Source of the DNA: Aegicerativicinus sediminis
Lineage (GTDB): Bacteria > Bacteroidota > Bacteroidia > Flavobacteriales > Flavobacteriaceae
Reading direction: 5' to 3'
Assembly: GCF_015476115.1 (NCBI RefSeq)
Contig: NZ_CP064295.1
Span: 552,001 to 616,000 of the forward strand
Length of the DNA stretch: 64,000 nt
Shown: positions 1 through 64,000 of the stretch, piece by piece
Numbering within the stretch: the stretch's first letter is position 1
Layout of the letters: every line of letters starts with the position of its first letter
Position numbers and translations under genes: made by a program
The notes under the pieces: model-generated
The model's database searches: none
The model's input: the letters and a program-made list of their open reading frames with translations, nothing else
What the model was told of the DNA's origin: nothing

Positions 1-287
1 ACAGATTCAACAACCAAACCATCATGTAATTTTACAGCGTTCTTAATGGTTCCATCCGAACTACGTTGTATTTGATCTACCGCGATATGATTAATTATAA
101 AATTGTTTTCCAACATCTCACGCGTTTTGAGTGAAATATTGGTCATATCGTCAAAGGAGTGCACACCTTTACTCCATAGCCATTCGTAAACTTGATTTCC
201 TCGAAAAGCCTGATCCCCTTCAGCAACAAAGAATTCTCGTAGCTGCTCTTTGCTTAGTGCTCGAATATCCTTTTTTATTGTTGCCAT
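1..287 (-). CDS. rlmN: 23S rRNA (adenine-C2)-methyltransferase RlmN, N-terminal fragment
   Basis: The first 95 codons are present; the gene runs off the left edge. The protein starts MATIKKDIRALSKEQL and continues with a GNQVYEWLWSKG segment and an IQRSSDGTIKNAVKL segment, both typical of the N-terminal accessory domain and early barrel of RlmN/Cfr radical-SAM methyltransferases. RlmN methylates C2 of A2503 in 23S rRNA and A37 of some tRNAs. The radical-SAM CxxxCxxC motif lies outside the window. The start is the ATG at 287, just downstream of the queA terminator, so it probably has its own promoter in or near that short gap. Family assignment is from recognised N-terminal sequence only. Confidence 0.85.
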   Translation of the reverse strand, partial: MATIKKDIRALSKEQLREFFVAEGDQAFRGNQVYEWLWSKGVHSFDDMTNISLKTREMLENNFIINHIAVDQIQRSSDGTIKNAVKLHDGLVVES

Positions 288-305
288 TATTTAAATTTAA
301 GAGAG

Positions 306-331
306 AAAAAACCCCCAAGAAATGGGGGTTT
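306..331 (-). terminator. Rho-independent terminator downstream of queA
   Basis: AAACCCCC and GGGGGTTT form a perfect 8-bp stem with a 7-nt loop. On the minus strand it is followed by a run of six T. It lies 5 bases past the queA stop codon and before rlmN, so it ends the rsgA-to-queA transcript. Confidence 0.9.
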
Positions 332-336
332 AAATA

Positions 337-1386
337 TTATATAATTAGCATGGCATCACCATACGAATAAAACTTATATTTTTCCTTTACAGCCTCTTCA
401 TAGGCCTTCTTTATAAAATCATGACCCGCGAAAGCTGAAACCATCATTAATAAGGTCGATTTTGGTGTATGGAAATTGGTAACCATACAATTAGCTATAC
501 TAAAATCATAAGGTGGGAAAATGAATTTATTGGTCCAACCTGCAAATTCATTTAATGTTCCATTGGAAGATACTGCACTTTCAACAGCTCGCATAACGGT
601 TGTACCTACGGCACACACACGTTTTTTTTCCTTAATTGCATTATTAACTACATCTGTAGCAAAGGTATTGATATAAACTTCTTCACTGTCCATTTTATGT
701 TTACTTAGGTCTTCAACCTCAACTGGGTTGAATGTACCCAAACCAACATGAAGCGTAATTTCTGGAAGATGAACTCCTTTGATCTCCAAACGCTTCAATA
801 AATGTTTACTGAAATGCAATCCAGCGGTTGGTGCCGCAACTGCTCCTTCTTCTTTAGCATAAATTGTTTGGTAACGCTCCTCATCTTCAGGCTCCACTGC
901 CCTCTTAATATATTTTGGAAGTGGTGTTTCACCTAATTCAGTTAATTTATGTCTAAATTCACTATAAGACCCATCATATAAAAAGCGTAAGGTCCTTCCT
1001 CTTGAAGTTGTGTTATCTATAACCTCGGCAACTAAGGTTTCATCGTCGCCAAAGTAAAGCTTGTTTCCAATTCTAATTTTACGTGCCGGATCTACCAAAA
1101 CATCCCAAAGACGCTGTTCCTCGTTTAGTTCGCGAAGTAAAAAGACTTCGATTTTTGCACCCGTCTTTTCCTTATTACCATAAAGTCTTGCAGGAAAAAC
1201 TTTGGTATTATTCAAGATCATCACATCTCCTTCATCAAAATAATTTATTAGATCTTTGAAGTACTTGTGCTCAATGGTTTGCTTTTTTCTATCAAGCACC
1301 ATTAAACGTGCCTCATCCCTAATTTCAGACGGGTGTTCGGCTAATAATTCTTCAGGTAATTTAAAATTGAAGTGTGATAATTTCAT
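337..1386 (-). CDS. queA: S-adenosylmethionine:tRNA ribosyltransferase-isomerase QueA
   Basis: 349 aa, the full family length. QueA transfers the ribosyl part of SAM to preQ1 at the tRNA wobble position to make epoxyqueuosine in the cytosol. Recognisable blocks are the N-terminal [19 protein letters not shown], the [12 protein letters not shown] segment, [13 protein letters not shown] and the C-terminal [18 protein letters not shown]. The ATG start follows a 108-nt gap after aroA and a strong terminator follows it, so it is the last gene of the rsgA-dtd-mazG-aroA-queA string or has its own promoter in that gap. I see no unusual features. Confidence 0.97.
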
Positions 1387-1494
1387 GTTAAGATATTTTG
1401 GTTTCCCTAACCTTTGTGGTTTTTATTTACTTATTTCAAAAAGGCTACAAATATAAGGTCTCAACATAGGGCTTGTCAAGTATTTAAGGGATTA

Positions 1495-2721
1495 TTATGA
1501 AGAAATCTTAAATCCTATACTTTCTAGATCCTTCCAATAGTCTGGATAGGATTTATTCACAACCTCCGCATCATTGATTTGAAGAGGGATTTTGATACCC
1601 AGAGGAGCAAATGCCATTGCCATTCTGTGATCATTATAGGTATCGATTTCAACATCTTCCTTTAGATGATAAATTGCTTCAAGTTTTAGACTATCCTTAT
1701 TACACTTAATAGTTCCGCCTAATTTTTCAATTTCTATCCTCAAGGCCTCTAATCGGTCCGTTTCCTTTATTTTTAAGGTATGTAGACCCGTGAGATAACA
1801 AGGTCGACCTAATCCCAAACAGGTAACTGCAATTGTTTGTGCAATATCGGGTGCGTTTCTAAGATCTAATTGAAGCGGAGAGGCATTTTCTACCTCCATC
1901 AATTTTTTCAAGATCATTTTGTTGTCCCGAAAAGAAGTTTCAACTCCAAACTTTTCGTAAATCTCAATTAAAATGGAATCCCCTTGAAGAGAATCTAATT
2001 TATAATGCTGTAAGCCTATTTCGGTACCTGGTTTACCTAGTGCCACAATACTATAAAAATAGGAAGCTGAAGACCAATCAGATTCAACAATAAAAGTAGC
2101 TGAGACTTTATTTTGAAAGGATTCAATAGTTATTACGTGATCAGAAAAATTACATTCTACACCAATGTCTTGCAATAACTTCTGGGTCATTTTTATGTAG
2201 GGAACTGATGTTATTTCACCTACCAATGTTATTTCAAGTCCATTTGGCAAACTAGGTGCAATAAGCATTAAAGCAGAGATATATTGACTACTTACATTAG
2301 CTTTCATAGAAACTTTGCTATTCGTCAATTCTTTACCTGATATTTTTAAAGGTGGACAACCCTCAGTCTTAAGATATGTTATTTCTGCTCCAAGGGAATT
2401 CAATGCATCTACAAGCACTGCGATCGGACGCTCTTGCATCCTTGAAGAACCAGTGAGAATAACATTTCGATTAGGGCGAGAGGCAAAATAAGCTGTTAGA
2501 AAACGCATTGCTGTACCAGCATGATGAATATCCACTACATCCCTGTTCCCAGATATTCCCTTACTCATCATTTCAGAATCCTCAGAATTCGAGATATTGT
2601 TGATCTGAAGCCCCGGAAATAGAGCTTGCAACAGTAATAACCTATTCGATTCGCTTTTTGAACCCGTAATTATTAGGCTCGAAGGGGAAATTATTTCGGA
2701 TGGACTGATCTTAACTTTCAT
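1495..2721 (-). CDS. aroA: 3-phosphoshikimate 1-carboxyvinyltransferase (EPSP synthase)
   Basis: 408 aa, in the size range of the family (about 410-430). It joins phosphoenolpyruvate to shikimate-3-phosphate in the sixth step of chorismate synthesis. Visible motifs: GSKSESNRLLLLQALF near residue 20 (substrate-binding Lys and Arg), a shortened GTAMRFLTAYFA segment near residue 68, the LKIKETDRLEAL segment and the YNDHRMAMAFA block near the C-terminus. It sits 43 nt downstream of the mazG-like gene, same strand. It is the only shikimate-branch gene in this string; the other aromatic genes form a separate operon at 4619-8529. Confidence 0.96.
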   Translation of the reverse strand: MKVKISPSEIISPSSLIITGSKSESNRLLLLQALFPGLQINNISNSEDSEMMSKGISGNRDVVDIHHAGTAMRFLTAYFASRPNRNVILTGSSRMQERPIAVLVDALNSLGAEITYLKTEGCPPLKISGKELTNSKVSMKANVSSQYISALMLIAPSLPNGLEITLVGEITSVPYIKMTQKLLQDIGVECNFSDHVITIESFQNKVSATFIVESDWSSASYFYSIVALGKPGTEIGLQHYKLDSLQGDSILIEIYEKFGVETSFRDNKMILKKLMEVENASPLQLDLRNAPDIAQTIAVTCLGLGRPCYLTGLHTLKIKETDRLEALRIEIEKLGGTIKCNKDSLKLEAIYHLKEDVEIDTYNDHRMAMAFAPLGIKIPLQINDAEVVNKSYPDYWKDLESIGFKISS

Positions 2722-2764
2722 AGGGACGCAATTTACCCAAAATAGAGAAAATCAACCCATCCGA

Positions 2765-3091
2765 TTATTTTAATTTTTCATTGTTATGGTGCCTATCGTG
2801 ATCCCTTTTGGTTTTATTATCCATTCTTCGATCGAAAGCAGCCTGCAAATCAACACCAGTTTGGTTAGCCAAGCATAACACAACAAACAATACATCTGCC
2901 AATTCTTCACCCAAGTCTTTACCTTTATCCGATTCTTTCTCGCTCTGCTCTCCATAACGTCGAGCAATAATACGCGCAACCTCACCGACTTCTTCGGTAA
3001 GTTGAGCCATATTGGTGAGCTCATTAAAGTATCTCACTCCATGATCCTTGATCCATTTATCAACAATAACCTGGGCGTTTGCAATATTCAT
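2765..3091 (-). CDS. MazG-type nucleotide pyrophosphohydrolase
   Basis: 108 aa, a single-domain member of the all-alpha NTP pyrophosphatase superfamily (MazG/dUTPase-like). It carries the metal-binding pattern of the family: LTEEVGEVARIIARR (EExxE) around residues 29-43 and GEELADVLFVVLCLAN (ExxxD) near residue 62. The length fits a MazG-like house-cleaning enzyme that hydrolyses non-canonical NTPs to NMP and PPi, but the substrate cannot be read from sequence. It lies 10 nt downstream of dtd and is probably co-transcribed with it; both would serve quality control of nucleotides and aminoacyl-tRNA. Confidence 0.88.
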   Translation of the reverse strand: MNIANAQVIVDKWIKDHGVRYFNELTNMAQLTEEVGEVARIIARRYGEQSEKESDKGKDLGEELADVLFVVLCLANQTGVDLQAAFDRRMDNKTKRDHDRHHNNEKLK

Positions 3092-3101
3092 TTCTTTTAA
3101 A

Positions 3102-3554
3102 TTAAATTTTATCCTTTGAATCTATAATTATGGTAACAGGTCCATCGTTTATGAGAAAAACCTGCATATCAGCTCCGAATTTACCAGTTTCAATATTTCC
3201 AGAGAATGAAGCTTTTAACTCATCTAAAAATTGATTGTATAAAGGAACCGCAATATCTGGTTTGGCAGCCTTAATATAACTCGGACGATGTCCTTTTTTT
3301 GTGCTCGCATGAAGGGTAAATTGACTTACCAATAGAATCTCCCCACCTATGTCGGTTACAGATCTATTCATAATACCATCCCCATCATTAAAGATGCGAA
3401 GGTTAACTATTTTATTGATAAGCCATTCTATATCTTCCTTACCATCGTCATCTACAATCCCTAATAAAACTACCAATCCAGGACCTATCTCCTTCGTTTC
3501 AATGCTATCGATGGTAATTTTTGCTTCAGTAACTCTTTGAATGACAACTTTCAT
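3102..3554 (-). CDS. dtd: D-aminoacyl-tRNA deacylase
   Basis: 150 aa, exactly the DTD1 family size. It removes D-amino acids (and Gly from mischarged tRNAs) and so protects translation. Diagnostic motifs are present: LLVSQFTLHAST around residues 75-86 (the SQF/T signature) and the LINDGPVTIII motif near the C-terminus (NxGPVT). The ATG overlaps the TGA stop of rsgA (ATGA), so translation is probably coupled. Confidence 0.97.
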   Translation of the reverse strand: MKVVIQRVTEAKITIDSIETKEIGPGLVVLLGIVDDDGKEDIEWLINKIVNLRIFNDGDGIMNRSVTDIGGEILLVSQFTLHASTKKGHRPSYIKAAKPDIAVPLYNQFLDELKASFSGNIETGKFGADMQVFLINDGPVTIIIDSKDKI

Positions 3555-4501
3555 TCGTTATCCCAAATATCAGTTCGGTAATTTTCTTCTTCACCATCAA
3601 GAATTTGAAGATAGCTCCTATAACGTGAAAATGCAATTTCATCCTTTTCCAGGGCCTCCTTTACTGCACATTTAGGTTCTTCAAGGTGCAAACAATTATT
3701 GAATTTACACTCAGATTTTAAAGCGAAAAATTCTGGAAAATAATCCCCAACTTCCTCCTTTTCCATATCTACAACCCCAAATCCTTTTATACCGGGAGTA
3801 TCTATAATTTGTGCCCCAAAACTTAAATCGAACATTTCAGCAAAGGTAGTCGTGTGCTGACCTTGCAGGTGTTGGGCTGAAATTTCCTGTGTTTTTAGTT
3901 CTAAACCTGGTTCAATTATATTTATTAATGTAGATTTTCCAACCCCAGAATGGCCAGCGAACAAACTCACCTTACCCATCATCATTTCCTTAATCTTATC
4001 CACATTTTTGCCTGTAATTGCCGAGACACCTATACATTCATAACCAATCTGCCTATAAATATGTGCTAAATATCGAACCTCGTCTAATTCTTCTTCGGTA
4101 TAAGCATCTATTTTGTTAAATACCAATATTGGCTTTATAGAATAGGCTTCTGCTGTTACCAAAAATCGATCAATAAAACTTGTGAAAGTAGGAGGGTTAC
4201 TCACGGTAATTAACAGGAAAACCTGATCTATATTCGCAGCAATAATATGTACCTGCTTAGAAAGATTCACCGATTTACGTATGATGTAATTTTCTCTATC
4301 GTGTATTGAAGTAATCACTCCCGTAGTTTCATCATTCAGAGTTTCCAATTCAAACTCAACAATATCACCTACCGAAACAGGATTGGTACTTTTAATGCCC
4401 TTCATGCGAAACTTACCCTTTATTCTGCATTGGTAAAATTCCTCCTCTGTGTTTTTAACGGTATACCAACTTCCTGTTGATTTGTAAACTCTGCCTGTCA
4501 T
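3551..4501 (-). CDS. rsgA: Ribosome small subunit-dependent GTPase A
   Basis: 316 aa. RsgA is a circularly permuted GTPase that checks late maturation of the 30S subunit. Order of motifs: an N-terminal OB-fold (about 1-65), VFNKID (G4), SAITG (G5), the P-loop GHSGVGKSTL, a switch region QHTTTF and DTPGIKGFG (G3). The C-terminal zinc site follows with the pattern C-x4-C-x-H-x5-C in CKFNNCLHLEEPKC. The G4-G5-G1-G3 order is diagnostic. It is first in the string rsgA-dtd-mazG-aroA-queA and overlaps dtd by 4 nt. Confidence 0.97.
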   Translation of the reverse strand: MTGRVYKSTGSWYTVKNTEEEFYQCRIKGKFRMKGIKSTNPVSVGDIVEFELETLNDETTGVITSIHDRENYIIRKSVNLSKQVHIIAANIDQVFLLITVSNPPTFTSFIDRFLVTAEAYSIKPILVFNKIDAYTEEELDEVRYLAHIYRQIGYECIGVSAITGKNVDKIKEMMMGKVSLFAGHSGVGKSTLINIIEPGLELKTQEISAQHLQGQHTTTFAEMFDLSFGAQIIDTPGIKGFGVVDMEKEEVGDYFPEFFALKSECKFNNCLHLEEPKCAVKEALEKDEIAFSRYRSYLQILDGEEENYRTDIWDNE

Positions 4502-4590
4502 TATAGGTTTAAAATATTTCTAAAAAGCACGATTTCGTTTGGCAAAATTGCAACAAATTTTTTAGGGAATAATCAAAACAGGTTTAAATA

Positions 4591-4616
4591 TAAAATCCCG
4601 CTCGAGCGGGATTTTA
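4591..4616 (-). terminator. Rho-independent terminator of the Phe/Tyr operon
   Basis: A perfect 24-nt palindrome (4592-4615) centred on CTCGAG, with arms AAAATCCCGCTC and GAGCGGGATTTT. It starts within the stop codon of the DAHP synthase gene. The T-rich arm gives a short U tract on the minus strand. Confidence 0.85.
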
Positions 4617-4618
4617 AT

Positions 4619-5701
4619 TTATGCATTGATGATTTTTTCTTGGTGATTAATAGATTCCTGATGTATCGCTTTAAAAACTCTTAAAATAAATTCCTCACTT
4701 AAATTCTTTTCTTCTCCTTGAAGAATCATTTTGCCAAGAATTTCATTCCAACGTTTTGTTTGTAATACAGCAACATTATGCGATTTTTTCAAAGCCCCAA
4801 TGTCATCTGCTATTTTCATACGTTTACCCAGCATATCAATTAATTGATGGTCAATTACGTCAATTTGAGTTCTAAGGGTATTGATTTTGTTTTTAAATTC
4901 TGCTGCTTCACCTACCTCTTTCCTAATTCGAAGATCGCGCATAATTTCCACTAAAGTATCAGGGGTAATTTGTTGAGCGGCATCACTCCAGGCATTATCA
5001 GGATCGTAATGAGTTTCAACCATCAATCCATCATAATTTAGGTCCAAAGCTGTTTGACATAGATCGAAAATAATGTCTCTTCTTCCTGCTATATGCGATG
5101 GATCTAAGATTAATGGCAAATCAGGCATTTTATTTTGAAGATCAATGGCCAACTGCCATTCTGGATTGTTTCTATACCTCGTTTTCTCATAAGTTGAGAA
5201 ACCTCTATGTATAACCCCAACATTTTTAATATCTGCCGCATAAATTCTTTCAACAGCACCCAACCACAATGATAAATCTGGATTCACCGGGTTTTTTATC
5301 AATACAATTTTGTCGGTACCTTTTAAAGCATCAGCAATTTCCTGAACAATAAACGGACTTACAGTAGTTCTCGCACCAATCCATAAAATATCAACATCAT
5401 GCTCTAGGGCCAAATCAACATGGTTTGCATTTGCAACTTCTGTTGTTGTTAGCATACCAGTTTCTTGTTTTGCTTTTTGAAGCCACTTTAATCCTAAGGC
5501 GCCAACCCCCTCAAAATTTCCTGGTCGAGTTCTAGGTTTCCAAATGCCTGCTCTTAAAACAGAGGCATCGGTATCTTTCAATTGATGTGCAATCTTTAAA
5601 ACTTGATCTTCAGTCTCAGCACTGCAAGGTCCAGCAATTACTAATGGGTGATCTAACCCAAAATTGTCTAACCAAGACCTCATTTCTTTCTTGTTTTCCA
5701 T
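4619..5701 (-). CDS. Bifunctional 3-deoxy-7-phosphoheptulonate synthase / chorismate mutase
   Basis: 360 aa with two domains. Residues about 10-255 are a DAHP synthase of the KDO8P-synthase-like (type I-beta) group, with VIAGPCSAET at the N-terminus, RAGIWKPRTRPGNFEG, GARTT, LIKNP and ILDPSHIAGRR. Residues about 270-350 are an AroQ-type chorismate mutase (LRTQIDVIDHQLIDMLGKRMKIADDIGALKK). It catalyses the first step of the shikimate pathway and the chorismate-to-prephenate step. The fused mutase commonly acts as an allosteric sensor of prephenate in such fusions (family knowledge). It is the last gene of the pheA-aminotransferase-tyrA operon, 10 nt after tyrA, with a terminator directly behind. 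Confidence 0.95.
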   Translation of the reverse strand: MENKKEMRSWLDNFGLDHPLVIAGPCSAETEDQVLKIAHQLKDTDASVLRAGIWKPRTRPGNFEGVGALGLKWLQKAKQETGMLTTTEVANANHVDLALEHDVDILWIGARTTVSPFIVQEIADALKGTDKIVLIKNPVNPDLSLWLGAVERIYAADIKNVGVIHRGFSTYEKTRYRNNPEWQLAIDLQNKMPDLPLILDPSHIAGRRDIIFDLCQTALDLNYDGLMVETHYDPDNAWSDAAQQITPDTLVEIMRDLRIRKEVGEAAEFKNKINTLRTQIDVIDHQLIDMLGKRMKIADDIGALKKSHNVAVLQTKRWNEILGKMILQGEEKNLSEEFILRVFKAIHQESINHQEKIINA

Positions 5702-5711
5702 TTCTAAAGTA

Positions 5712-6563
5712 TTATGTAATTCCGTTTAATATATCTTTAATTCTATTAGTGTTTTTCATTTCAAGGTAGACATCCTCATATTTATCACTCTCCATTAAAT
5801 CCATAAAATGCTGTAAGTTTTTAATGTAAGCGTCCAAGGTTCCTATAATGTTTTCTCTATTTTGTTTGAAGATAGGAGTCCACATTTCTGGAGAACTTTT
5901 AGCCAACCTTACTGTACTTGCAAATCCACTGCCTGCCATATCGAAAATATCTTTTTCGTTTTTCTCTTCATCTATCACTGTTTTACCTAGCATAAAAGAA
6001 CTTATATGGGATAGATGGGAAACAAAGGCGATATGTTTATCATGAGGTGCTGGATGCATGTATCGTATTCGCATACCCATTTCATTGAACAATTTTAGGG
6101 CTCGCTCTTGTAATTTGAACGCGGTCTTTTCTACTTCACAAATAATATTGGTCTTGCCTTCAAATAAGGTTGGTATTGCAGCTCTTGGACCAGAAAATTC
6201 TGTACCTGCAATAGGATGGGCAGCCAAAAAATTACGCCTTTTCGGATGATCTTCAACAATTTTACAAATGTCATATTTAGTAGAGCCAACGTCAATTACC
6301 AAACCATCATCAGATACCGCGTCCAAGACTTTTGGCAACTCATTCACGGTTGCATCTACTGGAATTGCCACAACTACCAAATCAGCATCCTTAATGGCTT
6401 CATAAGAACCCGCTTCATCTACCAAATTAATCTCAACAGCCATTTGGGCATGATCGGGATTACTATCGATACCAATAATTTTGCAGTTAGGGTAAAGCTT
6501 CTTAATGCCTAAAGCAAAACTTCCGCCTATTAACCCCGTACCTATAATGCAAACATTTTTCAT
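5712..6563 (-). CDS. tyrA: Prephenate dehydrogenase
   Basis: 283 aa, the compact TyrA form without a fused chorismate mutase. It oxidises prephenate to 4-hydroxyphenylpyruvate. The N-terminal Rossmann motif is GTGLIGGSFALGIK, followed by DVGSTK, the AAHPIAGTEFSGP block with the catalytic His, and SHLSHISSFML. Its start overlaps the aminotransferase stop (ATGA). The chorismate mutase it depends on is supplied by the next gene. Confidence 0.95.
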   Translation of the reverse strand: MKNVCIIGTGLIGGSFALGIKKLYPNCKIIGIDSNPDHAQMAVEINLVDEAGSYEAIKDADLVVVAIPVDATVNELPKVLDAVSDDGLVIDVGSTKYDICKIVEDHPKRRNFLAAHPIAGTEFSGPRAAIPTLFEGKTNIICEVEKTAFKLQERALKLFNEMGMRIRYMHPAPHDKHIAFVSHLSHISSFMLGKTVIDEEKNEKDIFDMAGSGFASTVRLAKSSPEMWTPIFKQNRENIIGTLDAYIKNLQHFMDLMESDKYEDVYLEMKNTNRIKDILNGIT

Positions 6564-7705
6564 CTCAATCGTGCTAAAGCTTCTTCTAAATCTTCAGTTC
6601 CTCCACAAAGTGAAAACCTTATATACCCCTCCCCATTACTTCCAAAAATATGTCCAGGTGTAATGAAAATATTTTTCTCCTTCAATATGTTATCTATAAA
6701 AGAATCTGAATCGATTCCCTGTGGCAATTTTGCCCACACAAACAAGCCAACAGCATTTTTATCATATTTGCAATTAAGAGCATCTGCCATTTTCCAAACT
6801 AAGTTTCTTCGCTGTTCGTAAACACTATTTAAACTTACAAACCATAACTTGGAACTTTTCAAGGCTTCAACCGCTCCTTTTTGAATTCCATAAAACATAC
6901 CTGAATCCATATTGCTCTTCACCTTCAAAACATGACTTATATAATCGGCATTACCAGCAACCATACCAACACGCCAACCAGCCATATTAAAGGTTTTACT
7001 TATGGAATTCAATTCTAAACAAACCTCCTTTGCCCCAGGGTATTTTAGGATACTTCGAGGGTAATCATTTAAAATAAATGAATACGGATTGTCATTCACC
7101 ACCAAGATATTGTGACGTTTGGCGAAGGCAATTATGTCTTCAAAATTCTTGTTGGAGGCCACAGCCCCCGTTGGCATATGCGGGTAGTTAATCCACATAA
7201 GCTTTACCTTGCTCAAATCTGAATTTTCCAAATCCATCAAATTCGGCTGCCAATTATTTTCTTCAGTCAAATCATAAAACTTCGGAATTGCACCAACAAG
7301 ATTTGTAACAGAAGAATAGGTAGGGTACCCTGGATTGGGTATTAAAACCTCATCCCCAGGGTTAAGAAACGCAAGCGAAATATGCATAATCCCTTCCTTG
7401 CTTCCCATTAATGGTAAAATTTCAGTCTTTGGACTTAGGCCAACTTGGTAATGATCATTATAAAATTTTGCCATAGCCTCCCTTAACTCAGGAAGTCCAA
7501 TGTAACTTTGGTATTTGTTTGCTTCTGCTAATTGCAGAGATCCCACCAAACCATCCAATGCTTTTTGAGGCGGTTCAAGGTCCGGACTACCAATGCCTAA
7601 ATTAATGATAGGTTTACCTGCTTCTTTTAAAAGAGCAACTTCCTTAAGCTTCCGCGAAAAGTAATATTCCTGTACGGTCTGTAATCTGGTAGCAGGTTCT
7701 ATCAT
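6560..7705 (-). CDS. PLP-dependent class I/II aminotransferase, probably aromatic
   Basis: 381 aa, fold type I. The Schiff-base lysine is K237 in SISKTFNMAGWRVGM, and the NPGYPTY and VVNDNPYSF motifs are typical of the aspartate aminotransferase superfamily. It lies between pheA (overlapping by one base, TAATG) and tyrA (ATGA overlap). The likely role is therefore transamination of phenylpyruvate and 4-hydroxyphenylpyruvate to Phe and Tyr. Related family members also act on methionine, LL-diaminopimelate or aspartate, so substrate preference is inferred from position only. Confidence 0.88.
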   Translation of the reverse strand: MIEPATRLQTVQEYYFSRKLKEVALLKEAGKPIINLGIGSPDLEPPQKALDGLVGSLQLAEANKYQSYIGLPELREAMAKFYNDHYQVGLSPKTEILPLMGSKEGIMHISLAFLNPGDEVLIPNPGYPTYSSVTNLVGAIPKFYDLTEENNWQPNLMDLENSDLSKVKLMWINYPHMPTGAVASNKNFEDIIAFAKRHNILVVNDNPYSFILNDYPRSILKYPGAKEVCLELNSISKTFNMAGWRVGMVAGNADYISHVLKVKSNMDSGMFYGIQKGAVEALKSSKLWFVSLNSVYEQRRNLVWKMADALNCKYDKNAVGLFVWAKLPQGIDSDSFIDNILKEKNIFITPGHIFGSNGEGYIRFSLCGGTEDLEEALARLR

Positions 7706-8529
7706 TAGTGTGCGTTTTTATATTCTCCCAATACTTTAAAATCCTCAGCCATTATTTCCATAATGGAGCGTGCCTTGGAATAATCTTTATAATTATCAAA
7801 TGTAACATCCACAAAGAAGGCATATTTCCAAGGCGTTTCAATCTTGGGCATAGACTGTATTTTGGTTAAATTCAATCTGCAATCGCTCATTACGTTCAAA
7901 ATTGAGGCTAAACTTCCGCGTTTATGCTCCAAGGAAAACCTTAAGGAGGCCTTATTTATCTCTTCTTCAGGCAACACTGAATTGGCAGTTTTTACAATTA
8001 CAAATCTTGTTTCGTTATGGCTAATGGTTTGGATGCTTTCAGCCAATATCTTTAGACCAAACATCTCAGCTGCCAATTTGCTCGCAATGGCTGCTATTCC
8101 TTTTATTTGCCTTTCATTAATTCGATGTGCTACCTCAGCAGTGTCCTTATCTTCAACCAGTCTGATATGCGGATAGCTTTTAAAGAATTGCTTACATTGA
8201 AGAAGCGCCATAGGATGTGATACAACTTCCTTAATATCCTCAATAGATTGCCCTGGCAAAGCCATTAGGTGATGTTGTATATCTAGATAATGCTCACCTA
8301 TAATATGCAACTTATTCTGGTCTATTAAAGCATAATTTGGCAAAATGGAGCCGGCAATGGAATTTTCAATGGCCATAATAGCAGCATCGCAGTCTCTTGA
8401 AAGAATCTTACCTACAGTTTCGTCAAACGACAAACACTCAACAACTTCGACTTGTTGTCCAAAATAGGCCTCCGCCACTATGTGATGGAAGGAACCTTTT
8501 ACACCTTGTATGGATACCGATTTTATCAT
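7705..8529 (-). CDS. pheA: Prephenate dehydratase
   Basis: 274 aa: a prephenate dehydratase domain (about 1-180) with SIQGVKGSFHHIVAEAYFG, IENSIAGSI, HPMALLQC and the NETRFVIV motif (TRF), then a C-terminal ACT domain (about 195-274) with the phenylalanine-binding segment LRFSLEHKRGSLASIL. It converts prephenate to phenylpyruvate and is probably feedback-inhibited by Phe through the ACT domain. It is the first structural gene of the operon. Its ATG directly abuts the T-run of an attenuator hairpin, so expression is probably set by the leader peptide at 8586-8660. Confidence 0.95.
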   Translation of the reverse strand: MIKSVSIQGVKGSFHHIVAEAYFGQQVEVVECLSFDETVGKILSRDCDAAIMAIENSIAGSILPNYALIDQNKLHIIGEHYLDIQHHLMALPGQSIEDIKEVVSHPMALLQCKQFFKSYPHIRLVEDKDTAEVAHRINERQIKGIAAIASKLAAEMFGLKILAESIQTISHNETRFVIVKTANSVLPEEEINKASLRFSLEHKRGSLASILNVMSDCRLNLTKIQSMPKIETPWKYAFFVDVTFDNYKDYSKARSIMEIMAEDFKVLGEYKNAH

Positions 8530-8560
8530 AAAAAAAAGTCCCGATATTTCATCGAGACCT
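8530..8560 (-). terminator. Attenuator terminator hairpin at the pheA start
   Basis: On the minus strand, AGGTCTCGAT (8560-8551) pairs with ATCGGGACTT (8545-8536), a 10-bp stem with two G-U pairs and a 5-nt loop. Eight T follow, and the pheA ATG comes immediately after. The first arm is also perfectly complementary over 8 nt (8553-8560) to a segment inside the leader ORF (8597-8604). The terminator and that alternative pairing cannot coexist, as expected for an attenuator. Confidence 0.88.
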
Positions 8561-8585
8561 AATTATTCATTTATGCTTTTAAAAC

Positions 8586-8660
8586 TTAAACATATAAGGT
8601 CTCGTTCCTTTTACCAAAAAAGAAATAAAACCAGTAATATGTAAAGTTCTGTGTTGTCAT
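8586..8660 (-). CDS. Aromatic leader peptide of the pheA operon (24 aa)
   Basis: ATG at 8660, TAA at 8588-8586. The peptide is MTTQNFTYYWFYFFF followed by GKRNETLYV. Residues 8-15 are eight consecutive aromatics (YYWFYFFF), with a further F6 and Y23. It is followed by an attenuator terminator ending at the pheA start. The segment CGAGACCT (8604-8597, codons 19-22) is perfectly complementary to the first arm of that terminator. Model (inference): with plentiful charged tRNA-Phe/Tyr the ribosome reaches the stop codon, covers this segment and lets the terminator form. If it stalls on the aromatic codons, the segment is free to pair and the terminator is prevented. The ORF is too short for standard gene callers. 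Confidence 0.87.
   Translation of the reverse strand: MTTQNFTYYWFYFFFGKRNETLYV
8597..8604 (-). promoter_or_regulatory. Antiterminator segment in the pheA leader
   Basis: CGAGACCT on the minus strand, inside leader codons 19-22. It is the exact reverse complement of AGGTCTCG (8560-8553) in the terminator stem. This is the switch element of the proposed attenuator. Confidence 0.75.
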
Positions 8661-8701
8661 TTTTTCAATTCGCGGCTAAAGTAATTATTATTTCCATTTT
8701 A

Positions 8702-8709
8702 CAAAACTA
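8702..8709 (-). promoter_or_regulatory. Putative -7 promoter box of the pheA operon
   Basis: TAGTTTTG on the minus strand matches the Bacteroidota -7 consensus TAnnTTTG. It would place the transcript start near 8695, about 35 nt before the leader ATG. No clear -33 TTG element is visible at the usual distance, so this is a prediction. Confidence 0.5.
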
Positions 8710-8785
8710 TACTAATTATTTTTTGCTGAATTTTTTAAAAGATTAGAGAATTACCATTTTAAACACATTAGAATTAAATAATCTC

Positions 8786-8793
8786 TATTTTTG
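8786..8793 (+). promoter_or_regulatory. Putative -7 promoter box of gldA
   Basis: TATTTTTG matches TAnnTTTG and lies 16 nt upstream of the gldA ATG, which implies a very short leader. No convincing -33 element is seen. Confidence 0.45.
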
Positions 8794-8809
8794 AACAAAT
8801 TGAATTCTT

Positions 8810-9706
8810 ATGTCTATAAAGGTTGAACACCTAAGTAAGATTTATGGTAGCCAAAAGGCGCTTGATGACGTTACATTTGAAATTGATAAAGGTGAAATTG
8901 TTGGTTTCTTGGGGCCAAATGGCGCTGGAAAATCCACGATGATGAAAATTCTAACGACCTACTTAGAGCCAACTGAAGGACTCGCTTATGTAAATGACGT
9001 TAATGTTGAGACGGACCAGCGTAAGGTTCAAAAATCAATTGGATATTTACCGGAACACAACCCTTTACATTTAGATATGTATGTAAAGGAATATTTAGCC
9101 TTCAATGCAGATATTCATGGCGTTTCAAAGGACCGAATTTCTAAAGTTATTGAATTAACAGGGCTCACCCCTGAAAGTCACAAAAAAATAGGTCAATTAT
9201 CTAAAGGTTACCGTCAAAGAGTAGGCTTGGCTACTGCTCTGCTTCACGACCCTGACGTTTTAATATTAGATGAACCAACTACAGGCTTAGATCCCAATCA
9301 GCTAGTGGATATTCGAAATCTTATTAAATCTGTCGGTTCCAATAAAACAATTTTCCTCTCCACGCATATTATGCAGGAAGTGGAAGCGATGTGTAAACGT
9401 GTTATTATAATTAACAAAGGGAAAATTGTAGCCGACCAATCGCTGCAAGATTTAAAGGGCAGCCAGCAACAGATTATTGAGGTTGAATTTGATTATCGCG
9501 TTGAGGAAGAGTTAATTAGCGAAATTAAACATGTTGCCTCTGTACAAAACGTATATGACTTTGTGTATGACATCACTTTTTCTGTACAAAAAGATATGCG
9601 CCCTATAATATTTGATTTTGCTCATGATAACGGCCTAAGAATTCTTAAACTCAACCAGAAAAACAAAAATCTAGAAAGTCTTTTCCACGAATTAACGGCT
9701 AACTAA
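8810..9706 (+). CDS. gldA: Gliding-motility ABC transporter ATPase GldA
   Basis: 298 aa ABC ATPase. Motifs in order: Walker A GPNGAGKST near residue 37, Q-loop region YLPEHNPL near 78, the signature LSKGYRQRVGLA near 130, Walker B DVLILDEPTTGLDP near 150 and the H-switch STHIM. The C-terminal 80 residues are the short domain seen in GldA/DrrA-type exporters. In flavobacteria GldA works with the membrane proteins GldF and GldG, which are not in the window. It converges with the head-GIN gene, the 3' ends overlapping by 4 nt. A generic NatA-like ATPase is possible, but length and sequence fit GldA. Confidence 0.85.
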   Translation: MSIKVEHLSKIYGSQKALDDVTFEIDKGEIVGFLGPNGAGKSTMMKILTTYLEPTEGLAYVNDVNVETDQRKVQKSIGYLPEHNPLHLDMYVKEYLAFNADIHGVSKDRISKVIELTGLTPESHKKIGQLSKGYRQRVGLATALLHDPDVLILDEPTTGLDPNQLVDIRNLIKSVGSNKTIFLSTHIMQEVEAMCKRVIIINKGKIVADQSLQDLKGSQQQIIEVEFDYRVEEELISEIKHVASVQNVYDFVYDITFSVQKDMRPIIFDFAHDNGLRILKLNQKNKNLESLFHELTAN

Positions 9707-10452
9707 TCAAGGATTTTTAGTTCACCTGTATAATAGGATTGCACATCTATTTCGGATGGACGATTTACAAGTATTATGTCTCCTGTACCTCTAATTTCTC
9801 CTTTGATGGATTGAACAGGATGAAGTATTAAATCGTTGCTACTACGTTGAAAAACATCAATATTTTGAGCAATAAGTCCTGCACCTTCAAATCGGGCATT
9901 TCCGGCAGCAAAAAAGACATTCAAATTATTCACTTCCCCAGATATAAAACAGTGCGAAATATTGTTTACAGTAACATTTAACGATTCTCCCTTAAATTGA
10001 ATTTTAAAGTTTGCACTGTTATGGGTTACCGTAGGATCATTGAAATCTTCGGATTGTAGACTTAAATTTGGATATTCCAAAACCCCGTCGCTAATAATAT
10101 CTTGTGTTGAACTATTTCTAATTTCCACCAAATTAGGAGAGGTTATAAAAACCTTTGTATTATTATAATCGCGTAGAATATTACAGGAGTTTTTATCCTC
10201 GATGGTTAATCTCCCATTTTCTACCTTAGCACTAATTTCTGGTATCAAATTTTTGCCAGATTCAACAATTACCGTCTGTCGGGGACCCTTTTTCACTATC
10301 AATTGAACCCTTTCAAAAACAGTAATTTTATCAAAAGATGGCACTATGATTTCTTTAGTAACCAAATCTCCCGTGGTTTGAAAGCAATCTGGGCTATTTT
10401 CAGAATCGCATGAAAAGATAATTAGCATTAAGATTAATAATTCCTTTTTCAT
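9703..10452 (-). CDS. Head-GIN (DUF2807) domain lipoprotein
   Basis: 249 aa from the ATG at 10452, which overlaps the stop of the upstream gene (ATGA); a longer frame exists but would lose the signal peptide. The N-terminus MKKELLILMLIIFSCDSE is a lipoprotein signal with the Cys at about residue 15. The rest is a repetitive beta-strand protein (FDKITVFERVQLIVKKG, NISHCFISGEVNNLNVFFAAG, IKGEIRGTGDIILVNRPSEID) typical of the putative auto-transporter adhesin head-GIN family of Bacteroidota. Role unknown; it is probably anchored in the outer membrane or periplasm. Confidence 0.8.
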   Translation of the reverse strand: MKKELLILMLIIFSCDSENSPDCFQTTGDLVTKEIIVPSFDKITVFERVQLIVKKGPRQTVIVESGKNLIPEISAKVENGRLTIEDKNSCNILRDYNNTKVFITSPNLVEIRNSSTQDIISDGVLEYPNLSLQSEDFNDPTVTHNSANFKIQFKGESLNVTVNNISHCFISGEVNNLNVFFAAGNARFEGAGLIAQNIDVFQRSSNDLILHPVQSIKGEIRGTGDIILVNRPSEIDVQSYYTGELKILD

Positions 10453-11540
10453 AAACGTACACCCATTCCGAACTCTAAACATTCTGCCCTAGCCCCATGT
10501 GATTTTAAAGTTAATGCAGCAAACAACCTATTACTCAAATAATATTTCAATCCAATTCTATTATAAATCCTTCCCTCAAAATCAAAAGGATAGTAAACAT
10601 AATACCCAACCTGAGTTAATAGTGAGAGTTTATTAACGTATAATTCATGCCCTAAAAAAATGCCAGCTCGTTTATAATCTTCATCACCCTTAATGTCATC
10701 ATTAGGAAAGGCAACGGATTTATAATAAATAAATTCTTTCAGAAATTTAGAAATGAAAGCGTCCACTCCAAACTGTAAACCAGAAAATCTTCCAAGCCTC
10801 TTATCCACATAAAATGAACCAACAAAAATCGGAAATTGCCCCATCCCCACAACATCACTTTCGTTAATTCCTCCCCTCAAAACCAAATTATAATGCAAGG
10901 TCTCTTTATAATCCTTGGCTTCTTCCGCCTTAATATATTGCCAATCGTTTTGATAATTAAAATCATAACTAAAACCAGCATTGATAATAATTGTATTTGT
11001 TGAAGTATTAGGGGCTTTAATATTAGCATTGGAATAATGGATTAAACCAGTTCCAAATTGCAGACCTAAACCTTTATAAATTCGTTGTTTATAATTTAAA
11101 AGAAGATTAGTATTACTTAATAATCGAGAACCATAAACATTATTTTGAAAATTGGAAACCCTATCAAATGGATTTGTATTATATGCAATACCCTGGGCGA
11201 TTTTCAGCATTAAATGGCGTCGAAAAAAATAGAAGTTCATATGGGCTAGCAGCCCATAATTATCTCCCAAAAATTCATTTTTCATATCTTGATAAATGAA
11301 CGTGAGACCATAGTCTGGGTATCCAAATCGGGAATGCCACTCTTTTTCTCCGAATGTCTTTTTATTATAGGATAAACTAAAACCAGTAGGATGTCCTGTA
11401 ATTAAATGTCCAACATCCGAATCGTGCTCCAAAATACTTCCATAATAACCATAGACATCAATACTATTGGAGCGTATGGCATTTTGTGCTAAACAAGAAG
11501 AAACAGCGATTAAGATAAAGCAGGTTAAAACAAATTTCAT
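10449..11540 (-). CDS. PagL-like acyloxyacyl hydrolase (outer-membrane beta-barrel)
   Basis: 363 aa. A signal peptide (about 1-19, ending at SCLAQ) precedes a beta-barrel with alternating strands and aromatic ends. The segment GLGLQFGTGLIHYSNANIKA carries the His-x-Ser-Asn pattern of lipid A 3-O-deacylases (PagL family), and the motif continues into PNTSTNTIIINAG. The family removes an acyl chain from lipid A at the outer membrane. The protein is about twice the length of Pseudomonas PagL because of a second half without obvious motifs. Activity is inferred. It lies 32 nt after metF and overlaps the head-GIN gene by 4 nt. Confidence 0.7.
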   Translation of the reverse strand: MKFVLTCFILIAVSSCLAQNAIRSNSIDVYGYYGSILEHDSDVGHLITGHPTGFSLSYNKKTFGEKEWHSRFGYPDYGLTFIYQDMKNEFLGDNYGLLAHMNFYFFRRHLMLKIAQGIAYNTNPFDRVSNFQNNVYGSRLLSNTNLLLNYKQRIYKGLGLQFGTGLIHYSNANIKAPNTSTNTIIINAGFSYDFNYQNDWQYIKAEEAKDYKETLHYNLVLRGGINESDVVGMGQFPIFVGSFYVDKRLGRFSGLQFGVDAFISKFLKEFIYYKSVAFPNDDIKGDEDYKRAGIFLGHELYVNKLSLLTQVGYYVYYPFDFEGRIYNRIGLKYYLSNRLFAALTLKSHGARAECLEFGMGVRL

Positions 11541-11572
11541 GGAAGCAATTCTTCCCCAAAAATAACCTAATA

Positions 11573-12526
11573 TTAAAAAATTGCCTCAGCTATTTTTTTA
11601 ATGTTGTCACTTTTTCCCATTGAATAATAATGCAAAACCGGAGCCCCAGCTTTCAATAGCTCTTTGGATTGCTCTATACACCATTCCACTCCTACTTGCC
11701 TTACCTCGGCATTGTTCTTGCATTTTTCCACTTCAGAAATAAGCTCTTCTGGCAAGTCTATTTTGAACACTTGTGGCAACAACTGTAAATGTTGTTTAGT
11801 TGCAATTGGTTTAATTCCAGGAATAATTGGAACATCTATTCCTATTTCTTTTACTTTATCTACAAAAGCAAAATAATCTGCATTATTAAAAAACATTTGG
11901 GTAACAATATAGTCAGCTCCCGCATCCACCTTTTCTTTTAATCTTTTAAGGTCAGTCTTTAGAGATGGGGCTTCAATATGTTTTTCGGGATAACCGGCAA
12001 CACCAATACAAAAATTAGGCTTTGTGTCCACCTCCATCACCTCATGCAAAAATTTTCCAGTATTGAGGTTTTTTATTTGTTCCACTAGATCGCTAGCGTA
12101 CGAATGCCCACCTTTAGTGGGTTGGAAATATTTTTGATGAGACATGGCATCCCCTCTTAGGGCCATAACATTATCTAATCCTAAATAATGACAATCCACT
12201 AAAAGATATTCCGTTTCTTCTTTTGTAAACCCTCCACAAAGCACATGTGGAACCGTATCCACATCATATTTATGCTTAATAGCTGCACAAATACCAACTG
12301 TACCTGGACGCATACGGGTAATTTTACGATCTAAAAGTCCATCTTTCTCAATATACACATACTCCTCTCGAGAAGTTGTAACATCAATAAAAGGCGGCTT
12401 AAACTCCATTAGTGGATCTATGTTATCATATAATTCCTGAATATTCTTACCCTTTTTTGGCGGGATAATTTCGAAGGAAAACAAGGTTTTCCCTTTGGAT
12501 TTTTTTATGTGATCAGTAACCTTCAT
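11573..12526 (-). CDS. metF: Methylenetetrahydrofolate reductase [NAD(P)H]
   Basis: 317 aa, the bacterial MetF length. It reduces 5,10-methylene-THF to 5-methyl-THF, the methyl donor for MetH. Motifs: FSFEIIPPKKGKN at the N-terminus (catalytic Glu), DVTTSREE, NVMALRGD, FCIGVAGYPEKH and DYIVTQMFF. The gene lies 39 nt downstream of the second metH gene, so it probably belongs to the SAM-riboswitch-controlled operon metH1-metH2-metF. Confidence 0.96.
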   Translation of the reverse strand: MKVTDHIKKSKGKTLFSFEIIPPKKGKNIQELYDNIDPLMEFKPPFIDVTTSREEYVYIEKDGLLDRKITRMRPGTVGICAAIKHKYDVDTVPHVLCGGFTKEETEYLLVDCHYLGLDNVMALRGDAMSHQKYFQPTKGGHSYASDLVEQIKNLNTGKFLHEVMEVDTKPNFCIGVAGYPEKHIEAPSLKTDLKRLKEKVDAGADYIVTQMFFNNADYFAFVDKVKEIGIDVPIIPGIKPIATKQHLQLLPQVFKIDLPEELISEVEKCKNNAEVRQVGVEWCIEQSKELLKAGAPVLHYYSMGKSDNIKKIAEAIF

Positions 12527-12565
12527 TATATGTCCTTAGCAGTATATCTTTAAAATTTTATTGTT

Positions 12566-15235
12566 TTATTTATCGGCCAAATTAGGGTTTAGCCATTTTT
12601 TTGCTTCTTCAATTGAAATTGCCCTCCGATTGGCATAATCCTGTAATTGATCCTCGGTAATTTTCCCTAAACCAAAATATTTACTTTCAGGATTCCCAAA
12701 ATAATAACCACTCACACTAGCAGCAGGCCACATGGCCAAACTTTCGGTAAGTTCTACTCCTATTGATTCCTCCACCTTTAGCAAATCCCAAATAGTTTTC
12801 TTTTCTAAATGGTCTGGGCAAGCAGGATAACCAGGTGCAGGTCTTATACCTTGGTAATTTTCTTTAATAAGTGCGTTATTGTCTAGATTTTCTCCGGCAG
12901 CATAACCCCAAAAATCTTTACGAACCTTTTCGTGCAAATATTCCGCAAATGCTTCTGCCAAACGATCTGCAATAGCTTTTATCATTATAGAATTATAATC
13001 GTCGTGCTTGGCTTCAAAATCTTTGGCTAATTGCTCAGTACCGAATCCGGAACTTACACAAAAAGCCCCCATATAATCTTGTTTTCCTGAAGATTTTGGA
13101 GCAATAAAATCTGCCAAAGCAAAATTCGGCACTCCTTCACGTTTTTTTAATTGTTGACGAAGGGTTAAAAATGTTGTACCATCTCCTAAAACTATATCAT
13201 CATGGTTCTCAGCTGTATTAGCCAGGTACAAACCGAAAACCGCCTTTGCCGTCAATAATTTTTCATCTAAAACTTTTTCAAGCAATTCCTTGGCATCATT
13301 ATACAATTCAGTAGCATGTTGACCAACAACTTCATCAGTTAATATTTCTGGATACTTACCATGGAGGTCCCAACTTCTGAAAAAGGGCGACCAATCAATA
13401 TAATCAATAAGATCAACCAAATCTTGATTCTTAAGGATTTTTGTTCCAAGGAAATTCGGTCTAATAATTTCAGTTTTATCCCAATCTATTTTAAATTTAT
13501 TCGCCCTTGCCTCCTCTAAACTAATATATTCCTTTTCCTTTCCACGTTTAAGAAATTGATCCCTAAACGCTTCATATTCTTGGCGAATTTGCTCTTTATA
13601 AACCTTACTGTTTTGTTGAAGTAAGTTCCCCACAACCGTAACTGCACGAGAGGCATCATTTACATGTACAACGGAATGACTATAATTAGGAGCAATCTTT
13701 ACTGCAGTATGTGCCCTAGATGTAGTGGCTCCACCAATCAATAAAGGAATATTAATATTCTCCTTTTCCATCTGTTCAGAAACGTAGACCATTTCATCTA
13801 AAGAAGGTGTTATCAATCCACTTAAACCAATCACATCTACATTTTCCTTTTTGGCTACCTCCAAAATTCTTTCAGGAGGTACCATTACACCTAAGTCAAC
13901 GATTTCATAGTTGTTACACCCAAGTACCACACTCACAATATTTTTACCAATATCGTGCACATCACCCTTAACTGTAGCCATTAAGATTTTCCCATTCGAC
14001 TTTTGTTTGTCGTCCTTTTCCGCTTCGATATAAGGTTGTAAATGTGCAACTGCTTTTTTCATTACTCGTGCCGACTTAACAACCTGTGGCAAAAACATTT
14101 TTCCACTCCCGAAAAGATCTCCCACAACATTCATCCCAATCATCAAAGGCCCCTCTATAACTTCAATCGGTCGATCAAATTCTTTCCTAGCTTCCTCAAC
14201 ATCTTCAACGATATACGCATCGATACCTTTAACAAGGGCATGGGTAATTCGATCCTGCAATGGACCTAGTCGCCATTCTGCTATTTTATTGTCCTCCTTT
14301 TTTTCTGAATTCTGAACTTTATCAGCATAATCCAACAATCGTTCAGTAGCATCTTCTCTTCTGTCAAAAAGCACATCCTCTACCAACTCTAATAAATCCT
14401 TTGGAATTTCGTCATAAACCTCCAACATTGTTGGGTTAACAATCCCCATGGACATACCATGTTGAATGGCATGATAAAGAAAAGCTGAGTGCATTGCCTC
14501 TCTAACTAATGTGTTTCCTCTAAATGAAAAAGACACATTGCTTACCCCTCCCGAAACATTTACATAAGGAAGGTTTTCCCTAATCCATTTGGTAGCTAAA
14601 AAGAAATCGAGAGCATTTTTTCTATGCTCTTCCATACCTGTAGCAACAGGAAATATGTTAGGGTCGAAAATGATATCTTCTGGAGGGAAATTGATTTTAT
14701 TTACAAGTAAATCGTAAGATCTTTTACAAATTTCTATTCTACGTTCATAAGTATCTGCTTGTCCCTCCTCATCGAAAGCCATTACAATTACCGCTGCACC
14801 ATAACGTTTTATAAGTTTAGCTTGACGCAAAAATTCTTCTTCACCTCCCTTTAGACTTATGGAATTAACCACACCTTTTCCTTGAATTACTTGCAATCCC
14901 GCTTCGATAATTTCCCATTTTGAACTATCGATCATAATCGGGATACGGGAAATATCTGGTTCCGCAGCAATCAGGTTCAAAAATGTAGTCATGGCATAGA
15001 CTCCATCGAGCATACCCTCATCCATATTAACATCTAGGATTTGTGCTCCGCCTTCTACCTGGTCTCTTGCTATTTCTAAAGCTTCAGAGTAATTTTCCTC
15101 TTTAATAAGCCTTAAAAAGCGTCTAGAGCCTGTAACATTAGTACGTTCTCCTACATTAATAAAATTACTTTCCGGAGTCACCACTAATGGCTCCAAACCA
15201 GAAAGTTTCAAATATTTATTCTTCTTTTCAGACAT
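12566..15235 (-). CDS. metH: Methionine synthase, folate/cobalamin/reactivation modules
   Basis: 889 aa, corresponding to the C-terminal three modules of cobalamin-dependent MetH (E. coli MetH is about 1,230 aa in one chain). Order: pterin-binding barrel (about 1-290, [17 protein letters not shown]), the four-helix cap and B12 domain with [15 protein letters not shown] (DxHxxG, His ligand of cobalt) near residue 415-430, then the SAM-binding reactivation domain with [15 protein letters not shown] near residue 825. The zinc/homocysteine module is a separate gene 18 nt upstream. Methyl-THF is supplied by metF downstream. Confidence 0.96.
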
Positions 15236-15253
15236 TTATTCTCTTTCAATAAA

Positions 15254-16255
15254 TCAAGCAAACACTTCTATTTGTCGTGGTTTGTATTTTGCAGCTACTT
15301 CTGCAATCAATTTTATATGGTCTGGAGTGGTGCCACAACAGCCTCCAATAATATTCAGTAAATTTTCCTTTAAATAATTTTCGACCAATTCCTGCATTTC
15401 TTTTGGCGACTGGTCATATTCACCAAATGCATTTGGCAAACCTGCATTAGGATGTGCAGAGGTAAAAAAATCTGTTTTCCTAGACAATCGCTGTAAATAC
15501 GGTTGAAGTTGCTCAGCTCCTAATGCACAATTAAAACCAATACTCAACAAAGGAATATGAGACATAGAGGTGATAAAGGCTTCCACCGTCTGACCGGATA
15601 AGGTTCTACCAGAAGCATCCGTAATCGTACCGGATACCATAATGGGGACCTTAATATGTCGTTCTTCACAAACCTCATCGATGGCAAACAAAGCAGCCTT
15701 GGCATTGAGCGTATCGAAAATTGTTTCAACCAGTAGAATATCCACACCACCATCTATCAAAGCTTCTACCTGTTCTTTATAGGCAACTCTTAAATCATCA
15801 AAAGTAATGGCACGATATTCGGGACGGTTAACATCAGGAGACATGCTTGCAGTACGGTTTGTTGGACCAATACTTCCTGCCACAAAACGAGGTTTATCAG
15901 GAGTTAATTCTGAATATTTAAAAGCTGCAGCTTTAGCAATTTTGGCCGATTCGAAATTTAATTCATATACCAAATCCTCCATATGATAATCTGCCATTCC
16001 AATAGTTGTACCAGAAAATGTATTGGTTTCGATGATATCTGCACCAGCTTCCAGGTATTTTTCGTGTACATCTTGAATAGCCTTAGGCTGAGTTAAAGAC
16101 AATAAATCATTATTACCCTTTAATGGATATTGAAAATCCTTAAACCGTTGGCCACGAAAATCTGCTTCAGTAAACTTATATCGCTGTAACATGGTACCCA
16201 TAGCGCCATCTAACACCAATATTCTTTGTTTCAAAGCTTCTGTAATGGTTGACAT
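15254..16255 (-). CDS. metH: Methionine synthase, homocysteine S-methyltransferase module
   Basis: 333 aa, equal to the N-terminal zinc module of MetH. Visible features: [12 protein letters not shown] at the start, [28 protein letters not shown], and the zinc ligands in [10 protein letters not shown] (Cys) and [13 protein letters not shown] (Cys-Cys). It activates homocysteine for methyl transfer from methylcobalamin held by the neighbouring protein. It is the first gene after a SAM-I riboswitch. The stop of this ORF and the next start are in clean separate positions, so the split is genuine and not an obvious frameshift. Confidence 0.95.
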
Positions 16256-16306
16256 ACCTTTAATTTATTACATATGTCATCAAGAAAGAGAGGAAAGATT
16301 TCTCAA

Positions 16307-16408
16307 GTTATCTTTCTAACCGAGGTCAGTAGAATTTAGCACCTTCTTTAACAACTAAAGGGTTGCTAAGGCTTCAACGGGTCTATTCCCTCAGCCTTTC
16401 ATGATAAC
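16307..16408 (-). promoter_or_regulatory. SAM-I (S-box) riboswitch upstream of metH
   Basis: Read on the minus strand, the element begins GTTATCATGAAAGG, then GAGGGA, GACCCGTTGAAGCCTTAGCAACC, AAGGTGCTAAATTC and ends GATAAC. These are the conserved S-box blocks in order: P1, the kink-turn GA elements, the SAM-binding core GCAACC and GGTGCTAA. P1 is GTTATC (16408-16403) with GATAAC (16312-16307). It lies about 50 nt upstream of the metH module-1 start, so methionine synthase and metF are expected to be repressed by SAM. Confidence 0.93.
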
Positions 16409-16426
16409 ATACAGTTTGTGTTTGAA

Positions 16427-16445
16427 CTTTGGTTGTGCAAAGAAA
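16427..16445 (-). promoter_or_regulatory. Inverted repeat and possible -7 box upstream of the metH riboswitch
   Basis: On the minus strand TTTCTTTG (16445-16438) resembles the TAnnTTTG box. It overlaps the inverted repeat CTTTG-CACAAC-CAAAG (16442-16427), which is followed by TTC. An equivalent arrangement stands at 25258-25275 before the other SAM riboswitch. It may be a promoter with an operator or a 5' RNA hairpin. Confidence 0.45.
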
Positions 16446-16482
16446 ACAATAATTTGCAAAACCACCTCAGTAAAATATTAAT

Positions 16483-17370
16483 TTATCCAAAAAGAGAAGA
16501 AGACAGGTAGCGGTCTCCCCTATCACAAATAATTGCAACAACTATCCCTTCTTCTATTGTCTCTATTAATTTTAAAGCAGATGCAACCGACCCACCACTG
16601 CTCATTCCAGCAAAAACACCTTCTTCTTTTGCCAATCGAACACTCATAGCTGCAGCCTCTTTTTCTGAGACCTCTATAACCTTGTCAACTTTATATGGAT
16701 TGAAAATAGTCGGGACATATTCTTTAGGCCACTTTCTAATTCCGGGAATACTAGAACCATCCTTTGGTTGCGCTCCTACCACTTGAATATTTCTATTCTG
16801 TTCTTTCAAATAAGTTGAAACACCCATAATTGTACCTGTGGTACCCATAGCAGAAACAAAATGGGTTACGGCTCCTTCAGTATCTCTCCAAATTTCGGGA
16901 CCAGTTGTTTTGTAGTGCGCCTGCCAATTATCGTCATTACCAAATTGGTTTAATAAGGTATACCCAGATTCATCTCGAAGTTTAAAAGCCAAATCACGAC
17001 TACCTTCTATACCATCATCAGCTGAGGTTAAAATTACCTCAGCACCATAAGCTCGCATAGTTTTCACACGCTCTTCAGTAGAATTTTCTGGCATAATCAA
17101 AGACATTTTCAAACCCATGCAATTGGCAATTAATGCTAGGGCAATTCCGGTATTTCCACTGGTCGCTTCAACTAAATGGTCTCCTTTTCTAATATCTCCT
17201 CTCTCTAACGCGGCTTTAATCATATTAAATGCTGGCCGATCTTTAACACTACCTCCTGGATTATGCCCCTCCATTTTTAATAACAGACGAACATTTTCCT
17301 TCGAAAATAAATTCCGAGATTCTATTAAGGGTGTATTACCTATAGTGTCTAAAATATTTTTACTTATCAC
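16483..17370 (-). CDS. cysM: Cysteine synthase B (O-acetylserine sulfhydrylase)
   Basis: 295 aa from a GTG start at 17370 that overlaps the end of cysE by 11 nt. A longer in-frame reading would put 29 non-homologous residues over cysE, so the GTG is preferred: the protein then opens MISKNILDTIGNTPLIES, as expected for the family. The PLP lysine is in PGGSVKDRPAF; TSGNTGIALA binds the substrate carboxylate, and GTTGTIMG holds the cofactor phosphate. It makes cysteine from O-acetylserine and sulfide. Length and sequence fit CysM better than CysK. Confidence 0.92.
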   Translation of the reverse strand: MISKNILDTIGNTPLIESRNLFSKENVRLLLKMEGHNPGGSVKDRPAFNMIKAALERGDIRKGDHLVEATSGNTGIALALIANCMGLKMSLIMPENSTEERVKTMRAYGAEVILTSADDGIEGSRDLAFKLRDESGYTLLNQFGNDDNWQAHYKTTGPEIWRDTEGAVTHFVSAMGTTGTIMGVSTYLKEQNRNIQVVGAQPKDGSSIPGIRKWPKEYVPTIFNPYKVDKVIEVSEKEAAAMSVRLAKEEGVFAGMSSGGSVASALKLIETIEEGIVVAIICDRGDRYLSSSLFG

Positions 17371-18091
17371 CTTTTCTCTGGGTAATATTAATCTCTGTTT
17401 TATAGGTAACCAATGAATTTGGCGGAACTGATCTAGTAATCCAAACGTTGGCTCCAATAATGCTATCAGCCCCTATTACTATCTCACCACCTAATATTGT
17501 GGCATTGGCATAAATTGTTACATTATCCTCTATTGTTGGGTGACGCTTTGTTGCAGCTAATTCTTTTTTTACTTGTATACCTCCCAAGGTGACACCCTGA
17601 TAAATTTTCACATTGTCTTTAATAATCGATGTTTCTCCAATGACAATACCTGTACCATGGTCTATAAAAAATGATTTTCCTATGGTCGCCCCAGGGTGAA
17701 TATCAATACCCGTCTTTCCATGCACATATTCACTCATCATTCTAGGAACAATAGGTACTCCTAATTTTAAAAGGGAATTACTAAGTCGATAAATAGCAAT
17801 GGCATAAAACCCGGGGTATGAAAGATAAACCTCCCTTACACTTTTCGAGGCAGGATCGTGTCTTTCAATAGCCTTTGCATCCAAATCAATTTGATTTCGA
17901 ATTTCTGGAATCTGATGGCAAAAGTCCTCCCAAACATCTACCCCGTTAGGAATTTCTAATGAGTGCGAAATTGTTTGGAATAACTCATTTAGCGACATTA
18001 ATTCTTCCGATCTATCTTCATCGAACAACACATAAAACATGCGTTTGGTGAACTGATTGACGGAATCTTTTATACGTATATTGAAACTCAT
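17360..18091 (-). CDS. cysE: Serine O-acetyltransferase
   Basis: 243 aa. An N-terminal helical part (about 1-110) is followed by a left-handed beta-helix with hexapeptide repeats: GIDIHPGATIGKSFFIDHGTGIVIGE, then NVKIYQGVTLGGIQ, NVTIYANATILGG and DSIIGANVWITRSVPPNS. The catalytic His lies in the FIDHGTG motif. It makes O-acetylserine for CysM, encoded directly downstream with an 11-nt overlap. The start codon lies 3 nt after the T-run of a hairpin (18095-18147), which could reduce or regulate its transcription. Confidence 0.95.
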   Translation of the reverse strand: MSFNIRIKDSVNQFTKRMFYVLFDEDRSEELMSLNELFQTISHSLEIPNGVDVWEDFCHQIPEIRNQIDLDAKAIERHDPASKSVREVYLSYPGFYAIAIYRLSNSLLKLGVPIVPRMMSEYVHGKTGIDIHPGATIGKSFFIDHGTGIVIGETSIIKDNVKIYQGVTLGGIQVKKELAATKRHPTIEDNVTIYANATILGGEIVIGADSIIGANVWITRSVPPNSLVTYKTEINITQRKGDK

Positions 18092-18094
18092 TGT

Positions 18095-18147
18095 AAAAAA
18101 GGTTCTAATAGGCCTTCTAAACTAAGTTAAAAAAGCGAATTAGAACC
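18095..18147 (-). terminator. Long-loop terminator-like hairpin between the ferredoxin reductase gene and cysE
   Basis: GGTTCTAAT (18147-18139) and ATTAGAACC (18109-18101) pair perfectly over 9 bp with a 29-nt loop, followed on the minus strand by six T (18100-18095). It ends 3 nt before the cysE ATG. It is either the terminator of the sulfite-reductase operon or an attenuator for cysEM; the loop is longer than usual. Confidence 0.55.
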
Positions 18148-18180
18148 CCAATATATAGAAGGGACAACGTTAAATAATCT

Positions 18181-19227
18181 TTAAATTGCTTGAACAACGG
18201 CTTTTGGCGCCTCTTTTCTAGATCCATCAAACCCATCTATACCACTAACGGTAGTATATTTAAGCACATACCTTTTGCCTGGATTAATGATTTTATAGGC
18301 AGATTGACACATTAAAGTTGCTTCATGGAACCCACATAAAATCAATTTTAGTTTTCCTTCATACGTATTTACATCACCTATGGCAAAAATTCCTGGAATG
18401 TTTGTTTGGTAATCCAAGGTATCGACCTTTATAGCATTCTTTTCAATTTCTAGTCCCCAATCTCCAATTGGCCCAAGTTTAGGTGAAAGTCCGAATAAAG
18501 GAATAAAATGGTCGGCTTCTAGCTGAAATTCTTGTCCATCAGAAGCAACCGTTAACGCCTCTAAATGATCTTTTCCATGAACATCAGTTACCTCTGCAGG
18601 AGTAATCAAATTTATTTTTCCAAGAAGCTTCAGTTCCTTAACCTTTTCAACAGAATCAAGTGCTCCCCTGAATTCATTTCTTCTATGGATTAAGGTGACT
18701 TCAGATGCAATTTTAGATAAGAAAATACTCCAATCTAAAGCAGAATCACCTCCTCCAGAAATCACCACTCGCTTGTTTCTAAAAACTTGTGGATCTTTGA
18801 TTATATATGAAATGCCTTTATCTTCAAATCGCTCTATACCTTCAATTAAAGGTTTTCTAGGTTCAAACGAACCCAAACCACCAGCAATTGCAACAACCGG
18901 GGCATTATGTTTAGTACCTTTATTCGTGGTTACAATGAAAGAACCATCTTCTAATTTTTCAATAGTTTCAGCACGTTCTCCAAGAGTAAATCCAGGTTCG
19001 AACTGTTTTCCTTGCTCCAAAAGGTTTTTTACTAGATCACCAGCAAGAACCTCGGGAAATCCTGGTATATCATAAATTGGTTTCTTAGGATAAATTTCAG
19101 CACATTGACCACCAGGCTGCGGCAGTGCGTCAATTAAATGGCATTTCATTTTTAATAAACCTGCTTCAAAAACAGTGAATAATCCAGTAGGTCCAGCTCC
19201 TATTATAAGTATATCCGTTCTAATCAT
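18181..19227 (-). CDS. Ferredoxin/flavodoxin-NADP reductase (thioredoxin-reductase-like type)
   Basis: 348 aa. Two dinucleotide-binding motifs are present: IIGAGPTGLFTVFEAG at residue 7 (FAD) and VISGGGDSALDWS near 160 (NADPH). The C-terminal FAD motif IFAIGDVNTYEGK is near 280. The redox CxxC of thioredoxin reductase is absent from the NADPH domain, which marks the TrxR-like ferredoxin-NADP reductases. In an operon with a siroheme reductase, it probably passes electrons from NADPH via ferredoxin to that enzyme. Its ATG overlaps the met8-like gene by 8 nt. Confidence 0.88.
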   Translation of the reverse strand: MIRTDILIIGAGPTGLFTVFEAGLLKMKCHLIDALPQPGGQCAEIYPKKPIYDIPGFPEVLAGDLVKNLLEQGKQFEPGFTLGERAETIEKLEDGSFIVTTNKGTKHNAPVVAIAGGLGSFEPRKPLIEGIERFEDKGISYIIKDPQVFRNKRVVISGGGDSALDWSIFLSKIASEVTLIHRRNEFRGALDSVEKVKELKLLGKINLITPAEVTDVHGKDHLEALTVASDGQEFQLEADHFIPLFGLSPKLGPIGDWGLEIEKNAIKVDTLDYQTNIPGIFAIGDVNTYEGKLKLILCGFHEATLMCQSAYKIINPGKRYVLKYTTVSGIDGFDGSRKEAPKAVVQAI

Positions 19228-19813
19228 ATTTAATTTCTTTATTTGTAATCAAAGATTTGGTGACTTTATTTAATTGTTCTACGCGATGCTCAAAATCATT
19301 TGCTAGGGTATATCGGTAAGTATTTAGGTTTGTAACCAATTCATCCAATGAATCGGGCAAGGACTCTTCAAAAAATTGTCTTAATCTTTTAGCAGCCGTT
19401 GGTGATTTGCCATTGGTGGAAATAGCCATTTTCACATTTCCCTTGGTAACGATTCCCCCCATATAAAAATCACAAAAGGGTGGATTGTCAGCAACATTCA
19501 CCAAAATATTTCGCTCCTTACAGTCTTTGTAGACTTGCTCATTTACATCCTTTTTATCTGTTGTAGCTATAACGATATGTTTATCTAACAACATATAATC
19601 GCGGTATTCTCCATAAATGATCTGTGCATTTACCGACTTTGCCAGTTTAAGTGTGGATGTTCTGAACATAGGTGCAACTAGACTAACTTGTGCATCTGGA
19701 CTAGACTTCAGAAGAAAATGAAGTTTTTCTTCTGCAACATTTCCACCACCCACGATTAGGATATTTAACTCGCGAAGCTTTAAGAAAATTGGATAAAGGT
19801 TATTTCGTTCCAT
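19220..19813 (-). CDS. Precorrin-2 dehydrogenase / sirohydrochlorin ferrochelatase (Met8-like)
   Basis: 197 aa, corresponding to the N-terminal half of CysG. It carries the NAD-binding motif LNILIVGGGNVAEEKLHFLL, the ATTDKKDVNEQVYKDCKE block, VNVADNPPFCDFY and the conserved ISTNGKSPTAAKRLRQF loop. It oxidises precorrin-2 and may insert iron to complete siroheme, the cofactor of the neighbouring reductase. It lies 2 nt downstream of cobA, which supplies precorrin-2. Confidence 0.92.
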   Translation of the reverse strand: MERNNLYPIFLKLRELNILIVGGGNVAEEKLHFLLKSSPDAQVSLVAPMFRTSTLKLAKSVNAQIIYGEYRDYMLLDKHIVIATTDKKDVNEQVYKDCKERNILVNVADNPPFCDFYMGGIVTKGNVKMAISTNGKSPTAAKRLRQFFEESLPDSLDELVTNLNTYRYTLANDFEHRVEQLNKVTKSLITNKEIKYD

Positions 19814-19815
19814 AA

Positions 19816-20610
19816 TTATATTGGAAGTTGTTGATAAATATTATTATTATTGAATTCTTCTTTGGAAATTTGATCAAGAATTACTCTCTGTCTTACTACC
19901 TCACCTATTACGATAATTGCAGGCGAGCTCAATTGTTCTTTTTCTACAATTTTTTCTATGTCCTCAATAGTCCCTATACCTACTTTTTCTAAAAGGGTAG
20001 TTCCATTTTGAATGATGGCTATTGGGGTTTCATGTTTACCAACCTTTTTATAAGATTGAACAATTTCAGACAATTTACTCATACCCATAAGAATCACCAC
20101 AGTCGCAGTCGAGGCCGCCGCCAAAGCAACGTCTTGAGAGATTTTATGGGATTTAGTTGTGCCGGTAATTACCCAAAAACTTTCGGAGGCACCTCTTTTT
20201 GTTAAAGGAATTCCTTGGTAAGCCGGCACTGCAGCCGAAGAAGATATTCCTGGCACAACAGCAGTTTGAAGTCCAAATTGCCTAGCATAATCAATTTCTT
20301 CAGCCCCTCTCCCAAAAATGAAGGGATCACCGCCTTTAAGTCTTACGACATGGCCTTTACTAAAAGCCCTGTTGATAATTAAATCATTTATTTGGTCTTG
20401 GTGATACGCATAGCAACCTTTTCGTTTACCAACAAAAATGGTTTCCGCATTCGGATTTACATAACTCAACAAATCCTCATTCACCAAAGCGTCATAAAGA
20501 ACTACATTTGCCTCTTTCAAAGTCTTAATCGCCTTTAAGGTGATTAAATCAGGGTCACCTGGTCCGGCACCAACTACTGTAAGTTTTGGGGTAGTATCTC
20601 TATTCAGCAT
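19816..20610 (-). CDS. cobA: Uroporphyrinogen-III C-methyltransferase
   Basis: 264 aa, the SUMT family. Motifs: VVGAGPGDPDLITLKAIK near residue 12, LYDALV, VRLKGGDPFIFGRG near 92, VVPGISSSAAVPAYQGIPLTHR-like region and VILMGM. It methylates uroporphyrinogen III twice with SAM to make precorrin-2. Together with the next gene it replaces the fused CysG of enterobacteria. It overlaps the sir-HEPN gene by 11 nt, so the siroheme enzymes and their client are made together. Confidence 0.95.
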   Translation of the reverse strand: MLNRDTTPKLTVVGAGPGDPDLITLKAIKTLKEANVVLYDALVNEDLLSYVNPNAETIFVGKRKGCYAYHQDQINDLIINRAFSKGHVVRLKGGDPFIFGRGAEEIDYARQFGLQTAVVPGISSSAAVPAYQGIPLTKRGASESFWVITGTTKSHKISQDVALAAASTATVVILMGMSKLSEIVQSYKKVGKHETPIAIIQNGTTLLEKVGIGTIEDIEKIVEKEQLSSPAIIVIGEVVRQRVILDQISKEEFNNNNIYQQLPI

Positions 20611-22699
20611 GACTTAATTCTTTGGTTCTGAATTTCTCGATAGTTTCGAAAAATGCTGTCGCATCTTCAGCATAGTTTTGGGCAAATTCTTTTGTAGGTT
20701 CATTGTTTTGAATTTGATATACCAAGGATTTAAAATCAGCACTCAAAATCAATTTTCCAGATTCAACAAAAACCTCATCGAATTTTGCTATTATCGATGC
20801 CTGAGAATTTGTTGAAATATTTTCTGAGGTGAGCAAGGCTTTAGCCCCATTTATAAACGAAGTATAAGTGTTATAAATAGCATCTGACCACTTTTCATCT
20901 TCAAACGATTCTGTTGCAAGATCTAACTTTTCTTTCGCCTCAAGAATTAAGGTTGCAACCAAATCAATAACCACCCCAGCACATTCACCAATACCTACAG
21001 CTTGAATATATCTTCTGGTATTTCCCCAATCGATAAAATCATCATCTTCCAAATTGTCAACATCCGAAAGAGAAACCAATAAGTTGTAGAAATATTTTTC
21101 GCCTAAACGATCATAATAGGACAGAAAATCCTCATTGTCAAATGCATTTAAGGCAAAATCATCTAGCAATTCCCGTAAAGCTTGTGGACCACGTTTGGAA
21201 GGCAACTTTATTACTTTGTCAGCGAACCTTCCTTTTCCATTACCTAACACCCCTCCTCCAAGCAATACTTGAACAGCAGGAGCTACTCGTTTATCTTTTG
21301 TACGGACGCTCATTCCTTGAAATCCAATATGGGCCATGTTATGCTGCCCACAGGCATTCATGCATCCAGAAATTTTTATTGTAATATCTTTATTAGTTAC
21401 GAATTGAGGATATTCTTCGTTCAGAACTTCTTCTAAAGCAATGGCCAAACCAGTACTACTTGCAATTCCCAGATTACAGGTATCAGTGCCTGGACAAGCT
21501 GTTATATCTAAACTAGATTTATAACCTAATTCCGCAAAACCGAGCGATTCTAGTTCTTGGTAAAAAAATGGTAAATCACCTTCTTTAACATGCCGAATCA
21601 AAATATTTTGTCTTAGCGTTAATCTAATTTCATTTGCAGCATAAGTCTTAACTAAATTGGCAAGTTTTCGTGCTTTTTCAGTTGAAAAATCACCTAGTCG
21701 CACCTTAATTCCTATCGCAAATAGATTAGATTGTTTTTGCTTAAAAACGTTTTGTTGTTTCCATGATTGATAGGTCTCTAAATCTTGAATGGAAACCTTT
21801 GGAGCAGGATTTTTGGCTAATTCTACCTCCGTAGTTAATGATTTTGTATCAATTGCGTAAGATTGGCACGACAAGGCTCTTTTTTCTTCTTCTATAAGTT
21901 GAATAAATTGATCTAATCCAATGTCTTTAACAAGAAATTTCATCCTCGCTTTTAGACGTTTAGCGCGTTCACCATGTCTATCGAAAATGCGAAGTACACT
22001 TTCTGTAACAGGAATTAGATATTCCTCTTCCAAAAACTCATAAAGCACATCTGCATGCCGAGGCTGGGAACCTAACCCTCCACCTAGCATAACTTTGAAG
22101 CCCCTTTTACCGTCTTTAATTTTTGGTATAAATCCCAAGTCGTGAATATAACTTAGGGCAGAATCCTCATCTGATGATGAAAAAGAAATTTTAAATTTTC
22201 TACCCATTTCCTGACAAACCGGATTTCTCAAGAAAAACTGAAAGACCGCATGGGCATAAGGAGAAACATCAAAAGGTTCGTTAGGATCTATTCCCGCAGT
22301 CTCACTTGCTGTTACATTCCTGACGGTATTACCACATGCTTCACGAAGGGTAACATCGTCCTTTTCCAAATCTGCCCATAATTCCGGGGTTCTATCTAAA
22401 CTAACATAGTGAATTTGGATATCCTGCCGTGTTGTAATGTGGAGTTTTCCTGTTGAATATTCATCGGAAACATCTGAAATTCTAATTAACTGATCGCCCG
22501 TTACCTTACCATAAGGCAATTTAATGCGAATCATCTGAACTCCCTGCTGACGCTGCCCATATACACCACGGGCAAGACGTAAACTTCTGAAACGCTCTTC
22601 ATCTATTCGACCTTCACGAAAAAGCCGAATCTTCTTTTCTAATTCAATGATGTCGCGTTCGACTAACGGATTCTCTATTTCAGTTCTAAAACTTTGCAT
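20600..22699 (-). CDS. Siroheme sulfite (or nitrite) reductase with C-terminal HEPN domain
   Basis: 699 aa, about 130 residues longer than a ferredoxin-type sulfite/nitrite reductase. The reductase part has two ferrodoxin-like halves and the [4Fe-4S]-siroheme ligands C402-x5-C408 (CPGTDTC) and C446-x3-C450 (CMNAC). The extra region (from about residue 565) is all helical, LVATLILEAKEKLDLATESF onwards, and reads as a HEPN domain. Operon position between cysH and siroheme genes supports sulfite reduction to sulfide. Nitrite reductase is an alternative that motifs alone do not exclude. It starts 3 nt after cysH. Confidence 0.88.
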   Translation of the reverse strand: MQSFRTEIENPLVERDIIELEKKIRLFREGRIDEERFRSLRLARGVYGQRQQGVQMIRIKLPYGKVTGDQLIRISDVSDEYSTGKLHITTRQDIQIHYVSLDRTPELWADLEKDDVTLREACGNTVRNVTASETAGIDPNEPFDVSPYAHAVFQFFLRNPVCQEMGRKFKISFSSSDEDSALSYIHDLGFIPKIKDGKRGFKVMLGGGLGSQPRHADVLYEFLEEEYLIPVTESVLRIFDRHGERAKRLKARMKFLVKDIGLDQFIQLIEEEKRALSCQSYAIDTKSLTTEVELAKNPAPKVSIQDLETYQSWKQQNVFKQKQSNLFAIGIKVRLGDFSTEKARKLANLVKTYAANEIRLTLRQNILIRHVKEGDLPFFYQELESLGFAELGYKSSLDITACPGTDTCNLGIASSTGLAIALEEVLNEEYPQFVTNKDITIKISGCMNACGQHNMAHIGFQGMSVRTKDKRVAPAVQVLLGGGVLGNGKGRFADKVIKLPSKRGPQALRELLDDFALNAFDNEDFLSYYDRLGEKYFYNLLVSLSDVDNLEDDDFIDWGNTRRYIQAVGIGECAGVVIDLVATLILEAKEKLDLATESFEDEKWSDAIYNTYTSFINGAKALLTSENISTNSQASIIAKFDEVFVESGKLILSADFKSLVYQIQNNEPTKEFAQNYAEDATAFFETIEKFRTKELSHAE

Positions 22700-22702
22700 T
22701 TC

Positions 22703-23326
22703 TTATTGAAAATGTATGCCACACTCCCTATTATTTAAAACCTTGGTAGGATCAAAATAGGCCGTGTTTTTCGGTAAATTTTTATCGATTACATATTGAT
22801 CCAAATCCTCATCAGACCAATAATAAAAAGGACTTACTTTAAGAATCCCATCTTTGCTGTAACTTAAAATATCCTTTGAATTGCGGTATTCAGTTTGACG
22901 AACACGGATATTTGTGAACCATAAATCTGGCCTCACCGTTTCTAAAGCACGTTTAAACGGCTCAATCTTCACGATATTGGTGAACTCTTTATGGAGTGGA
23001 TCGTCTATACCTGGAAGACCAACTTCAGAAATAATTTGTTCCTTAGATTTTAGCGGTTTAAAGTGCTGGATGTTCAAATTGAATCGCCTTATTAAATTAA
23101 GGGCGTGTTCGTAGGTTTCATCATTGTTAAATAGGGTATCACACCAGACCACTTTAATATCACTATCTTTTTTATAGAAAGTGCTTAGTAATACGGCTGA
23201 ATAAACACCAAAACTGGTTGTAACAATACGGTTCTCAGAAAGAGTTAAAGCCCAATCAATTATTTCCTCTGGAGATTTATACCTCAACTCTCTGTTAATT
23301 TCTTCTATTGGAAGCTGTATTTTCAT
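22703..23326 (-). CDS. cysH: Phosphoadenylyl-sulfate (PAPS) reductase
   Basis: 207 aa. It has the PP-loop-like nucleotide site RIVTTSFGVYSAVLLS near residue 33, the FTNIRVRQTEYR segment and the C-terminal catalytic cysteine in ECGIHFQ. The paired Cys motifs that hold a [4Fe-4S] cluster in APS reductases are absent, so it should be the thioredoxin-dependent PAPS type. It is first in the operon cysH-sir-cobA-met8-fnr. ATP sulfurylase (cysDN) and APS kinase genes, which would make its substrate, are not in the window. Confidence 0.88.
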   Translation of the reverse strand: MKIQLPIEEINRELRYKSPEEIIDWALTLSENRIVTTSFGVYSAVLLSTFYKKDSDIKVVWCDTLFNNDETYEHALNLIRRFNLNIQHFKPLKSKEQIISEVGLPGIDDPLHKEFTNIVKIEPFKRALETVRPDLWFTNIRVRQTEYRNSKDILSYSKDGILKVSPFYYWSDEDLDQYVIDKNLPKNTAYFDPTKVLNNRECGIHFQ

Positions 23327-23339
23327 ATTAAATCTAATT

Positions 23340-23360
23340 ATCCTATCGGGTTAGTAGGAT
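23340..23360. promoter_or_regulatory. Inverted repeat upstream of cysH, possible Rrf2 operator
   Basis: ATCCTA-9 nt-TAGGAT, centred about 25 nt upstream of the cysH ATG in the 90-nt gap between the Rrf2 regulator gene and cysH. Size and position fit an operator for the adjacent regulator; binding is inferred. Confidence 0.45.
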
Positions 23361-23416
23361 TTAAATGCAAACGTACACAGAAATATTTTATAATCAAATC
23401 ATTAATCGTTAAATTC

Positions 23417-23824
23417 TTAAATTAAATCGGCCAAGGACTTATTATTGAAGATATTTAATGTACTATCTCTAACCTCTATCATTAAGTTATGTACGGCACA
23501 TAGAGTCTCATCTGGGCAGTCATCACACTTTTCATAGAAGTTTAGACTAACGCATGGCACCATTGCTATTGGCCCTTCCAAAATTCGCATGATGGCCGCC
23601 ATTTGTATGTCTTTGGGATCTTTTCTAAGATAATAACCTCCCCCTTTTCCTTTTTTAGAACCTAAAAATCCATTCTTTCGTAAGGTCAGCAAAATGCTTT
23701 CCAAAAATTTTTGCGAAATATTTTCATTTTCTGCTATCACTCCAATCTGTACTGGTTGATTGTCTTTATGCCTTGCCAAATAGGTAAGTGCCTTTATTCC
23801 GTATTTTGTTTTCTTAGAAAGCAT
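23417..23824 (-). CDS. Rrf2-family transcriptional regulator
   Basis: 135 aa. The N-terminal winged helix is clear (LSKKTKYGIKALTYLARH, NENISQKFLESILLTLRKNGFLGSKKGKGGGYYL). A Cys-rich segment follows (residues about 92-108: CVSLNFYEKCDDCPDETLC), which could ligate an Fe-S cluster as in IscR/NsrR, although the spacing differs. It sits between metZ and cysH, 28 nt after metZ, so a role in controlling sulfur assimilation (as CymR does in Firmicutes) is likely. Ligand and targets are inferred from position. Confidence 0.88.
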   Translation of the reverse strand: MLSKKTKYGIKALTYLARHKDNQPVQIGVIAENENISQKFLESILLTLRKNGFLGSKKGKGGGYYLRKDPKDIQMAAIMRILEGPIAMVPCVSLNFYEKCDDCPDETLCAVHNLMIEVRDSTLNIFNNKSLADLI

Positions 23825-23852
23825 AGTCTAAAAGTAGGAAAATATCTCCCTT

Positions 23853-25025
23853 CTAACTAAGAGCCTGCGAAATATCTTCAATGACATCTTCAACTGCCTC
23901 CAGCCCTACTGATACCCTAATTAATCCAGAAGTAATACCCGCTTCTAATCTATCCTCCTCAGAAAGACTACTATGGGTTGTAGACGCAGGATGGGTAACT
24001 ATTGTTCTTGTGTCGCCTAAGTTAGCAGAAAGTGTACAAAATAAAATCTTATTCAAAAAATCACGGCCTTTTTCAAGCCCTCCTTTAATTTCAAATGCAA
24101 CTATATTACCTCCCAATTTCATCTGTTTTTTAGCTACCTCATATTTTGGATGGGATTTCAAAAATGGATATTTAACACTCAGTACGTTAGAATGACCTTC
24201 TAAATATTCGGCTAATCTGGTAGCATTTTCACAGTGCTTTTCAACTCTTACCGCCAAAGTTTCTAAACTTTTAGACAACACCCAAGCGTTAAATGGTGAT
24301 AAAGCCGGGCCGCTATTCCTACTGAAAAGATAAATCTCCCTTATTAAGTCAGCCCGACCAACAGTAATTCCACCCAAAACCCTTCCTTGACCATCCATTA
24401 ATTTGGTAGCAGAGTGAATTACCAGATGAGCACCAAATTTTATAGGATTTTGAATGTAGGGAGTAGCGAAACAATTATCCACAACAAACAATATATTATG
24501 TTTTGCTGCAAGTTTTCCTAAAAAATCTAAATCTAGAACTTCCACTCCAGGATTTGTTGGACTTTCCACATATAAAATCTTGGTTTCAGGTTTGATTAAA
24601 GATTCTACTTTATCCAATTCGTTCACCTTGAAATAACTTGTATTAATATTCCACTTTGGGAAATATTTAGTGAACAAAGTATGGGTAGAGCCAAAAACCG
24701 ACCGCGCAGATACGATATGGTCCCCGGAGGACAATAAGGCTGCAAAGGTGGAGAAAACAGCCGCCATGCCAGTGGCAAAAGCAAAACCACTTTCAGCTCC
24801 TTCCATCTTGCACACTTTTTCTACAAATTCAGTACAATTCGGGTTAGAAAACCTGCTATAGATATTGCGCTGCTTTTCTTCAGTAAATGAAGCTCGCATA
24901 TCCTCTGCATCCTCAAAAACGTAACTTGAAGTCACATAAATTGGACTTGAATGCTCTAGAAATGAAGATCTCTCGGCCTGAGTTCGAATTGCTTCGGTTT
25001 CAAAATGGTACTTGCTTTCACTCAT
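23853..25025 (-). CDS. metZ: O-succinylhomoserine sulfhydrylase (trans-sulfuration PLP enzyme)
   Basis: 390 aa, Cys/Met metabolism PLP family. The PLP lysine is K208 in HSATKLMDGQGRVLGG. Other blocks: SSYVFEDAEDMRA, YSRFSNPNC, ESPTNPGVEV, VDNCFATPYIQ and the C-terminal THPASTTHS. It joins sulfide with an activated homoserine to give homocysteine, the substrate of MetH. Cystathionine gamma-synthase or O-acetylhomoserine sulfhydrylase are close alternatives. A SAM-I riboswitch upstream shows that it is a methionine gene. Confidence 0.87.
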   Translation of the reverse strand: MSESKYHFETEAIRTQAERSSFLEHSSPIYVTSSYVFEDAEDMRASFTEEKQRNIYSRFSNPNCTEFVEKVCKMEGAESGFAFATGMAAVFSTFAALLSSGDHIVSARSVFGSTHTLFTKYFPKWNINTSYFKVNELDKVESLIKPETKILYVESPTNPGVEVLDLDFLGKLAAKHNILFVVDNCFATPYIQNPIKFGAHLVIHSATKLMDGQGRVLGGITVGRADLIREIYLFSRNSGPALSPFNAWVLSKSLETLAVRVEKHCENATRLAEYLEGHSNVLSVKYPFLKSHPKYEVAKKQMKLGGNIVAFEIKGGLEKGRDFLNKILFCTLSANLGDTRTIVTHPASTTHSSLSEEDRLEAGITSGLIRVSVGLEAVEDVIEDISQALS

Positions 25026-25134
25026 AACTTAATTCTTATTAAAAATAACGGCATATCCACTAGTAATTAAGTGGTTCGGATAGTAAAAAATGTTAAAAGG
25101 AAAGGAAATTGGAAGTTTCTCATTTCTGTGTCAT

Positions 25135-25237
25135 CTATCTCAACATGAGTAGAATTTAGCACCTTCTTTTTCCGAAGAACCGAAACAAGGGTTGCTAAGG
25201 CTTCAATGGGTCTAATCCCTCCACCTTTCTTGATAAC
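25135..25237 (-). promoter_or_regulatory. SAM-I (S-box) riboswitch upstream of metZ
   Basis: On the minus strand: GTTATCAAGAAAGGTGGAGGGA, then GACCC, TTGAAGCCTTAGCAACC, AAGGTGCTAAATTC, and the closing GATAG that pairs with the opening TTATC. Blocks and spacing match the element before metH, with a different variable arm (GGTTCTTCGG region). It lies about 110 nt upstream of the metZ start. Confidence 0.93.
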
Positions 25238-25257
25238 ATTTCAGTACAAATCCAGAA

Positions 25258-25275
25258 CTTTGTGCTGCAAAGATT
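25258..25275 (-). promoter_or_regulatory. Inverted repeat and possible -7 box upstream of the metZ riboswitch
   Basis: AATCTTTG (25275-25268, minus strand) resembles the -7 box. It overlaps the inverted repeat CTTTG-CAGCA-CAAAG (25272-25258), followed by TTC. The same arrangement stands before the metH riboswitch. Confidence 0.45.
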
Positions 25276-25320
25276 GCATTAGATTAATTGAATTTCCAAA
25301 TAAATCGGAAAATTTTTATT

Positions 25321-26874
25321 TCAGGAGGCGTTTTTTAAAGTCAACAAATACTTCTCCCTTATGATATCGCCCACAGATCGATTTTCAATTTTACTTTCAA
25401 GCCAAGAAATTATATCAAGGTAAAGAAATGCGCGCCTTTCATAAGGATGATCAACATACTTGGTTAGTTTGGAATGCAAATTTATAAAGGCATCCTTTAA
25501 ATCATGAGGGTAAATGTCTTGAAGGCCTTTGATAAAATTAATCATCTCCTTTTGTACCTCATACAAATCTTCCAATTTCAACAAATACTTATATGTACTC
25601 CTAAGAAGTGACTCCAAATGATAATCCATTCCAGCCTCGTAATGCGCGACTAAATTCAATATGCGTGCGAAACATTGGAGGTCTTCCCGCATACTTAATG
25701 AACGATTAGAGATGATTTTATTCAAATAAAAAATACACCGTTTATTATTACCTGCACCAAACTCCATACTTGCAAATTTGTAATAGAAGATCATCAAATG
25801 GTGTTCGTCTAAACGATCCTCATAATGTTTCAATTTGGCTTCCATTTTAGGAATAACTTTTAGGCCCTCCTCAAAACTACCGTCTATAAAATAGTAATTC
25901 AACTTTGCGGTTTGGGTATAAAGAAATATTAATGATTCTACATTCTCATCCCTAGGAAAATCCTTCTGATTAACTATCGATTCTAATTTTTCTAAGGTTT
26001 TACCGAATTTTGGCTTTTGTCTTAAGAAGAATAAAGCCTCCAATAAATAATTGTGCCCTTTCAAGAAAAATACAGGATGCAGATTGATCATATCTGGGTT
26101 ATCATAAAATAAGGTCACCCATTTTGATGCATATTTGTAGCTATTCAAAAAGTCCTGCATTAGAAAACTATACCACAAATGTGCTTTATAAAGCCATAAT
26201 TTTTCCCGGAAACCTAATTCTGAAATCTTAAATTTTGGTAGGCGACGGTAAAAATAGGCGGTTATTTTATCACCTTCCTCCTTACTTTTTGCGTAACCAG
26301 TTTTTAAGAAAAGGCCATATAATTGTAAAGAAAGATTAGACAACTTACTAGCAATTACATTGGCTGTGCTTAATTCTTTCGCTTGCACAGTAAGCTCATC
26401 CGCTCTACCACTGATACTCCGTGTTATGTATTGAGATTCTATAATTTTTTCAAGTTCAACAATTTCATATGCAAGATTTTTCTCTTCATTTTGAATTGCT
26501 AATTCCTTAGACTTATCTAATATTTTCAAACTTTGCTTATATAGACCCTTGTGGTACAAAATTGAAGCAAAATCTAATTGTTCCCTGATTTGCGAACGTA
26601 CATTTTGATGTGAAGGATTGAGTTTAAGGCTGATTAGAATCTGCTTGTAAAGATGCGATTTCACATTTGCCAATTGCTGTTTTTTAACAATGCCGCTTTT
26701 TAAAATTTCAGCTTCATCATATACAGAGGCCTTGTCTAAAAGGTTAAATAAATTCAGAAATTTTGAATCTGAATTAACACCTAAACGCCCTACATAAAGT
26801 TTGAATTGTCGTTTTTCAGACTTGTTCAAAGACTTAATGAGTAAAAACAAGTTATCTTTTGGCCCTTTTATCAT
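25321..26874 (-). CDS. Conserved helical (TPR-like) protein of unknown function
   Basis: 517 aa from the ATG at 26874; one codon upstream a TTG is also open. The whole protein looks alpha-helical. An N-terminal part (LIKSLNKSEKRQFKLYVG) is followed by repeated helix pairs such as ASILYHKGLYKQSLKILDKSKELAIQNEEK, similar to TPR solenoids. No signal peptide or membrane segment is seen, so it should be cytoplasmic. I do not recognise a characterised homologue. It stands alone, divergent from leuA, and its 3' end is near the metZ promoter region. Confidence 0.75.
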   Translation of the reverse strand: MIKGPKDNLFLLIKSLNKSEKRQFKLYVGRLGVNSDSKFLNLFNLLDKASVYDEAEILKSGIVKKQQLANVKSHLYKQILISLKLNPSHQNVRSQIREQLDFASILYHKGLYKQSLKILDKSKELAIQNEEKNLAYEIVELEKIIESQYITRSISGRADELTVQAKELSTANVIASKLSNLSLQLYGLFLKTGYAKSKEEGDKITAYFYRRLPKFKISELGFREKLWLYKAHLWYSFLMQDFLNSYKYASKWVTLFYDNPDMINLHPVFFLKGHNYLLEALFFLRQKPKFGKTLEKLESIVNQKDFPRDENVESLIFLYTQTAKLNYYFIDGSFEEGLKVIPKMEAKLKHYEDRLDEHHLMIFYYKFASMEFGAGNNKRCIFYLNKIISNRSLSMREDLQCFARILNLVAHYEAGMDYHLESLLRSTYKYLLKLEDLYEVQKEMINFIKGLQDIYPHDLKDAFINLHSKLTKYVDHPYERRAFLYLDIISWLESKIENRSVGDIIREKYLLTLKNAS

Positions 26875-27024
26875 CAAATAAAATAAAGTATTAACTACTG
26901 ATTTTCAATATATTAAATTGGAAGCAATTAATTTAAACATCGTAAGCCTTCCATTTTTTAAATACCTTTTTCCTTGCCTAGAATCTATTTTCGTAGTACA
27001 ATACTAAAAATATATTTTTTTATA

Positions 27025-28200
27025 ATGCCTGAAACAACTATTCAAATATTTGATACAACTTTAAGAGATGGGGAACAAGTTCCTGGATGTAAGTTAAACA
27101 CCAAACAAAAACTTGTTATTGCAGAGAAACTAGATGAACTTGGAGTTGACATTATTGAAGCAGGATTTCCTGTCTCCAGCCCAGGAGACTTTGAATCTGT
27201 AGTAGAAATTTCAAAAATTGTCAAAAATGCTACTGTTTGTGGATTAACAAGAGCAAATGAAAATGATATTAAAGTAGCCGCTGAAGCCTTAAAATTGGCT
27301 AGAACTCCTCGCATACATACAGGAATTGGCACTTCAGAATCCCACATTACCCACAAATTTAAATCCACACAAGAGAAAATATTAGAACGAGCTTATGAAG
27401 CGGTTAAGTATGCCAAAAGCTTTGTTGAGGATGTGGAATTTTATGCTGAAGATGCTGGAAGAACAGACAACGAGTATTTAGCTCGGGTTTGTGAAGCAGC
27501 CATTAAAGCAGGTGCAACCGTCTTGAATATTCCAGACACAACGGGATATTGTTTACCCAATGAATATGGAGCAAAAATTAAATACCTAAAAGAAAACGTA
27601 AAGGGTATTGAAAAAGCAATACTGTCTTGCCACTGCCATAACGATTTGGGTCTTGCCACGGCTAATTCAATTGAAGGTGTGATAAATGGGGCGAGGCAGA
27701 TTGAATGTACCATAAATGGTATAGGAGAGCGCGCCGGAAATACTGCTTTGGAAGAGGTTGTTATGATATTAAAGCAACACCCATACTTAAATTTTAATAC
27801 CAACATTAATACTTCCATGTTATATGGTATGAGTCAGTTGGTTTCAGATAGCATGGGTATTTATACTCAACCTAATAAAGCTATTGTTGGGAGCAACGCT
27901 TTCGCACACAGTTCCGGAATACACCAAGATGGGGTAATCAAAAATCGTGAAACGTACGAAATTATTGATCCTAAGGATGTTGGAGTTACCGAATCTGCAA
28001 TTGTTTTAACAGCGCGAAGTGGTAGAGCCGCATTGGCTTATCGAGCCAAAAATATCGGTTATAATTTAACTAAATTACAGTTGGATGAAATATACAGCAA
28101 TTTCCTAGATCTTGCCGACACCAAAAAAGAAGTGAATGATAATGACATTCACCAAATAATAGAAAAAAGTAAAGTTTACAAAGAAATTATTTCTGCTTAA
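27025..28200 (+). CDS. leuA: 2-isopropylmalate synthase
   Basis: 391 aa from the ATG at 27025 ([23 protein letters not shown]); an upstream TTG at 26974 would only add 17 residues without homology. Motifs: [18 protein letters not shown], the metal-binding HCHNDLGLA and NGIGERAGN. The protein is short; the C-terminal LeuA regulatory domain of the 500-residue enzymes is missing, so leucine feedback through that domain is not expected. Homocitrate or citramalate synthase are relatives, but the leuCDB genes downstream fix the role. It overlaps leuC by one base (TAATG). Confidence 0.94.
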
Positions 28201-29582
28201 TGAAAAAGACCCTATTCGATAAAGTTTGGGATGCGCATGTCGTTGATTCAATTGAAAACGGTCCAGATATTCTATATATCGACAAACATTTAATACACGA
28301 AGTAACAAGCCCGCAAGCCTTCAATGAATTAGAAACTCGCGGGATTCCAATTTTTAGACCCCAACAGGTGGTCGCTACCGCAGACCACAATACTCCTACT
28401 GTCGACCAACATTTACCAGTTAAGGATTTATTGTCTAGAAAGCAGTTGAAACAGTTGGCAGAAAATTGCGAAAAGAACGATATTACCTTTTACGGTTTAG
28501 GCCATCCTTATAATGGTATTGTACATGTAATGGCACCTGAATTAGGCATAACCCAACCAGGAATGACCATTGTCTGTGGTGACAGCCATACCTCTACCCA
28601 TGGCGCTTTTGGCACCATTGCTTTTGGTATCGGAACTAGTCAAGTTGCCCAGGTTTTTGCAAGTCAGTGTTTATTGCTTTCAAAACCAAAAAGCATGAGA
28701 ATTACCGTGAATGGCAAGTTGAAACCTGGCGTGCTTCCAAAGGATGTTATTCTTTATATTATTTCTGAAATAGGAACCGATGCTGGCACCGGACATTTTT
28801 GTGAATATGCTGGAGATGTGTTTGAGAACATGAGTATGGAAGGCCGTATGACGGTTTGTAATATGAGTATTGAAATGGGTGCTCGCGGCGGTATGATTGC
28901 ACCTGACGAGACGACTTTTGAATATGTAAAAGGACGGGAATTTGCTCCTAAAGGTTTAGAATATGAACAAGCGGTTGCCTATTGGAAAACCCTACCGACA
29001 GATAACGGAGCAATTTTCGATAAAGAAATTCATTTTGATGCTGCCGACATAGAGCCGATGGTTACCTATGGGACAAACCCAGGTATGGGTATTAAAATTA
29101 ATGGCAGCATCCCTGTTGAGAATGATGAATCTTTTAAAAAATCTTTGCAGTATATGAACTTCAAGGCCGGGGAATCGCTGGTCAACAAACCAATTAACTA
29201 CGTGTTTATAGGAAGCTGTACAAATTCTCGTATAGAGGATTTCCGTATTGCAGCTGACTATATAAAAGGAAAACAAAAAGCTGAAAATGTTACGGCTTGG
29301 TTAGTTCCTGGAAGCAAACAAGTGGAAGCCCAAATTATTGAAGAAGGATTAAAAGATATTTTTGAAGAAGCTGGTTTCAAGTTAAGACAGCCCGGCTGTT
29401 CCGCTTGTTTGGCAATGAATGATGATAAAATTCCTGAAGGCGAATATTGCGTTTCAACCTCCAACAGAAATTTTGAAGGTAGACAAGGACAAGGTGCACG
29501 TACTATTTTGGCTAGCCCGCTTACTGCTGCCGCAACGGCAATCTCAGGAAAAATAATCGATGTAAGCGCTCAATTGAATTAA
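28200..29582 (+). CDS. leuC: 3-isopropylmalate dehydratase large subunit
   Basis: 460 aa, normal for LeuC. It is an aconitase-type [4Fe-4S] enzyme that isomerises 2- to 3-isopropylmalate with LeuD. Key motifs: [27 protein letters not shown], the first cluster cysteine in FIGSCTNSR and the pair in [12 protein letters not shown] (CxxC). The stop codon is followed immediately by the leuD ATG. Confidence 0.97.
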
Positions 29583-30200
29583 ATGGAAAAATTTACAACC
29601 TTAATATCAACTGCAGTTCCGTTAGAAATTGAAAACATCGACACGGATCAAATAATCCCGGCGCGTTTCTTAAAAGCCACAGATAAACAAGGGTTTGGTG
29701 ACAATGCTTTTAGGGACTGGAGATTTAAGAAAGACGGAAGTCTTAATCCAGAATTTTCCTTAAACAATCCTAAGTACGATGGCAGCATATTAGTTGCTGG
29801 CAATAATTTTGGATGTGGATCTAGTAGGGAACATGCCGCTTGGGCTTTGGTTGGCTATGGTTTTAAGGTAGTTCTTAGCAGCTTTTTTGCTGATATTTTT
29901 AGAGGTAATGCCCTTAATAATGGATTGTTACCTGTTCAGGTTAGCGAAGGATTTCTTGATAATCTTTTTGAAACTATAAAGAAAAATCCGGAAACTGAAT
30001 TAAAAGTGAATTTGGAAGATCAGACTGTTTCGATTATAGGAACTAACAAAACTGAAAGTTTTGATATTGATGCCTACAAAAAAACTTGTATGATTAATGG
30101 GTATGATGATATTGACTATTTAATAAGTCAAAAATCCCTAATCCAGCGGTTTGAAAATAAAAAAGCTTCCAATCGACATATAGAAACTGAAGTAGAATAA
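29583..30200 (+). CDS. leuD: 3-isopropylmalate dehydratase small subunit
   Basis: 205 aa, the LeuD swivel domain. Motifs: [14 protein letters not shown] near the N-terminus and [17 protein letters not shown] near residue 75, which contribute substrate-binding residues to the LeuCD active site. The start codon directly follows the leuC stop, which gives equal translation of the two subunits. Confidence 0.97.
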
Positions 30201-30232
30201 AAGAACAACTAGGCTTTAAGTCCTAGATACAT

Positions 30233-31354
30233 ATGAAATTACAAATTGCAGTATTAGCAGGAGATGGAATTGGACCAGAGGTAACGAATGAGGCTATAAA
30301 GGTCCTAAAATCTATTGCCACAGAGTTTAATCATACATTTATTTTTAAAAGTGCTGATGTTGGAGCAATCGCCATTGACAATCATGGTGACCCCTTACCA
30401 GAATCTACATTAGATCTATGTAAGGAATCAGATGCTGTATTGTTTGGTGCCATAGGCCATCCTAAATATGACAATGATCCTTCAGCGAAGGTAAGGCCAG
30501 AGCAAGGGCTTCTAAAATTGCGCAAGTCTCTCGGGTTGTATGCAAACATTCGTCCGGTTAAAGCTTATAACAGCCTTTTAAGTAAATCTCCATTGAAACG
30601 TGATAATATTAAGGACACGGATATTAGTATTTATCGTGAGTTAACAGGAGGGATTTATTTTGGCGAAAAAACACTTTCAGAAGATGGCAACCATGCTTCT
30701 GATTTATGTTCTTATTCTAAGGAAGAAATTGAGCGTATTGCTCACTTAGCATTTAAAGCAGCTCAATCTAGAAAAAATAAGGTTACCTTGGTTGATAAGG
30801 CCAATGTTCTTGAAACTTCCCGATTATGGAGAAGAGTAGTCACTGAATTGGCCAAAGAGCATTATCCAGATGTGGAATTGGATTTTCTATTTATAGATAA
30901 TGCAGCCATGCAGATGATACTTAATCCGAAACAATTTGATGTTTTGTTGACCGAGAATATGTTTGGAGACATTATTTCGGATGAGGCAAGTGTTATTGGA
31001 GGTTCAATTGGATTATTGGCATCAGCATCAGTGGGAGACAAATATTCAATGTTCGAACCTATCCACGGTTCCTATCCGCAAGCAACAGGGAAAGGCATCG
31101 CCAATCCATTGGCATCAATCCTTTCTGCTGCTATGTTATTAGATCATTTCGAGCTTTACGAAGAAGCTGAACTTATACGCGAGGGGGTTGAGAAATCACT
31201 TAAACTCAACATTACTACCCCCGATTTAAATGCGAGATTCAATAATATCACCACCCAAAAAGTTGGAGATTTTATTGAAGATTTTATTGCGCATCCTAAA
31301 GATTCAAACTTAAATTTCACTAACATTCATTTGGGTCAGTCAACTATTATTTAA
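30233..31354 (+). CDS. leuB: 3-isopropylmalate dehydrogenase
   Basis: 373 aa. The beta-decarboxylating dehydrogenase family is shown by VLAGDGIGPEV at the N-terminus, LLKLRKSLGLYANIRP, ELTGGIYFGEK, DKANVLETSRLW and TENMFGDIISDEASVIGGSIG. It oxidises 3-isopropylmalate with NAD+ to the leucine 2-oxoacid. It ends the operon leuACDB and is followed by a strong terminator. Confidence 0.97.
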   Translation: MKLQIAVLAGDGIGPEVTNEAIKVLKSIATEFNHTFIFKSADVGAIAIDNHGDPLPESTLDLCKESDAVLFGAIGHPKYDNDPSAKVRPEQGLLKLRKSLGLYANIRPVKAYNSLLSKSPLKRDNIKDTDISIYRELTGGIYFGEKTLSEDGNHASDLCSYSKEEIERIAHLAFKAAQSRKNKVTLVDKANVLETSRLWRRVVTELAKEHYPDVELDFLFIDNAAMQMILNPKQFDVLLTENMFGDIISDEASVIGGSIGLLASASVGDKYSMFEPIHGSYPQATGKGIANPLASILSAAMLLDHFELYEEAELIREGVEKSLKLNITTPDLNARFNNITTQKVGDFIEDFIAHPKDSNLNFTNIHLGQSTII

Positions 31355-31377
31355 AGAAATCTATTAAATAATGGTAT

Positions 31378-31405
31378 GGGAGCGCTCGAAAGGCGCTCCT
31401 TTTTT
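31378..31405 (+). terminator. Rho-independent terminator of leuACDB
   Basis: GGAGCGC and GCGCTCC form a 7-bp GC-rich stem with a 7-nt loop, followed by six T. It also touches the 3' end of the convergent histidine-kinase gene. Confidence 0.92.
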
Positions 31406-33602
31406 ATTTGTTGTCCAAAGCAGCCAAAATTTTCACCACTAGATCTTCACTATTGTAAGGTTTGGAAATATATTCTTCCATTCCTGCAGCCAAACATTTG
31501 TTAACCTCAGATTCTAAAATATTTGCCGTCATTGCAATAATTGGCGTCGGTTTAAGATTCTCAAATTTTTCTATTTCCCGAATTTTAATTGTCGTTTCAC
31601 ATCCATTTAAAATAGGCATATGCATATCCATAAAAATTAGATCAAATTTATTCTTCTTAAACAAGCTTAACGCCTCTTCACCATTTTTGGCAATTGATAA
31701 ATTTGGATTTTTAAAATAATACTCAAGATCATCTTTTATAACCATAAGGTTAAATTCATCATCGTCAACCAATAGAATTTCTAATCCCTCTATCCTTTTG
31801 GCATTTGATGTGTCCTCTAGAATTACTTCAATATCCTCTAGTTCCGTATCCGGCACTTTAAATGGAATTTCGAAATAAAATGTGCTGCCCACTCCTTGCT
31901 CACTTTCTAACCAGATGGTACCTCCCTGTAGTTCAATTAATTTTTTTGCAATGCTTAGTCCCAAACCGGTGCCTTTATAAATTTGAGATTTTGACATTTC
32001 ACCCTGCTCAAACGTATCAAAAACTAAGTCCTGTTGTTCTTTTGGGATCCCTATCCCTGTATCTCTAACCGCAAACCGCAAACGCTGACCTTCATTAGTC
32101 ATTTCTATTAAAACAGAACCTTCATCAGTAAACTTCAAAGAATTGCCAATTAGGTTAATTAAAATTTGATTAAGTCGACTATAATCTCCAATAATTAATG
32201 AAGGAACATTAGAATCAATTTGCATTGAAATTTTAATACCCTTTTCATCGGCTTTTAAGGCAAAAAGATGCAAAATTTCGTCAATTAATTTGGCAGGATT
32301 GAATGCCTTATTTTCAATTTTAAGTTTTCCTGATTCAATCTTAGACAAATCAAGGATATCATCCAACAATACCGATAAATTATCCGAACTAGTCTTAATG
32401 GCACGCAAATATTCTTCTAAATTACCTGATTTTGGATTTCTTAAAAGAGAATTTGACATACCTGAAATTGCATGCATAGGGGTTCTTATTTCATGGCTCA
32501 TGTTTGCCAAAAATTGTTCCTTGTGCCTTTCAGAAATTTGAGCTTTAGTTCTTTCTTTTTCAATTTCCCGTTTCTGCCTTTCAATTAATTTGAGTCGATT
32601 AATTAGAATAATAAGAATCGGGACAATTACTATTAAAACTATTATGGATCCATAAATGATAATTCTTTGTCTGTAAAACTTTTCATCCAATAATTTCTGC
32701 TGAAGTTTAATTCGATCTTCATTTAAGGATTGATTAATAGAAAACAGTCTCATACCTGAATCGTAGGATGCCAAATCTTTGTTTACTTCATCAAAAGCCA
32801 TATCGTGTTCTATAGCATCTTCAAACTCTCCAAGATCGTAATGGATATATTTTAATTGTACATGAGCATTAGACTGCTGCTGTTTAAAATTGTTGTCTAA
32901 AGCAATCTTTAAGCCTTTTTCTGTATAATATAGAGCACTATCAAGTACTCCCATGGCTTTATAACAAGTGCCTATATTTATATTTCTATGGGATAGGGCT
33001 CTTAAATCTTTGGTGGCAAGCGACTTCTTTGCATAACTCAAGGCTTGAGACGGAAGGCTATCTATTAATAATGCATAAAAGGTGATATTGGCATTTGCAA
33101 TAAGGGTTTCATCTTGAGATTCTTCAGCTTCGTTTAACGATTGGTTGGCTAAATTAAAGGCTTCTTCAATTTGTTTGTTGAGAAAATAGTTAAAGGCCAA
33201 GGTACCGCGAACATTTGTTTTCAGTTGCTTATCGGTACTTTCATAAACTGAAGCCAAGGCCAATTCTAAATAATTCACCGCTTTTCCGTATTGAACAAAA
33301 GATGAATTCAACCAACCCATTTTATGATAAAAATTCGGACGAATTTCTTTAACTAATTGCAAATCAGGATTTTCGTTTATCAATCGTTCTAGACGTGCTC
33401 CTCGGAAATAAGCTTCATTATAATTCTCGTCTTTGGTTAAATATTCTAAAAAAAGGTTGTACAAAATGTCTATCTCCTTCTCCGCATTAACGGATCCAGA
33501 AATTTTCTCGTATTCAAGGTTTAAACTATCACTGCGTTTCGATGGGTAGTTCTGAAAATTAAACGAAAATATCAGGAGAATTACGACAAAAACTTTCATC
33601 AT
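31404..33602 (-). CDS. Hybrid sensor histidine kinase with periplasmic TPR sensor
   Basis: 732 aa from the ATG at 33602, which forms an ATGA overlap with the response-regulator stop. Order: signal segment (about 1-20), a TPR-like helical region (about 25-310), one membrane helix (IIIYGSIIVLIVIVPILIIL, about 315-335), a coiled linker, HisKA with the phospho-accepting H370 in FLANMSHEIRTPMHAISG, HATPase with NLIGNSLKF, DTGIGI and GTGLGLSIAKKL, and a C-terminal REC domain with D659 in FMDMHMPILNG. Phosphate should pass H370 to D659 and on to the neighbouring Hpt protein. The signal sensed is unknown. Confidence 0.93.
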   Translation of the reverse strand: MMKVFVVILLIFSFNFQNYPSKRSDSLNLEYEKISGSVNAEKEIDILYNLFLEYLTKDENYNEAYFRGARLERLINENPDLQLVKEIRPNFYHKMGWLNSSFVQYGKAVNYLELALASVYESTDKQLKTNVRGTLAFNYFLNKQIEEAFNLANQSLNEAEESQDETLIANANITFYALLIDSLPSQALSYAKKSLATKDLRALSHRNINIGTCYKAMGVLDSALYYTEKGLKIALDNNFKQQQSNAHVQLKYIHYDLGEFEDAIEHDMAFDEVNKDLASYDSGMRLFSINQSLNEDRIKLQQKLLDEKFYRQRIIIYGSIIVLIVIVPILIILINRLKLIERQKREIEKERTKAQISERHKEQFLANMSHEIRTPMHAISGMSNSLLRNPKSGNLEEYLRAIKTSSDNLSVLLDDILDLSKIESGKLKIENKAFNPAKLIDEILHLFALKADEKGIKISMQIDSNVPSLIIGDYSRLNQILINLIGNSLKFTDEGSVLIEMTNEGQRLRFAVRDTGIGIPKEQQDLVFDTFEQGEMSKSQIYKGTGLGLSIAKKLIELQGGTIWLESEQGVGSTFYFEIPFKVPDTELEDIEVILEDTSNAKRIEGLEILLVDDDEFNLMVIKDDLEYYFKNPNLSIAKNGEEALSLFKKNKFDLIFMDMHMPILNGCETTIKIREIEKFENLKPTPIIAMTANILESEVNKCLAAGMEEYISKPYNSEDLVVKILAALDNK

Positions 33603-34378
33603 AACAAATGATAATCTAACCAAGTTTTAAGGGATTGCCGTCGCCTTCGTGAAACTGGTAATTTTTGTCCTGTCATTAAAATTATATATCCAAGATTTTG
33701 TGAAGTTTCGGCAATATGTGTACGGTTGACTAAAAAAGATTTATGATTTCTAAAAAAAGCTTTGTCAACCAACAAATCCTCCAAGTCTGCCAAAGTTTTA
33801 GAAACTAATTTTTTGGCACCTGTGGAAAGGTGGATTTTACTGTAATTTCTATCCCCTTCTATATAAATTATTTCTTTCAAGGGCAGATGAAGTTCACCAC
33901 TCTGAGTACGCAAACTCAAAATCTTATCGGCAGATTCCTTTAGGTCAGAATTTTTAATGGCTAATCTAATATTCTGGATAGAATTAGAACTCCTAATGTT
34001 AGCCTTAAACCGTTTTATTGCATTCTTTAATTCATCTATATCGAATGGTTTTAAAAGATAGTCCAGAGCATTAAAGCGAATAGCTTTTATAGCATAATGA
34101 CGATAAGATGTTATAAAAATGGTATTGAAGGAAATATCACTTAGTTTAGATAACATTTCGAACCCAGTCATATCAGACATCTCAACATCTAAGAACACTA
34201 AATCCGGTTTTAACTTGGCTATTTTTTGCAAACCTTCTTCACCATTATTGCCAACTCCTAACAAGTGAAGTTCAGGAAAATATTGTTTTAGTTTATCTGA
34301 TAAAAGATCAACGATAAAAGGGTCGTCGTCTATAACCAGACATCCGTAAGATTTTAAATTTTGGTTGGAGTTATTCAA
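33599..34378 (-). CDS. LytTR-family response regulator
   Basis: 259 aa. N-terminal REC domain with acidic pocket VIDDDPF and phosphorylation site D64 (LVFLDVEMSD), then a C-terminal LytTR DNA-binding domain (LKEIIYIEGDRNYSKIHLSTG and FRNHKSFLVNRTHI). No in-frame ATG precedes the REC domain. The best start is a TTG at 34378, 8 nt inside the end of the Hpt gene, which suggests translational coupling. It should be the output of the phosphorelay formed with its two neighbours. Target genes are unknown; the divergent lipoprotein is one candidate. Confidence 0.9.
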   Translation of the reverse strand: MNNSNQNLKSYGCLVIDDDPFIVDLLSDKLKQYFPELHLLGVGNNGEEGLQKIAKLKPDLVFLDVEMSDMTGFEMLSKLSDISFNTIFITSYRHYAIKAIRFNALDYLLKPFDIDELKNAIKRFKANIRSSNSIQNIRLAIKNSDLKESADKILSLRTQSGELHLPLKEIIYIEGDRNYSKIHLSTGAKKLVSKTLADLEDLLVDKAFFRNHKSFLVNRTHIAETSQNLGYIILMTGQKLPVSRRRRQSLKTWLDYHLL

Positions 34379-34727
34379 AACCTTGGTCTATAATTGCAGT
34401 AGCTTCATTAACAGCCTCTTCTAAGATAATAATTATATCATCAACTAGAACTTCAATTTCAGAAAATGGCATGGTCTCATATTCAAATTCCAATCTCTGA
34501 ACATGGAGTATTTGGTCCGTAATCCCAAAAAATTGAAGTTGTGGGCTCATTTTATGAAGAACTTGACGAATATTCAATCTGTTCTTTTGTGACATGGCAA
34601 GATTCAATTGCTCCAATCTTTCTGGAATAAGGACTTTGAATTGTTCAAGATACTTAAGAATTCGATTTGAATCTCCTTTAGCCACTTGATAAACATTTTC
34701 AAGTTTTAAATGCTTTGTATCAGACAT
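34371..34727 (-). CDS. Hpt-domain phosphotransfer protein
   Basis: 118 aa, one small helical domain. The segment RQVLHKMSPQLQFFG has the Hpt pattern with the phospho-accepting H58 followed by K59 and a Gly about ten residues on. It would carry phosphate from the REC domain of the hybrid kinase (D659) to D64 of the LytTR regulator. It is first in the three-gene operon and overlaps the regulator by 8 nt. Assignment rests on the motif and on the context. Confidence 0.8.
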   Translation of the reverse strand: MSDTKHLKLENVYQVAKGDSNRILKYLEQFKVLIPERLEQLNLAMSQKNRLNIRQVLHKMSPQLQFFGITDQILHVQRLEFEYETMPFSEIEVLVDDIIIILEEAVNEATAIIDQGFE

Positions 34728-34739
34728 TGCTATTAATTA
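34727..34739 (+). repeat. 13-nt direct repeat, copy 1
   Basis: TTGCTATTAATTA, just upstream of the Hpt gene start. The identical sequence is found at 34956-34968, upstream of the divergent lipoprotein gene. Both are inside or next to the 253-nt shared upstream region, in which I found nothing else convincing. Confidence 0.5.
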
Positions 34740-34955
34740 GAGAGGGAGGAGTGCCCTCTAAGTTAATGGAAATTCTTTTACATAAGCGATTTAATGATCA
34801 TTCGGCAATTAACCCATATAATGCCATTTGATAAACCGTTCGATAAAGGTTTTTCTAATAGATAAATATCATTTGGTTTAGGACCAAGTAGTTATGTAAT
34901 ATTAGGGTAACGATTCCCGAACTACCTATTCCCACTAAACATCCTCTTATCATTG

Positions 34956-34968
34956 TTGCTATTAATTA
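34956..34968 (+). repeat. 13-nt direct repeat, copy 2
   Basis: Identical to 34727-34739. It lies 12 nt upstream of the lipoprotein ATG at 34981. Confidence 0.5.
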
Positions 34969-34980
34969 AACTTTAACAAT

Positions 34981-35679
34981 ATGAAACGCTTATTAATCTT
35001 ATCAATGCTAACACTTTTTATATATGGATGTAGTGAGACCGAACCCATTGATAACCAAAATCCAGATGCTTCTTTACAATTTTCAACAGCCGTTAAAAAG
35101 CTAATGGACAATAAGGATTTTAATGATTTTGTTATCCAAAAAAATTCTGAATATGCTTTAAGAACTTCTGGTGGAAATTCTAACAGTAATGGAGTAATGG
35201 TTATTGAAATGGAAGGTGGCATAATTTACGGATTTGGAACCGGTCGCGGATTTGTATTTTTTGGGAGTGAAAAAGCTTCTACTAAAATTCTTCCAAATGG
35301 TTTAGCTCAATTAAAGGCCAATACTAGTGATCCATTCTGTTTTATTTTTGACTTTATGGAAGGCGGTTATTCAAATGGCTGTTATGAGGATCCTCAAGGA
35401 CATTTTACCATTAATCTTACAGGCGAACTTTTAATAGATGAAGCTCCTTGGGGTACCTACTATTTTGTAATACCTCCTTATAAAACAGCTTCAGTATTTA
35501 AGGCAACAAATATAAAGTTAAGCGATGAGAATACTTTCTATGATGAGGAAACCGGCATGGAATATTGCCTTGGGGACGCCACTGTCGAAAAAACTCTTAA
35601 TTTCAAATTAGTTGATAAAGCCAATAACAACGGAAATGGTTCGGGATCAGATTTCTTATGGGATTTAGATTTAAAATAA
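34981..35679 (+). CDS. Lipoprotein of unknown function
   Basis: 232 aa. A lipoprotein signal peptide is clear: MKRLLILSMLTLFIYGCSE, Cys at residue 17. The mature part has no recognised domain: a helical N-terminal stretch, then a beta-rich portion with FCFIFDFMEGGYSNGCYEDPQG and LTGELLIDEAPWGTYYFVIPP, ending in a Gly/Ser/Asn-rich tail. It is divergent from the phosphorelay operon and is followed by its own terminator. It may be a target or an accessory sensor of that relay (context only). Confidence 0.75.
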   Translation: MKRLLILSMLTLFIYGCSETEPIDNQNPDASLQFSTAVKKLMDNKDFNDFVIQKNSEYALRTSGGNSNSNGVMVIEMEGGIIYGFGTGRGFVFFGSEKASTKILPNGLAQLKANTSDPFCFIFDFMEGGYSNGCYEDPQGHFTINLTGELLIDEAPWGTYYFVIPPYKTASVFKATNIKLSDENTFYDEETGMEYCLGDATVEKTLNFKLVDKANNNGNGSGSDFLWDLDLK

Positions 35680-35710
35680 CATTGTTCTGATTTACCAACC
35701 AAGTGGGGAG

Positions 35711-35741
35711 AAAAAACGCATAATAGTATTATGCGTTTTTA
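35711..35741 (+). terminator. Rho-independent terminator after the lipoprotein gene
   Basis: AAAAACGCATAAT pairs perfectly with ATTATGCGTTTTT (13 bp, 3-nt loop). The T-rich arm is followed by ATTTTTAT. The symmetry would let it act in both directions. Confidence 0.88.
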
Positions 35742-35910
35742 TTTTTATATTTCTAAAGACATGAAATTCAATAAAAATCAATAGTAAATTACCATATCAC
35801 ATTGATTTGATATAATGTATCGTCTTAATTTTTTCATTTGCCTCTTTCCTTGTATCAAAGAAAATAAAGAGTTATAACTCAACATAAATGAGTCACCTAA
35901 AAAGTTTTGT

Positions 35911-35918
35911 TACTTTTG
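35911..35918 (+). promoter_or_regulatory. Putative -7 promoter box of ppgK
   Basis: TACTTTTG matches TAnnTTTG exactly and lies 21 nt upstream of the ATG. No clear -33 element. Confidence 0.5.
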
Positions 35919-35939
35919 TCTGTGCATTAAATAATTCTT

Positions 35940-36689
35940 ATGGTTGTATTAGGGATAGATGTAGGTGGTTCTGGAATGAAAGGCGGTTTGGTAGACACTA
36001 TTACAGGTGAGATGATAACTGAACGTTTTCGTATTCCTACCCCTCCTACGCGACATCCCGAAGAAATGGCCGAAGTTTTCAAGCAAATTGTAGATCACTT
36101 CGACTACAACGGACCTGTTGGTTGTGGGTTTCCAACGATAATAAAACATGGCGTCTGTCTATCCCCTGGAAATTTAAATGAGGAGTGGGAACACCTTAAT
36201 GTAAAGGAATTATTTTCAAATGCGTGCGGGCTACCGGTAACAGTGATTAACGATGCTGATGCTGCCGGATATGCAGTAATGAATTTCGGAATTGGAAAAG
36301 GAAAAATGGGCATGGTATTAATGATTACAATCGGCACAGGTTTAGGAAGTGGTGCTTTTTGGGATGGCGAATTAATTCCTAATTTTGAAATGGGCCAAAT
36401 ACCCTACAAAAAGTATAAGAAAATTGAAACTTGGGCAGCTGCTTCTGCAAAAGAACGTGAAAACCTTAGTTTTAAGAAATGGGGCAAACGCTTTAATAAA
36501 TTTCTTGAAATCGTAGAATTATTAGTCTGTCCAGATCTCATTATTCTGGGTGGCGGTACTTCAGATGATTTTGATGCTTATAAAAAATACATTACAATCG
36601 AAACCCCAGTAATACCTGCTAAATTAGGAAATCATGCTGGAATCGTAGGTGCAGCAGTTGCGGCACTTCACGAGGCACCAAAAAATTGA
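35940..36689 (+). CDS. ppgK: Polyphosphate glucokinase (ROK family)
   Basis: 249 aa. The N-terminal phosphate-binding motif is VLGIDVGGSGMKGG; it is followed by GCGFPTIIKHGV, the sugar-binding and catalytic region TVINDADAAGYAV, TIGTGLGSGAFWDG and LIILGGGTSDDF. This is the short ROK type found in polyphosphate-glucose phosphotransferases, which phosphorylate glucose with polyphosphate and sometimes ATP. The ROK zinc-binding CxxxCGxxGC motif is missing, as in PPGK. It stands alone between terminator and the convergent argH (adjacent stops). Confidence 0.86.
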   Translation: MVVLGIDVGGSGMKGGLVDTITGEMITERFRIPTPPTRHPEEMAEVFKQIVDHFDYNGPVGCGFPTIIKHGVCLSPGNLNEEWEHLNVKELFSNACGLPVTVINDADAAGYAVMNFGIGKGKMGMVLMITIGTGLGSGAFWDGELIPNFEMGQIPYKKYKKIETWAAASAKERENLSFKKWGKRFNKFLEIVELLVCPDLIILGGGTSDDFDAYKKYITIETPVIPAKLGNHAGIVGAAVAALHEAPKN

Positions 36690-37964
36690 TTATTCCGGAA
36701 ATTTATTTCTAATTGCATCTAGTGCCAAATTACCCATACTCCCAACATGTGTATGTTTTTTTGAGGTATCTGGTGTATAAGTGCCTATTTCGACCTCTCC
36801 TCCTATTTTCTGATAAGCTTCCCTAAAACTCATACCGTTTTCAACCAGTGTATTGATATTATCGACCGTGAAAAGATATTTATACTTCTCGTCATGTAGA
36901 TCTACATCCTTAACAATGATTTGTTGAATAGAAAAATTAAATATGTCTAGGATATCCTTCATATCTTCTATAGACACTATCATGTTTTCTTTAAGTAATT
37001 GATAGTCTCTATGATATCCGCTAGGTAAATTATTTGTTATCAGTAACATTTCAGAATATAAAGCTTGAATTTTGTTAGACTTTCCACGAATCAACTCAAA
37101 TACATCAGGGTTCTTTTTGTGTGGCATTATGCTACTTCCCGTTGTAAGTTCATCTGGGAAAGAAACAAAACTGAAATTCTGGCTCATGTACAAACAAATA
37201 TCCATGGCAAAACGTCCTAGGGTATTTGCCAGGCTGCCAAGCACCATACTTATTGTTCGTTCACTTTTTCCACGTGACATTTGTGCGGCAACTACATTAT
37301 ATTTCAAAGTAGAAAACCCCATTTCTCGAGTTGTCATTTCCCTATCTATACCAAAGGAACTTCCATACCCGGCAGCTGAACCTAAAGGATTTTGGTCGAC
37401 ATTTTTAAAAGCAGCATCAAGCAAATTAACGTCATCAATCAACATTTCAGCATATGCGGAAAACCAAAGCCCAAAAGAAGATGGCATAGCCACCTGTAAA
37501 TGTGTATAACCCGGCAAAAGCTTGTCTTTATAGCTCTCAGCCAATTCAAGTAGAGTATTAAAAAAGGTCTTAGTTTTTTCTTTTATTTGAAGTAATTCCG
37601 CCTTGTAATACAGATGAAGAGCAACCAAAACTTGATCATTTCTACTACGGGAGGTATGAATTTTTTTGCCTATTTCGTCGTATTCCTTAGTAAGTTCAAA
37701 TTCTATTTTAGAATGCACATCTTCAAACCAGGATTCAATTTTAAATTCACCGATTTCAATCTGCTTCATCAATTTGTCTAAACCTTCCAATAGCTTGACT
37801 AACTCATCTTTAGTAAGAATTCCAATCTTCTCAAGCATTTTGGCGTGTGCTTTTGAAGCAATTACATCATACTTGGCGATATGAATATCTACTTCCCTAT
37901 CATTGCCAACGGTAAACGATTCTATTTTCTTATCTATTGAAATACCCTTGTCCCAAAGTTTCAT
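36690..37964 (-). CDS. argH: Argininosuccinate lyase
   Basis: 424 aa. The fumarase/aspartase superfamily signature is GSSIMPHKKNPDVFELIRG near residue 275, with HTSRSRNDQV near 106 and GYTHLQVAMPSSFGLW near 157. It is somewhat shorter than E. coli ArgH (457 aa). It splits argininosuccinate to arginine and fumarate, the last step of the pathway. It is the last gene of the arginine operon, 3 nt after argE'. Confidence 0.96.
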   Translation of the reverse strand: MKLWDKGISIDKKIESFTVGNDREVDIHIAKYDVIASKAHAKMLEKIGILTKDELVKLLEGLDKLMKQIEIGEFKIESWFEDVHSKIEFELTKEYDEIGKKIHTSRSRNDQVLVALHLYYKAELLQIKEKTKTFFNTLLELAESYKDKLLPGYTHLQVAMPSSFGLWFSAYAEMLIDDVNLLDAAFKNVDQNPLGSAAGYGSSFGIDREMTTREMGFSTLKYNVVAAQMSRGKSERTISMVLGSLANTLGRFAMDICLYMSQNFSFVSFPDELTTGSSIMPHKKNPDVFELIRGKSNKIQALYSEMLLITNNLPSGYHRDYQLLKENMIVSIEDMKDILDIFNFSIQQIIVKDVDLHDEKYKYLFTVDNINTLVENGMSFREAYQKIGGEVEIGTYTPDTSKKHTHVGSMGNLALDAIRNKFPE

Positions 37965-37967
37965 AAC

Positions 37968-39029
37968 CTACAATACTTTTTCTAATAATTCTATATATAT
38001 ATCAATACCTTCTTCAATTTCATAAAGATGAATAAACTCATCTGCTGAATGCGACCGAATACTATCTCCCGGCCCCATTTTTAAGGATGGACAAGATAGG
38101 ACGGCCTGGTCTGATAACGTTGGTGAACCATAGGTATTTCTACCAATCGAAATACCAGCCTTTACAAGAGCATGATCCATTGGAATCGAAGATGAATTAA
38201 GTCTTAAACTACGTGCTTCTATAGAGTGAACAGGTGCTTCAGACTTTAGTATCTCAACAATTTCCTTGTTTGTGTATGAATCGTTTACCCTCACATCCAC
38301 CACAATATTCACATCCGAAGGAACTGCATTATGTTGCAGACCTCCGCTTATTTGTGAAACGGTCAATTTTACATCACCAAGTGTTTCTGAACCTTTTTCG
38401 AACTTATAATTTTTAAACCATTCTAAAACTGGTATACAATTATAAATGGCATTATCATCATTCGGATGTGCAGCATGACTAGGAGTTCCTTTAACGATAA
38501 CATCAAAAACTACTAGACCCTTTTCTGCTACGGCCAAATGCATTTGAGTTGGTTCTCCTACAATAGCCACATCGATATTTGGAATAATTTTTAACATGGA
38601 GTTGAGTCCATTTGGCCCGCTGCTTTCTTCCTCAGCGGATGCAACCATAACCAAGTTATATTGCAGGTCTTTTCGACTAAAGAAATAAGCGAATACAGAC
38701 AACAACGATACTAAACATCCACCTGCATCATTACTCCCCAACCCGTACAACTTGCCATCTTCCACTTCTGCCTTAAATGGGTCTTTTGTATATGCTTTGT
38801 TAGGCTTTACTGTATCATGGTGTGAGTTAAGCAACAACGTAGGTTTCGAAGCATCAAAATATTTATTGACGGCCCAAATATTGTTTTTCGTTCTTTTAAA
38901 GGGAATATCTTGAATTTGAAACCAAGATTCTATATGTACCGCAGTTCCTTCCTCCTCCGAAGAGAACGATTGCGTTTCAATTAAATTCTTCAGTAATTCA
39001 ACCGCTTGTATTTTTAAGGTTTCCTTCAT
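37968..39029 (-). CDS. M20-family N-acyl-ornithine deacylase
   Basis: 353 aa M20 metallopeptidase. Metal-binding and catalytic blocks: LLLNSHHDTVKP (His and Asp), YGLGSNDAGGCL (bridging Asp), ASAEEESSGPNG (catalytic Glu-Glu) and AIVGEPT. It should hydrolyse N-acetyl- or N-succinyl-citrulline (or ornithine) after the transcarbamylase step. The carbamoylase encoded two genes upstream is of the N-acyl type, so N-acylcitrulline is the expected substrate. It overlaps argB by 4 nt. Confidence 0.88.
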   Translation of the reverse strand: MKETLKIQAVELLKNLIETQSFSSEEEGTAVHIESWFQIQDIPFKRTKNNIWAVNKYFDASKPTLLLNSHHDTVKPNKAYTKDPFKAEVEDGKLYGLGSNDAGGCLVSLLSVFAYFFSRKDLQYNLVMVASAEEESSGPNGLNSMLKIIPNIDVAIVGEPTQMHLAVAEKGLVVFDVIVKGTPSHAAHPNDDNAIYNCIPVLEWFKNYKFEKGSETLGDVKLTVSQISGGLQHNAVPSDVNIVVDVRVNDSYTNKEIVEILKSEAPVHSIEARSLRLNSSSIPMDHALVKAGISIGRNTYGSPTLSDQAVLSCPSLKMGPGDSIRSHSADEFIHLYEIEEGIDIYIELLEKVL

Positions 39030-39805
39030 AACGTTAGTGTTGTATGAACCGTGTCCTTACCAAAAATCATATTAGGCAATCCGATATGCACTTCAGTTAC
39101 TCCATTTTCCAAGGCATGAAAACAATTCTTCATTTTTGGCAACATACCATCAGCTATGGTTCCATTCTCAACTAAGGTGGGGTAATTTTTAGAATTAATA
39201 TCCTCCATAACAGATTGATCATCTGCAACATCCCTAAGAACCCCAGCCTTTTCAAAGCAATAATATAAATCCACTTCATAAACATTAGAAAGACCTATAG
39301 ACAATTCAGAGGCGATAGTATCTGCATTGGTATTTAGCAATTGACCTTTACCATCATGCGTTATGGCACAAAATACAGGAGTTATATTGGCTTCAATAAA
39401 AGTTTTCAAAATATGATGGTCCACTCCTTTAACATCCCCAACCCAACCATAATCAATTTCCTTAACGGGTCTTTTTTCAGACCTTATAATATTAGCATCC
39501 GCACCCGTTAAGCCTAATGCATTACAATTGAATTTTTGCAGTTTTGCTACAATGTCCTTATTGATTTTCCCAGCATAAACCATTGTTATTATATCTAAGG
39601 TTTGATCATCTGTAATCCTACGGCCATCAATCATTTTAACTTCAACACCCATCACGGATGATAATCGGCTAGCTAATTTTCCACCGCCATGCACCAAAAC
39701 TTTTGGCCCTTCAATTTCTGAAAAATCACTTAAAAATGAATCCAACACCTCAGCATTATCAATAATATTGCCGCCTATTTTAACCACTTTTAATCTCGAT
39801 TTCAT
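39026..39805 (-). CDS. argB: N-acylglutamate kinase
   Basis: 259 aa, amino-acid kinase fold. Motifs: KVVKIGGNIIDN at the N-terminus, KVLVHGGGKLAS near residue 36, ALGLTGADANII and NTNADTIASELS, and the C-terminal segment ADGMLPKMKNC. It phosphorylates N-acetyl- or N-succinylglutamate. It overlaps both neighbours by 4 nt, which suggests tight co-translation. The acyl group cannot be read from sequence by eye. Confidence 0.93.
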   Translation of the reverse strand: MKSRLKVVKIGGNIIDNAEVLDSFLSDFSEIEGPKVLVHGGGKLASRLSSVMGVEVKMIDGRRITDDQTLDIITMVYAGKINKDIVAKLQKFNCNALGLTGADANIIRSEKRPVKEIDYGWVGDVKGVDHHILKTFIEANITPVFCAITHDGKGQLLNTNADTIASELSIGLSNVYEVDLYYCFEKAGVLRDVADDQSVMEDINSKNYPTLVENGTIADGMLPKMKNCFHALENGVTEVHIGLPNMIFGKDTVHTTLTL

Positions 39806-40740
39806 AACATGGAATCTAAAATTGATTTTAGTACAACTTGAGCAGCAAAGGTTCGGTTATTCGCTTGTTGAAGCACAACGGAATTATCGCTGTCTAAAAC
39901 GGAATCCTCAACTACGACATTTCTTCTGACGGGAAGACAGTGCATAAATTTTGCATTACCTAACTTCTCTGAAGTCATCATCCAATTCGGATCTTCATTT
40001 AAAATCTGCCCATAATCATTATAGTTACTCCAATTTTTAACGTATACAAAATCCGCGTCTTTAATAGCCTCATCCTGATTATAAACTATTTTTGAATCTT
40101 TTGTAACCAGCGGATTTAATTCATAACCTTCTGGATGGGTAATTACAAAATCAACATCCATTCGGTGCATAGTTGAAACAAAGGAATTTGGGACAGCTTG
40201 AGGTAATGCTTTAGGATGTGGTGCCCATGATAAAACTACCTTAGGTCTTGGTTTTGAAGCCAATTCCGTTATGGTAATGGCATCTGCCAAACCTTGCAAC
40301 GGATGAGCCGTAGCACTTTCCATACTTATAATAGGAACTGTAGCATATTTCAAAAAATTGCTTAAAACATATTCAGACTCATCCTTCGCCTTATCCTTTA
40401 AACCAGGAAACGCACGAACAGCAATTATATCGGCATACTGGGAAATGACTGCAGCAGCCTCTTTCACATGTTCGGAGGTTGAACCATTCATAACAGTACC
40501 GTCAGAAAATTCTAGGTTCCAGGCATCATTTACATTTAAAACCATTACCTCCATTCCCAAATTACGCGCAGCTTTTTCAGTACTTAACCGAGTACGAAGA
40601 CTGGCATTGAAAAATAACATCGCAAGGGTTTTGTTCTTACCTAAACTTTGAAATTTAAAAGGATCCATTTTTAACAAAATAGCCTCTTTTATTATTTCTG
40701 ATAGATCTGGAATGTCGTTAATATCAGTATACTTCTTCAT
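39802..40740 (-). CDS. argF': N-succinyl/N-acetylornithine carbamoyltransferase (ArgF')
   Basis: 312 aa. Transcarbamylase carbamoyl-phosphate loop FFNASLRTRLSTEKAA, then AHPLQGLADAITI and the C-terminal MHCLPVRRNVVV (HCLP). The substrate loop MNGSTSEHVKEA has Ser at position 89, where the succinyl enzyme of Bacteroides has Pro and the acetyl enzyme of Xanthomonas has Glu (alignment from memory). This favours N-succinylornithine. It is not an ordinary ornithine transcarbamylase: the DxxxSMG-type ornithine motif is missing. Confidence 0.87.
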   Translation of the reverse strand: MKKYTDINDIPDLSEIIKEAILLKMDPFKFQSLGKNKTLAMLFFNASLRTRLSTEKAARNLGMEVMVLNVNDAWNLEFSDGTVMNGSTSEHVKEAAAVISQYADIIAVRAFPGLKDKAKDESEYVLSNFLKYATVPIISMESATAHPLQGLADAITITELASKPRPKVVLSWAPHPKALPQAVPNSFVSTMHRMDVDFVITHPEGYELNPLVTKDSKIVYNQDEAIKDADFVYVKNWSNYNDYGQILNEDPNWMMTSEKLGNAKFMHCLPVRRNVVVEDSVLDSDNSVVLQQANNRTFAAQVVLKSILDSML

Positions 40741-41865
40741 TTATAATTCTTTTTCCAACGAATTAAAAAACTGATCGAAATGAGCTTCTTTAACCGTTAG
40801 CGGGGGTAATAATCGTATGAGGTTTGGGTTGTTGGCGCTACCAGTAAAAATGTGATGGTCGTAAATTAATTTTTTTCTAATGTCTGCAACTTTAAAATCG
40901 AATTCCAAACCAAGCATTAGGCCCCTTCCTTTAATTCCTTTCAACTTTTTAAGCCCTTTTGCCCTTTCCATAAAATAATTTGAAACCTTCTTCACATTAT
41001 CGGCTATGGATTGTTCTTTTAAAACTTTTAAAACTGAAATTCCCGCAGCGCAAGCCAAATGATTACCTCCAAAGGTTGTTCCTAACAATCCGTATGAAGC
41101 TTTAAACTTAGGATGAATTAATATACCCCCTATAGGAAAACCATTACCCATACCTTTGGCCAAAGAAATAATATCAGGGGTTAAACCATGTTTTTGAAAG
41201 GCAAAAAAGTCGCCTGTACGCATATAACCAGACTGTACTTCGTCAGCAATTAATGCGGTATTTGTGTCATCACAAATTTCGCTTACGGCCTTATAAAATT
41301 CAGTAGTACTCTCATCTAAACCACCTACACCCTGTATATATTCAACAATAACTGCACAAGTTTCATTTTTTTCCAATATAGATTTAACCATCTCAATGTC
41401 TCCAAACGCAACAAAATCTACTTGTTGTTGAGCATTCAATGGGGCGACAATCTTAGGATTATCTGTTGCTACAACCGCAGCCGAAGTGCGGCCATGAAAA
41501 GAATTTTTAAATGCTAGTATTTTAGATTTACCATTATGGAAAGAGGCTAATTTCAAGGCATTTTCATTGGCTTCTGCACCAGAATTGCATAGGAACAATT
41601 GATAATCTAGACAACCCGATAATTCTCCCAAGCGTTGATCCAATTCTTCTTGTAGCGGGTTTTGGATAGCATTACTATAAAAACCTAATCTTGCAACCTG
41701 TTCTTGTATCGCTTTAACATAATCTGGTTGTGCGTGGCCAATTGAAATCACTGCATGCCCTCCATATAAATCCAGATATTTTACACCCTTATCATCGTAA
41801 ACCCAAACATCTTCAGCTTTTACTGGTGTAATATCGAATAAAGGATACACATTAAACAAACTCAT
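40741..41865 (-). CDS. argD: N-acylornithine aminotransferase
   Basis: 374 aa class-III aminotransferase. The PLP lysine is K237 in SLAKGMGNGFPIGG. Other blocks: YLDLYGGHAVISIGHAQP, FLCNSGAEANENALKLA, FHGRTSAAV and LIADEVQSGYMRTG. It converts N-acylglutamate semialdehyde to N-acylornithine. It lies directly behind proC with a 4-nt overlap and directly in front of argF' (adjacent codons). Confidence 0.94.
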   Translation of the reverse strand: MSLFNVYPLFDITPVKAEDVWVYDDKGVKYLDLYGGHAVISIGHAQPDYVKAIQEQVARLGFYSNAIQNPLQEELDQRLGELSGCLDYQLFLCNSGAEANENALKLASFHNGKSKILAFKNSFHGRTSAAVVATDNPKIVAPLNAQQQVDFVAFGDIEMVKSILEKNETCAVIVEYIQGVGGLDESTTEFYKAVSEICDDTNTALIADEVQSGYMRTGDFFAFQKHGLTPDIISLAKGMGNGFPIGGILIHPKFKASYGLLGTTFGGNHLACAAGISVLKVLKEQSIADNVKKVSNYFMERAKGLKKLKGIKGRGLMLGLEFDFKVADIRKKLIYDHHIFTGSANNPNLIRLLPPLTVKEAHFDQFFNSLEKEL

Positions 41866-42662
41866 AACTGTTCCTTTTTGATATTGTTAATTTTATTAAA
41901 CGAGGCTACCATTCCCTGAATTAAGGAGGAACTTAGCCCCTTGTGTTCCATTTCGTTTAGGCCTTCAATCGTGCAACCCTTAGGTGTTGTTACTTTGTCT
42001 ATTTCCTCCTCAGGATGGTTACCCGTTGTTATTAGCAAATTTGCCGCTCCCTCGCAAGTATACATCGCCAATTCTTGTGCTTCAGCACTATCAAAGCCTA
42101 ATTGAATTGCAGCTTGAGTTGTGGCTCGGATCAATCGCATCCAAAAAGCAATTCCACTTGCACAAACTACAGTCGCAGCCTGCATTTGCGTTTCAGGAAT
42201 TATAATAGAATGACCCAATCTATTGAATATAGCTTTCGCTATTTTTATGCGTTTTTCCCCAAGGGAATTACTACAAAGGCAAGTCATAGATTTACCAACC
42301 GCTATAGCAGTATTCGGCATAGCCCTAATAATATATTGGTTATCACCGACCACTGATTCTATTCGTGAAATGCCGTAACCCGTAATTGTTGATATGATGA
42401 CATGCTTTTCAGTTAGATGTTCTTTAATACTTTTTAAAATACTTTCAAAATGTGAAGGCTGAACAGCAAAAATTAGTATGTCAGATTTTTGCACCGCCTC
42501 CAAATTATCCGAGGTTAAACGAACGTTAGTATAACCATCAAACTCTTTCAATGCGTCTAAATGTCTCCTTGTTAGGTACAGGCTTGTAATGGCATTATTG
42601 GTTATAAGACCTTTTGCAATTGATCGTCCCAAGTTTCCGGTTCCTATAATGGCAATTTTCAT
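41862..42662 (-). CDS. proC: Pyrroline-5-carboxylate reductase-like protein
   Basis: 266 aa, the normal ProC length. N-terminal Rossmann motif IAIIGTGNLGRSIAKGL, AVQPSHF, IRAMPNTAIAVGKSMT, and the C-terminal TTPKGCTIEGLNEME matches the ProC signature TSPGGTT. It normally reduces pyrroline-5-carboxylate to proline. Here it is inside the arginine operon, between argC and argD. The likely link is glutamate semialdehyde chemistry or proline made from ornithine; its exact role is inferred. Confidence 0.88.
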   Translation of the reverse strand: MKIAIIGTGNLGRSIAKGLITNNAITSLYLTRRHLDALKEFDGYTNVRLTSDNLEAVQKSDILIFAVQPSHFESILKSIKEHLTEKHVIISTITGYGISRIESVVGDNQYIIRAMPNTAIAVGKSMTCLCSNSLGEKRIKIAKAIFNRLGHSIIIPETQMQAATVVCASGIAFWMRLIRATTQAAIQLGFDSAEAQELAMYTCEGAANLLITTGNHPEEEIDKVTTPKGCTIEGLNEMEHKGLSSSLIQGMVASFNKINNIKKEQL

Positions 42663-42679
42663 GGTTAGTTTTATTGAAA

Positions 42680-43657
42680 TTAGAAATAATTGGCTTTTGT
42701 GTTAAGGCCAGTAGTTTCATTAAAACCAAACATCAAATTCATGTTTTGTACAGCCTGACCAGAAGCTCCTTTTAAGAGATTGTCGATAATTGAAGTTATT
42801 AATAATACATCTTGGTGTTTTTCCACATGCACCAAACATTTATTTGTATTCACAACTTGTTTTAAGTGAAGGGTATCATTACTTACATGGGTAAACGTTG
42901 CTTCGGAATAATATGTATTAAACAATTCGGAAGCATCTTTAGAGTTGCCTTCAAAAGCCGTATATGCCGTAGCAAATATGCCTCTCGAGAAATTTCCTCT
43001 CATTGGAAGAAACCTCAACGGCTTATTGTATGTAGACTGCAGAGCTTTAACAGATTCTGTAATTTCACCCAAATGTTGGTGGCCAAAAGGCTTATAATAA
43101 GAAATGTTATTATCTCTCCATGTAAAATGAGTGGTTTCAGATAAGGAAACTCCAGCCCCAGTTGCACCGGTCATTGCATTAATGTGAACATCATCCTGAA
43201 GCATGCCTTCTTTTGCCAATGGCAATAAAGCTAATTGAATAGCAGTGGCAAAACAACCTGGATTGGCAATTGCATTAGCCCCTTCAATTTTAGATTTATT
43301 TAATTCAGGAAGGCCATATACAAATTCATACTCTTGAAAATTAGCATCTGCATTTAACCGAAAATCATTGCTTAAATCAATAATCTTGGTTGCATTACTA
43401 AATGTATTTTTCTCTAAAAATGCTTTTGAATTTCCGTGACCTAAACAGAGAAAAAGAGTATCAACTTCTTTATCAATTTTATCGGTAAACTTTAATTCGG
43501 TGCTACCCACCAAATCTTGGTGCACTTTATAAAATGGATTTCCTGCATTGGACGTACTGTATACGAAGCCTATTTCAACCTCGGGATGATTCAGTAATAT
43601 TCTCAATAACTCTCCTGCTGTATAACCCGCTCCACCAACAATCCCGACTTTAATCAT
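42680..43657 (-). CDS. argC: N-acyl-gamma-glutamyl-phosphate reductase
   Basis: 325 aa. Rossmann motif VGIVGGAGYTAGELLRILL, the catalytic cysteine in AIANPGCFATAIQLAL near residue 130, and a His in the RDNNISYYKPFGHQHLGEI region. It reduces N-acylglutamyl phosphate to the semialdehyde with NADPH. It overlaps argG by 4 nt, and a 17-nt gap leads to proC. Confidence 0.95.
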   Translation of the reverse strand: MIKVGIVGGAGYTAGELLRILLNHPEVEIGFVYSTSNAGNPFYKVHQDLVGSTELKFTDKIDKEVDTLFLCLGHGNSKAFLEKNTFSNATKIIDLSNDFRLNADANFQEYEFVYGLPELNKSKIEGANAIANPGCFATAIQLALLPLAKEGMLQDDVHINAMTGATGAGVSLSETTHFTWRDNNISYYKPFGHQHLGEITESVKALQSTYNKPLRFLPMRGNFSRGIFATAYTAFEGNSKDASELFNTYYSEATFTHVSNDTLHLKQVVNTNKCLVHVEKHQDVLLITSIIDNLLKGASGQAVQNMNLMFGFNETTGLNTKANYF

Positions 43658-44841
43658 TCTGTTGAATTTAATTGGTGATACATTTTGTTTTGGTTACCAA
43701 AAATCTTAATAAAACCTTTGGCATCGTCGGCGGTCCAACCTTTATTCATTTCACCATAGCTGCCAAATTTAGCATTCATAAGATCGTGTGGGGAAGAAAT
43801 ACCATCTAATTTAAAATGGTAAGGTCTCAGGGTGACATAAACCTCACCGGTTACTTTATCTTGACTATTTTGTAAAAAGGCTTCAATATCTCGCATTACC
43901 GGGTCTAAATATTGACCTTCATGTAAATGCATACCATAAAAACTGGATAAATAATCCTTATGCTGTAATTGCCATTTACTGAGTGTATGCTTTTCAAGTA
44001 AATGATGTGCTTTCAAAATAATTAGGGCTGCGGAAGCTTCAAATCCAACTCTACCTTTAATACCTACGATTGTGTCCCCCACATGAATATCTCTCCCAAT
44101 TGCATAAGCAGAAGCTATCTCTCCCAATTTCTCAATCAACCTTTCAGGTTTGTTTTCAGAACCATTAATAGCAGTTAACTCTCCTTTAACAAACGATAGG
44201 GTCACTTTCTTTTCTCCCACTTCTTTTAACTGAGATGGATATGCAGCATCTGGCAAGGCCTTTTCTGAAGTTAAGGTTTCAACCCCACCCACACTGGTAC
44301 CCCATAAACCACGATTAATGGAGTATTGTGCTTTTTCCCAAGACATATCGATACCATTGTTTTTCAGATATTCTATTTCCTCCTGCCGTGATAAGCGCAA
44401 ATCCCTAATCGGTGTTATTATCTCAATATTCGGCGCCAATGTTTGGAAAATCATATCGAATCGAACTTGGTCATTTCCCGCCCCTGTACTTCCATGTGCA
44501 ATAAAATCTGCTCCAATCTTTTTGGCATAATTAACAATCTCAATTGCCTGAATAATTCTTTCCGCACTAACAGAAAGTGGGTAGGTGTTATTTTTTAGGA
44601 CATTACCAAAAATCAGATATTTAATAACTTTTTGGTAGTAAGTCTCGATAGAATCTAAATTCTTGTAAGTAGCAACCCCCATCTTATAGGCGTTAGATTC
44701 TATTTTCTGTATTTCTTCCTTGGTGAATCCACCTGTATTGACACTTACCGCATGCACTTCAAAACCTAAATCTTTTGATAGGTGCACTGCGCAATATGAA
44801 GTATCTAATCCACCGCTATATGCTAAAACTACTTTTTTCAT
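43654..44841 (-). CDS. argG: Argininosuccinate synthase
   Basis: 395 aa. ATP-PP-loop LAYSGGLDTSYCAVHL at the N-terminus, AHGSTGAGNDQVRFD near residue 115 and YSINRGLWGTSVGG near 172. It ligates citrulline and aspartate. Although it acts late in the pathway, it is the second gene of the operon, which is common in Bacteroidota. It overlaps both the GNAT gene and argC by 4 nt. Confidence 0.96.
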   Translation of the reverse strand: MKKVVLAYSGGLDTSYCAVHLSKDLGFEVHAVSVNTGGFTKEEIQKIESNAYKMGVATYKNLDSIETYYQKVIKYLIFGNVLKNNTYPLSVSAERIIQAIEIVNYAKKIGADFIAHGSTGAGNDQVRFDMIFQTLAPNIEIITPIRDLRLSRQEEIEYLKNNGIDMSWEKAQYSINRGLWGTSVGGVETLTSEKALPDAAYPSQLKEVGEKKVTLSFVKGELTAINGSENKPERLIEKLGEIASAYAIGRDIHVGDTIVGIKGRVGFEASAALIILKAHHLLEKHTLSKWQLQHKDYLSSFYGMHLHEGQYLDPVMRDIEAFLQNSQDKVTGEVYVTLRPYHFKLDGISSPHDLMNAKFGSYGEMNKGWTADDAKGFIKIFGNQNKMYHQLNSTE

Positions 44842-45458
44842 GATCTTTCTTTCTTTAAGAACATTTTTTCCTTTATACTTTTTAACCTATTAAACACCTT
44901 TGGCTTAACCACTTTTTTGGGCTCATCTTTTTCCTGAACTTTAGGGTCGTACAACATCCCCGTGCAAAGGCACAAACGCTGTTCTGTACGCTGAAGAACA
45001 TCGTAATTTTTACAGGATTGGCAGCCGTCCCAAAAACTTTGATCATCCGTTAATTCTGAAAACGGAACTGGCTTATAGCCCAATTCGGTATTCATTTTCA
45101 TAACTGCTAGACCAGTTGTAATACTGAAGACTTTTGCTTCCGGATATTTTGTTCTGGAAAGTTGAAAAACCTTGTGCTTAATTTGCTTTGCCACACCTTG
45201 ACCTCGATAATCCGGGTGCACAATCAAACCAGAGTTTGCAACAAACTTGCCGTGACCCCAAGTTTCTATATAGCAGAAACCTACAAACTTATCACCATCT
45301 AAAGCGATTACAGCATTTCCGTTTTCAATCTTTTTTATGACGTACTCTGGTGTTCGTTTGGCAATACCCGTACCACGAACACTTGCCGATTCTGCAATCG
45401 TTTGGCAGATAATGTCGGCATAAATACAATGAGATTTATCAGCAATAACAATAGTCAT
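44838..45458 (-). CDS. GNAT-family N-acyltransferase, candidate N-acylglutamate synthase
   Basis: 206 aa. The acyl-CoA site is visible as LIVHPDYRGQGVAKQIKHKVF (Q/RxxGxG/A) near residue 85. A C-terminal extension has a Cys-rich segment (WDGCQSCKNYDVLQRTEQRLCLC, residues about 150-172) and a basic tail. It heads the arginine operon, and no other argA or argJ is in the window. It is therefore the best candidate for the first step (acylation of glutamate by acetyl- or succinyl-CoA). This is inferred from context; the substrate is unproven. Confidence 0.75.
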   Translation of the reverse strand: MTIVIADKSHCIYADIICQTIAESASVRGTGIAKRTPEYVIKKIENGNAVIALDGDKFVGFCYIETWGHGKFVANSGLIVHPDYRGQGVAKQIKHKVFQLSRTKYPEAKVFSITTGLAVMKMNTELGYKPVPFSELTDDQSFWDGCQSCKNYDVLQRTEQRLCLCTGMLYDPKVQEKDEPKKVVKPKVFNRLKSIKEKMFLKKERS

Positions 45459-45552
45459 TGTTCGAATTTTCTAGTTTAATAAAGTTAAAAAAATGAAATT
45501 TGTTTGAGAGGGGAACCGGACTCACCTAAGTTCCAATAATAGTGTACTACCC

Positions 45553-45690
45553 TTACGGGCGACGAGGGTAAGATGGGAAAGGGCGGATATTCTCTTCTAC
45601 TGCTTTAGGAGCAGGCTTTAAATAATAGACTTGTCTTCCTATTAAATAAACAGGAAGCGCAATCATTATAATAAGAATTAAATAACCCAT
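45553..45690 (-). CDS. Small membrane protein ORF (45 aa) upstream of the arginine operon
   Basis: ATG at 45690, TAA at 45555-45553. The peptide starts MGYLILIIMIALPVYLIG, a convincing single membrane helix, then QVYYLKPAPKAVEEN and ends FPSYPRRP. A 6-bp hairpin, TACCCT (45572-45567 region) with AGGGTA, encloses its last Arg codons and stop codon. It lies 94 nt before the GNAT gene, same strand. It may be a real membrane microprotein or a regulatory leader. The rest of 45459-45900 contains no other gene I can support. Confidence 0.55.
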   Translation of the reverse strand: MGYLILIIMIALPVYLIGRQVYYLKPAPKAVEENIRPFPSYPRRP

Positions 45691-45900
45691 CTTTTCAAAT
45701 TAAACAGAATAAATAAATTCCGTCTGCCGTTTTCTTAAACGAAGGGTAAAAGTACAATATAAATTAATTGAGAGCTGAAAAATGAGTTTTTATTAATACA
45801 AATTTTACAATACTTGATTTTTAGCATGTAAAAATTATGAATTTTATAAGAAATCTCAATCATTACTCATAATTCTTAAACAAGAAATAATTTATTAACC

Positions 45901-46644
45901 TTAAAACGGTTTAATTTTTATGTTTCTAAACCAAACCTTGTTCCCATGATCTTGAAGCCCTATATGTCCCTTATGATACTTGCCGAAATATTCCCACCCC
46001 TTAAACTTGGAATTGTCTAGCATGTTTTGCCATTCATCTCCTTGGACTGGAAAAGTGATAGGTTCATTCCCGTTTATACTAATGCTTCCTTTATTTTCCT
46101 TATAATTTATTTCAATTAGGCATGAATTCCATTCACCTGCAGGATTAATAGCCTCGGGAGGATATGCCACTAAATCATATAAAGAACCCGCCTTGTGTGT
46201 GCCCCCAGCAACTTTAGCATCTGGGTGTCTTTCATTGTCCAAAATTTGGATTTCTGGACCAGTTTCATAAGCCTCAGGGCGTTTTCCTTCTTCTGATACT
46301 GCCCAAAAAATTCCACTATTTCCGCCTTCAGATATCCTCCAGTCTAAAGAAAGAATAAAACTTTCATAAGTATCCTTTGTAATAATATTTTTATAACCTT
46401 CAGGATCTGGAGTAAACATTAACGTTCCGTCTTGTTCAATAGTCCAATTTGCATAAATTGAATCAGCTAAATACCCTCGCCAATGGTCTAAATTTGTACC
46501 ATCGAATAAATATATCCAATCATTTTCTTCCACCTTAACTTCTTCGTCCACAAATTTTTCTGTAGCTAAGGTTTCATCTTCACTTTTATCTTTACAAGAC
46601 AACACCAAAACTAACGTCAACAATATTAACTGAATGTTTCTCAT
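45901..46644 (-). CDS. DUF1080 (3-keto-disaccharide hydrolase-type) lipoprotein A
   Basis: 247 aa from the ATG at 46644; the preceding TTG is not needed. The lipoprotein signal MRNIQLILLTLVLVLSCKD has Cys at about residue 17. The mature protein is a concanavalin-like beta-sandwich of the DUF1080/PF06439 type: DWIYLFDGTNLDHWRGY, ILSLDWRISEGGNSGIFWAV, GPEIQILDNERHPDA, and the C-terminal HKGHIGLQDHGNKVWFRNIKI. Family members act on 3-keto-glycosides. It lies 16 nt behind the second DUF1080 gene and ends the operon. Confidence 0.85.
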   Translation of the reverse strand: MRNIQLILLTLVLVLSCKDKSEDETLATEKFVDEEVKVEENDWIYLFDGTNLDHWRGYLADSIYANWTIEQDGTLMFTPDPEGYKNIITKDTYESFILSLDWRISEGGNSGIFWAVSEEGKRPEAYETGPEIQILDNERHPDAKVAGGTHKAGSLYDLVAYPPEAINPAGEWNSCLIEINYKENKGSISINGNEPITFPVQGDEWQNMLDNSKFKGWEYFGKYHKGHIGLQDHGNKVWFRNIKIKPF

Positions 46645-46660
46645 CAATGTGCTTTTAATT

Positions 46661-47464
46661 TTATAATTCCCTTACCCAAATATTCCTATAACTGACCCCA
46701 CTCTTATCACCATGATCTTGCAACATCAACGGCCCATCTCCATGGGCTTCATTTTTCGGCCAACCAATGTATTCTGTTGTTCCTTTAATTTCAGTATTAT
46801 CTTGAATTAAAACGCCATTTAGAAAAACGGTAATATTGCCCGACTTTGCTTTATCCCCATTGCTATCAAACTCAGGAGCATGGTAAACTACATCATATCT
46901 ATTCCACTGCCCTGTTGGCAAAGCGGCATGTACCAATGGTGGAGTTTGCTTATAAATTGAACCTACTTGGCCATTAACATAGGTATCATTATCATTATTA
47001 TCTAACACCTGTAATTCGTACTTTCCTTGAAGGAATATGCCACTATTGCTCTTACTTTGATTTGATCCTTTGGAATCTGGATTAGAACGCCATTCAACAT
47101 GTAGCTGTATATCCCCAAAATTACGTTTGGTTTGAATATTACCAGTCTGGTCCTTAACAGTCATACTCCCATCCGAATTCAAATCCCATTTAACCTCAGT
47201 AGAGTCATTAGTGCTTACCCATTGTTCAAAATTACTTCCATCAAAAAGTATAATCGCATCAGACGGTATACCAGTTTCAGGATTGATTGAAACTACAGGT
47301 GGTTTAGGTGAATAATACTCTGTTTGTTCGGGTGTGGTGGGTTCTTTTTCAGTGATTGTTTCAGTGACTGTTGTTTGTTCTGTAGATTGTTGTGGTTGGC
47401 CTTTTTTCACATCTTCACAAGAAGCCAAAAAAACCACAACTAATAGGGGAAAAATGTTCCGCAT
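46661..47464 (-). CDS. DUF1080 (3-keto-disaccharide hydrolase-type) lipoprotein B
   Basis: 267 aa. Lipoprotein signal MRNIFPLLVVVFLASCED (Cys about 16), then a Thr/Glu/Pro-rich linker (about 20-50), then the DUF1080 sandwich: AIILFDGSNFEQWVSTND, HVEWRSNP, SGIFLQGKYELQVLDN and a C-terminal GPLMLQDHGDKSGVSYRNIWV. The linker would hold the domain away from the membrane. It is clearly diverged from the neighbouring copy, so the two may differ in substrate or reaction. Confidence 0.85.
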   Translation of the reverse strand: MRNIFPLLVVVFLASCEDVKKGQPQQSTEQTTVTETITEKEPTTPEQTEYYSPKPPVVSINPETGIPSDAIILFDGSNFEQWVSTNDSTEVKWDLNSDGSMTVKDQTGNIQTKRNFGDIQLHVEWRSNPDSKGSNQSKSNSGIFLQGKYELQVLDNNDNDTYVNGQVGSIYKQTPPLVHAALPTGQWNRYDVVYHAPEFDSNGDKAKSGNITVFLNGVLIQDNTEIKGTTEYIGWPKNEAHGDGPLMLQDHGDKSGVSYRNIWVREL

Positions 47465-47476
47465 TAAAAGTCTAGA

Positions 47477-48529
47477 TTAAATTCCTAAAATATTTTTTAA
47501 TTGATTCTCATCTACACCACCTCCTGCAAAATCGTCAAATGCTCTTGTAGTGGCTTCGATAATATGTTTTTTTATAAAGGGCGCACCTTCTCGAGCACCT
47601 TGTTCAGGACTTTTAATGACACATTCCCACTCAAGTACTGCCCATACATCACAACCATATTCAGTTAATTTTGAGAAAACCTTCTTAAAATCGACCTGAC
47701 CATCTCCAGGGGATCGGTACCTCCCTGCGCGGTCCCTCCAATCACCATAGCCACCAAAAGTTCCCTTTTTACCGGTAGGGTTAAATTCAGAATCTTTGAC
47801 ATGGAATACCTTAATAAAATCATGATAGTGATCAATGTATTCTATGTAATCTAATTGCTGCAAAACAAAATGAGAAGGATCATATAAAATATTGGCTCGT
47901 TTATGATTATTGGTTGCCGCAAGGAAACGCTCAAAAGTAACCCCATCATGAATATCTTCAACCGGATGCACCTCATAACAACAATCCACTCCGTACTCCT
48001 CAAAAACATCTAATATAGGAACCCAACGTTTAGCCAATTCTTTAAATCCCATATCAACTAAACCTTTGGGTTGCTGAGGCCATGGATGCATAAATGGCCA
48101 TAGTAAGGAACCTGAAAATGTTGCGTGGGCATTTATACCAAGTCTTCTACTTACCAATGCCGCTTTTTTCACTTGATCAATTGCCCACTCGGTTCTGGCC
48201 TTATAATTCCCTTTAATATTTTCCGGCGCAAAAGTATCGAACATAATATCATGGGCAGGATGAACGGCAACTAACTGACCTTGAATATGTGTAGACAATT
48301 CTGTTATTTCTAATCCATAATCATTAACCTTACCCTTAAGCTCATCGCAATAGGTTTCACTTTCAGCAGCCTTATCCAAATCGAAAATCCTTAAGTCATT
48401 TGTTGGTATCTGTATACCCAAATAACCCAAATCTTTCACCCATTTACATAGTCCATCTAAAGTATTGTAAGGCTCTATGTCATTTAAAAATTGAGCAAGG
48501 AAAATGGCCGGTCCTTTTATGGTTTTCAT
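47477..48529 (-). CDS. Sugar phosphate isomerase/epimerase family protein (cytoplasmic TIM barrel)
   Basis: 350 aa, AP-endonuclease-2-like TIM barrel. No signal peptide. Typical metal-binding strands: CCYEVHPVED (Glu), ILYDPSHFVLQQLD (Asp and His), KVFHVKDSEF (His) and VLEWECVIKS (Glu). Members of this family are isomerases, epimerases, dehydratases or lyases of sugars and inositols. Together with the Gfo/Idh enzyme next to it (1-nt gap) it probably processes the imported keto-sugar. The substrate cannot be read from sequence. Confidence 0.85.
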   Translation of the reverse strand: MKTIKGPAIFLAQFLNDIEPYNTLDGLCKWVKDLGYLGIQIPTNDLRIFDLDKAAESETYCDELKGKVNDYGLEITELSTHIQGQLVAVHPAHDIMFDTFAPENIKGNYKARTEWAIDQVKKAALVSRRLGINAHATFSGSLLWPFMHPWPQQPKGLVDMGFKELAKRWVPILDVFEEYGVDCCYEVHPVEDIHDGVTFERFLAATNNHKRANILYDPSHFVLQQLDYIEYIDHYHDFIKVFHVKDSEFNPTGKKGTFGGYGDWRDRAGRYRSPGDGQVDFKKVFSKLTEYGCDVWAVLEWECVIKSPEQGAREGAPFIKKHIIEATTRAFDDFAGGGVDENQLKNILGI

Positions 48530-48530
48530 A

Positions 48531-49673
48531 TTAAATCTTATCTATTGAAGTCCAAACATTACCATTTTTATGAGATTCCACAGCCTTTTCTATAAAACTC
48601 ATTCCGCGAACACCATCTATCATTGTTGGAAATTCACCATGGTCATATTTTTCTTTGTTGATTGCCTTTGCCACACCTTTATAAATGTTACCCATAGAAT
48701 CGAAAATACCCTCTGGGTGACCAGGTGGTAATTTTGTACCATCCAATGAAAGTTCACTATTATAACTATGACCAGGTTTAAGAACTTGTAAAGGCTTGCC
48801 CTCCTCCATTAAATAAAGATAATTTGGGTTTTCTTGTTCCCATTTAAGACCTGCCTTATCACCGTAAACTTTAACGACAAAACTGTTCTCTTCACCAGTA
48901 GCTATTTGACTGGCGCAAATAAGACCTTTCACATTTCCAGAAGCTCTTAATAGTACGGTCCCGTCGATGTCCATCTTATTATCATCATACAAATAATTGA
49001 GATCTGCCAAGATAGATTCTATTGTGCAACCGCTAACATATTCTAACATATCGAATGCATGGGTACCTATATCACCAATGCAACAGCTTATACCTGATTT
49101 TTCTGGATTTAACCTCCACGTAGTTTGGCGCTTTTCTTTATCGTGAATAATGGGGTTTATCCAGCCTTGATAGTATTGCGCATCTATCTTTTGAATTTTA
49201 CCTATAACCCCAGATTTCACTAATTCACGCATTTGACGAACCATAGGATATCCTGTATACGTATAGGTTACCGCAAAGACAGTTTTCGATTTTTGAAGGG
49301 TAGCATGAAGATCTTTAGCTTCCTCAAAAGTGGTGGTCATAGGTTTCTCGCAAATGACGTTAAAACCATTTTCCAACAACTTCTTGGCCATAGGATAATG
49401 CAAGAAGTTGGGGGTTAAGATAGAGACCACCTGCATCCGTTTGTCTGCTGGCAATTTCAGTTCTTCTTCAATTAAGGTATCAAAATCCTTATAAACCCTA
49501 TCGGTTGGTAATCCTATTTGTTCAGCAAAACCAACATTATCTTCAAATTTGGGGTTAAATACACCTCCAACAAGTTGATATTTATCGAACATTGCTGATG
49601 CAACTCTATGCAAAACTCCAATGAGAGAATCTCCTCCTCCTCCGAGAATACCTAACCTAATTTTATTACTCAT
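48531..49673 (-). CDS. Gfo/Idh/MocA family oxidoreductase
   Basis: 380 aa. N-terminal Rossmann motif LGILGGGGDSLIGVLHR, the conserved NVICEKPMTTTFEEA with the catalytic Lys, and the C-terminal (alpha/beta) domain with CCIGDIGTHAFDMLEYV (His). No export signal, so it should be cytoplasmic. It would reduce or oxidise a sugar at one carbon with NAD(P). It is tightly linked to a TIM-barrel protein downstream and a permease upstream (11 nt). Confidence 0.9.
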   Translation of the reverse strand: MSNKIRLGILGGGGDSLIGVLHRVASAMFDKYQLVGGVFNPKFEDNVGFAEQIGLPTDRVYKDFDTLIEEELKLPADKRMQVVSILTPNFLHYPMAKKLLENGFNVICEKPMTTTFEEAKDLHATLQKSKTVFAVTYTYTGYPMVRQMRELVKSGVIGKIQKIDAQYYQGWINPIIHDKEKRQTTWRLNPEKSGISCCIGDIGTHAFDMLEYVSGCTIESILADLNYLYDDNKMDIDGTVLLRASGNVKGLICASQIATGEENSFVVKVYGDKAGLKWEQENPNYLYLMEEGKPLQVLKPGHSYNSELSLDGTKLPPGHPEGIFDSMGNIYKGVAKAINKEKYDHGEFPTMIDGVRGMSFIEKAVESHKNGNVWTSIDKI

Positions 49674-49684
49674 TATTAAAATAT

Positions 49685-50914
49685 CTATTCTTTATATTCT
49701 ACTTTTTCATCTTTAAACATTACAGCAAACAACAAGAATACGGCTGCTGCAAAAAGTGCTGGGAATATCCATATATTCTCCCAACTATGATTGTTCTCAG
49801 AGATTAGGTACATATCTCCAATTTGTCCGGCTACCCAGAACCCTATTAACATACCCAAACCATAAGTAGCCAAAGTTATAAGTCCTTGTGCAGCACTTTT
49901 AATTTTTGGCCCCGCCTTTGTATCGGTGTAAATCTGCCCTGAAACAAAGAAGAAATCATAACAAATACCATGTAAAGCTATTCCTATAACCAACATGAAA
50001 AACAGATCGCCAGAATTTCCAAAAGCAAACAATACATACCTCAGCATCCAAGCGAACATACCAAACAACAAGGTTTTCTTAAATCCATAACGCTTGAAGA
50101 AAACTGGCAACAATAACATAAACAAAACTTCAGATAATTGACCAAGAGAAGCCCAAGCTGTAGAATTTTCAACCTTTGACTCTGTAAGGAAAACACTGAT
50201 AAGCTGATAATAAAATGCCAACGGGATACAGATTAGCACAGAAGACAGGAAGAAAATTAAATAATTTTTGTTTTTCAAAAGACCCAAAGCCTCTAAGCCT
50301 AATATGTCGGAAACAGTTGCTTTTTCTCCCTTAGCAACTTTTGGAGGAGTTTTTGGTAAAGTGAAGCTGAATAATCCTAGAACTGCGGAAGCAATTGATA
50401 CCATTAAAAAGGTATTAGACAACATACCTTGGGCAATGTTCTCCATAGAATCCCAAGCAAACGCAAAACTTATTATGAGTCCAGCCAAAATCCAACCAAT
50501 AGTACCAAAAACCCTAACCATTGGAAATTGTTTTGCCGGGTCTGTCATTTGATTGAAAGAAACTGAATTGACTAATGCCAAGGTCGGCATATAGGCTATC
50601 ATATAACCTAAAACTAATGGATAAAATCCTCCAAAATCAGTTGAGACCGACATTAAATACATAAGAATTGCACCAATTAAATGCAACACACCTAAAATTC
50701 TCTCCGCATTGAAAAAACGGTCAGCTATAAGTCCTATAATAAAAGGAGCTATAATAGCGCCCCAAGATTGGGTGGAATATGCCATTGCTGTTTCTGCACC
50801 TGTGGCACTTAAATTATTTCCTAAAAAGGTGCCAAGGGTGACAAACCAGCCTCCCCAAATAAAAAATTCGAGGAACATCATAAAAGACAGCTGCCATTGA
50901 ATGGATTTTTTCAT
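49685..50914 (-). CDS. MFS nucleoside/sugar permease (NupG-like)
   Basis: 409 aa with about 12 predicted membrane helices. The N-terminus IQWQLSFMMFLEFFIWGGWFVTLGTFL and the segment SWGAIIAPFIIGLIADRFFNAERILG are typical of the nucleoside:H+ symporter (NupG/XapB) family. In Bacteroidota, such permeases are often next to Gfo/Idh and TIM-barrel genes and import unusual sugars rather than nucleosides. It is the second gene of the leftward operon and is the inner-membrane step of the island. Confidence 0.88.
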   Translation of the reverse strand: MKKSIQWQLSFMMFLEFFIWGGWFVTLGTFLGNNLSATGAETAMAYSTQSWGAIIAPFIIGLIADRFFNAERILGVLHLIGAILMYLMSVSTDFGGFYPLVLGYMIAYMPTLALVNSVSFNQMTDPAKQFPMVRVFGTIGWILAGLIISFAFAWDSMENIAQGMLSNTFLMVSIASAVLGLFSFTLPKTPPKVAKGEKATVSDILGLEALGLLKNKNYLIFFLSSVLICIPLAFYYQLISVFLTESKVENSTAWASLGQLSEVLFMLLLPVFFKRYGFKKTLLFGMFAWMLRYVLFAFGNSGDLFFMLVIGIALHGICYDFFFVSGQIYTDTKAGPKIKSAAQGLITLATYGLGMLIGFWVAGQIGDMYLISENNHSWENIWIFPALFAAAVFLLFAVMFKDEKVEYKE

Positions 50915-50957
50915 ATTGGATTAATCGTATTAGTTGGTGTATAGTTAGTGAACGAAT

Positions 50958-51944
50958 TTAATTCAAAGATTCGGCAGATTTCAAAAGCAATGTTTTGGTA
51001 GCCAATATACCCTCTTCTTCTGATAGACGATTGCCTTCATATTCCACATCAATATATCCTGTGTAGCCTGCATCCTTCACAATTTTTAGCAAACGTGGAT
51101 AATCTAATTTGGTTTCATAACCCTCCTTATTAAAATCATAGGATTTTGCACTTACACCTTTAGCCATTGCCATAAGCATTTCAATTCCCTTATAAATATC
51201 CGGATATTCCTCAACACATTCGCCCCAACGCTCCCCATTACCTCTTTTGATACAGAAATTTCCAAAATCTGGCAATGTGCCAACATTATCTCTTCTAACA
51301 GCCTTTAATACAGCTAACATTTTTGGTGGATCAGAAGAAAGCCATCCATGGTTTTCAACAATTACATTGATATTTTTTGTCCCAGCATATTCCGCAAGCT
51401 TTCTAAGTCCATCTTCAGCAGCCTTAGACCATTCTTCCGGATCATTGCTCCCAAACACGTTAACGCGAATGCTATGACAGCCTAAAAAAGCAGCAGCATC
51501 TACCCATTTTTTATGGTTCTCTACCGCCTCATTTCGTTCTTCTTCTTTTGGTGAAGCCAAATCCCCTTCACCATCAATCATTATCAAGACATTTTCAATT
51601 CCATGGTCGGAACTTTTTTGTTTAAGAGTGTCAAGAACAGCCTCAAGTCCAATTTCTTCAATTTGGTTTCTATACAATTGGCTCACATATTCTATCCCGG
51701 TAAAACCATATTCCTTAGCTTTTTCAGCAAATTCAAAAGGACTAAGATTTCCATCTGGCCCCATGGCACGGTGCAAAGACCATTGAGCTAAGGATAGCTT
51801 AAAAAACGGAGCCGTATCTACTAAAGAGTCAGATTGAACGGTTTCATCCGTAGTAGTTTCTTTTTCAGAGTTTTTACAGCTAAAAACTGTTAGGGCACCA
51901 ACCAATAATAACGCAATAATTTTGTGGGAGAAATGTGAATTCAT
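50958..51944 (-). CDS. Sugar phosphate isomerase/epimerase family lipoprotein (TIM barrel)
   Basis: 328 aa. It has a lipoprotein signal (residues about 7-23, ALTVFSCKNS) and an acidic/Thr linker, then an AP-endonuclease-2-like barrel: GFTGIEYVSQL, VIVENHGWLSSD, TLPDFGNFCI, SYDFNKEGYE and YIDVEYEGNRL with the metal-binding Glu, Asp, His pattern. Unlike the copy at 47477 it is exported and anchored, so it should act on a periplasmic sugar, possibly with the DUF1080 proteins. It is first in the leftward operon. Confidence 0.86.
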   Translation of the reverse strand: MNSHFSHKIIALLLVGALTVFSCKNSEKETTTDETVQSDSLVDTAPFFKLSLAQWSLHRAMGPDGNLSPFEFAEKAKEYGFTGIEYVSQLYRNQIEEIGLEAVLDTLKQKSSDHGIENVLIMIDGEGDLASPKEEERNEAVENHKKWVDAAAFLGCHSIRVNVFGSNDPEEWSKAAEDGLRKLAEYAGTKNINVIVENHGWLSSDPPKMLAVLKAVRRDNVGTLPDFGNFCIKRGNGERWGECVEEYPDIYKGIEMLMAMAKGVSAKSYDFNKEGYETKLDYPRLLKIVKDAGYTGYIDVEYEGNRLSEEEGILATKTLLLKSAESLN

Positions 51945-52040
51945 TGAAAAAACTAGGGTTTAATTTAGAAATTAGTAATCTCTATACTGTGATTTTGTAA
52001 ATAAGATATTACTTTAGTAGGCAATGTAAAAAATATTTTC

Positions 52041-52052
52041 GAAAGCGATTAC
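52041..52052. promoter_or_regulatory. Possible LacI-family operator in the divergent promoter region
   Basis: On the minus strand GTAATCGCTTTC fits the LacI/GalR pattern GxAAxCGxTTxC in every fixed position, around a central CG. It is the 123-nt region between the divergent exported TIM-barrel gene (51944) and the GMC gene (52068). No LacI regulator is encoded in the window. Confidence 0.45.
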
Positions 52053-52067
52053 AAATTTACCCTAAGG

Positions 52068-53783
52068 ATGAATAAAAAATATCTACAAGAGAACAATGAA
52101 AAATACGATGCCATAGTAGTAGGAACGGGCATATCTGGCGGATGGGCCGCTAAAGAACTGTGTGAAAAAGGATTAAAGACTTTGGTGCTTGACCGAGGCC
52201 GAATGATAACCCATCAGAAAGACTATCCTACGGCGATGATGGATCCGTGGGATCTTCCAAACGGCGGTGCTCCTACCAGAGAAACTAAACTTAGGAAATT
52301 TAAGCAACATAGAACTGGATATACAACCAACGAAGCCCATCAGCATTTCTTTGTAGACGATTTAAAACATCCATATAATGAAGATAGACGCTTCGATTGG
52401 ATGCGTGGGTATCAGGTTGGTGGTCGCTCCTTGGTATGGGGGAGGCAAAGTTATCGGTTAAGCGATATCGATTTTGAAGCAAATGCGAAGGACGGCATCG
52501 CTGTTGATTGGCCTTTGCGATATGCCGAAATTAAGCCTTGGTACGATTATGTTGAAGAATATATTGGTGTTAGCGGTGAAAATTTAGGATTAAAACAATT
52601 ACCTGACGGTAAATTTCTTAAGCCAATGAATCTAAACTGTGTTGAAGAGCACTTTAAAAAAGCCTTAACTGCCAATTATACAGATAGGGTAATGACCATT
52701 GGGAGAACTGCGCATATTACGGAAGGAACTAAACCCGGTTTAGGAAGAAGCACTTGCCAATATCGAGACCGTTGTATGAGAGGTTGTCCTTATGGCGCTT
52801 ATTTTAGTAGCAATTCCTCAACCTTACCTGCGGCTGATGCAACGGGAAATATGACCATGCGTCCATATTCAATTGTTCATGAAATAATTTTTGACAATGA
52901 AACTCAAAAAGCAAAAGGTGTACGTGTAATCGATGCAGAAACAAAAGATGAATTTGAATACCACGCTAAGGTTATCTTTCTATGCGCATCTGCAATTGCA
53001 TCCGCCTCCATACTTATGCAATCCAAGTCTGATCGTTTTCCTAACGGATTAGGGAATGATAGTGGTGAACTTGGACATAATATTATGGATCACCACTTAG
53101 GGGTCGGTGCCTCAGGATCTATTTCCGGATTTGAAGATAAATACGTAAAAGGTCGTAGGGCAAATGGAGTCTACATCCCAAGATTTAGAAATATTGGTGG
53201 TGACACGGATCGTACCGACTTTATTAGAGGATATGGTTATCAAGGAGGCGCTTCTCGTGGTAGTATTTCGGAAATTGTAAGTGAATTAAAATATGGCCCA
53301 GAATTGAAGGAAGCCATATTGCATCCAGGAGAATGGCGAATGGGAATGACCGGTTTTGGTGAAGTGCTACCAAACCACAATAATCGTATGTATTTAAATT
53401 ATGAAAAATTAGATGATTGGGGGTTACCAACCGTTACTTTCGATGCTGATTTTGGAGAGAACGAACTTGCGATGCGCAAAGACATGAAAGCCCAAGCAGC
53501 AGAAATGCTAGAGAAAGCTGGATTCAAAAATATATCTGAGTATGACAACATAGGTGGTTTGGGGCTCGGTATCCATGAAATGGGAACAGCTCGTATGGGT
53601 AAGGATCCAAAAACTTCCGTATTGAATAAATTCAATCAGGTCCATGCTTGCAAAAATGTCTATGTTACGGATGGAGCCTTTATGACCTCAGCTGCCTGCC
53701 ATAACCCTTCATTAGGATATATGGCTTTTACTGCTAGGGCAGCCGACCATGCAGTTAGTGAATTAAAAAAGATGAATCTTTAA
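52068..53783 (+). CDS. GMC-family flavin dehydrogenase, large subunit
   Basis: 571 aa. FAD-binding motif VVGTGISGGWAAKEL near residue 18 and the C-terminal GMC block MTSAACHNPSLGYMAF with the catalytic His and Asn. Residues C230-x5-C236-x3-C240 (in CQYRDRCMRGCPYG) match the [3Fe-4S]-type cysteine spacing of bacterial FAD-glucose and gluconate dehydrogenases. No signal peptide; export probably occurs together with the Tat-signalled small subunit encoded 10 nt downstream. It would oxidise a sugar hydroxyl, perhaps C3 of glycosides, in the periplasm. The electron acceptor is unknown. Confidence 0.88.
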   Translation: MNKKYLQENNEKYDAIVVGTGISGGWAAKELCEKGLKTLVLDRGRMITHQKDYPTAMMDPWDLPNGGAPTRETKLRKFKQHRTGYTTNEAHQHFFVDDLKHPYNEDRRFDWMRGYQVGGRSLVWGRQSYRLSDIDFEANAKDGIAVDWPLRYAEIKPWYDYVEEYIGVSGENLGLKQLPDGKFLKPMNLNCVEEHFKKALTANYTDRVMTIGRTAHITEGTKPGLGRSTCQYRDRCMRGCPYGAYFSSNSSTLPAADATGNMTMRPYSIVHEIIFDNETQKAKGVRVIDAETKDEFEYHAKVIFLCASAIASASILMQSKSDRFPNGLGNDSGELGHNIMDHHLGVGASGSISGFEDKYVKGRRANGVYIPRFRNIGGDTDRTDFIRGYGYQGGASRGSISEIVSELKYGPELKEAILHPGEWRMGMTGFGEVLPNHNNRMYLNYEKLDDWGLPTVTFDADFGENELAMRKDMKAQAAEMLEKAGFKNISEYDNIGGLGLGIHEMGTARMGKDPKTSVLNKFNQVHACKNVYVTDGAFMTSAACHNPSLGYMAFTARAADHAVSELKKMNL

Positions 53784-53793
53784 GATATTAGAA

Positions 53794-54360
53794 ATGAAAA
53801 GAAGAGAAGTTTTAAAAAATTTAGGTTTAACAACAGGATTTGTAATTGCAAGTCCTTCTATTTTTTCCTTATTACAAAGCTGTAAAACTGAGGTCGAATA
53901 TTGGCAACCTGCATTTCTAAACCAAGACCATGGAATTATTCTTAAAGGTATAGTTGATGTGTTTCTTCCCAAAACCCAAGAAACTCCTAGTGCTAATGAT
54001 GTAAACGTAGCTGAGTTTATCGACAAATATGTCAATGAAATATACACGGTAGAGGAACAGGAAGAATTTAAAGCAGGGATGGATGAATTAGCTAATCACC
54101 TTAAAACTACTTTTAATGAAGATTTATCAAAAATTTCAGCAGAAAACTATAAAACCACCCTTGATAATGAAATGCATTTTGATCGTTCGCAAAGCTCAGT
54201 TCTTTCTAACACTTTGAACCGCTTGAGAAACATGAGTATTAGTGCGTATCGCATTTCCGAACAAGTTGGGGAAAATGTTCTGGCTTACGATCCCATACCG
54301 GGGGGATATTTTTGCGGAGATTTACAGGAACTTACAAAAGGTAAATCTTGGTCTCTTTAA
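53794..54360 (+). CDS. Gluconate 2-dehydrogenase subunit 3-like protein with Tat signal
   Basis: 188 aa. The N-terminus MKRREVLKNLGLTTGFVIAS is a twin-arginine signal, followed by a lipobox-like LLQSC at about residue 30. The remaining helical domain has DHGIILKGIVDVFLPKTQETPSA, the pattern of the small subunit of membrane sugar dehydrogenases. In related enzymes this subunit carries the large FAD subunit across the membrane and is needed for its folding. It is paired with the GMC gene, which supports this. Confidence 0.87.
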   Translation: MKRREVLKNLGLTTGFVIASPSIFSLLQSCKTEVEYWQPAFLNQDHGIILKGIVDVFLPKTQETPSANDVNVAEFIDKYVNEIYTVEEQEEFKAGMDELANHLKTTFNEDLSKISAENYKTTLDNEMHFDRSQSSVLSNTLNRLRNMSISAYRISEQVGENVLAYDPIPGGYFCGDLQELTKGKSWSL

Positions 54361-54375
54361 TTTACTTATACCACT

Positions 54376-55296
54376 GTGATTAGACGGAAGTTTTTGAAAA
54401 ATGGGGTTTTGGCGATTTCAGCTAGTTCATTACTAGGCACCAAGGGATTCACCCAACCTAATCAAAATGAAAATAGCGATCCTTTTTCAATGGATTTTGC
54501 TCCTCACCCAAATATGTTTCAGCATTCTGCAGGCTCTAGTCTAATAGACCAAATTAAATTTATGGCTGATAAAGGTTTTCGTTCGTTCGAAGACAATGAT
54601 ATGGCCAAAAGATCAATTGACGACCAAAAAATCCTGGGCCAACTCCTTAATTCCCTTAAAATGCGAATGGGGGTATTTGTGGCTCATAAAATATATTGGA
54701 ATGAACCTACCCTTACCTCTGGAAAAAAAGAGTTTATTGATGAATTCTTAGCTAGCATTAAATCTTCTGTAGAAGTTGCAAAGCGATGTGGCGCTAGGTG
54801 GATGACTGTAGTTCCTGGACATTTAGACCTTGGTAAAGAAATGGGCCATCAGACGTCCAATGTAATAAGCATATTAAGAAGAGCCTGTGAAATTTTAGAG
54901 CCTCATAATTTGGTTATGGTATTAGAACCATTAAATTTTAGGGACCATCCAGGTATGTTTTTGAGCAAATCCTCTCAGGCATATGAAATTTGCAAAGCCG
55001 TTAATTCCCCTAGCTGCAAAATCCTCTTTGATATATACCACCAACAAATTACAGAAGGCAATTTAATCCCAAACATAGATTCCTATTGGGACGAAATTGC
55101 CTACTTTCAAATTGGTGATAACCCAGGTAGAAAAGAACCAACTACAGGTGAAATCAATTATTTAAATGTTTTTAAGCATATCCAAAATAAAGGATATAAA
55201 GGAATTCTAGGAATGGAACATGGAAATTCCATACCAAACCAAGAAGGCGAAAAACTTGTAATAAAGGCCTACCGAAACGTAAGCCAATTCAGTTAG
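54376..55296 (+). CDS. TIM-barrel (hydroxypyruvate-isomerase-like) protein with export signal
   Basis: 306 aa from a GTG start at 54376, 15 nt after the previous stop. The N-terminus IRRKFLKNGVLAISASSLLG is a twin-arginine-like signal (RRKFLK). The barrel has ARWMTVVPGHLDLG, NLVMVLEPLNFRDHPGM, CKILFDIYHQQ, IAYFQIGDNPGRKEP and GILGMEHGNS, the metal-binding pattern of the hydroxypyruvate isomerase group. It is the third gene of the GMC operon and is probably exported folded. It could act on the 3-keto product. Confidence 0.85.
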   Translation: MIRRKFLKNGVLAISASSLLGTKGFTQPNQNENSDPFSMDFAPHPNMFQHSAGSSLIDQIKFMADKGFRSFEDNDMAKRSIDDQKILGQLLNSLKMRMGVFVAHKIYWNEPTLTSGKKEFIDEFLASIKSSVEVAKRCGARWMTVVPGHLDLGKEMGHQTSNVISILRRACEILEPHNLVMVLEPLNFRDHPGMFLSKSSQAYEICKAVNSPSCKILFDIYHQQITEGNLIPNIDSYWDEIAYFQIGDNPGRKEPTTGEINYLNVFKHIQNKGYKGILGMEHGNSIPNQEGEKLVIKAYRNVSQFS

Positions 55297-55299
55297 GAT

Positions 55300-55818
55300 T
55301 TATTCAACAATAAATTTACCTCTCATCATTGCAAAGTGGCCTGGAAAACTGCAAAGAAATTCATATTCTCCTGGCTCAGATGGGGCAACAAATTCAACAT
55401 TGGTAGTTTGGCCACCACCAATTAAACCTGTATGTGCAAGAATTTCATTTTCACTTCCTGCTGGAATATAATCCGTATCTCTAGCTGTTGCAGCCCTGGC
55501 GGCAAAATCTTCCGGATTCACGCCTTGGTTTAGGATCACCACATTGTGACCCATAACTTGTTTATCCAATTTACCAATATGACGAAGGGTGATCTTTACT
55601 TTTTGACCGGCCTTTGCTCGTAATTCATTTTTGTTATACTTCATCATGTCATCACCAGTAATTGTTAAATCAGCAACATTAGGATCTGATTTTGAAGCAT
55701 TATCTTCAGTTTTTGTCTCTAGTTTAATAGAAGGTTTTTCTTCTTTTTTCTTGTCCTCACCACAGTTATAAAAAACTATAGAAATTAAGAAAAGGTAAAT
55801 AATGGCTCGAATTTTCAT
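55300..55818 (-). CDS. Azurin-type blue copper protein (lipoprotein)
   Basis: 172 aa from the ATG at 55818; the longer frame starts at a TTG and hides the signal. Lipoprotein signal MKIRAIIYLFLISIVFYNCGE, then an acidic linker and a cupredoxin domain. The type-1 copper ligands are all present: H91 (MGHNVVI), C156, H161 and M165 (CSFPGHFAMM), with the same spacing as in azurin. It is an electron carrier in the periplasm. It follows gapN on the same strand and converges, 3 nt apart, with the sugar-dehydrogenase operon. Confidence 0.92.
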   Translation of the reverse strand: MKIRAIIYLFLISIVFYNCGEDKKKEEKPSIKLETKTEDNASKSDPNVADLTITGDDMMKYNKNELRAKAGQKVKITLRHIGKLDKQVMGHNVVILNQGVNPEDFAARAATARDTDYIPAGSENEILAHTGLIGGGQTTNVEFVAPSEPGEYEFLCSFPGHFAMMRGKFIVE

Positions 55819-55873
55819 TGTAATTGAATTAGGATTGGAAGATAACAAAACCTCCCCAAATTATAAACCGGAA

Positions 55874-57466
55874 TTATAAAATATAATCTGTACTGATAAA
55901 ATTTGACTCCTTACTATCTAAAAGATTATTTAAGATAGCATTGTTGTATTCATTGTCCTTGGAAGCAACAAAGGTTCTAATAGAAAAAGAACGCAATGCA
56001 TCATGAACACTAAGAGTGGCTACGGCACTATCTTTTCTTCCTGTAAACGGATAGACATCTGGACCTCTTTGGCAGGAGCTATTTAAATTCACCCTGCACA
56101 CTAAATTTACCAAGGTATCAATAAGCGGAGCTAAGGTTTTAACATCCTTACCAAATAAACTAACCTGCTGGCCATAATTAGAATCGGCCATATCATCTAG
56201 CGGCTCGTCAATATCCTCAAAAGGAACAATCGGAATTACAGGGCCGAATTGCTCTTCCTGAAAAACTCGCATGTCTTTAGTAACGGGATATAAAACGGCA
56301 GGAAAAATAAAATTATCATATCTCTCACCACCTTTTTCATTCAATATTTTTGCCCCTTTTGCCAAAGCGTCATCAATTAATTCTTGGATATAATCGGATT
56401 TACCTGGTTCTGGAAGTGGTGTCAACTTTACGCCATCCTCCCAAGGATTTCCGAATTTCATCCCATCAACTGCCTTGGTAAAACGCTTATTAAATTCCTC
56501 TACAATATCATTATGAACATATAATATTTTTAGCGCTGTACATCGCTGCCCATTAAACGAAAGTGTGCCTGAAATACATTCACTAATAGCCAAATCCAAG
56601 TCTGCATCATTTAAGACGATTGCTGGATTTTTTGCCTCTAAACCTAGCACAAGTCGTAACCTATTACTTTTTGGATGGTTATTTTGGAGTGCATTAGCGG
56701 ATGTACTGTTACCAATTAAAGCCAAAACATCAACTCTACCGGTTTTCATTATCGGGGTAGCTACAGTTCTTCCCCTCCCATATAAAATATTCACCACACC
56801 TGGGGGAAAACTATTTCTAAATGCCTCTAAAAGAGGGGTCAATAATAGGACACCATGTTTTGCAGGTTTGAAAACTGCCGTATTACCCATCATTAAAGCT
56901 GGGATTAGTAGTGCAAAGGTCTCATTTAAAGGATAATTATAAGGACCCAAACATAACACCACACCTAATGGACCTCTACGGATATGTGCATAAACACCAT
57001 CTTCCTTTTCAAACTTAGCCGAATCTCGATCTATTTGTTTATACTCCTCTATAGTATCATAAATATAATCAACGGTTCTGTCAAATTCTTTTTGGGAATC
57101 AGGGAGGTTTTTTCCAATTTCCCACATCAACAATTTTACCACTTCTTCCCGTTTAGTTTTCATTTGCTCAACAAATCGCTGCATACAAGCTACCCTTTGC
57201 GCAACTTTCATAGTTGGCCATAAACCTTGCCCCTTAGCGTATGCATCACAAGCAGAATCCATAGCTTGAAGGGCCTCTGTTTCACCTAAGGTTGGAATTG
57301 TACCCAACAAAGTTGGGGCATAGTCCTCCGTGGAAGAAATTGTTGAATAAACTTCGGAAGTGGCTCCTTTCCACGGCACAAGCTCTCCATTTATTAAATA
57401 GGTGTCCTGTTCCACCAATTTTGTAATTCGATACGCTTCAGGAATTTCTTTAAAAGTGGTAGTCAT
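55874..57466 (-). CDS. gapN: NADP-dependent (non-phosphorylating) glyceraldehyde-3-phosphate dehydrogenase
   Basis: 530 aa of the aldehyde dehydrogenase superfamily, GAPN group. Motifs: [42 protein letters not shown] (catalytic Glu) and [11 protein letters not shown] (catalytic Cys), plus the substrate-contacting [17 protein letters not shown] near residue 455. It oxidises glyceraldehyde 3-phosphate directly to 3-phosphoglycerate and yields NADPH. It is 33 nt after ilvA, so it is probably part of the Ile/Val transcript, where NADPH is needed by IlvC. Confidence 0.88.
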
Positions 57467-57499
57467 TTATGTGTTTTTTATTGGAATGCTTGGTTAGAT

Positions 57500-58762
57500 C
57501 TAAACCAGGAATTGGAATAACTCCGGTTTATCATTTAAATAATCTCCGAAAAAATTATGTTTTTTCATTCGGGTCATTAAAGGATGGAGATCGTCTGGCG
57601 ATCGTAATTCCACCCCTACAACTGCAGCACCATTTACTCGATTAGTTTTTTTTGTATACTCAAAATGTGTTATGTCGTCCGTAGGACCAAGGATGTCAAC
57701 AACAAACTCTCTTAGCGCACCCGCCCTTTGAGGAAACTTTACAATAAAATAATGTTTAAGGTTGCCATATAACAAGGCACGTTCCTTAATTTCAGGAGTC
57801 CGCGTAATATCATTATTACTTCCACTAACAACGCATACCACATTTTTACCTGCAATTTCGTCTTCAAATTTGTGCAGGGCGGCAATACTCAATGCCCCGG
57901 CAGGCTCAACTACGACAGCATCCCTATTGTAAAGATCGAGAATAACTTGACATATTTTCCCTTCATGAACGGTTATCATCCCGTCCAAATTCCTATCACA
58001 AATCGGAAATGTGAGTGCCCCAACTTTTTTAACCGCGGCACCGTCAACAAAATTCTCAATGCTTGCCAATTCCACCAAAGATTGCTTTTTGATGGATTCA
58101 GACATGGAAGGTGCCCCTAAGGGTTCAACCCCGATAATTTTTGTTTCTGGCGAGAGATGCTTAAATACAGTGGAAAGACCAGAAGCCAAACCACCACCAC
58201 CCACAGGGATAAACACATAATCAACAGGAAAATTTGCCTGCTCTAAAATTTCCAAACCAATAGTGGCCTGTCCTTCAATTACTTTTTCGTCATTAAAAGG
58301 ATGAATAAACGTTTTATTTAAACGTTTACATTCGCTGATTGCCGCATTGTAAGCATCATCATAAGTGTCTCCTTGCAATACAATATCGGTGTATTCTTCA
58401 CCAAACATCTTCACCTGTTCAATTTTTTGAACAGGTGTAGGTGTTGGCATATAAATAGTGCCTTTAATTTTCTTTAGTTTACATGAAAGCGCCACCCCTT
58501 GTGCATGATTACCGGCACTGGCGCATACAATTCCATTTTGAAGATCTTCAGGTGAAAGAGAGGAAATTTTATTAAAGGCTCCTCTAATTTTATAGGATCT
58601 TACCAATTGTAAATCTTCCCTTTTGAAATAAATATTGCTTTTGAAAGCTTTTGAATAATTTAAGTTAGGAGACAATGGCGTTTTCACAGCCACATCTTTT
58701 AAGCGTTCAGCAGCATCTTTAACAGCTTCAATTGTTGGAAGATACATTGTTTTTACATCCAT
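57500..58762 (-). CDS. ilvA: Threonine ammonia-lyase (biosynthetic)
   Basis: 420 aa. PLP lysine in RSYKIRGAFNK near residue 57, substrate-binding SAGNHAQGVAL near 80, the glycine loop PVGGGGLASGL near 186, and a single C-terminal ACT-like regulatory domain (about 335-420, KHYFIVKFPQRAGALREF). It deaminates threonine to 2-oxobutyrate for isoleucine. The short C-terminal domain is half of that in E. coli IlvA. It lies 5 nt behind ilvC, which fits the anabolic role. Confidence 0.94.
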   Translation of the reverse strand: MDVKTMYLPTIEAVKDAAERLKDVAVKTPLSPNLNYSKAFKSNIYFKREDLQLVRSYKIRGAFNKISSLSPEDLQNGIVCASAGNHAQGVALSCKLKKIKGTIYMPTPTPVQKIEQVKMFGEEYTDIVLQGDTYDDAYNAAISECKRLNKTFIHPFNDEKVIEGQATIGLEILEQANFPVDYVFIPVGGGGLASGLSTVFKHLSPETKIIGVEPLGAPSMSESIKKQSLVELASIENFVDGAAVKKVGALTFPICDRNLDGMITVHEGKICQVILDLYNRDAVVVEPAGALSIAALHKFEDEIAGKNVVCVVSGSNNDITRTPEIKERALLYGNLKHYFIVKFPQRAGALREFVVDILGPTDDITHFEYTKKTNRVNGAAVVGVELRSPDDLHPLMTRMKKHNFFGDYLNDKPELFQFLV

Positions 58763-58767
58763 TTATC

Positions 58768-60264
58768 TTATGCTAATACAGCCTCGGAATCGGCTGAAGT
58801 CTTTATTACCTTCATTGCTGTCATGGCAGATCTCAACTCCTTTCCAACTTCTTCAATTAGGTGAGTTCTAATTTCTTCATTTACATCAATTAAAGTTTTA
58901 TTATCTACTTCATTAGACTTGCTGAATTTCTTTCCGATTACATCTGTATCAATTTTAGCCATAAAGTCTTTCAACAAAGGCTTGGCAGCATGATCAAATA
59001 AGTAACATCCGTATTCAGCTGTATCAGAAATAACACGGTTCATTTCGTAAAGCTTTTTTCTCGCAACGGTATTGGCAATTAATGGCAATTCGTGAAGTGA
59101 TTCGTAATAAGCAGACTCTTCAATTATTCCAGATTCTACCATTGTTTCGAAGGCCAATTCTACTCCAGCTCTTACAAAGGCTACCATTAGAACGCCATGA
59201 TCGAAATATTCTTGCTCAGGAATGGATGGAGCAGCATCGGTCTTTTCAAAATCTGTCTCCGCAGTTGCAGCTCTCCATTTTAAAAGGTTCACATCATCAT
59301 TGCCCCAATCTTCCATCATCGTTGTTGAGAAATGGCCAGACATAATATCATCCATATGCTTTTGAAACAATGGCTTCAATATTTCTTTCAATTCTTCTGA
59401 AAGCTCGTATGCCTTAATTTTTGATGGGTTGTCCAAACGGTCCATCATATTTGTTATACCCCCATGCTTAAGGGCTTCTGTAATAGTTTCCCAACCGTAT
59501 TGAATCAATCTAGCTGCATATGGTTTGTCTATACCTTTTTCTGCCATCTTATCAAACAATAAAATTGAAGCGGTTTGAAGCACACCACATAAAATAGTTT
59601 GCTCACCCATTAAATCAGACTTCACCTCAGCAACGAATGAAGACTCTAACACACCAGCTCTATCACCACCAGTGGCTACTGCATAAGCCTTTGCTTGTTC
59701 AAGACCTTTTCCTTCTGGGTCATTTTCTGGGTGAACTGCAATTAGGGTTGGCACACCAAATCCTCTTTTGTATTCTTCCCTTACTTCCGTTCCAGGACAT
59801 TTTGGCGCAACCATTATTACGGTAAGATCTTTTCTAATTTGCGTACCTTCTTCCACAATATTAAAACCATGCGAATAAGAAAGTGTAGCCCCTTGTTTCA
59901 TCAATGGCATTACGGCCTTTATAACATCTGAGTGCTGTTTATCTGGTGTTAGGTTTAAAACCAAATCAGCCTCTGGAATCAATTCTTCATAAGTACCCAC
60001 CTCAAAATGGTTGGATGTTGCATTTTTATACGATGCACGTTTTTCTTCAATCGCAGCATTCCTTAAAGCGTATGAAATATCAAGACCTGAGTCTCTCATA
60101 TTAAGCCCTTGGTTCAATCCCTGCGCTCCACAGCCTACAATTACTATTTTCTTTCCTTCCAATGCTTTAACTCCTTCTGAAAATTCAGAGGACTCCATAA
60201 ATCGACATTTTGAAAGCTGATCTAATTGTTCTCTTAGTGTTAGTGTATTAAAATAATTTGCCAT
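58768..60264 (-). CDS. ilvC: Ketol-acid reductoisomerase (long, class II)
   Basis: 498 aa, the long form like E. coli IlvC (491 aa). NADPH-binding [31 protein letters not shown] near residue 35, the [11 protein letters not shown] segment, [21 protein letters not shown] near 150, and a duplicated C-terminal knotted domain with [15 protein letters not shown]. It isomerises and reduces acetolactate and acetohydroxybutyrate. It lies between ilvN and ilvA in the operon. Confidence 0.96.
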
Positions 60265-60276
60265 TTTATATTTGGT

Positions 60277-60807
60277 TTATTGGTAAAATGCACTGAGCAT
60301 TTCAGTTATTTTCATTTCATCTTTTGTTATAGCAATTCTCCCGGACCGAACAAATTGCATAATTCCGTAATGTGATAAATCACGATAGAGTTGGTCTATT
60401 TCACTCTTTCTTCCAGACTTTTCAATTACAAAAAACTCCTTATTAGCAGTAACAATCCGGGCGCCATTATCTTTAATTAGATTTTGCACTTTTTGGTTTT
60501 CTAACAATACTGAGGATTTTATCTTTATCATACAAGATTCCTGATAAATGGTTTGCTCATCTGTATGATAATAAGCCTTTATCACCTCTACTTGTTTTTC
60601 AATTTGACCGATGATTTTTTTGATCTGCTCTTCGGTTACTTCAACCAAAATGGTAAATCTTGAAACCCCAGGTATTTCAGAAACTGAAGTATTAATACTT
60701 TCAATATTTATATGTCTTCTTTGAAAAATAGCAGAAATCCTATTTAATAGCCCTATGCTATTTTCGGTATAAACCGATACCGTAAATGGTTTTATCTCGT
60801 TATTCAT
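60277..60807 (-). CDS. ilvN: Acetolactate synthase small (regulatory) subunit
   Basis: 176 aa. N-terminal ACT domain with FTVSVYTENSIGLLNRISAIFQRRHINIESI and a second C-terminal ACT-like part (about 90-176). It binds valine and controls the large subunit. It lies 1 nt downstream of ilvB and 12 nt before ilvC. Confidence 0.95.
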   Translation of the reverse strand: MNNEIKPFTVSVYTENSIGLLNRISAIFQRRHINIESINTSVSEIPGVSRFTILVEVTEEQIKKIIGQIEKQVEVIKAYYHTDEQTIYQESCMIKIKSSVLLENQKVQNLIKDNGARIVTANKEFFVIEKSGRKSEIDQLYRDLSHYGIMQFVRSGRIAITKDEMKITEMLSAFYQ

Positions 60808-60808
60808 T

Positions 60809-62542
60809 TTACTCTAATCTAATATCTGAAACAGAAGCACCTGAAGGAATCATTGGAAAAACATTGTCTTCTTTTTCCACGGCTACCTCCAAAAAGTAAG
60901 GCCCTTCACATTCTATCATCTCTTTAACGGCAGCGGTTAAATCTTCGCGTTTAGTAACCTTTTGAGCTGGTATATGATAACCTTTGGCAATTGTAACAAA
61001 ATCTGGATTAATCATTTCAGTGGATGCATATCTCTTGTCAAAGAACAATTGTTGCCACTGTCTAACCATTCCTAAAAATTCATTGTTAAGCACCAATATC
61101 TTCACTGGAACTTTTGTTTGGAAGATTGTGCCCAACTCTTGAATTGTCATTTGATATCCACCGTCGCCAATAATTGCAACAACCTCTCTCTCTGGCGCAC
61201 CCATTTTGGCGCCTATAGCAGCAGGAAGAGCAAAGCCCATGGTCCCTAAACCTCCAGAAGTAATGTTGCTTTTTGAAACATTGAAATTCGCATACCTACA
61301 CGCAATCATTTGGTGTTGACCAACATCAGATACAATTGCAGCCATACCCCTGGTTTGAAGGTTAACTTCCTTCAGAACCTCCCCCATGGTTAACCCATCT
61401 TTTGTGGGGTATAAATCATGTTCAATAATTTTTTTGAATTCTATATCATACAGCCTTTGAAACTCTGCTCTCCAACCGTCATGAGAATTTTCATTAAGCA
61501 TCGGCATAATTTCACTAAGGGTAACTTTTACATCTCCCAGTACGGGAGTGTCAACCATAACATTCTTATTTACTTCAGCAGGATCAATTTCAAAGTGAAT
61601 AATCTTTGCCTGTTTAGCATAAGTTTGCAAATTCCCGGTAACACGGTCGTCAAAACGCATACCTATAGCAATAAGAACATCGCATTGGTTAGTGAGAAGG
61701 TTAGGCGCATAATTACCATGCATTCCTACCATTCCAACATTAAGAGGATGGGAGTTCGGTATTGCCGAAGCTCCTAATATAGTCCATGCTGATGGCAACC
61801 CTGCTTTTTCAATAAAAGCTTTAAATTCTTCTTCGGCTTTACCCAAAATTACTCCTTGCCCCCAAACAACCATTGGTTTTTTGGCTTTGTTAATTAATTC
61901 AGCTGCCTCTTTAAGGGATTTTTCATCTACTTTTGGATAAGGCTTATAGCTTCTAACTCCAGTGCATTTTTGATATTCAAAATCGAACTCCTCAAACTGG
62001 GCGTCTTTTGTAATATCAATCAATACGGGTCCAGGTCTTCCACTTTTAGCAATATAAAATGCCTTTGCGAAAACTTCTGGAATTTCTGAAGCCTTTGTAA
62101 TTTGATGATTCCACTTTGTTACAGGTGTTGAGATACCAACAATATCGGTTTCTTGAAACGCATCACTTCCTAATAGATGGGAAGCAACCTGCCCTGTAAT
62201 ACAAACGACAGGGGTACTATCAATTTGAGCATCGGCAATTCCGGTAACCAAATTGGTAGCACCAGGACCTGAGGTAGCCATAGCTACACCAACTTTTCCT
62301 GATATTCGCGCAAACCCTTGGGCAGCATGTACGGCTCCTTGCTCATGGCGCGTCAATACATGGTGTATCTTATCCTGATACTTATACAATTCATCATATA
62401 CTGGCATAATTGCTCCTCCTGGATACCCATAAAGGGTATTAACCCCTTCGGCGAGAAGACATCTAATTATAGCCTCGCTACCAGTAATTCTCTCAGACTT
62501 TACTGATTCGCTTTTCTCCTTTTTTAATGTTTGCGTATGCAT
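60809..62542 (-). CDS. ilvB: Acetolactate synthase large subunit
   Basis: 577 aa. ThDP-dependent enzyme: GYPGGAIMPVYDELY with the following HVLTRHEQGAVHAAQGFAR (catalytic Glu), GPGATNLVTGIADAQIDSTPVV, and the C-terminal cofactor site AIIGDGGYQMTIQELGTIFQ (GDG) with LVLNNEFLGMVRQWQ. It makes acetolactate and acetohydroxybutyrate. It lies 9 nt downstream of ilvD. Confidence 0.96.
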   Translation of the reverse strand: MHTQTLKKEKSESVKSERITGSEAIIRCLLAEGVNTLYGYPGGAIMPVYDELYKYQDKIHHVLTRHEQGAVHAAQGFARISGKVGVAMATSGPGATNLVTGIADAQIDSTPVVCITGQVASHLLGSDAFQETDIVGISTPVTKWNHQITKASEIPEVFAKAFYIAKSGRPGPVLIDITKDAQFEEFDFEYQKCTGVRSYKPYPKVDEKSLKEAAELINKAKKPMVVWGQGVILGKAEEEFKAFIEKAGLPSAWTILGASAIPNSHPLNVGMVGMHGNYAPNLLTNQCDVLIAIGMRFDDRVTGNLQTYAKQAKIIHFEIDPAEVNKNVMVDTPVLGDVKVTLSEIMPMLNENSHDGWRAEFQRLYDIEFKKIIEHDLYPTKDGLTMGEVLKEVNLQTRGMAAIVSDVGQHQMIACRYANFNVSKSNITSGGLGTMGFALPAAIGAKMGAPEREVVAIIGDGGYQMTIQELGTIFQTKVPVKILVLNNEFLGMVRQWQQLFFDKRYASTEMINPDFVTIAKGYHIPAQKVTKREDLTAAVKEMIECEGPYFLEVAVEKEDNVFPMIPSGASVSDIRLE

Positions 62543-62551
62543 AAAGTGATA

Positions 62552-64000
62552 TTAAAATTCATCAGTAACACAGCCTTTTGAAGCTGAGCTTACCGAACGT
62601 GCATATTTGTATAGTACACCCCTTTTAAACTTTAATTCAGGGGCTTTCCACTTAGACTTTCTTTCTTGTAAAACAGAATTTTCAACTAAAACACTGATTT
62701 CATTTTTTTCAGCATCAATAACGATGGTATCCCCATTTTCAACCAATGCAATAGCTCCTCCATCCTGAGCTTCAGGTGTAATATGTCCCACCACAAATCC
62801 ATGGGTACCACCTGAAAAACGTCCATCAGTAATTAGGGCAACTTCTTTACCTAGACCCGCACCCATAATCGCTGCAGTAGGCTTTAACATTTCAGGCATC
62901 CCCGGACCACCTTTTGGACCTTCATACCGTATTACTACAACATCCCCTTTTTCGACCATCCCATTTTTTATTCCGTCATTGGCTTCAAATTCGCTATTAA
63001 AGACTTTGGCTTTCCCTTCAAATCGAAGCCCTTCTTTTCCAGTAATTTTTGCCACACTACCTTCTTCCGCAAGGTTACCATATAACATCCTTAAATGGCC
63101 TGTCGGTTTAATAGGATTATCAATACTTTTTATTACATCTTGGTCTTTGGGCAAATCATCCACATCTAGAAGATTTTCAGCAAGGGATTTTCCCGTAACA
63201 GTTAGACAATCTCCATGTAGCAACCCTTTTCTTAAAAGATATTTTAAAACCGCTGGAATTCCACCAATGGCATGAACATCTTCCATTAAATATTGACCAC
63301 TAGGCTTTAAATCTGCCAAAAATGGTGTGTTATCACTAATTTTCTGGAAATCTGCCAGCGTAAAATCGATATTTGCAGCTCTTGCAATAGCCAAAAAGTG
63401 AAGAACCGCATTTGTGGAACCTCCTAAAATTGTCACTAGGCGAATAGCATTTTCCAAAGACTTTCTGGTAATGATATCCGATGGTTTGATGTCTTTTTCT
63501 AAAAGCAACCTCATTGCCTCACCAGCACGAATGGATTCTTTTAACTTCTCCTTACCGGTAGCCGGATTAGAAGAATTGAAAGGCAATGACATCCCAAGGG
63601 CTTCAATAGCAGACGCCATTGTGTTTGCTGTGTACATTCCACCACAAGCCCCTGCTCCGGGACAAGCTTTTTCAACGATATGCTGAAACTCGATCTCAGT
63701 CATCGTTCCAGCAACTTTACTTCCCCAGGCTTCAAAAGCAGAAACTACATCCAGTTTTTTTCCATTATGGCAACCAGAATCTATGGTCCCACCATATACC
63801 AAGATTGAAGGTCTATTTAATCTTATCATAGCCATTAATGCTCCAGGCATATTTTTATCACAGCCAACGACCGTAACCAACCCATCATAGCTCATAGCCT
63901 GAACTACAGTTTCCATTGAATCCGCGATGATATCCCTGGAAGGCAATGAATATCTCATTCCTGGCGTTCCCATAGAAATACCATCGCTTACTCCAATGGT
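62552..64000 (-). CDS. ilvD: Dihydroxy-acid dehydratase, partial (N-terminus outside window)
   Basis: 482 codons are in the window, out of about 560; the frame is open to the right edge (it reads [23 protein letters not shown]). Fe-S ligands are visible in [13 protein letters not shown] and [19 protein letters not shown], together with the carbamylated-Lys region outside the window or near the edge and the C-terminal [20 protein letters not shown] block. It dehydrates the dihydroxy-acid precursors of Ile and Val. It is first of the visible ilvDBNCA operon; any leader or promoter lies beyond the window. Confidence 0.97.

Follow-up and report, generated by a model that had tools for sequence, protein, structure and literature searches.

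The closest described relative of the element treated here is the attenuator ahead of pheA in Escherichia coli (Phe_leader, Rfam RF01859), in which, likewise, alternative RNA pairings and a terminator stand before the gene, together with a short leader peptide carrying consecutive control codons; the trp leader attenuators (RF00513) are alike in mechanism. In Firmicutes, amino-acid genes are controlled by T-boxes or riboswitches. According to an extract of a 2010 paper, its authors knew of no leader-peptide system (ermC aside) demonstrated in bacteria other than Proteobacteria and Actinobacteria until they themselves found one in Firmicutes (PMC2965389).

Regarding Bacteroidota, the ribosomes of this phylum are reported to fail to recognise Shine-Dalgarno sequences (PMC9976891, extract), and the 5' UTRs of Bacteroides contain short ORFs reminiscent of leader peptides, with no amino-acid case appearing among them in the extracts of that study (PMC7366714). 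A 2021 study of Flavobacterium psychrophilum mentions clues of leader-peptide attenuation before amino-acid operons as well as a conserved structured 5' element upstream of pheA, which resembles the one described below in gene, family and general mechanism and is conserved in other genera; the extracts of this text give no pheA leader sequence, alternative pairings or covariation (PMC9723704). An earlier note on the DNA analysed here, made from the sequence alone, had known of no case in flavobacteria, which in the light of these extracts was too strong a statement (PMC9723704). Searches of an open-access library turned up no further description.

The pheA leader and its operon

The window, that is, the whole stretch of 64,000 nucleotides from Aegicerativicinus sediminis that was analysed (contig NZ_CP064295.1, positions 552,001 to 616,000), carries on its minus strand a pheA operon preceded by the features collected in Table 1.

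Table 1 Features of the pheA leader and operon in the window and, in the last line, of a phenylalanine-hydroxylase-family locus in another genome
Feature	Position	Strand	Basis
Possible -33 element of a Bacteroidota promoter, TTTG	8702..8705	-	18 nt upstream of -7-like box; sequence of window only
-7-like promoter box (TAnnTT[T/A]G type), TACTTTAG	8676..8683	-	box conserved in position among relatives
Leader peptide ORF, MTTQNFTYYWFYFFFGKRNETLYV, 24 codons	8586..8660	-	direct reading; equivalent in 99/101 same-family loci
Putative control codons YYWFYFFF	8616..8639	-	sequence; aromatic run kept in relatives
Segment 2, CGAGACCT, putative antiterminator arm within leader ORF	8597..8604	-	exact complement of 8553-8560; varies jointly with terminator arm across relatives
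Segment 3, 5' arm of terminator hairpin, AGGTCTCGAT	8551..8560	-	sequence, RNA fold, covariation
Segment 4, 3' arm of terminator hairpin, ATCGGGACTT	8536..8545	-	sequence, fold; two-sided changes at all 10 helix pairs
T8 tract, predicted intrinsic terminator	8530..8537	-	sequence; abuts pheA start codon
pheA, prephenate dehydratase, first operon gene	7705..8529	-	PF00800 E 8e-57; best NCBIfam prephenate dehydratase 199 bits, cut-off 219
Aminotransferase, class I/II	6560..7705	-	best model LL-diaminopimelate aminotransferase-like; 0 of 25 top models over cut-off
tyrA, prephenate dehydrogenase	5712..6563	-	NF006307, 378 bits, cut-off 295
DAHP synthase fused to chorismate mutase	4619..5701	-	both domains matched, below cut-offs
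rsgA, dtd, MazG-like gene, aroA (EPSP synthase)	1495..4501	-	gene order, profile matches
L374, PF00351 gene; leader L347	G043:C4:189761-190456; leader G043:C4:189602-189725		reached via covariance-model match E 0.002

The earlier note had described a 24-codon ORF with eight consecutive aromatic residues (YYWFYFFF), an 8-nt segment (8597-8604) exactly complementary to a terminator arm (8553-8560) and a 10-bp hairpin with eight T ending at the pheA ATG, and all three are found where it had placed them. The ORF, read directly at 8660-8586, runs ATG ACA ACA CAG AAC TTT ACA TAT TAC TGG TTT TAT TTC TTT TTT GGT AAA AGG AAC GAG ACC TTA TAT GTT TAA, its stop codon occupying 8588-8586. The complementarity between CGAGACCT (8604-8597) and AGGTCTCG (8560-8553), the latter being the first eight bases of the hairpin, is exact, and the hairpin itself, AGGTCTCGAT-GAAAT-ATCGGGACTT (8560-8536), has 10 pairs, two of them G-U, and shares two T with the T8 tract, which is followed by the pheA ATG at 8529-8527. 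As to the geometry, segment 2 does end 8 nt ahead of the stop codon, as had been noted, while it begins 11 nt past the aromatic run, which the note had given approximately as four codons. None of 2,620 dinucleotide-shuffled upstream regions reaches the aromatic score of this ORF (9 in 10 codons), and 200 mononucleotide-shuffled versions of the leader include none that matches the pairing of segment and arm; the fold of the leader RNA (z = -3.1) is equalled by one of 200 shuffles.

The upstream neighbour is the gliding gene gldA (TIGR03522), which starts at 8810 on the plus strand and is thus divergent. Gene order could be examined at 95 loci, 85 of them leader-bearing, and 74 of these 85 show pheA-aminotransferase-tyrA-DAHP synthase. 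In the window, the genes from rsgA to aroA further downstream may be co-transcribed with the pheA operon, as their spacing and strand suggest. Across the 101 leaders, 540 Phe, 355 Tyr and 70 Trp codons were counted, all three kinds being present together in 69. Since the operon also codes for the DAHP synthase-chorismate mutase, the leader most likely senses the supply of Phe, Tyr and Trp; the designation as a Phe/Tyr operon in the earlier note therefore holds for these two amino acids, though not for them alone, Trp most likely being read too. As a side observation, eight leader-bearing loci (L099, L102, L117, L123, L124, L126, L127, L130) have pheA and DAHP synthase with no aminotransferase or tyrA detected alongside, and Tyr codons are still present in their leaders.

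Putative promoter and translation start of the leader

In 85 of 101 sequences, the leader ATG is preceded at 18-34 nt by a box of the type TA..TT[TA]G, compared with 2.6 expected from shuffles; the exact form TAnnTTTG accounts for 16 and the commoner TAnnTTAG for 69 of the 101. In the window, the TTTG further upstream may be the -33 element of the Bacteroidota promoter consensus, and transcription of the leader would be expected to start at about 8668-8672. Because the promoter-like box is so near the ATG, the 5' UTR of the leader probably measures no more than 10-15 nt. A Shine-Dalgarno motif precedes the leader start in only one of the 101 sequences, and 72% of these leaders have an A at position -3, which an extract of a study on F. 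johnsoniae gives as a positive determinant of initiation (PMC6847099).

Distribution among pheA loci

A search for prephenate dehydratase (PF00800) was positive in 134 of 198 genomes, among them that of the window; three of these (G113, G142, G159) were left out, and the regions upstream of pheA were analysed in 130 others plus the window, i.e. 131. All counts exclude L001, a copy of the window, and the set of 101 sequences referred to throughout also excludes L010 and L108. Within 330 nt upstream of pheA, 103 of the 131 regions contain an ORF in which 7 or more of 10 codons are aromatic, as opposed to 23 of 2,620 shuffled ones. We judged one of the 103, L010, to be a chance ORF with a TTG start. 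A hairpin with a T tract follows the ORF in 101 of the 103 leaders, and L108, whose pheA start had been placed inside the hairpin, has a terminator, too. The distance from leader stop to hairpin is 20-26 nt in 77 of the 101 sequences and up to 43 nt in the rest.

Within the family of the window, 94 of 101 pheA loci pass this simple ORF test, and a covariance model (E 2e-11 to 0.005) located the element farther upstream or in an aromatic-poorer form in five more genomes (G014, G049, G065, G068, G081), so that it is present at 99 of the 101 loci. In the two others (G024, G036), which do have prephenate dehydratase, neither the ORF test nor the covariance model found it. The earlier note had proposed to look among pheA relatives in Flavobacteriaceae for a conserved short aromatic ORF and for both pairings; ORF and pairings are conserved there, and the arms covary (see below), which supports reading the element as an attenuator. 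A further 80 pheA loci, the best 80 of 210 (Psychroserpens, Gelidibacter, Tamlana, Formosa, Lacinutrix and others), overlap partly with the set of 131 and are not independent of it; 75 of them pass. Among the five that do not, L140, L154 and L155 have a leader scoring 6 in 10, L168 is cut by a contig end, and L141 is the fifth.

Outside the family, the test is passed by 8 of 30 loci from other families of the order, with weaker leaders of a similar kind in L044, L072 and L074, and no such leader at nine loci of one of these families (f5) and eight of another (f16). The class was sampled with 119 genomes, 33 of them with prephenate dehydratase; three of these 33 loci were left out, and 26 loci from outside the order were read by eye: 16 have an aromatic leader (score of at least 6) followed by a hairpin and a T-rich stretch, the T run being short in L223 and L226, while the remaining ten show no ORF scoring at least 6 within 650 nt.

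In ten genomes without prephenate dehydratase, nothing matched the covariance model with an E of 0.001 or lower, and in the window's own genome the pheA copy is the sole match below E 0.03. Two further matches (L344, L345) are aromatic leaders ahead of pheA. Outside pheA, the matches at E 0.0055 or better include L347 (G043, E 0.002), which pointed to a Tyr-only leader (see below), L349 and L350. The only match under E 0.001 in nine f5 genomes (G136, 8.7e-4) is not an aromatic leader. This one (L346) and L369 (G001, E 9.1e-4) were rejected, neither being, as far as examined, an aromatic leader ahead of an aromatic gene.

Covariation of terminator and antiterminator

In a MAFFT alignment of the 101 sequences, 94.7% of the cells of the terminator helix (3:4) are paired and all 10 pairs show two-sided changes, with none of 500 shuffles equalling the native alignment in any of five measures. 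A count of 8 or 9 T in 9 is reached by 92 of the 101 terminators, a figure to be read knowing that the terminator search itself demanded 6.

For the alternative pairing of segments 2 and 3, the same alignment gave 69.1% paired cells against a shuffled mean of 64.6% (0 of 500 as high), and no excess of pairs with two-sided changes over shuffles (219 of 500). Because the spacing differs between species, a test independent of the alignment is the stronger one here: the native 2:3 score averaged 17.1, compared with 13.7 (sd 0.23, maximum 14.5) when arms were reassigned to leaders at random 2,000 times, and fell to 12.5 with arms of another type. Arms of the types GTCTCG, GTCCCG, GTCCTG, ATCCCG, ACCGC and CCCGG scored highest, or nearly so, with leaders of their own type. 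Taken individually, 77 of the 101 segments reach p < 0.05 against shuffles and 24 do not. On the PheA protein tree, both sides of the most variable 2:3 pair change on one branch twice (0.55 expected), and as there are only two such branches, much of the 2:3 covariation is to be ascribed to shared descent within clades. The pairing detected comprises 5-10 bp, segment 2 being situated at the end of the ORF or just past it. The RNAalifold consensus contains the terminator only, and a conserved 1:2 pause hairpin was not found in it; the fold of the window RNA does include a hairpin over the ORF, which has no counterpart in this consensus of the relatives.

Leaders of other amino-acid genes

Matching leaders were observed ahead of further biosynthetic genes. 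We found hisG in 18 of 26 genomes, with a His leader at all 18 loci, and trpE in 24 of 26, where each of the 18 loci examined (L258-L275) has a Trp leader (no more than WW at two of these loci), followed by a hairpin that by eye is terminator-like, its T run being interrupted in L259 and L262. The genome of the window itself has a hisG leader with HHHH (L252, G000:C1 at about 3.65 Mb) and a trpE leader with WWW (L268, G000:C1 at about 2.59 Mb), the sequences being MINRLSHHHHFFGTCAQARW and MNKSVNTWWWCYRNFEA, respectively, and both with a terminator-like hairpin. Upstream of thrA in this genome (L400), no leader and terminator adjoining the gene were found.

Just beyond the window, the ilvD gene (L402, match starting at window position 63173 and running past 64000) is preceded by a reading frame with IISIIVVV and no clear start codon that ends in IISIIVVVASVGR, then by a GC-rich hairpin with T7, about 200 nt before ilvD. 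By its sequence, this is probably an attenuator for Ile/Val, perhaps with Leu. A terminator-like site together with an Ile/Val-rich ORF is clear at 7 of 17 ilvD loci at most (L289 and L300 not counted).

A leader with Tyr codons only, with a terminator, was found ahead of two of five short genes of the phenylalanine-hydroxylase family (PF00351; substrate assigned by inference) and ahead of none of the 25 long PF00351 genes examined. These leaders, MNNNCTYYYYYTDPNWN in L371 and MKNLNNTYYYYPILTRRIGQ in L374, come from genomes of two different families, and their Tyr runs, TYYYYYT and TYYYYP, respectively, directly precede the short phenylalanine 4-hydroxylase-family genes. A Tyr-specific attenuator ahead of such genes is possible; we know of no described case. 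A literature search for a Tyr-only attenuator found none.

Proposed mechanism and alternative explanations

Anatomy, conservation, covariation, the lack of the element where the pathway gene is lacking and the matching specificities elsewhere make up a body of comparative sequence evidence that strongly supports a classical leader-peptide attenuator, and very probably the element acts as a ribosome-mediated transcription attenuator of the pheA operon. For leader translation, termination in vivo and the response to starvation we infer the following course. The leader ORF would be translated while being transcribed, and if charged tRNA-Phe, -Tyr or -Trp were scarce, the ribosome would stall in YYWFYFFF, leaving segment 2 (8604-8597) free to pair with segment 3 (8560-8553) before segment 4 exists; with 2:3 formed, no terminator would arise and RNA polymerase would enter pheA-aminotransferase-tyrA-DAHP synthase. 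With plentiful aromatics, the ribosome would reach the stop codon and cover segment 2, the 3:4 hairpin with T8 would form, and transcription would end just ahead of the pheA ATG.

The dimensions of the leaders agree with this scheme. Assuming a ribosome footprint of -21 to +13, a ribosome standing at the stop codon would cover at least 75% of segment 2 in 98 of the 101 sequences, and segment 2 starts at least 9 nt past the last aromatic codon in 95. For RNA that stops at segment 3, 99 of 101 sequences have 2 paired with 3 in their fold of minimum energy. In the window, the 2:3 fold (-15.4 kcal/mol) beats the terminator alone (-11.5) and stays once segment 4 is added; with segment 4 included, 2:3 is retained in the minimum-energy fold of only 19 of the 101 sequences, the window among them. 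Judged from these folds, a stalled ribosome would block termination even at equilibrium in the window and 18 other sequences only. As 2:3 is lost at equilibrium in most relatives, antitermination there must rest on 2:3 forming first.

It is conceivable that the same anatomy acts mainly on the translation of pheA, 3:4 hiding its start region and 2:3 exposing it, with termination playing a minor part or none. Such control would be suited by the short distance of about 8 nt, filled by the T tract alone, between the hairpin of the window and the pheA ATG, and by the 27 of the 101 sequences whose T tract begins no more than 15 nt from pheA. In 45 of the 101, however, the T tract is more than 25 nt away from pheA, a distance at which interference of the hairpin with initiation is less likely, and the T content noted above (8 or 9 T in 9 at 92 of 101) is what terminators need, so that we regard control mainly at the level of translation as unlikely. 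Effects on termination and on translation can coexist, and since the terminator of the window abuts the start of pheA, its hairpin may block pheA translation as well.

The hairpin could, furthermore, be a constitutive or unrelated terminator, serving an antisense RNA, an sRNA or a transcript from upstream, with the aromatic ORF a by-product of T-richness. The region is T-rich indeed and gldA diverges upstream (from 8810, plus strand), but this gene is transcribed away from the hairpin. Moreover, the hairpin, the aromatic ORF and the RNA segment at the C-terminal end of this ORF form one conserved unit, of which the ten genomes without prephenate dehydratase yield no match at E 0.001, and the control codons follow the pathway, with His ahead of hisG, Trp ahead of trpE and Tyr ahead of two of five short phenylalanine-hydroxylase-type genes, which argues against an unrelated terminator and makes it very improbable. 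Control of the operon by a T-box or a metabolite-binding riboswitch might be considered, such elements governing amino-acid genes in Firmicutes; in the window region as in 19 relatives, though, every Rfam family stays below its gathering score, and RNAalifold shows no conserved fold beyond the terminator, and we give this explanation next to no credence.

Comparison with known systems

Leader-peptide attenuation as proposed here for pheA requires a ribosome close behind RNA polymerase, and the pheA element therefore makes transcription-translation coupling in Bacteroidota directly testable; if the reading is correct, close coupling would be a working regulatory principle in this phylum, and a Tyr-only attenuator would constitute a specificity for which no precedent is known to us. 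With the element, aromatic amino-acid synthesis in a widespread phylum gains a layer of regulation, in the form of an RNA element without a match at threshold in Rfam 15 (window region and 19 relatives). In a wider sense, we consider it rather probable that one leader reading all three aromatic amino acids controls both the entry into the chorismate pathway and the synthesis of Phe and Tyr in much of Bacteroidia, as one of a set of attenuators (Phe/Tyr/Trp, His, Trp, Ile/Val and Tyr alone) in which the pheA leaders begin on very short 5' UTRs and lack Shine-Dalgarno sequences.

The mechanism itself is textbook knowledge. What is new, as far as our searches go, are the explicit leader, the covarying alternative pairings, the reading of three amino acids, the occurrence across the class and the leaders with Tyr alone. 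When T-boxes, riboswitches and known Rfam leaders were tried on the window, the best score was that of the Phe leader RF01859, at 23.8 bits (E 0.13) with a gathering threshold of 55 not a usable match, whereas RF00513 gave 20.3 bits (gathering 41), the trpE gene of the window genome having its separate WWW leader (L268). In contrast to the Phe codons of the E. coli pheA leader, the flavobacterial control codons are mixed Phe, Tyr and Trp; the 2:3 pairing as detected has 5-10 bp and places segment 2 at the ORF's end or immediately downstream, the leaders lack a Shine-Dalgarno sequence (motif in 1 of 101), and pheA, tyrA and DAHP synthase would be under joint control. Aromatic leader control of the E. 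coli type appears to be widespread in Bacteroidota and to have hardly been described there.
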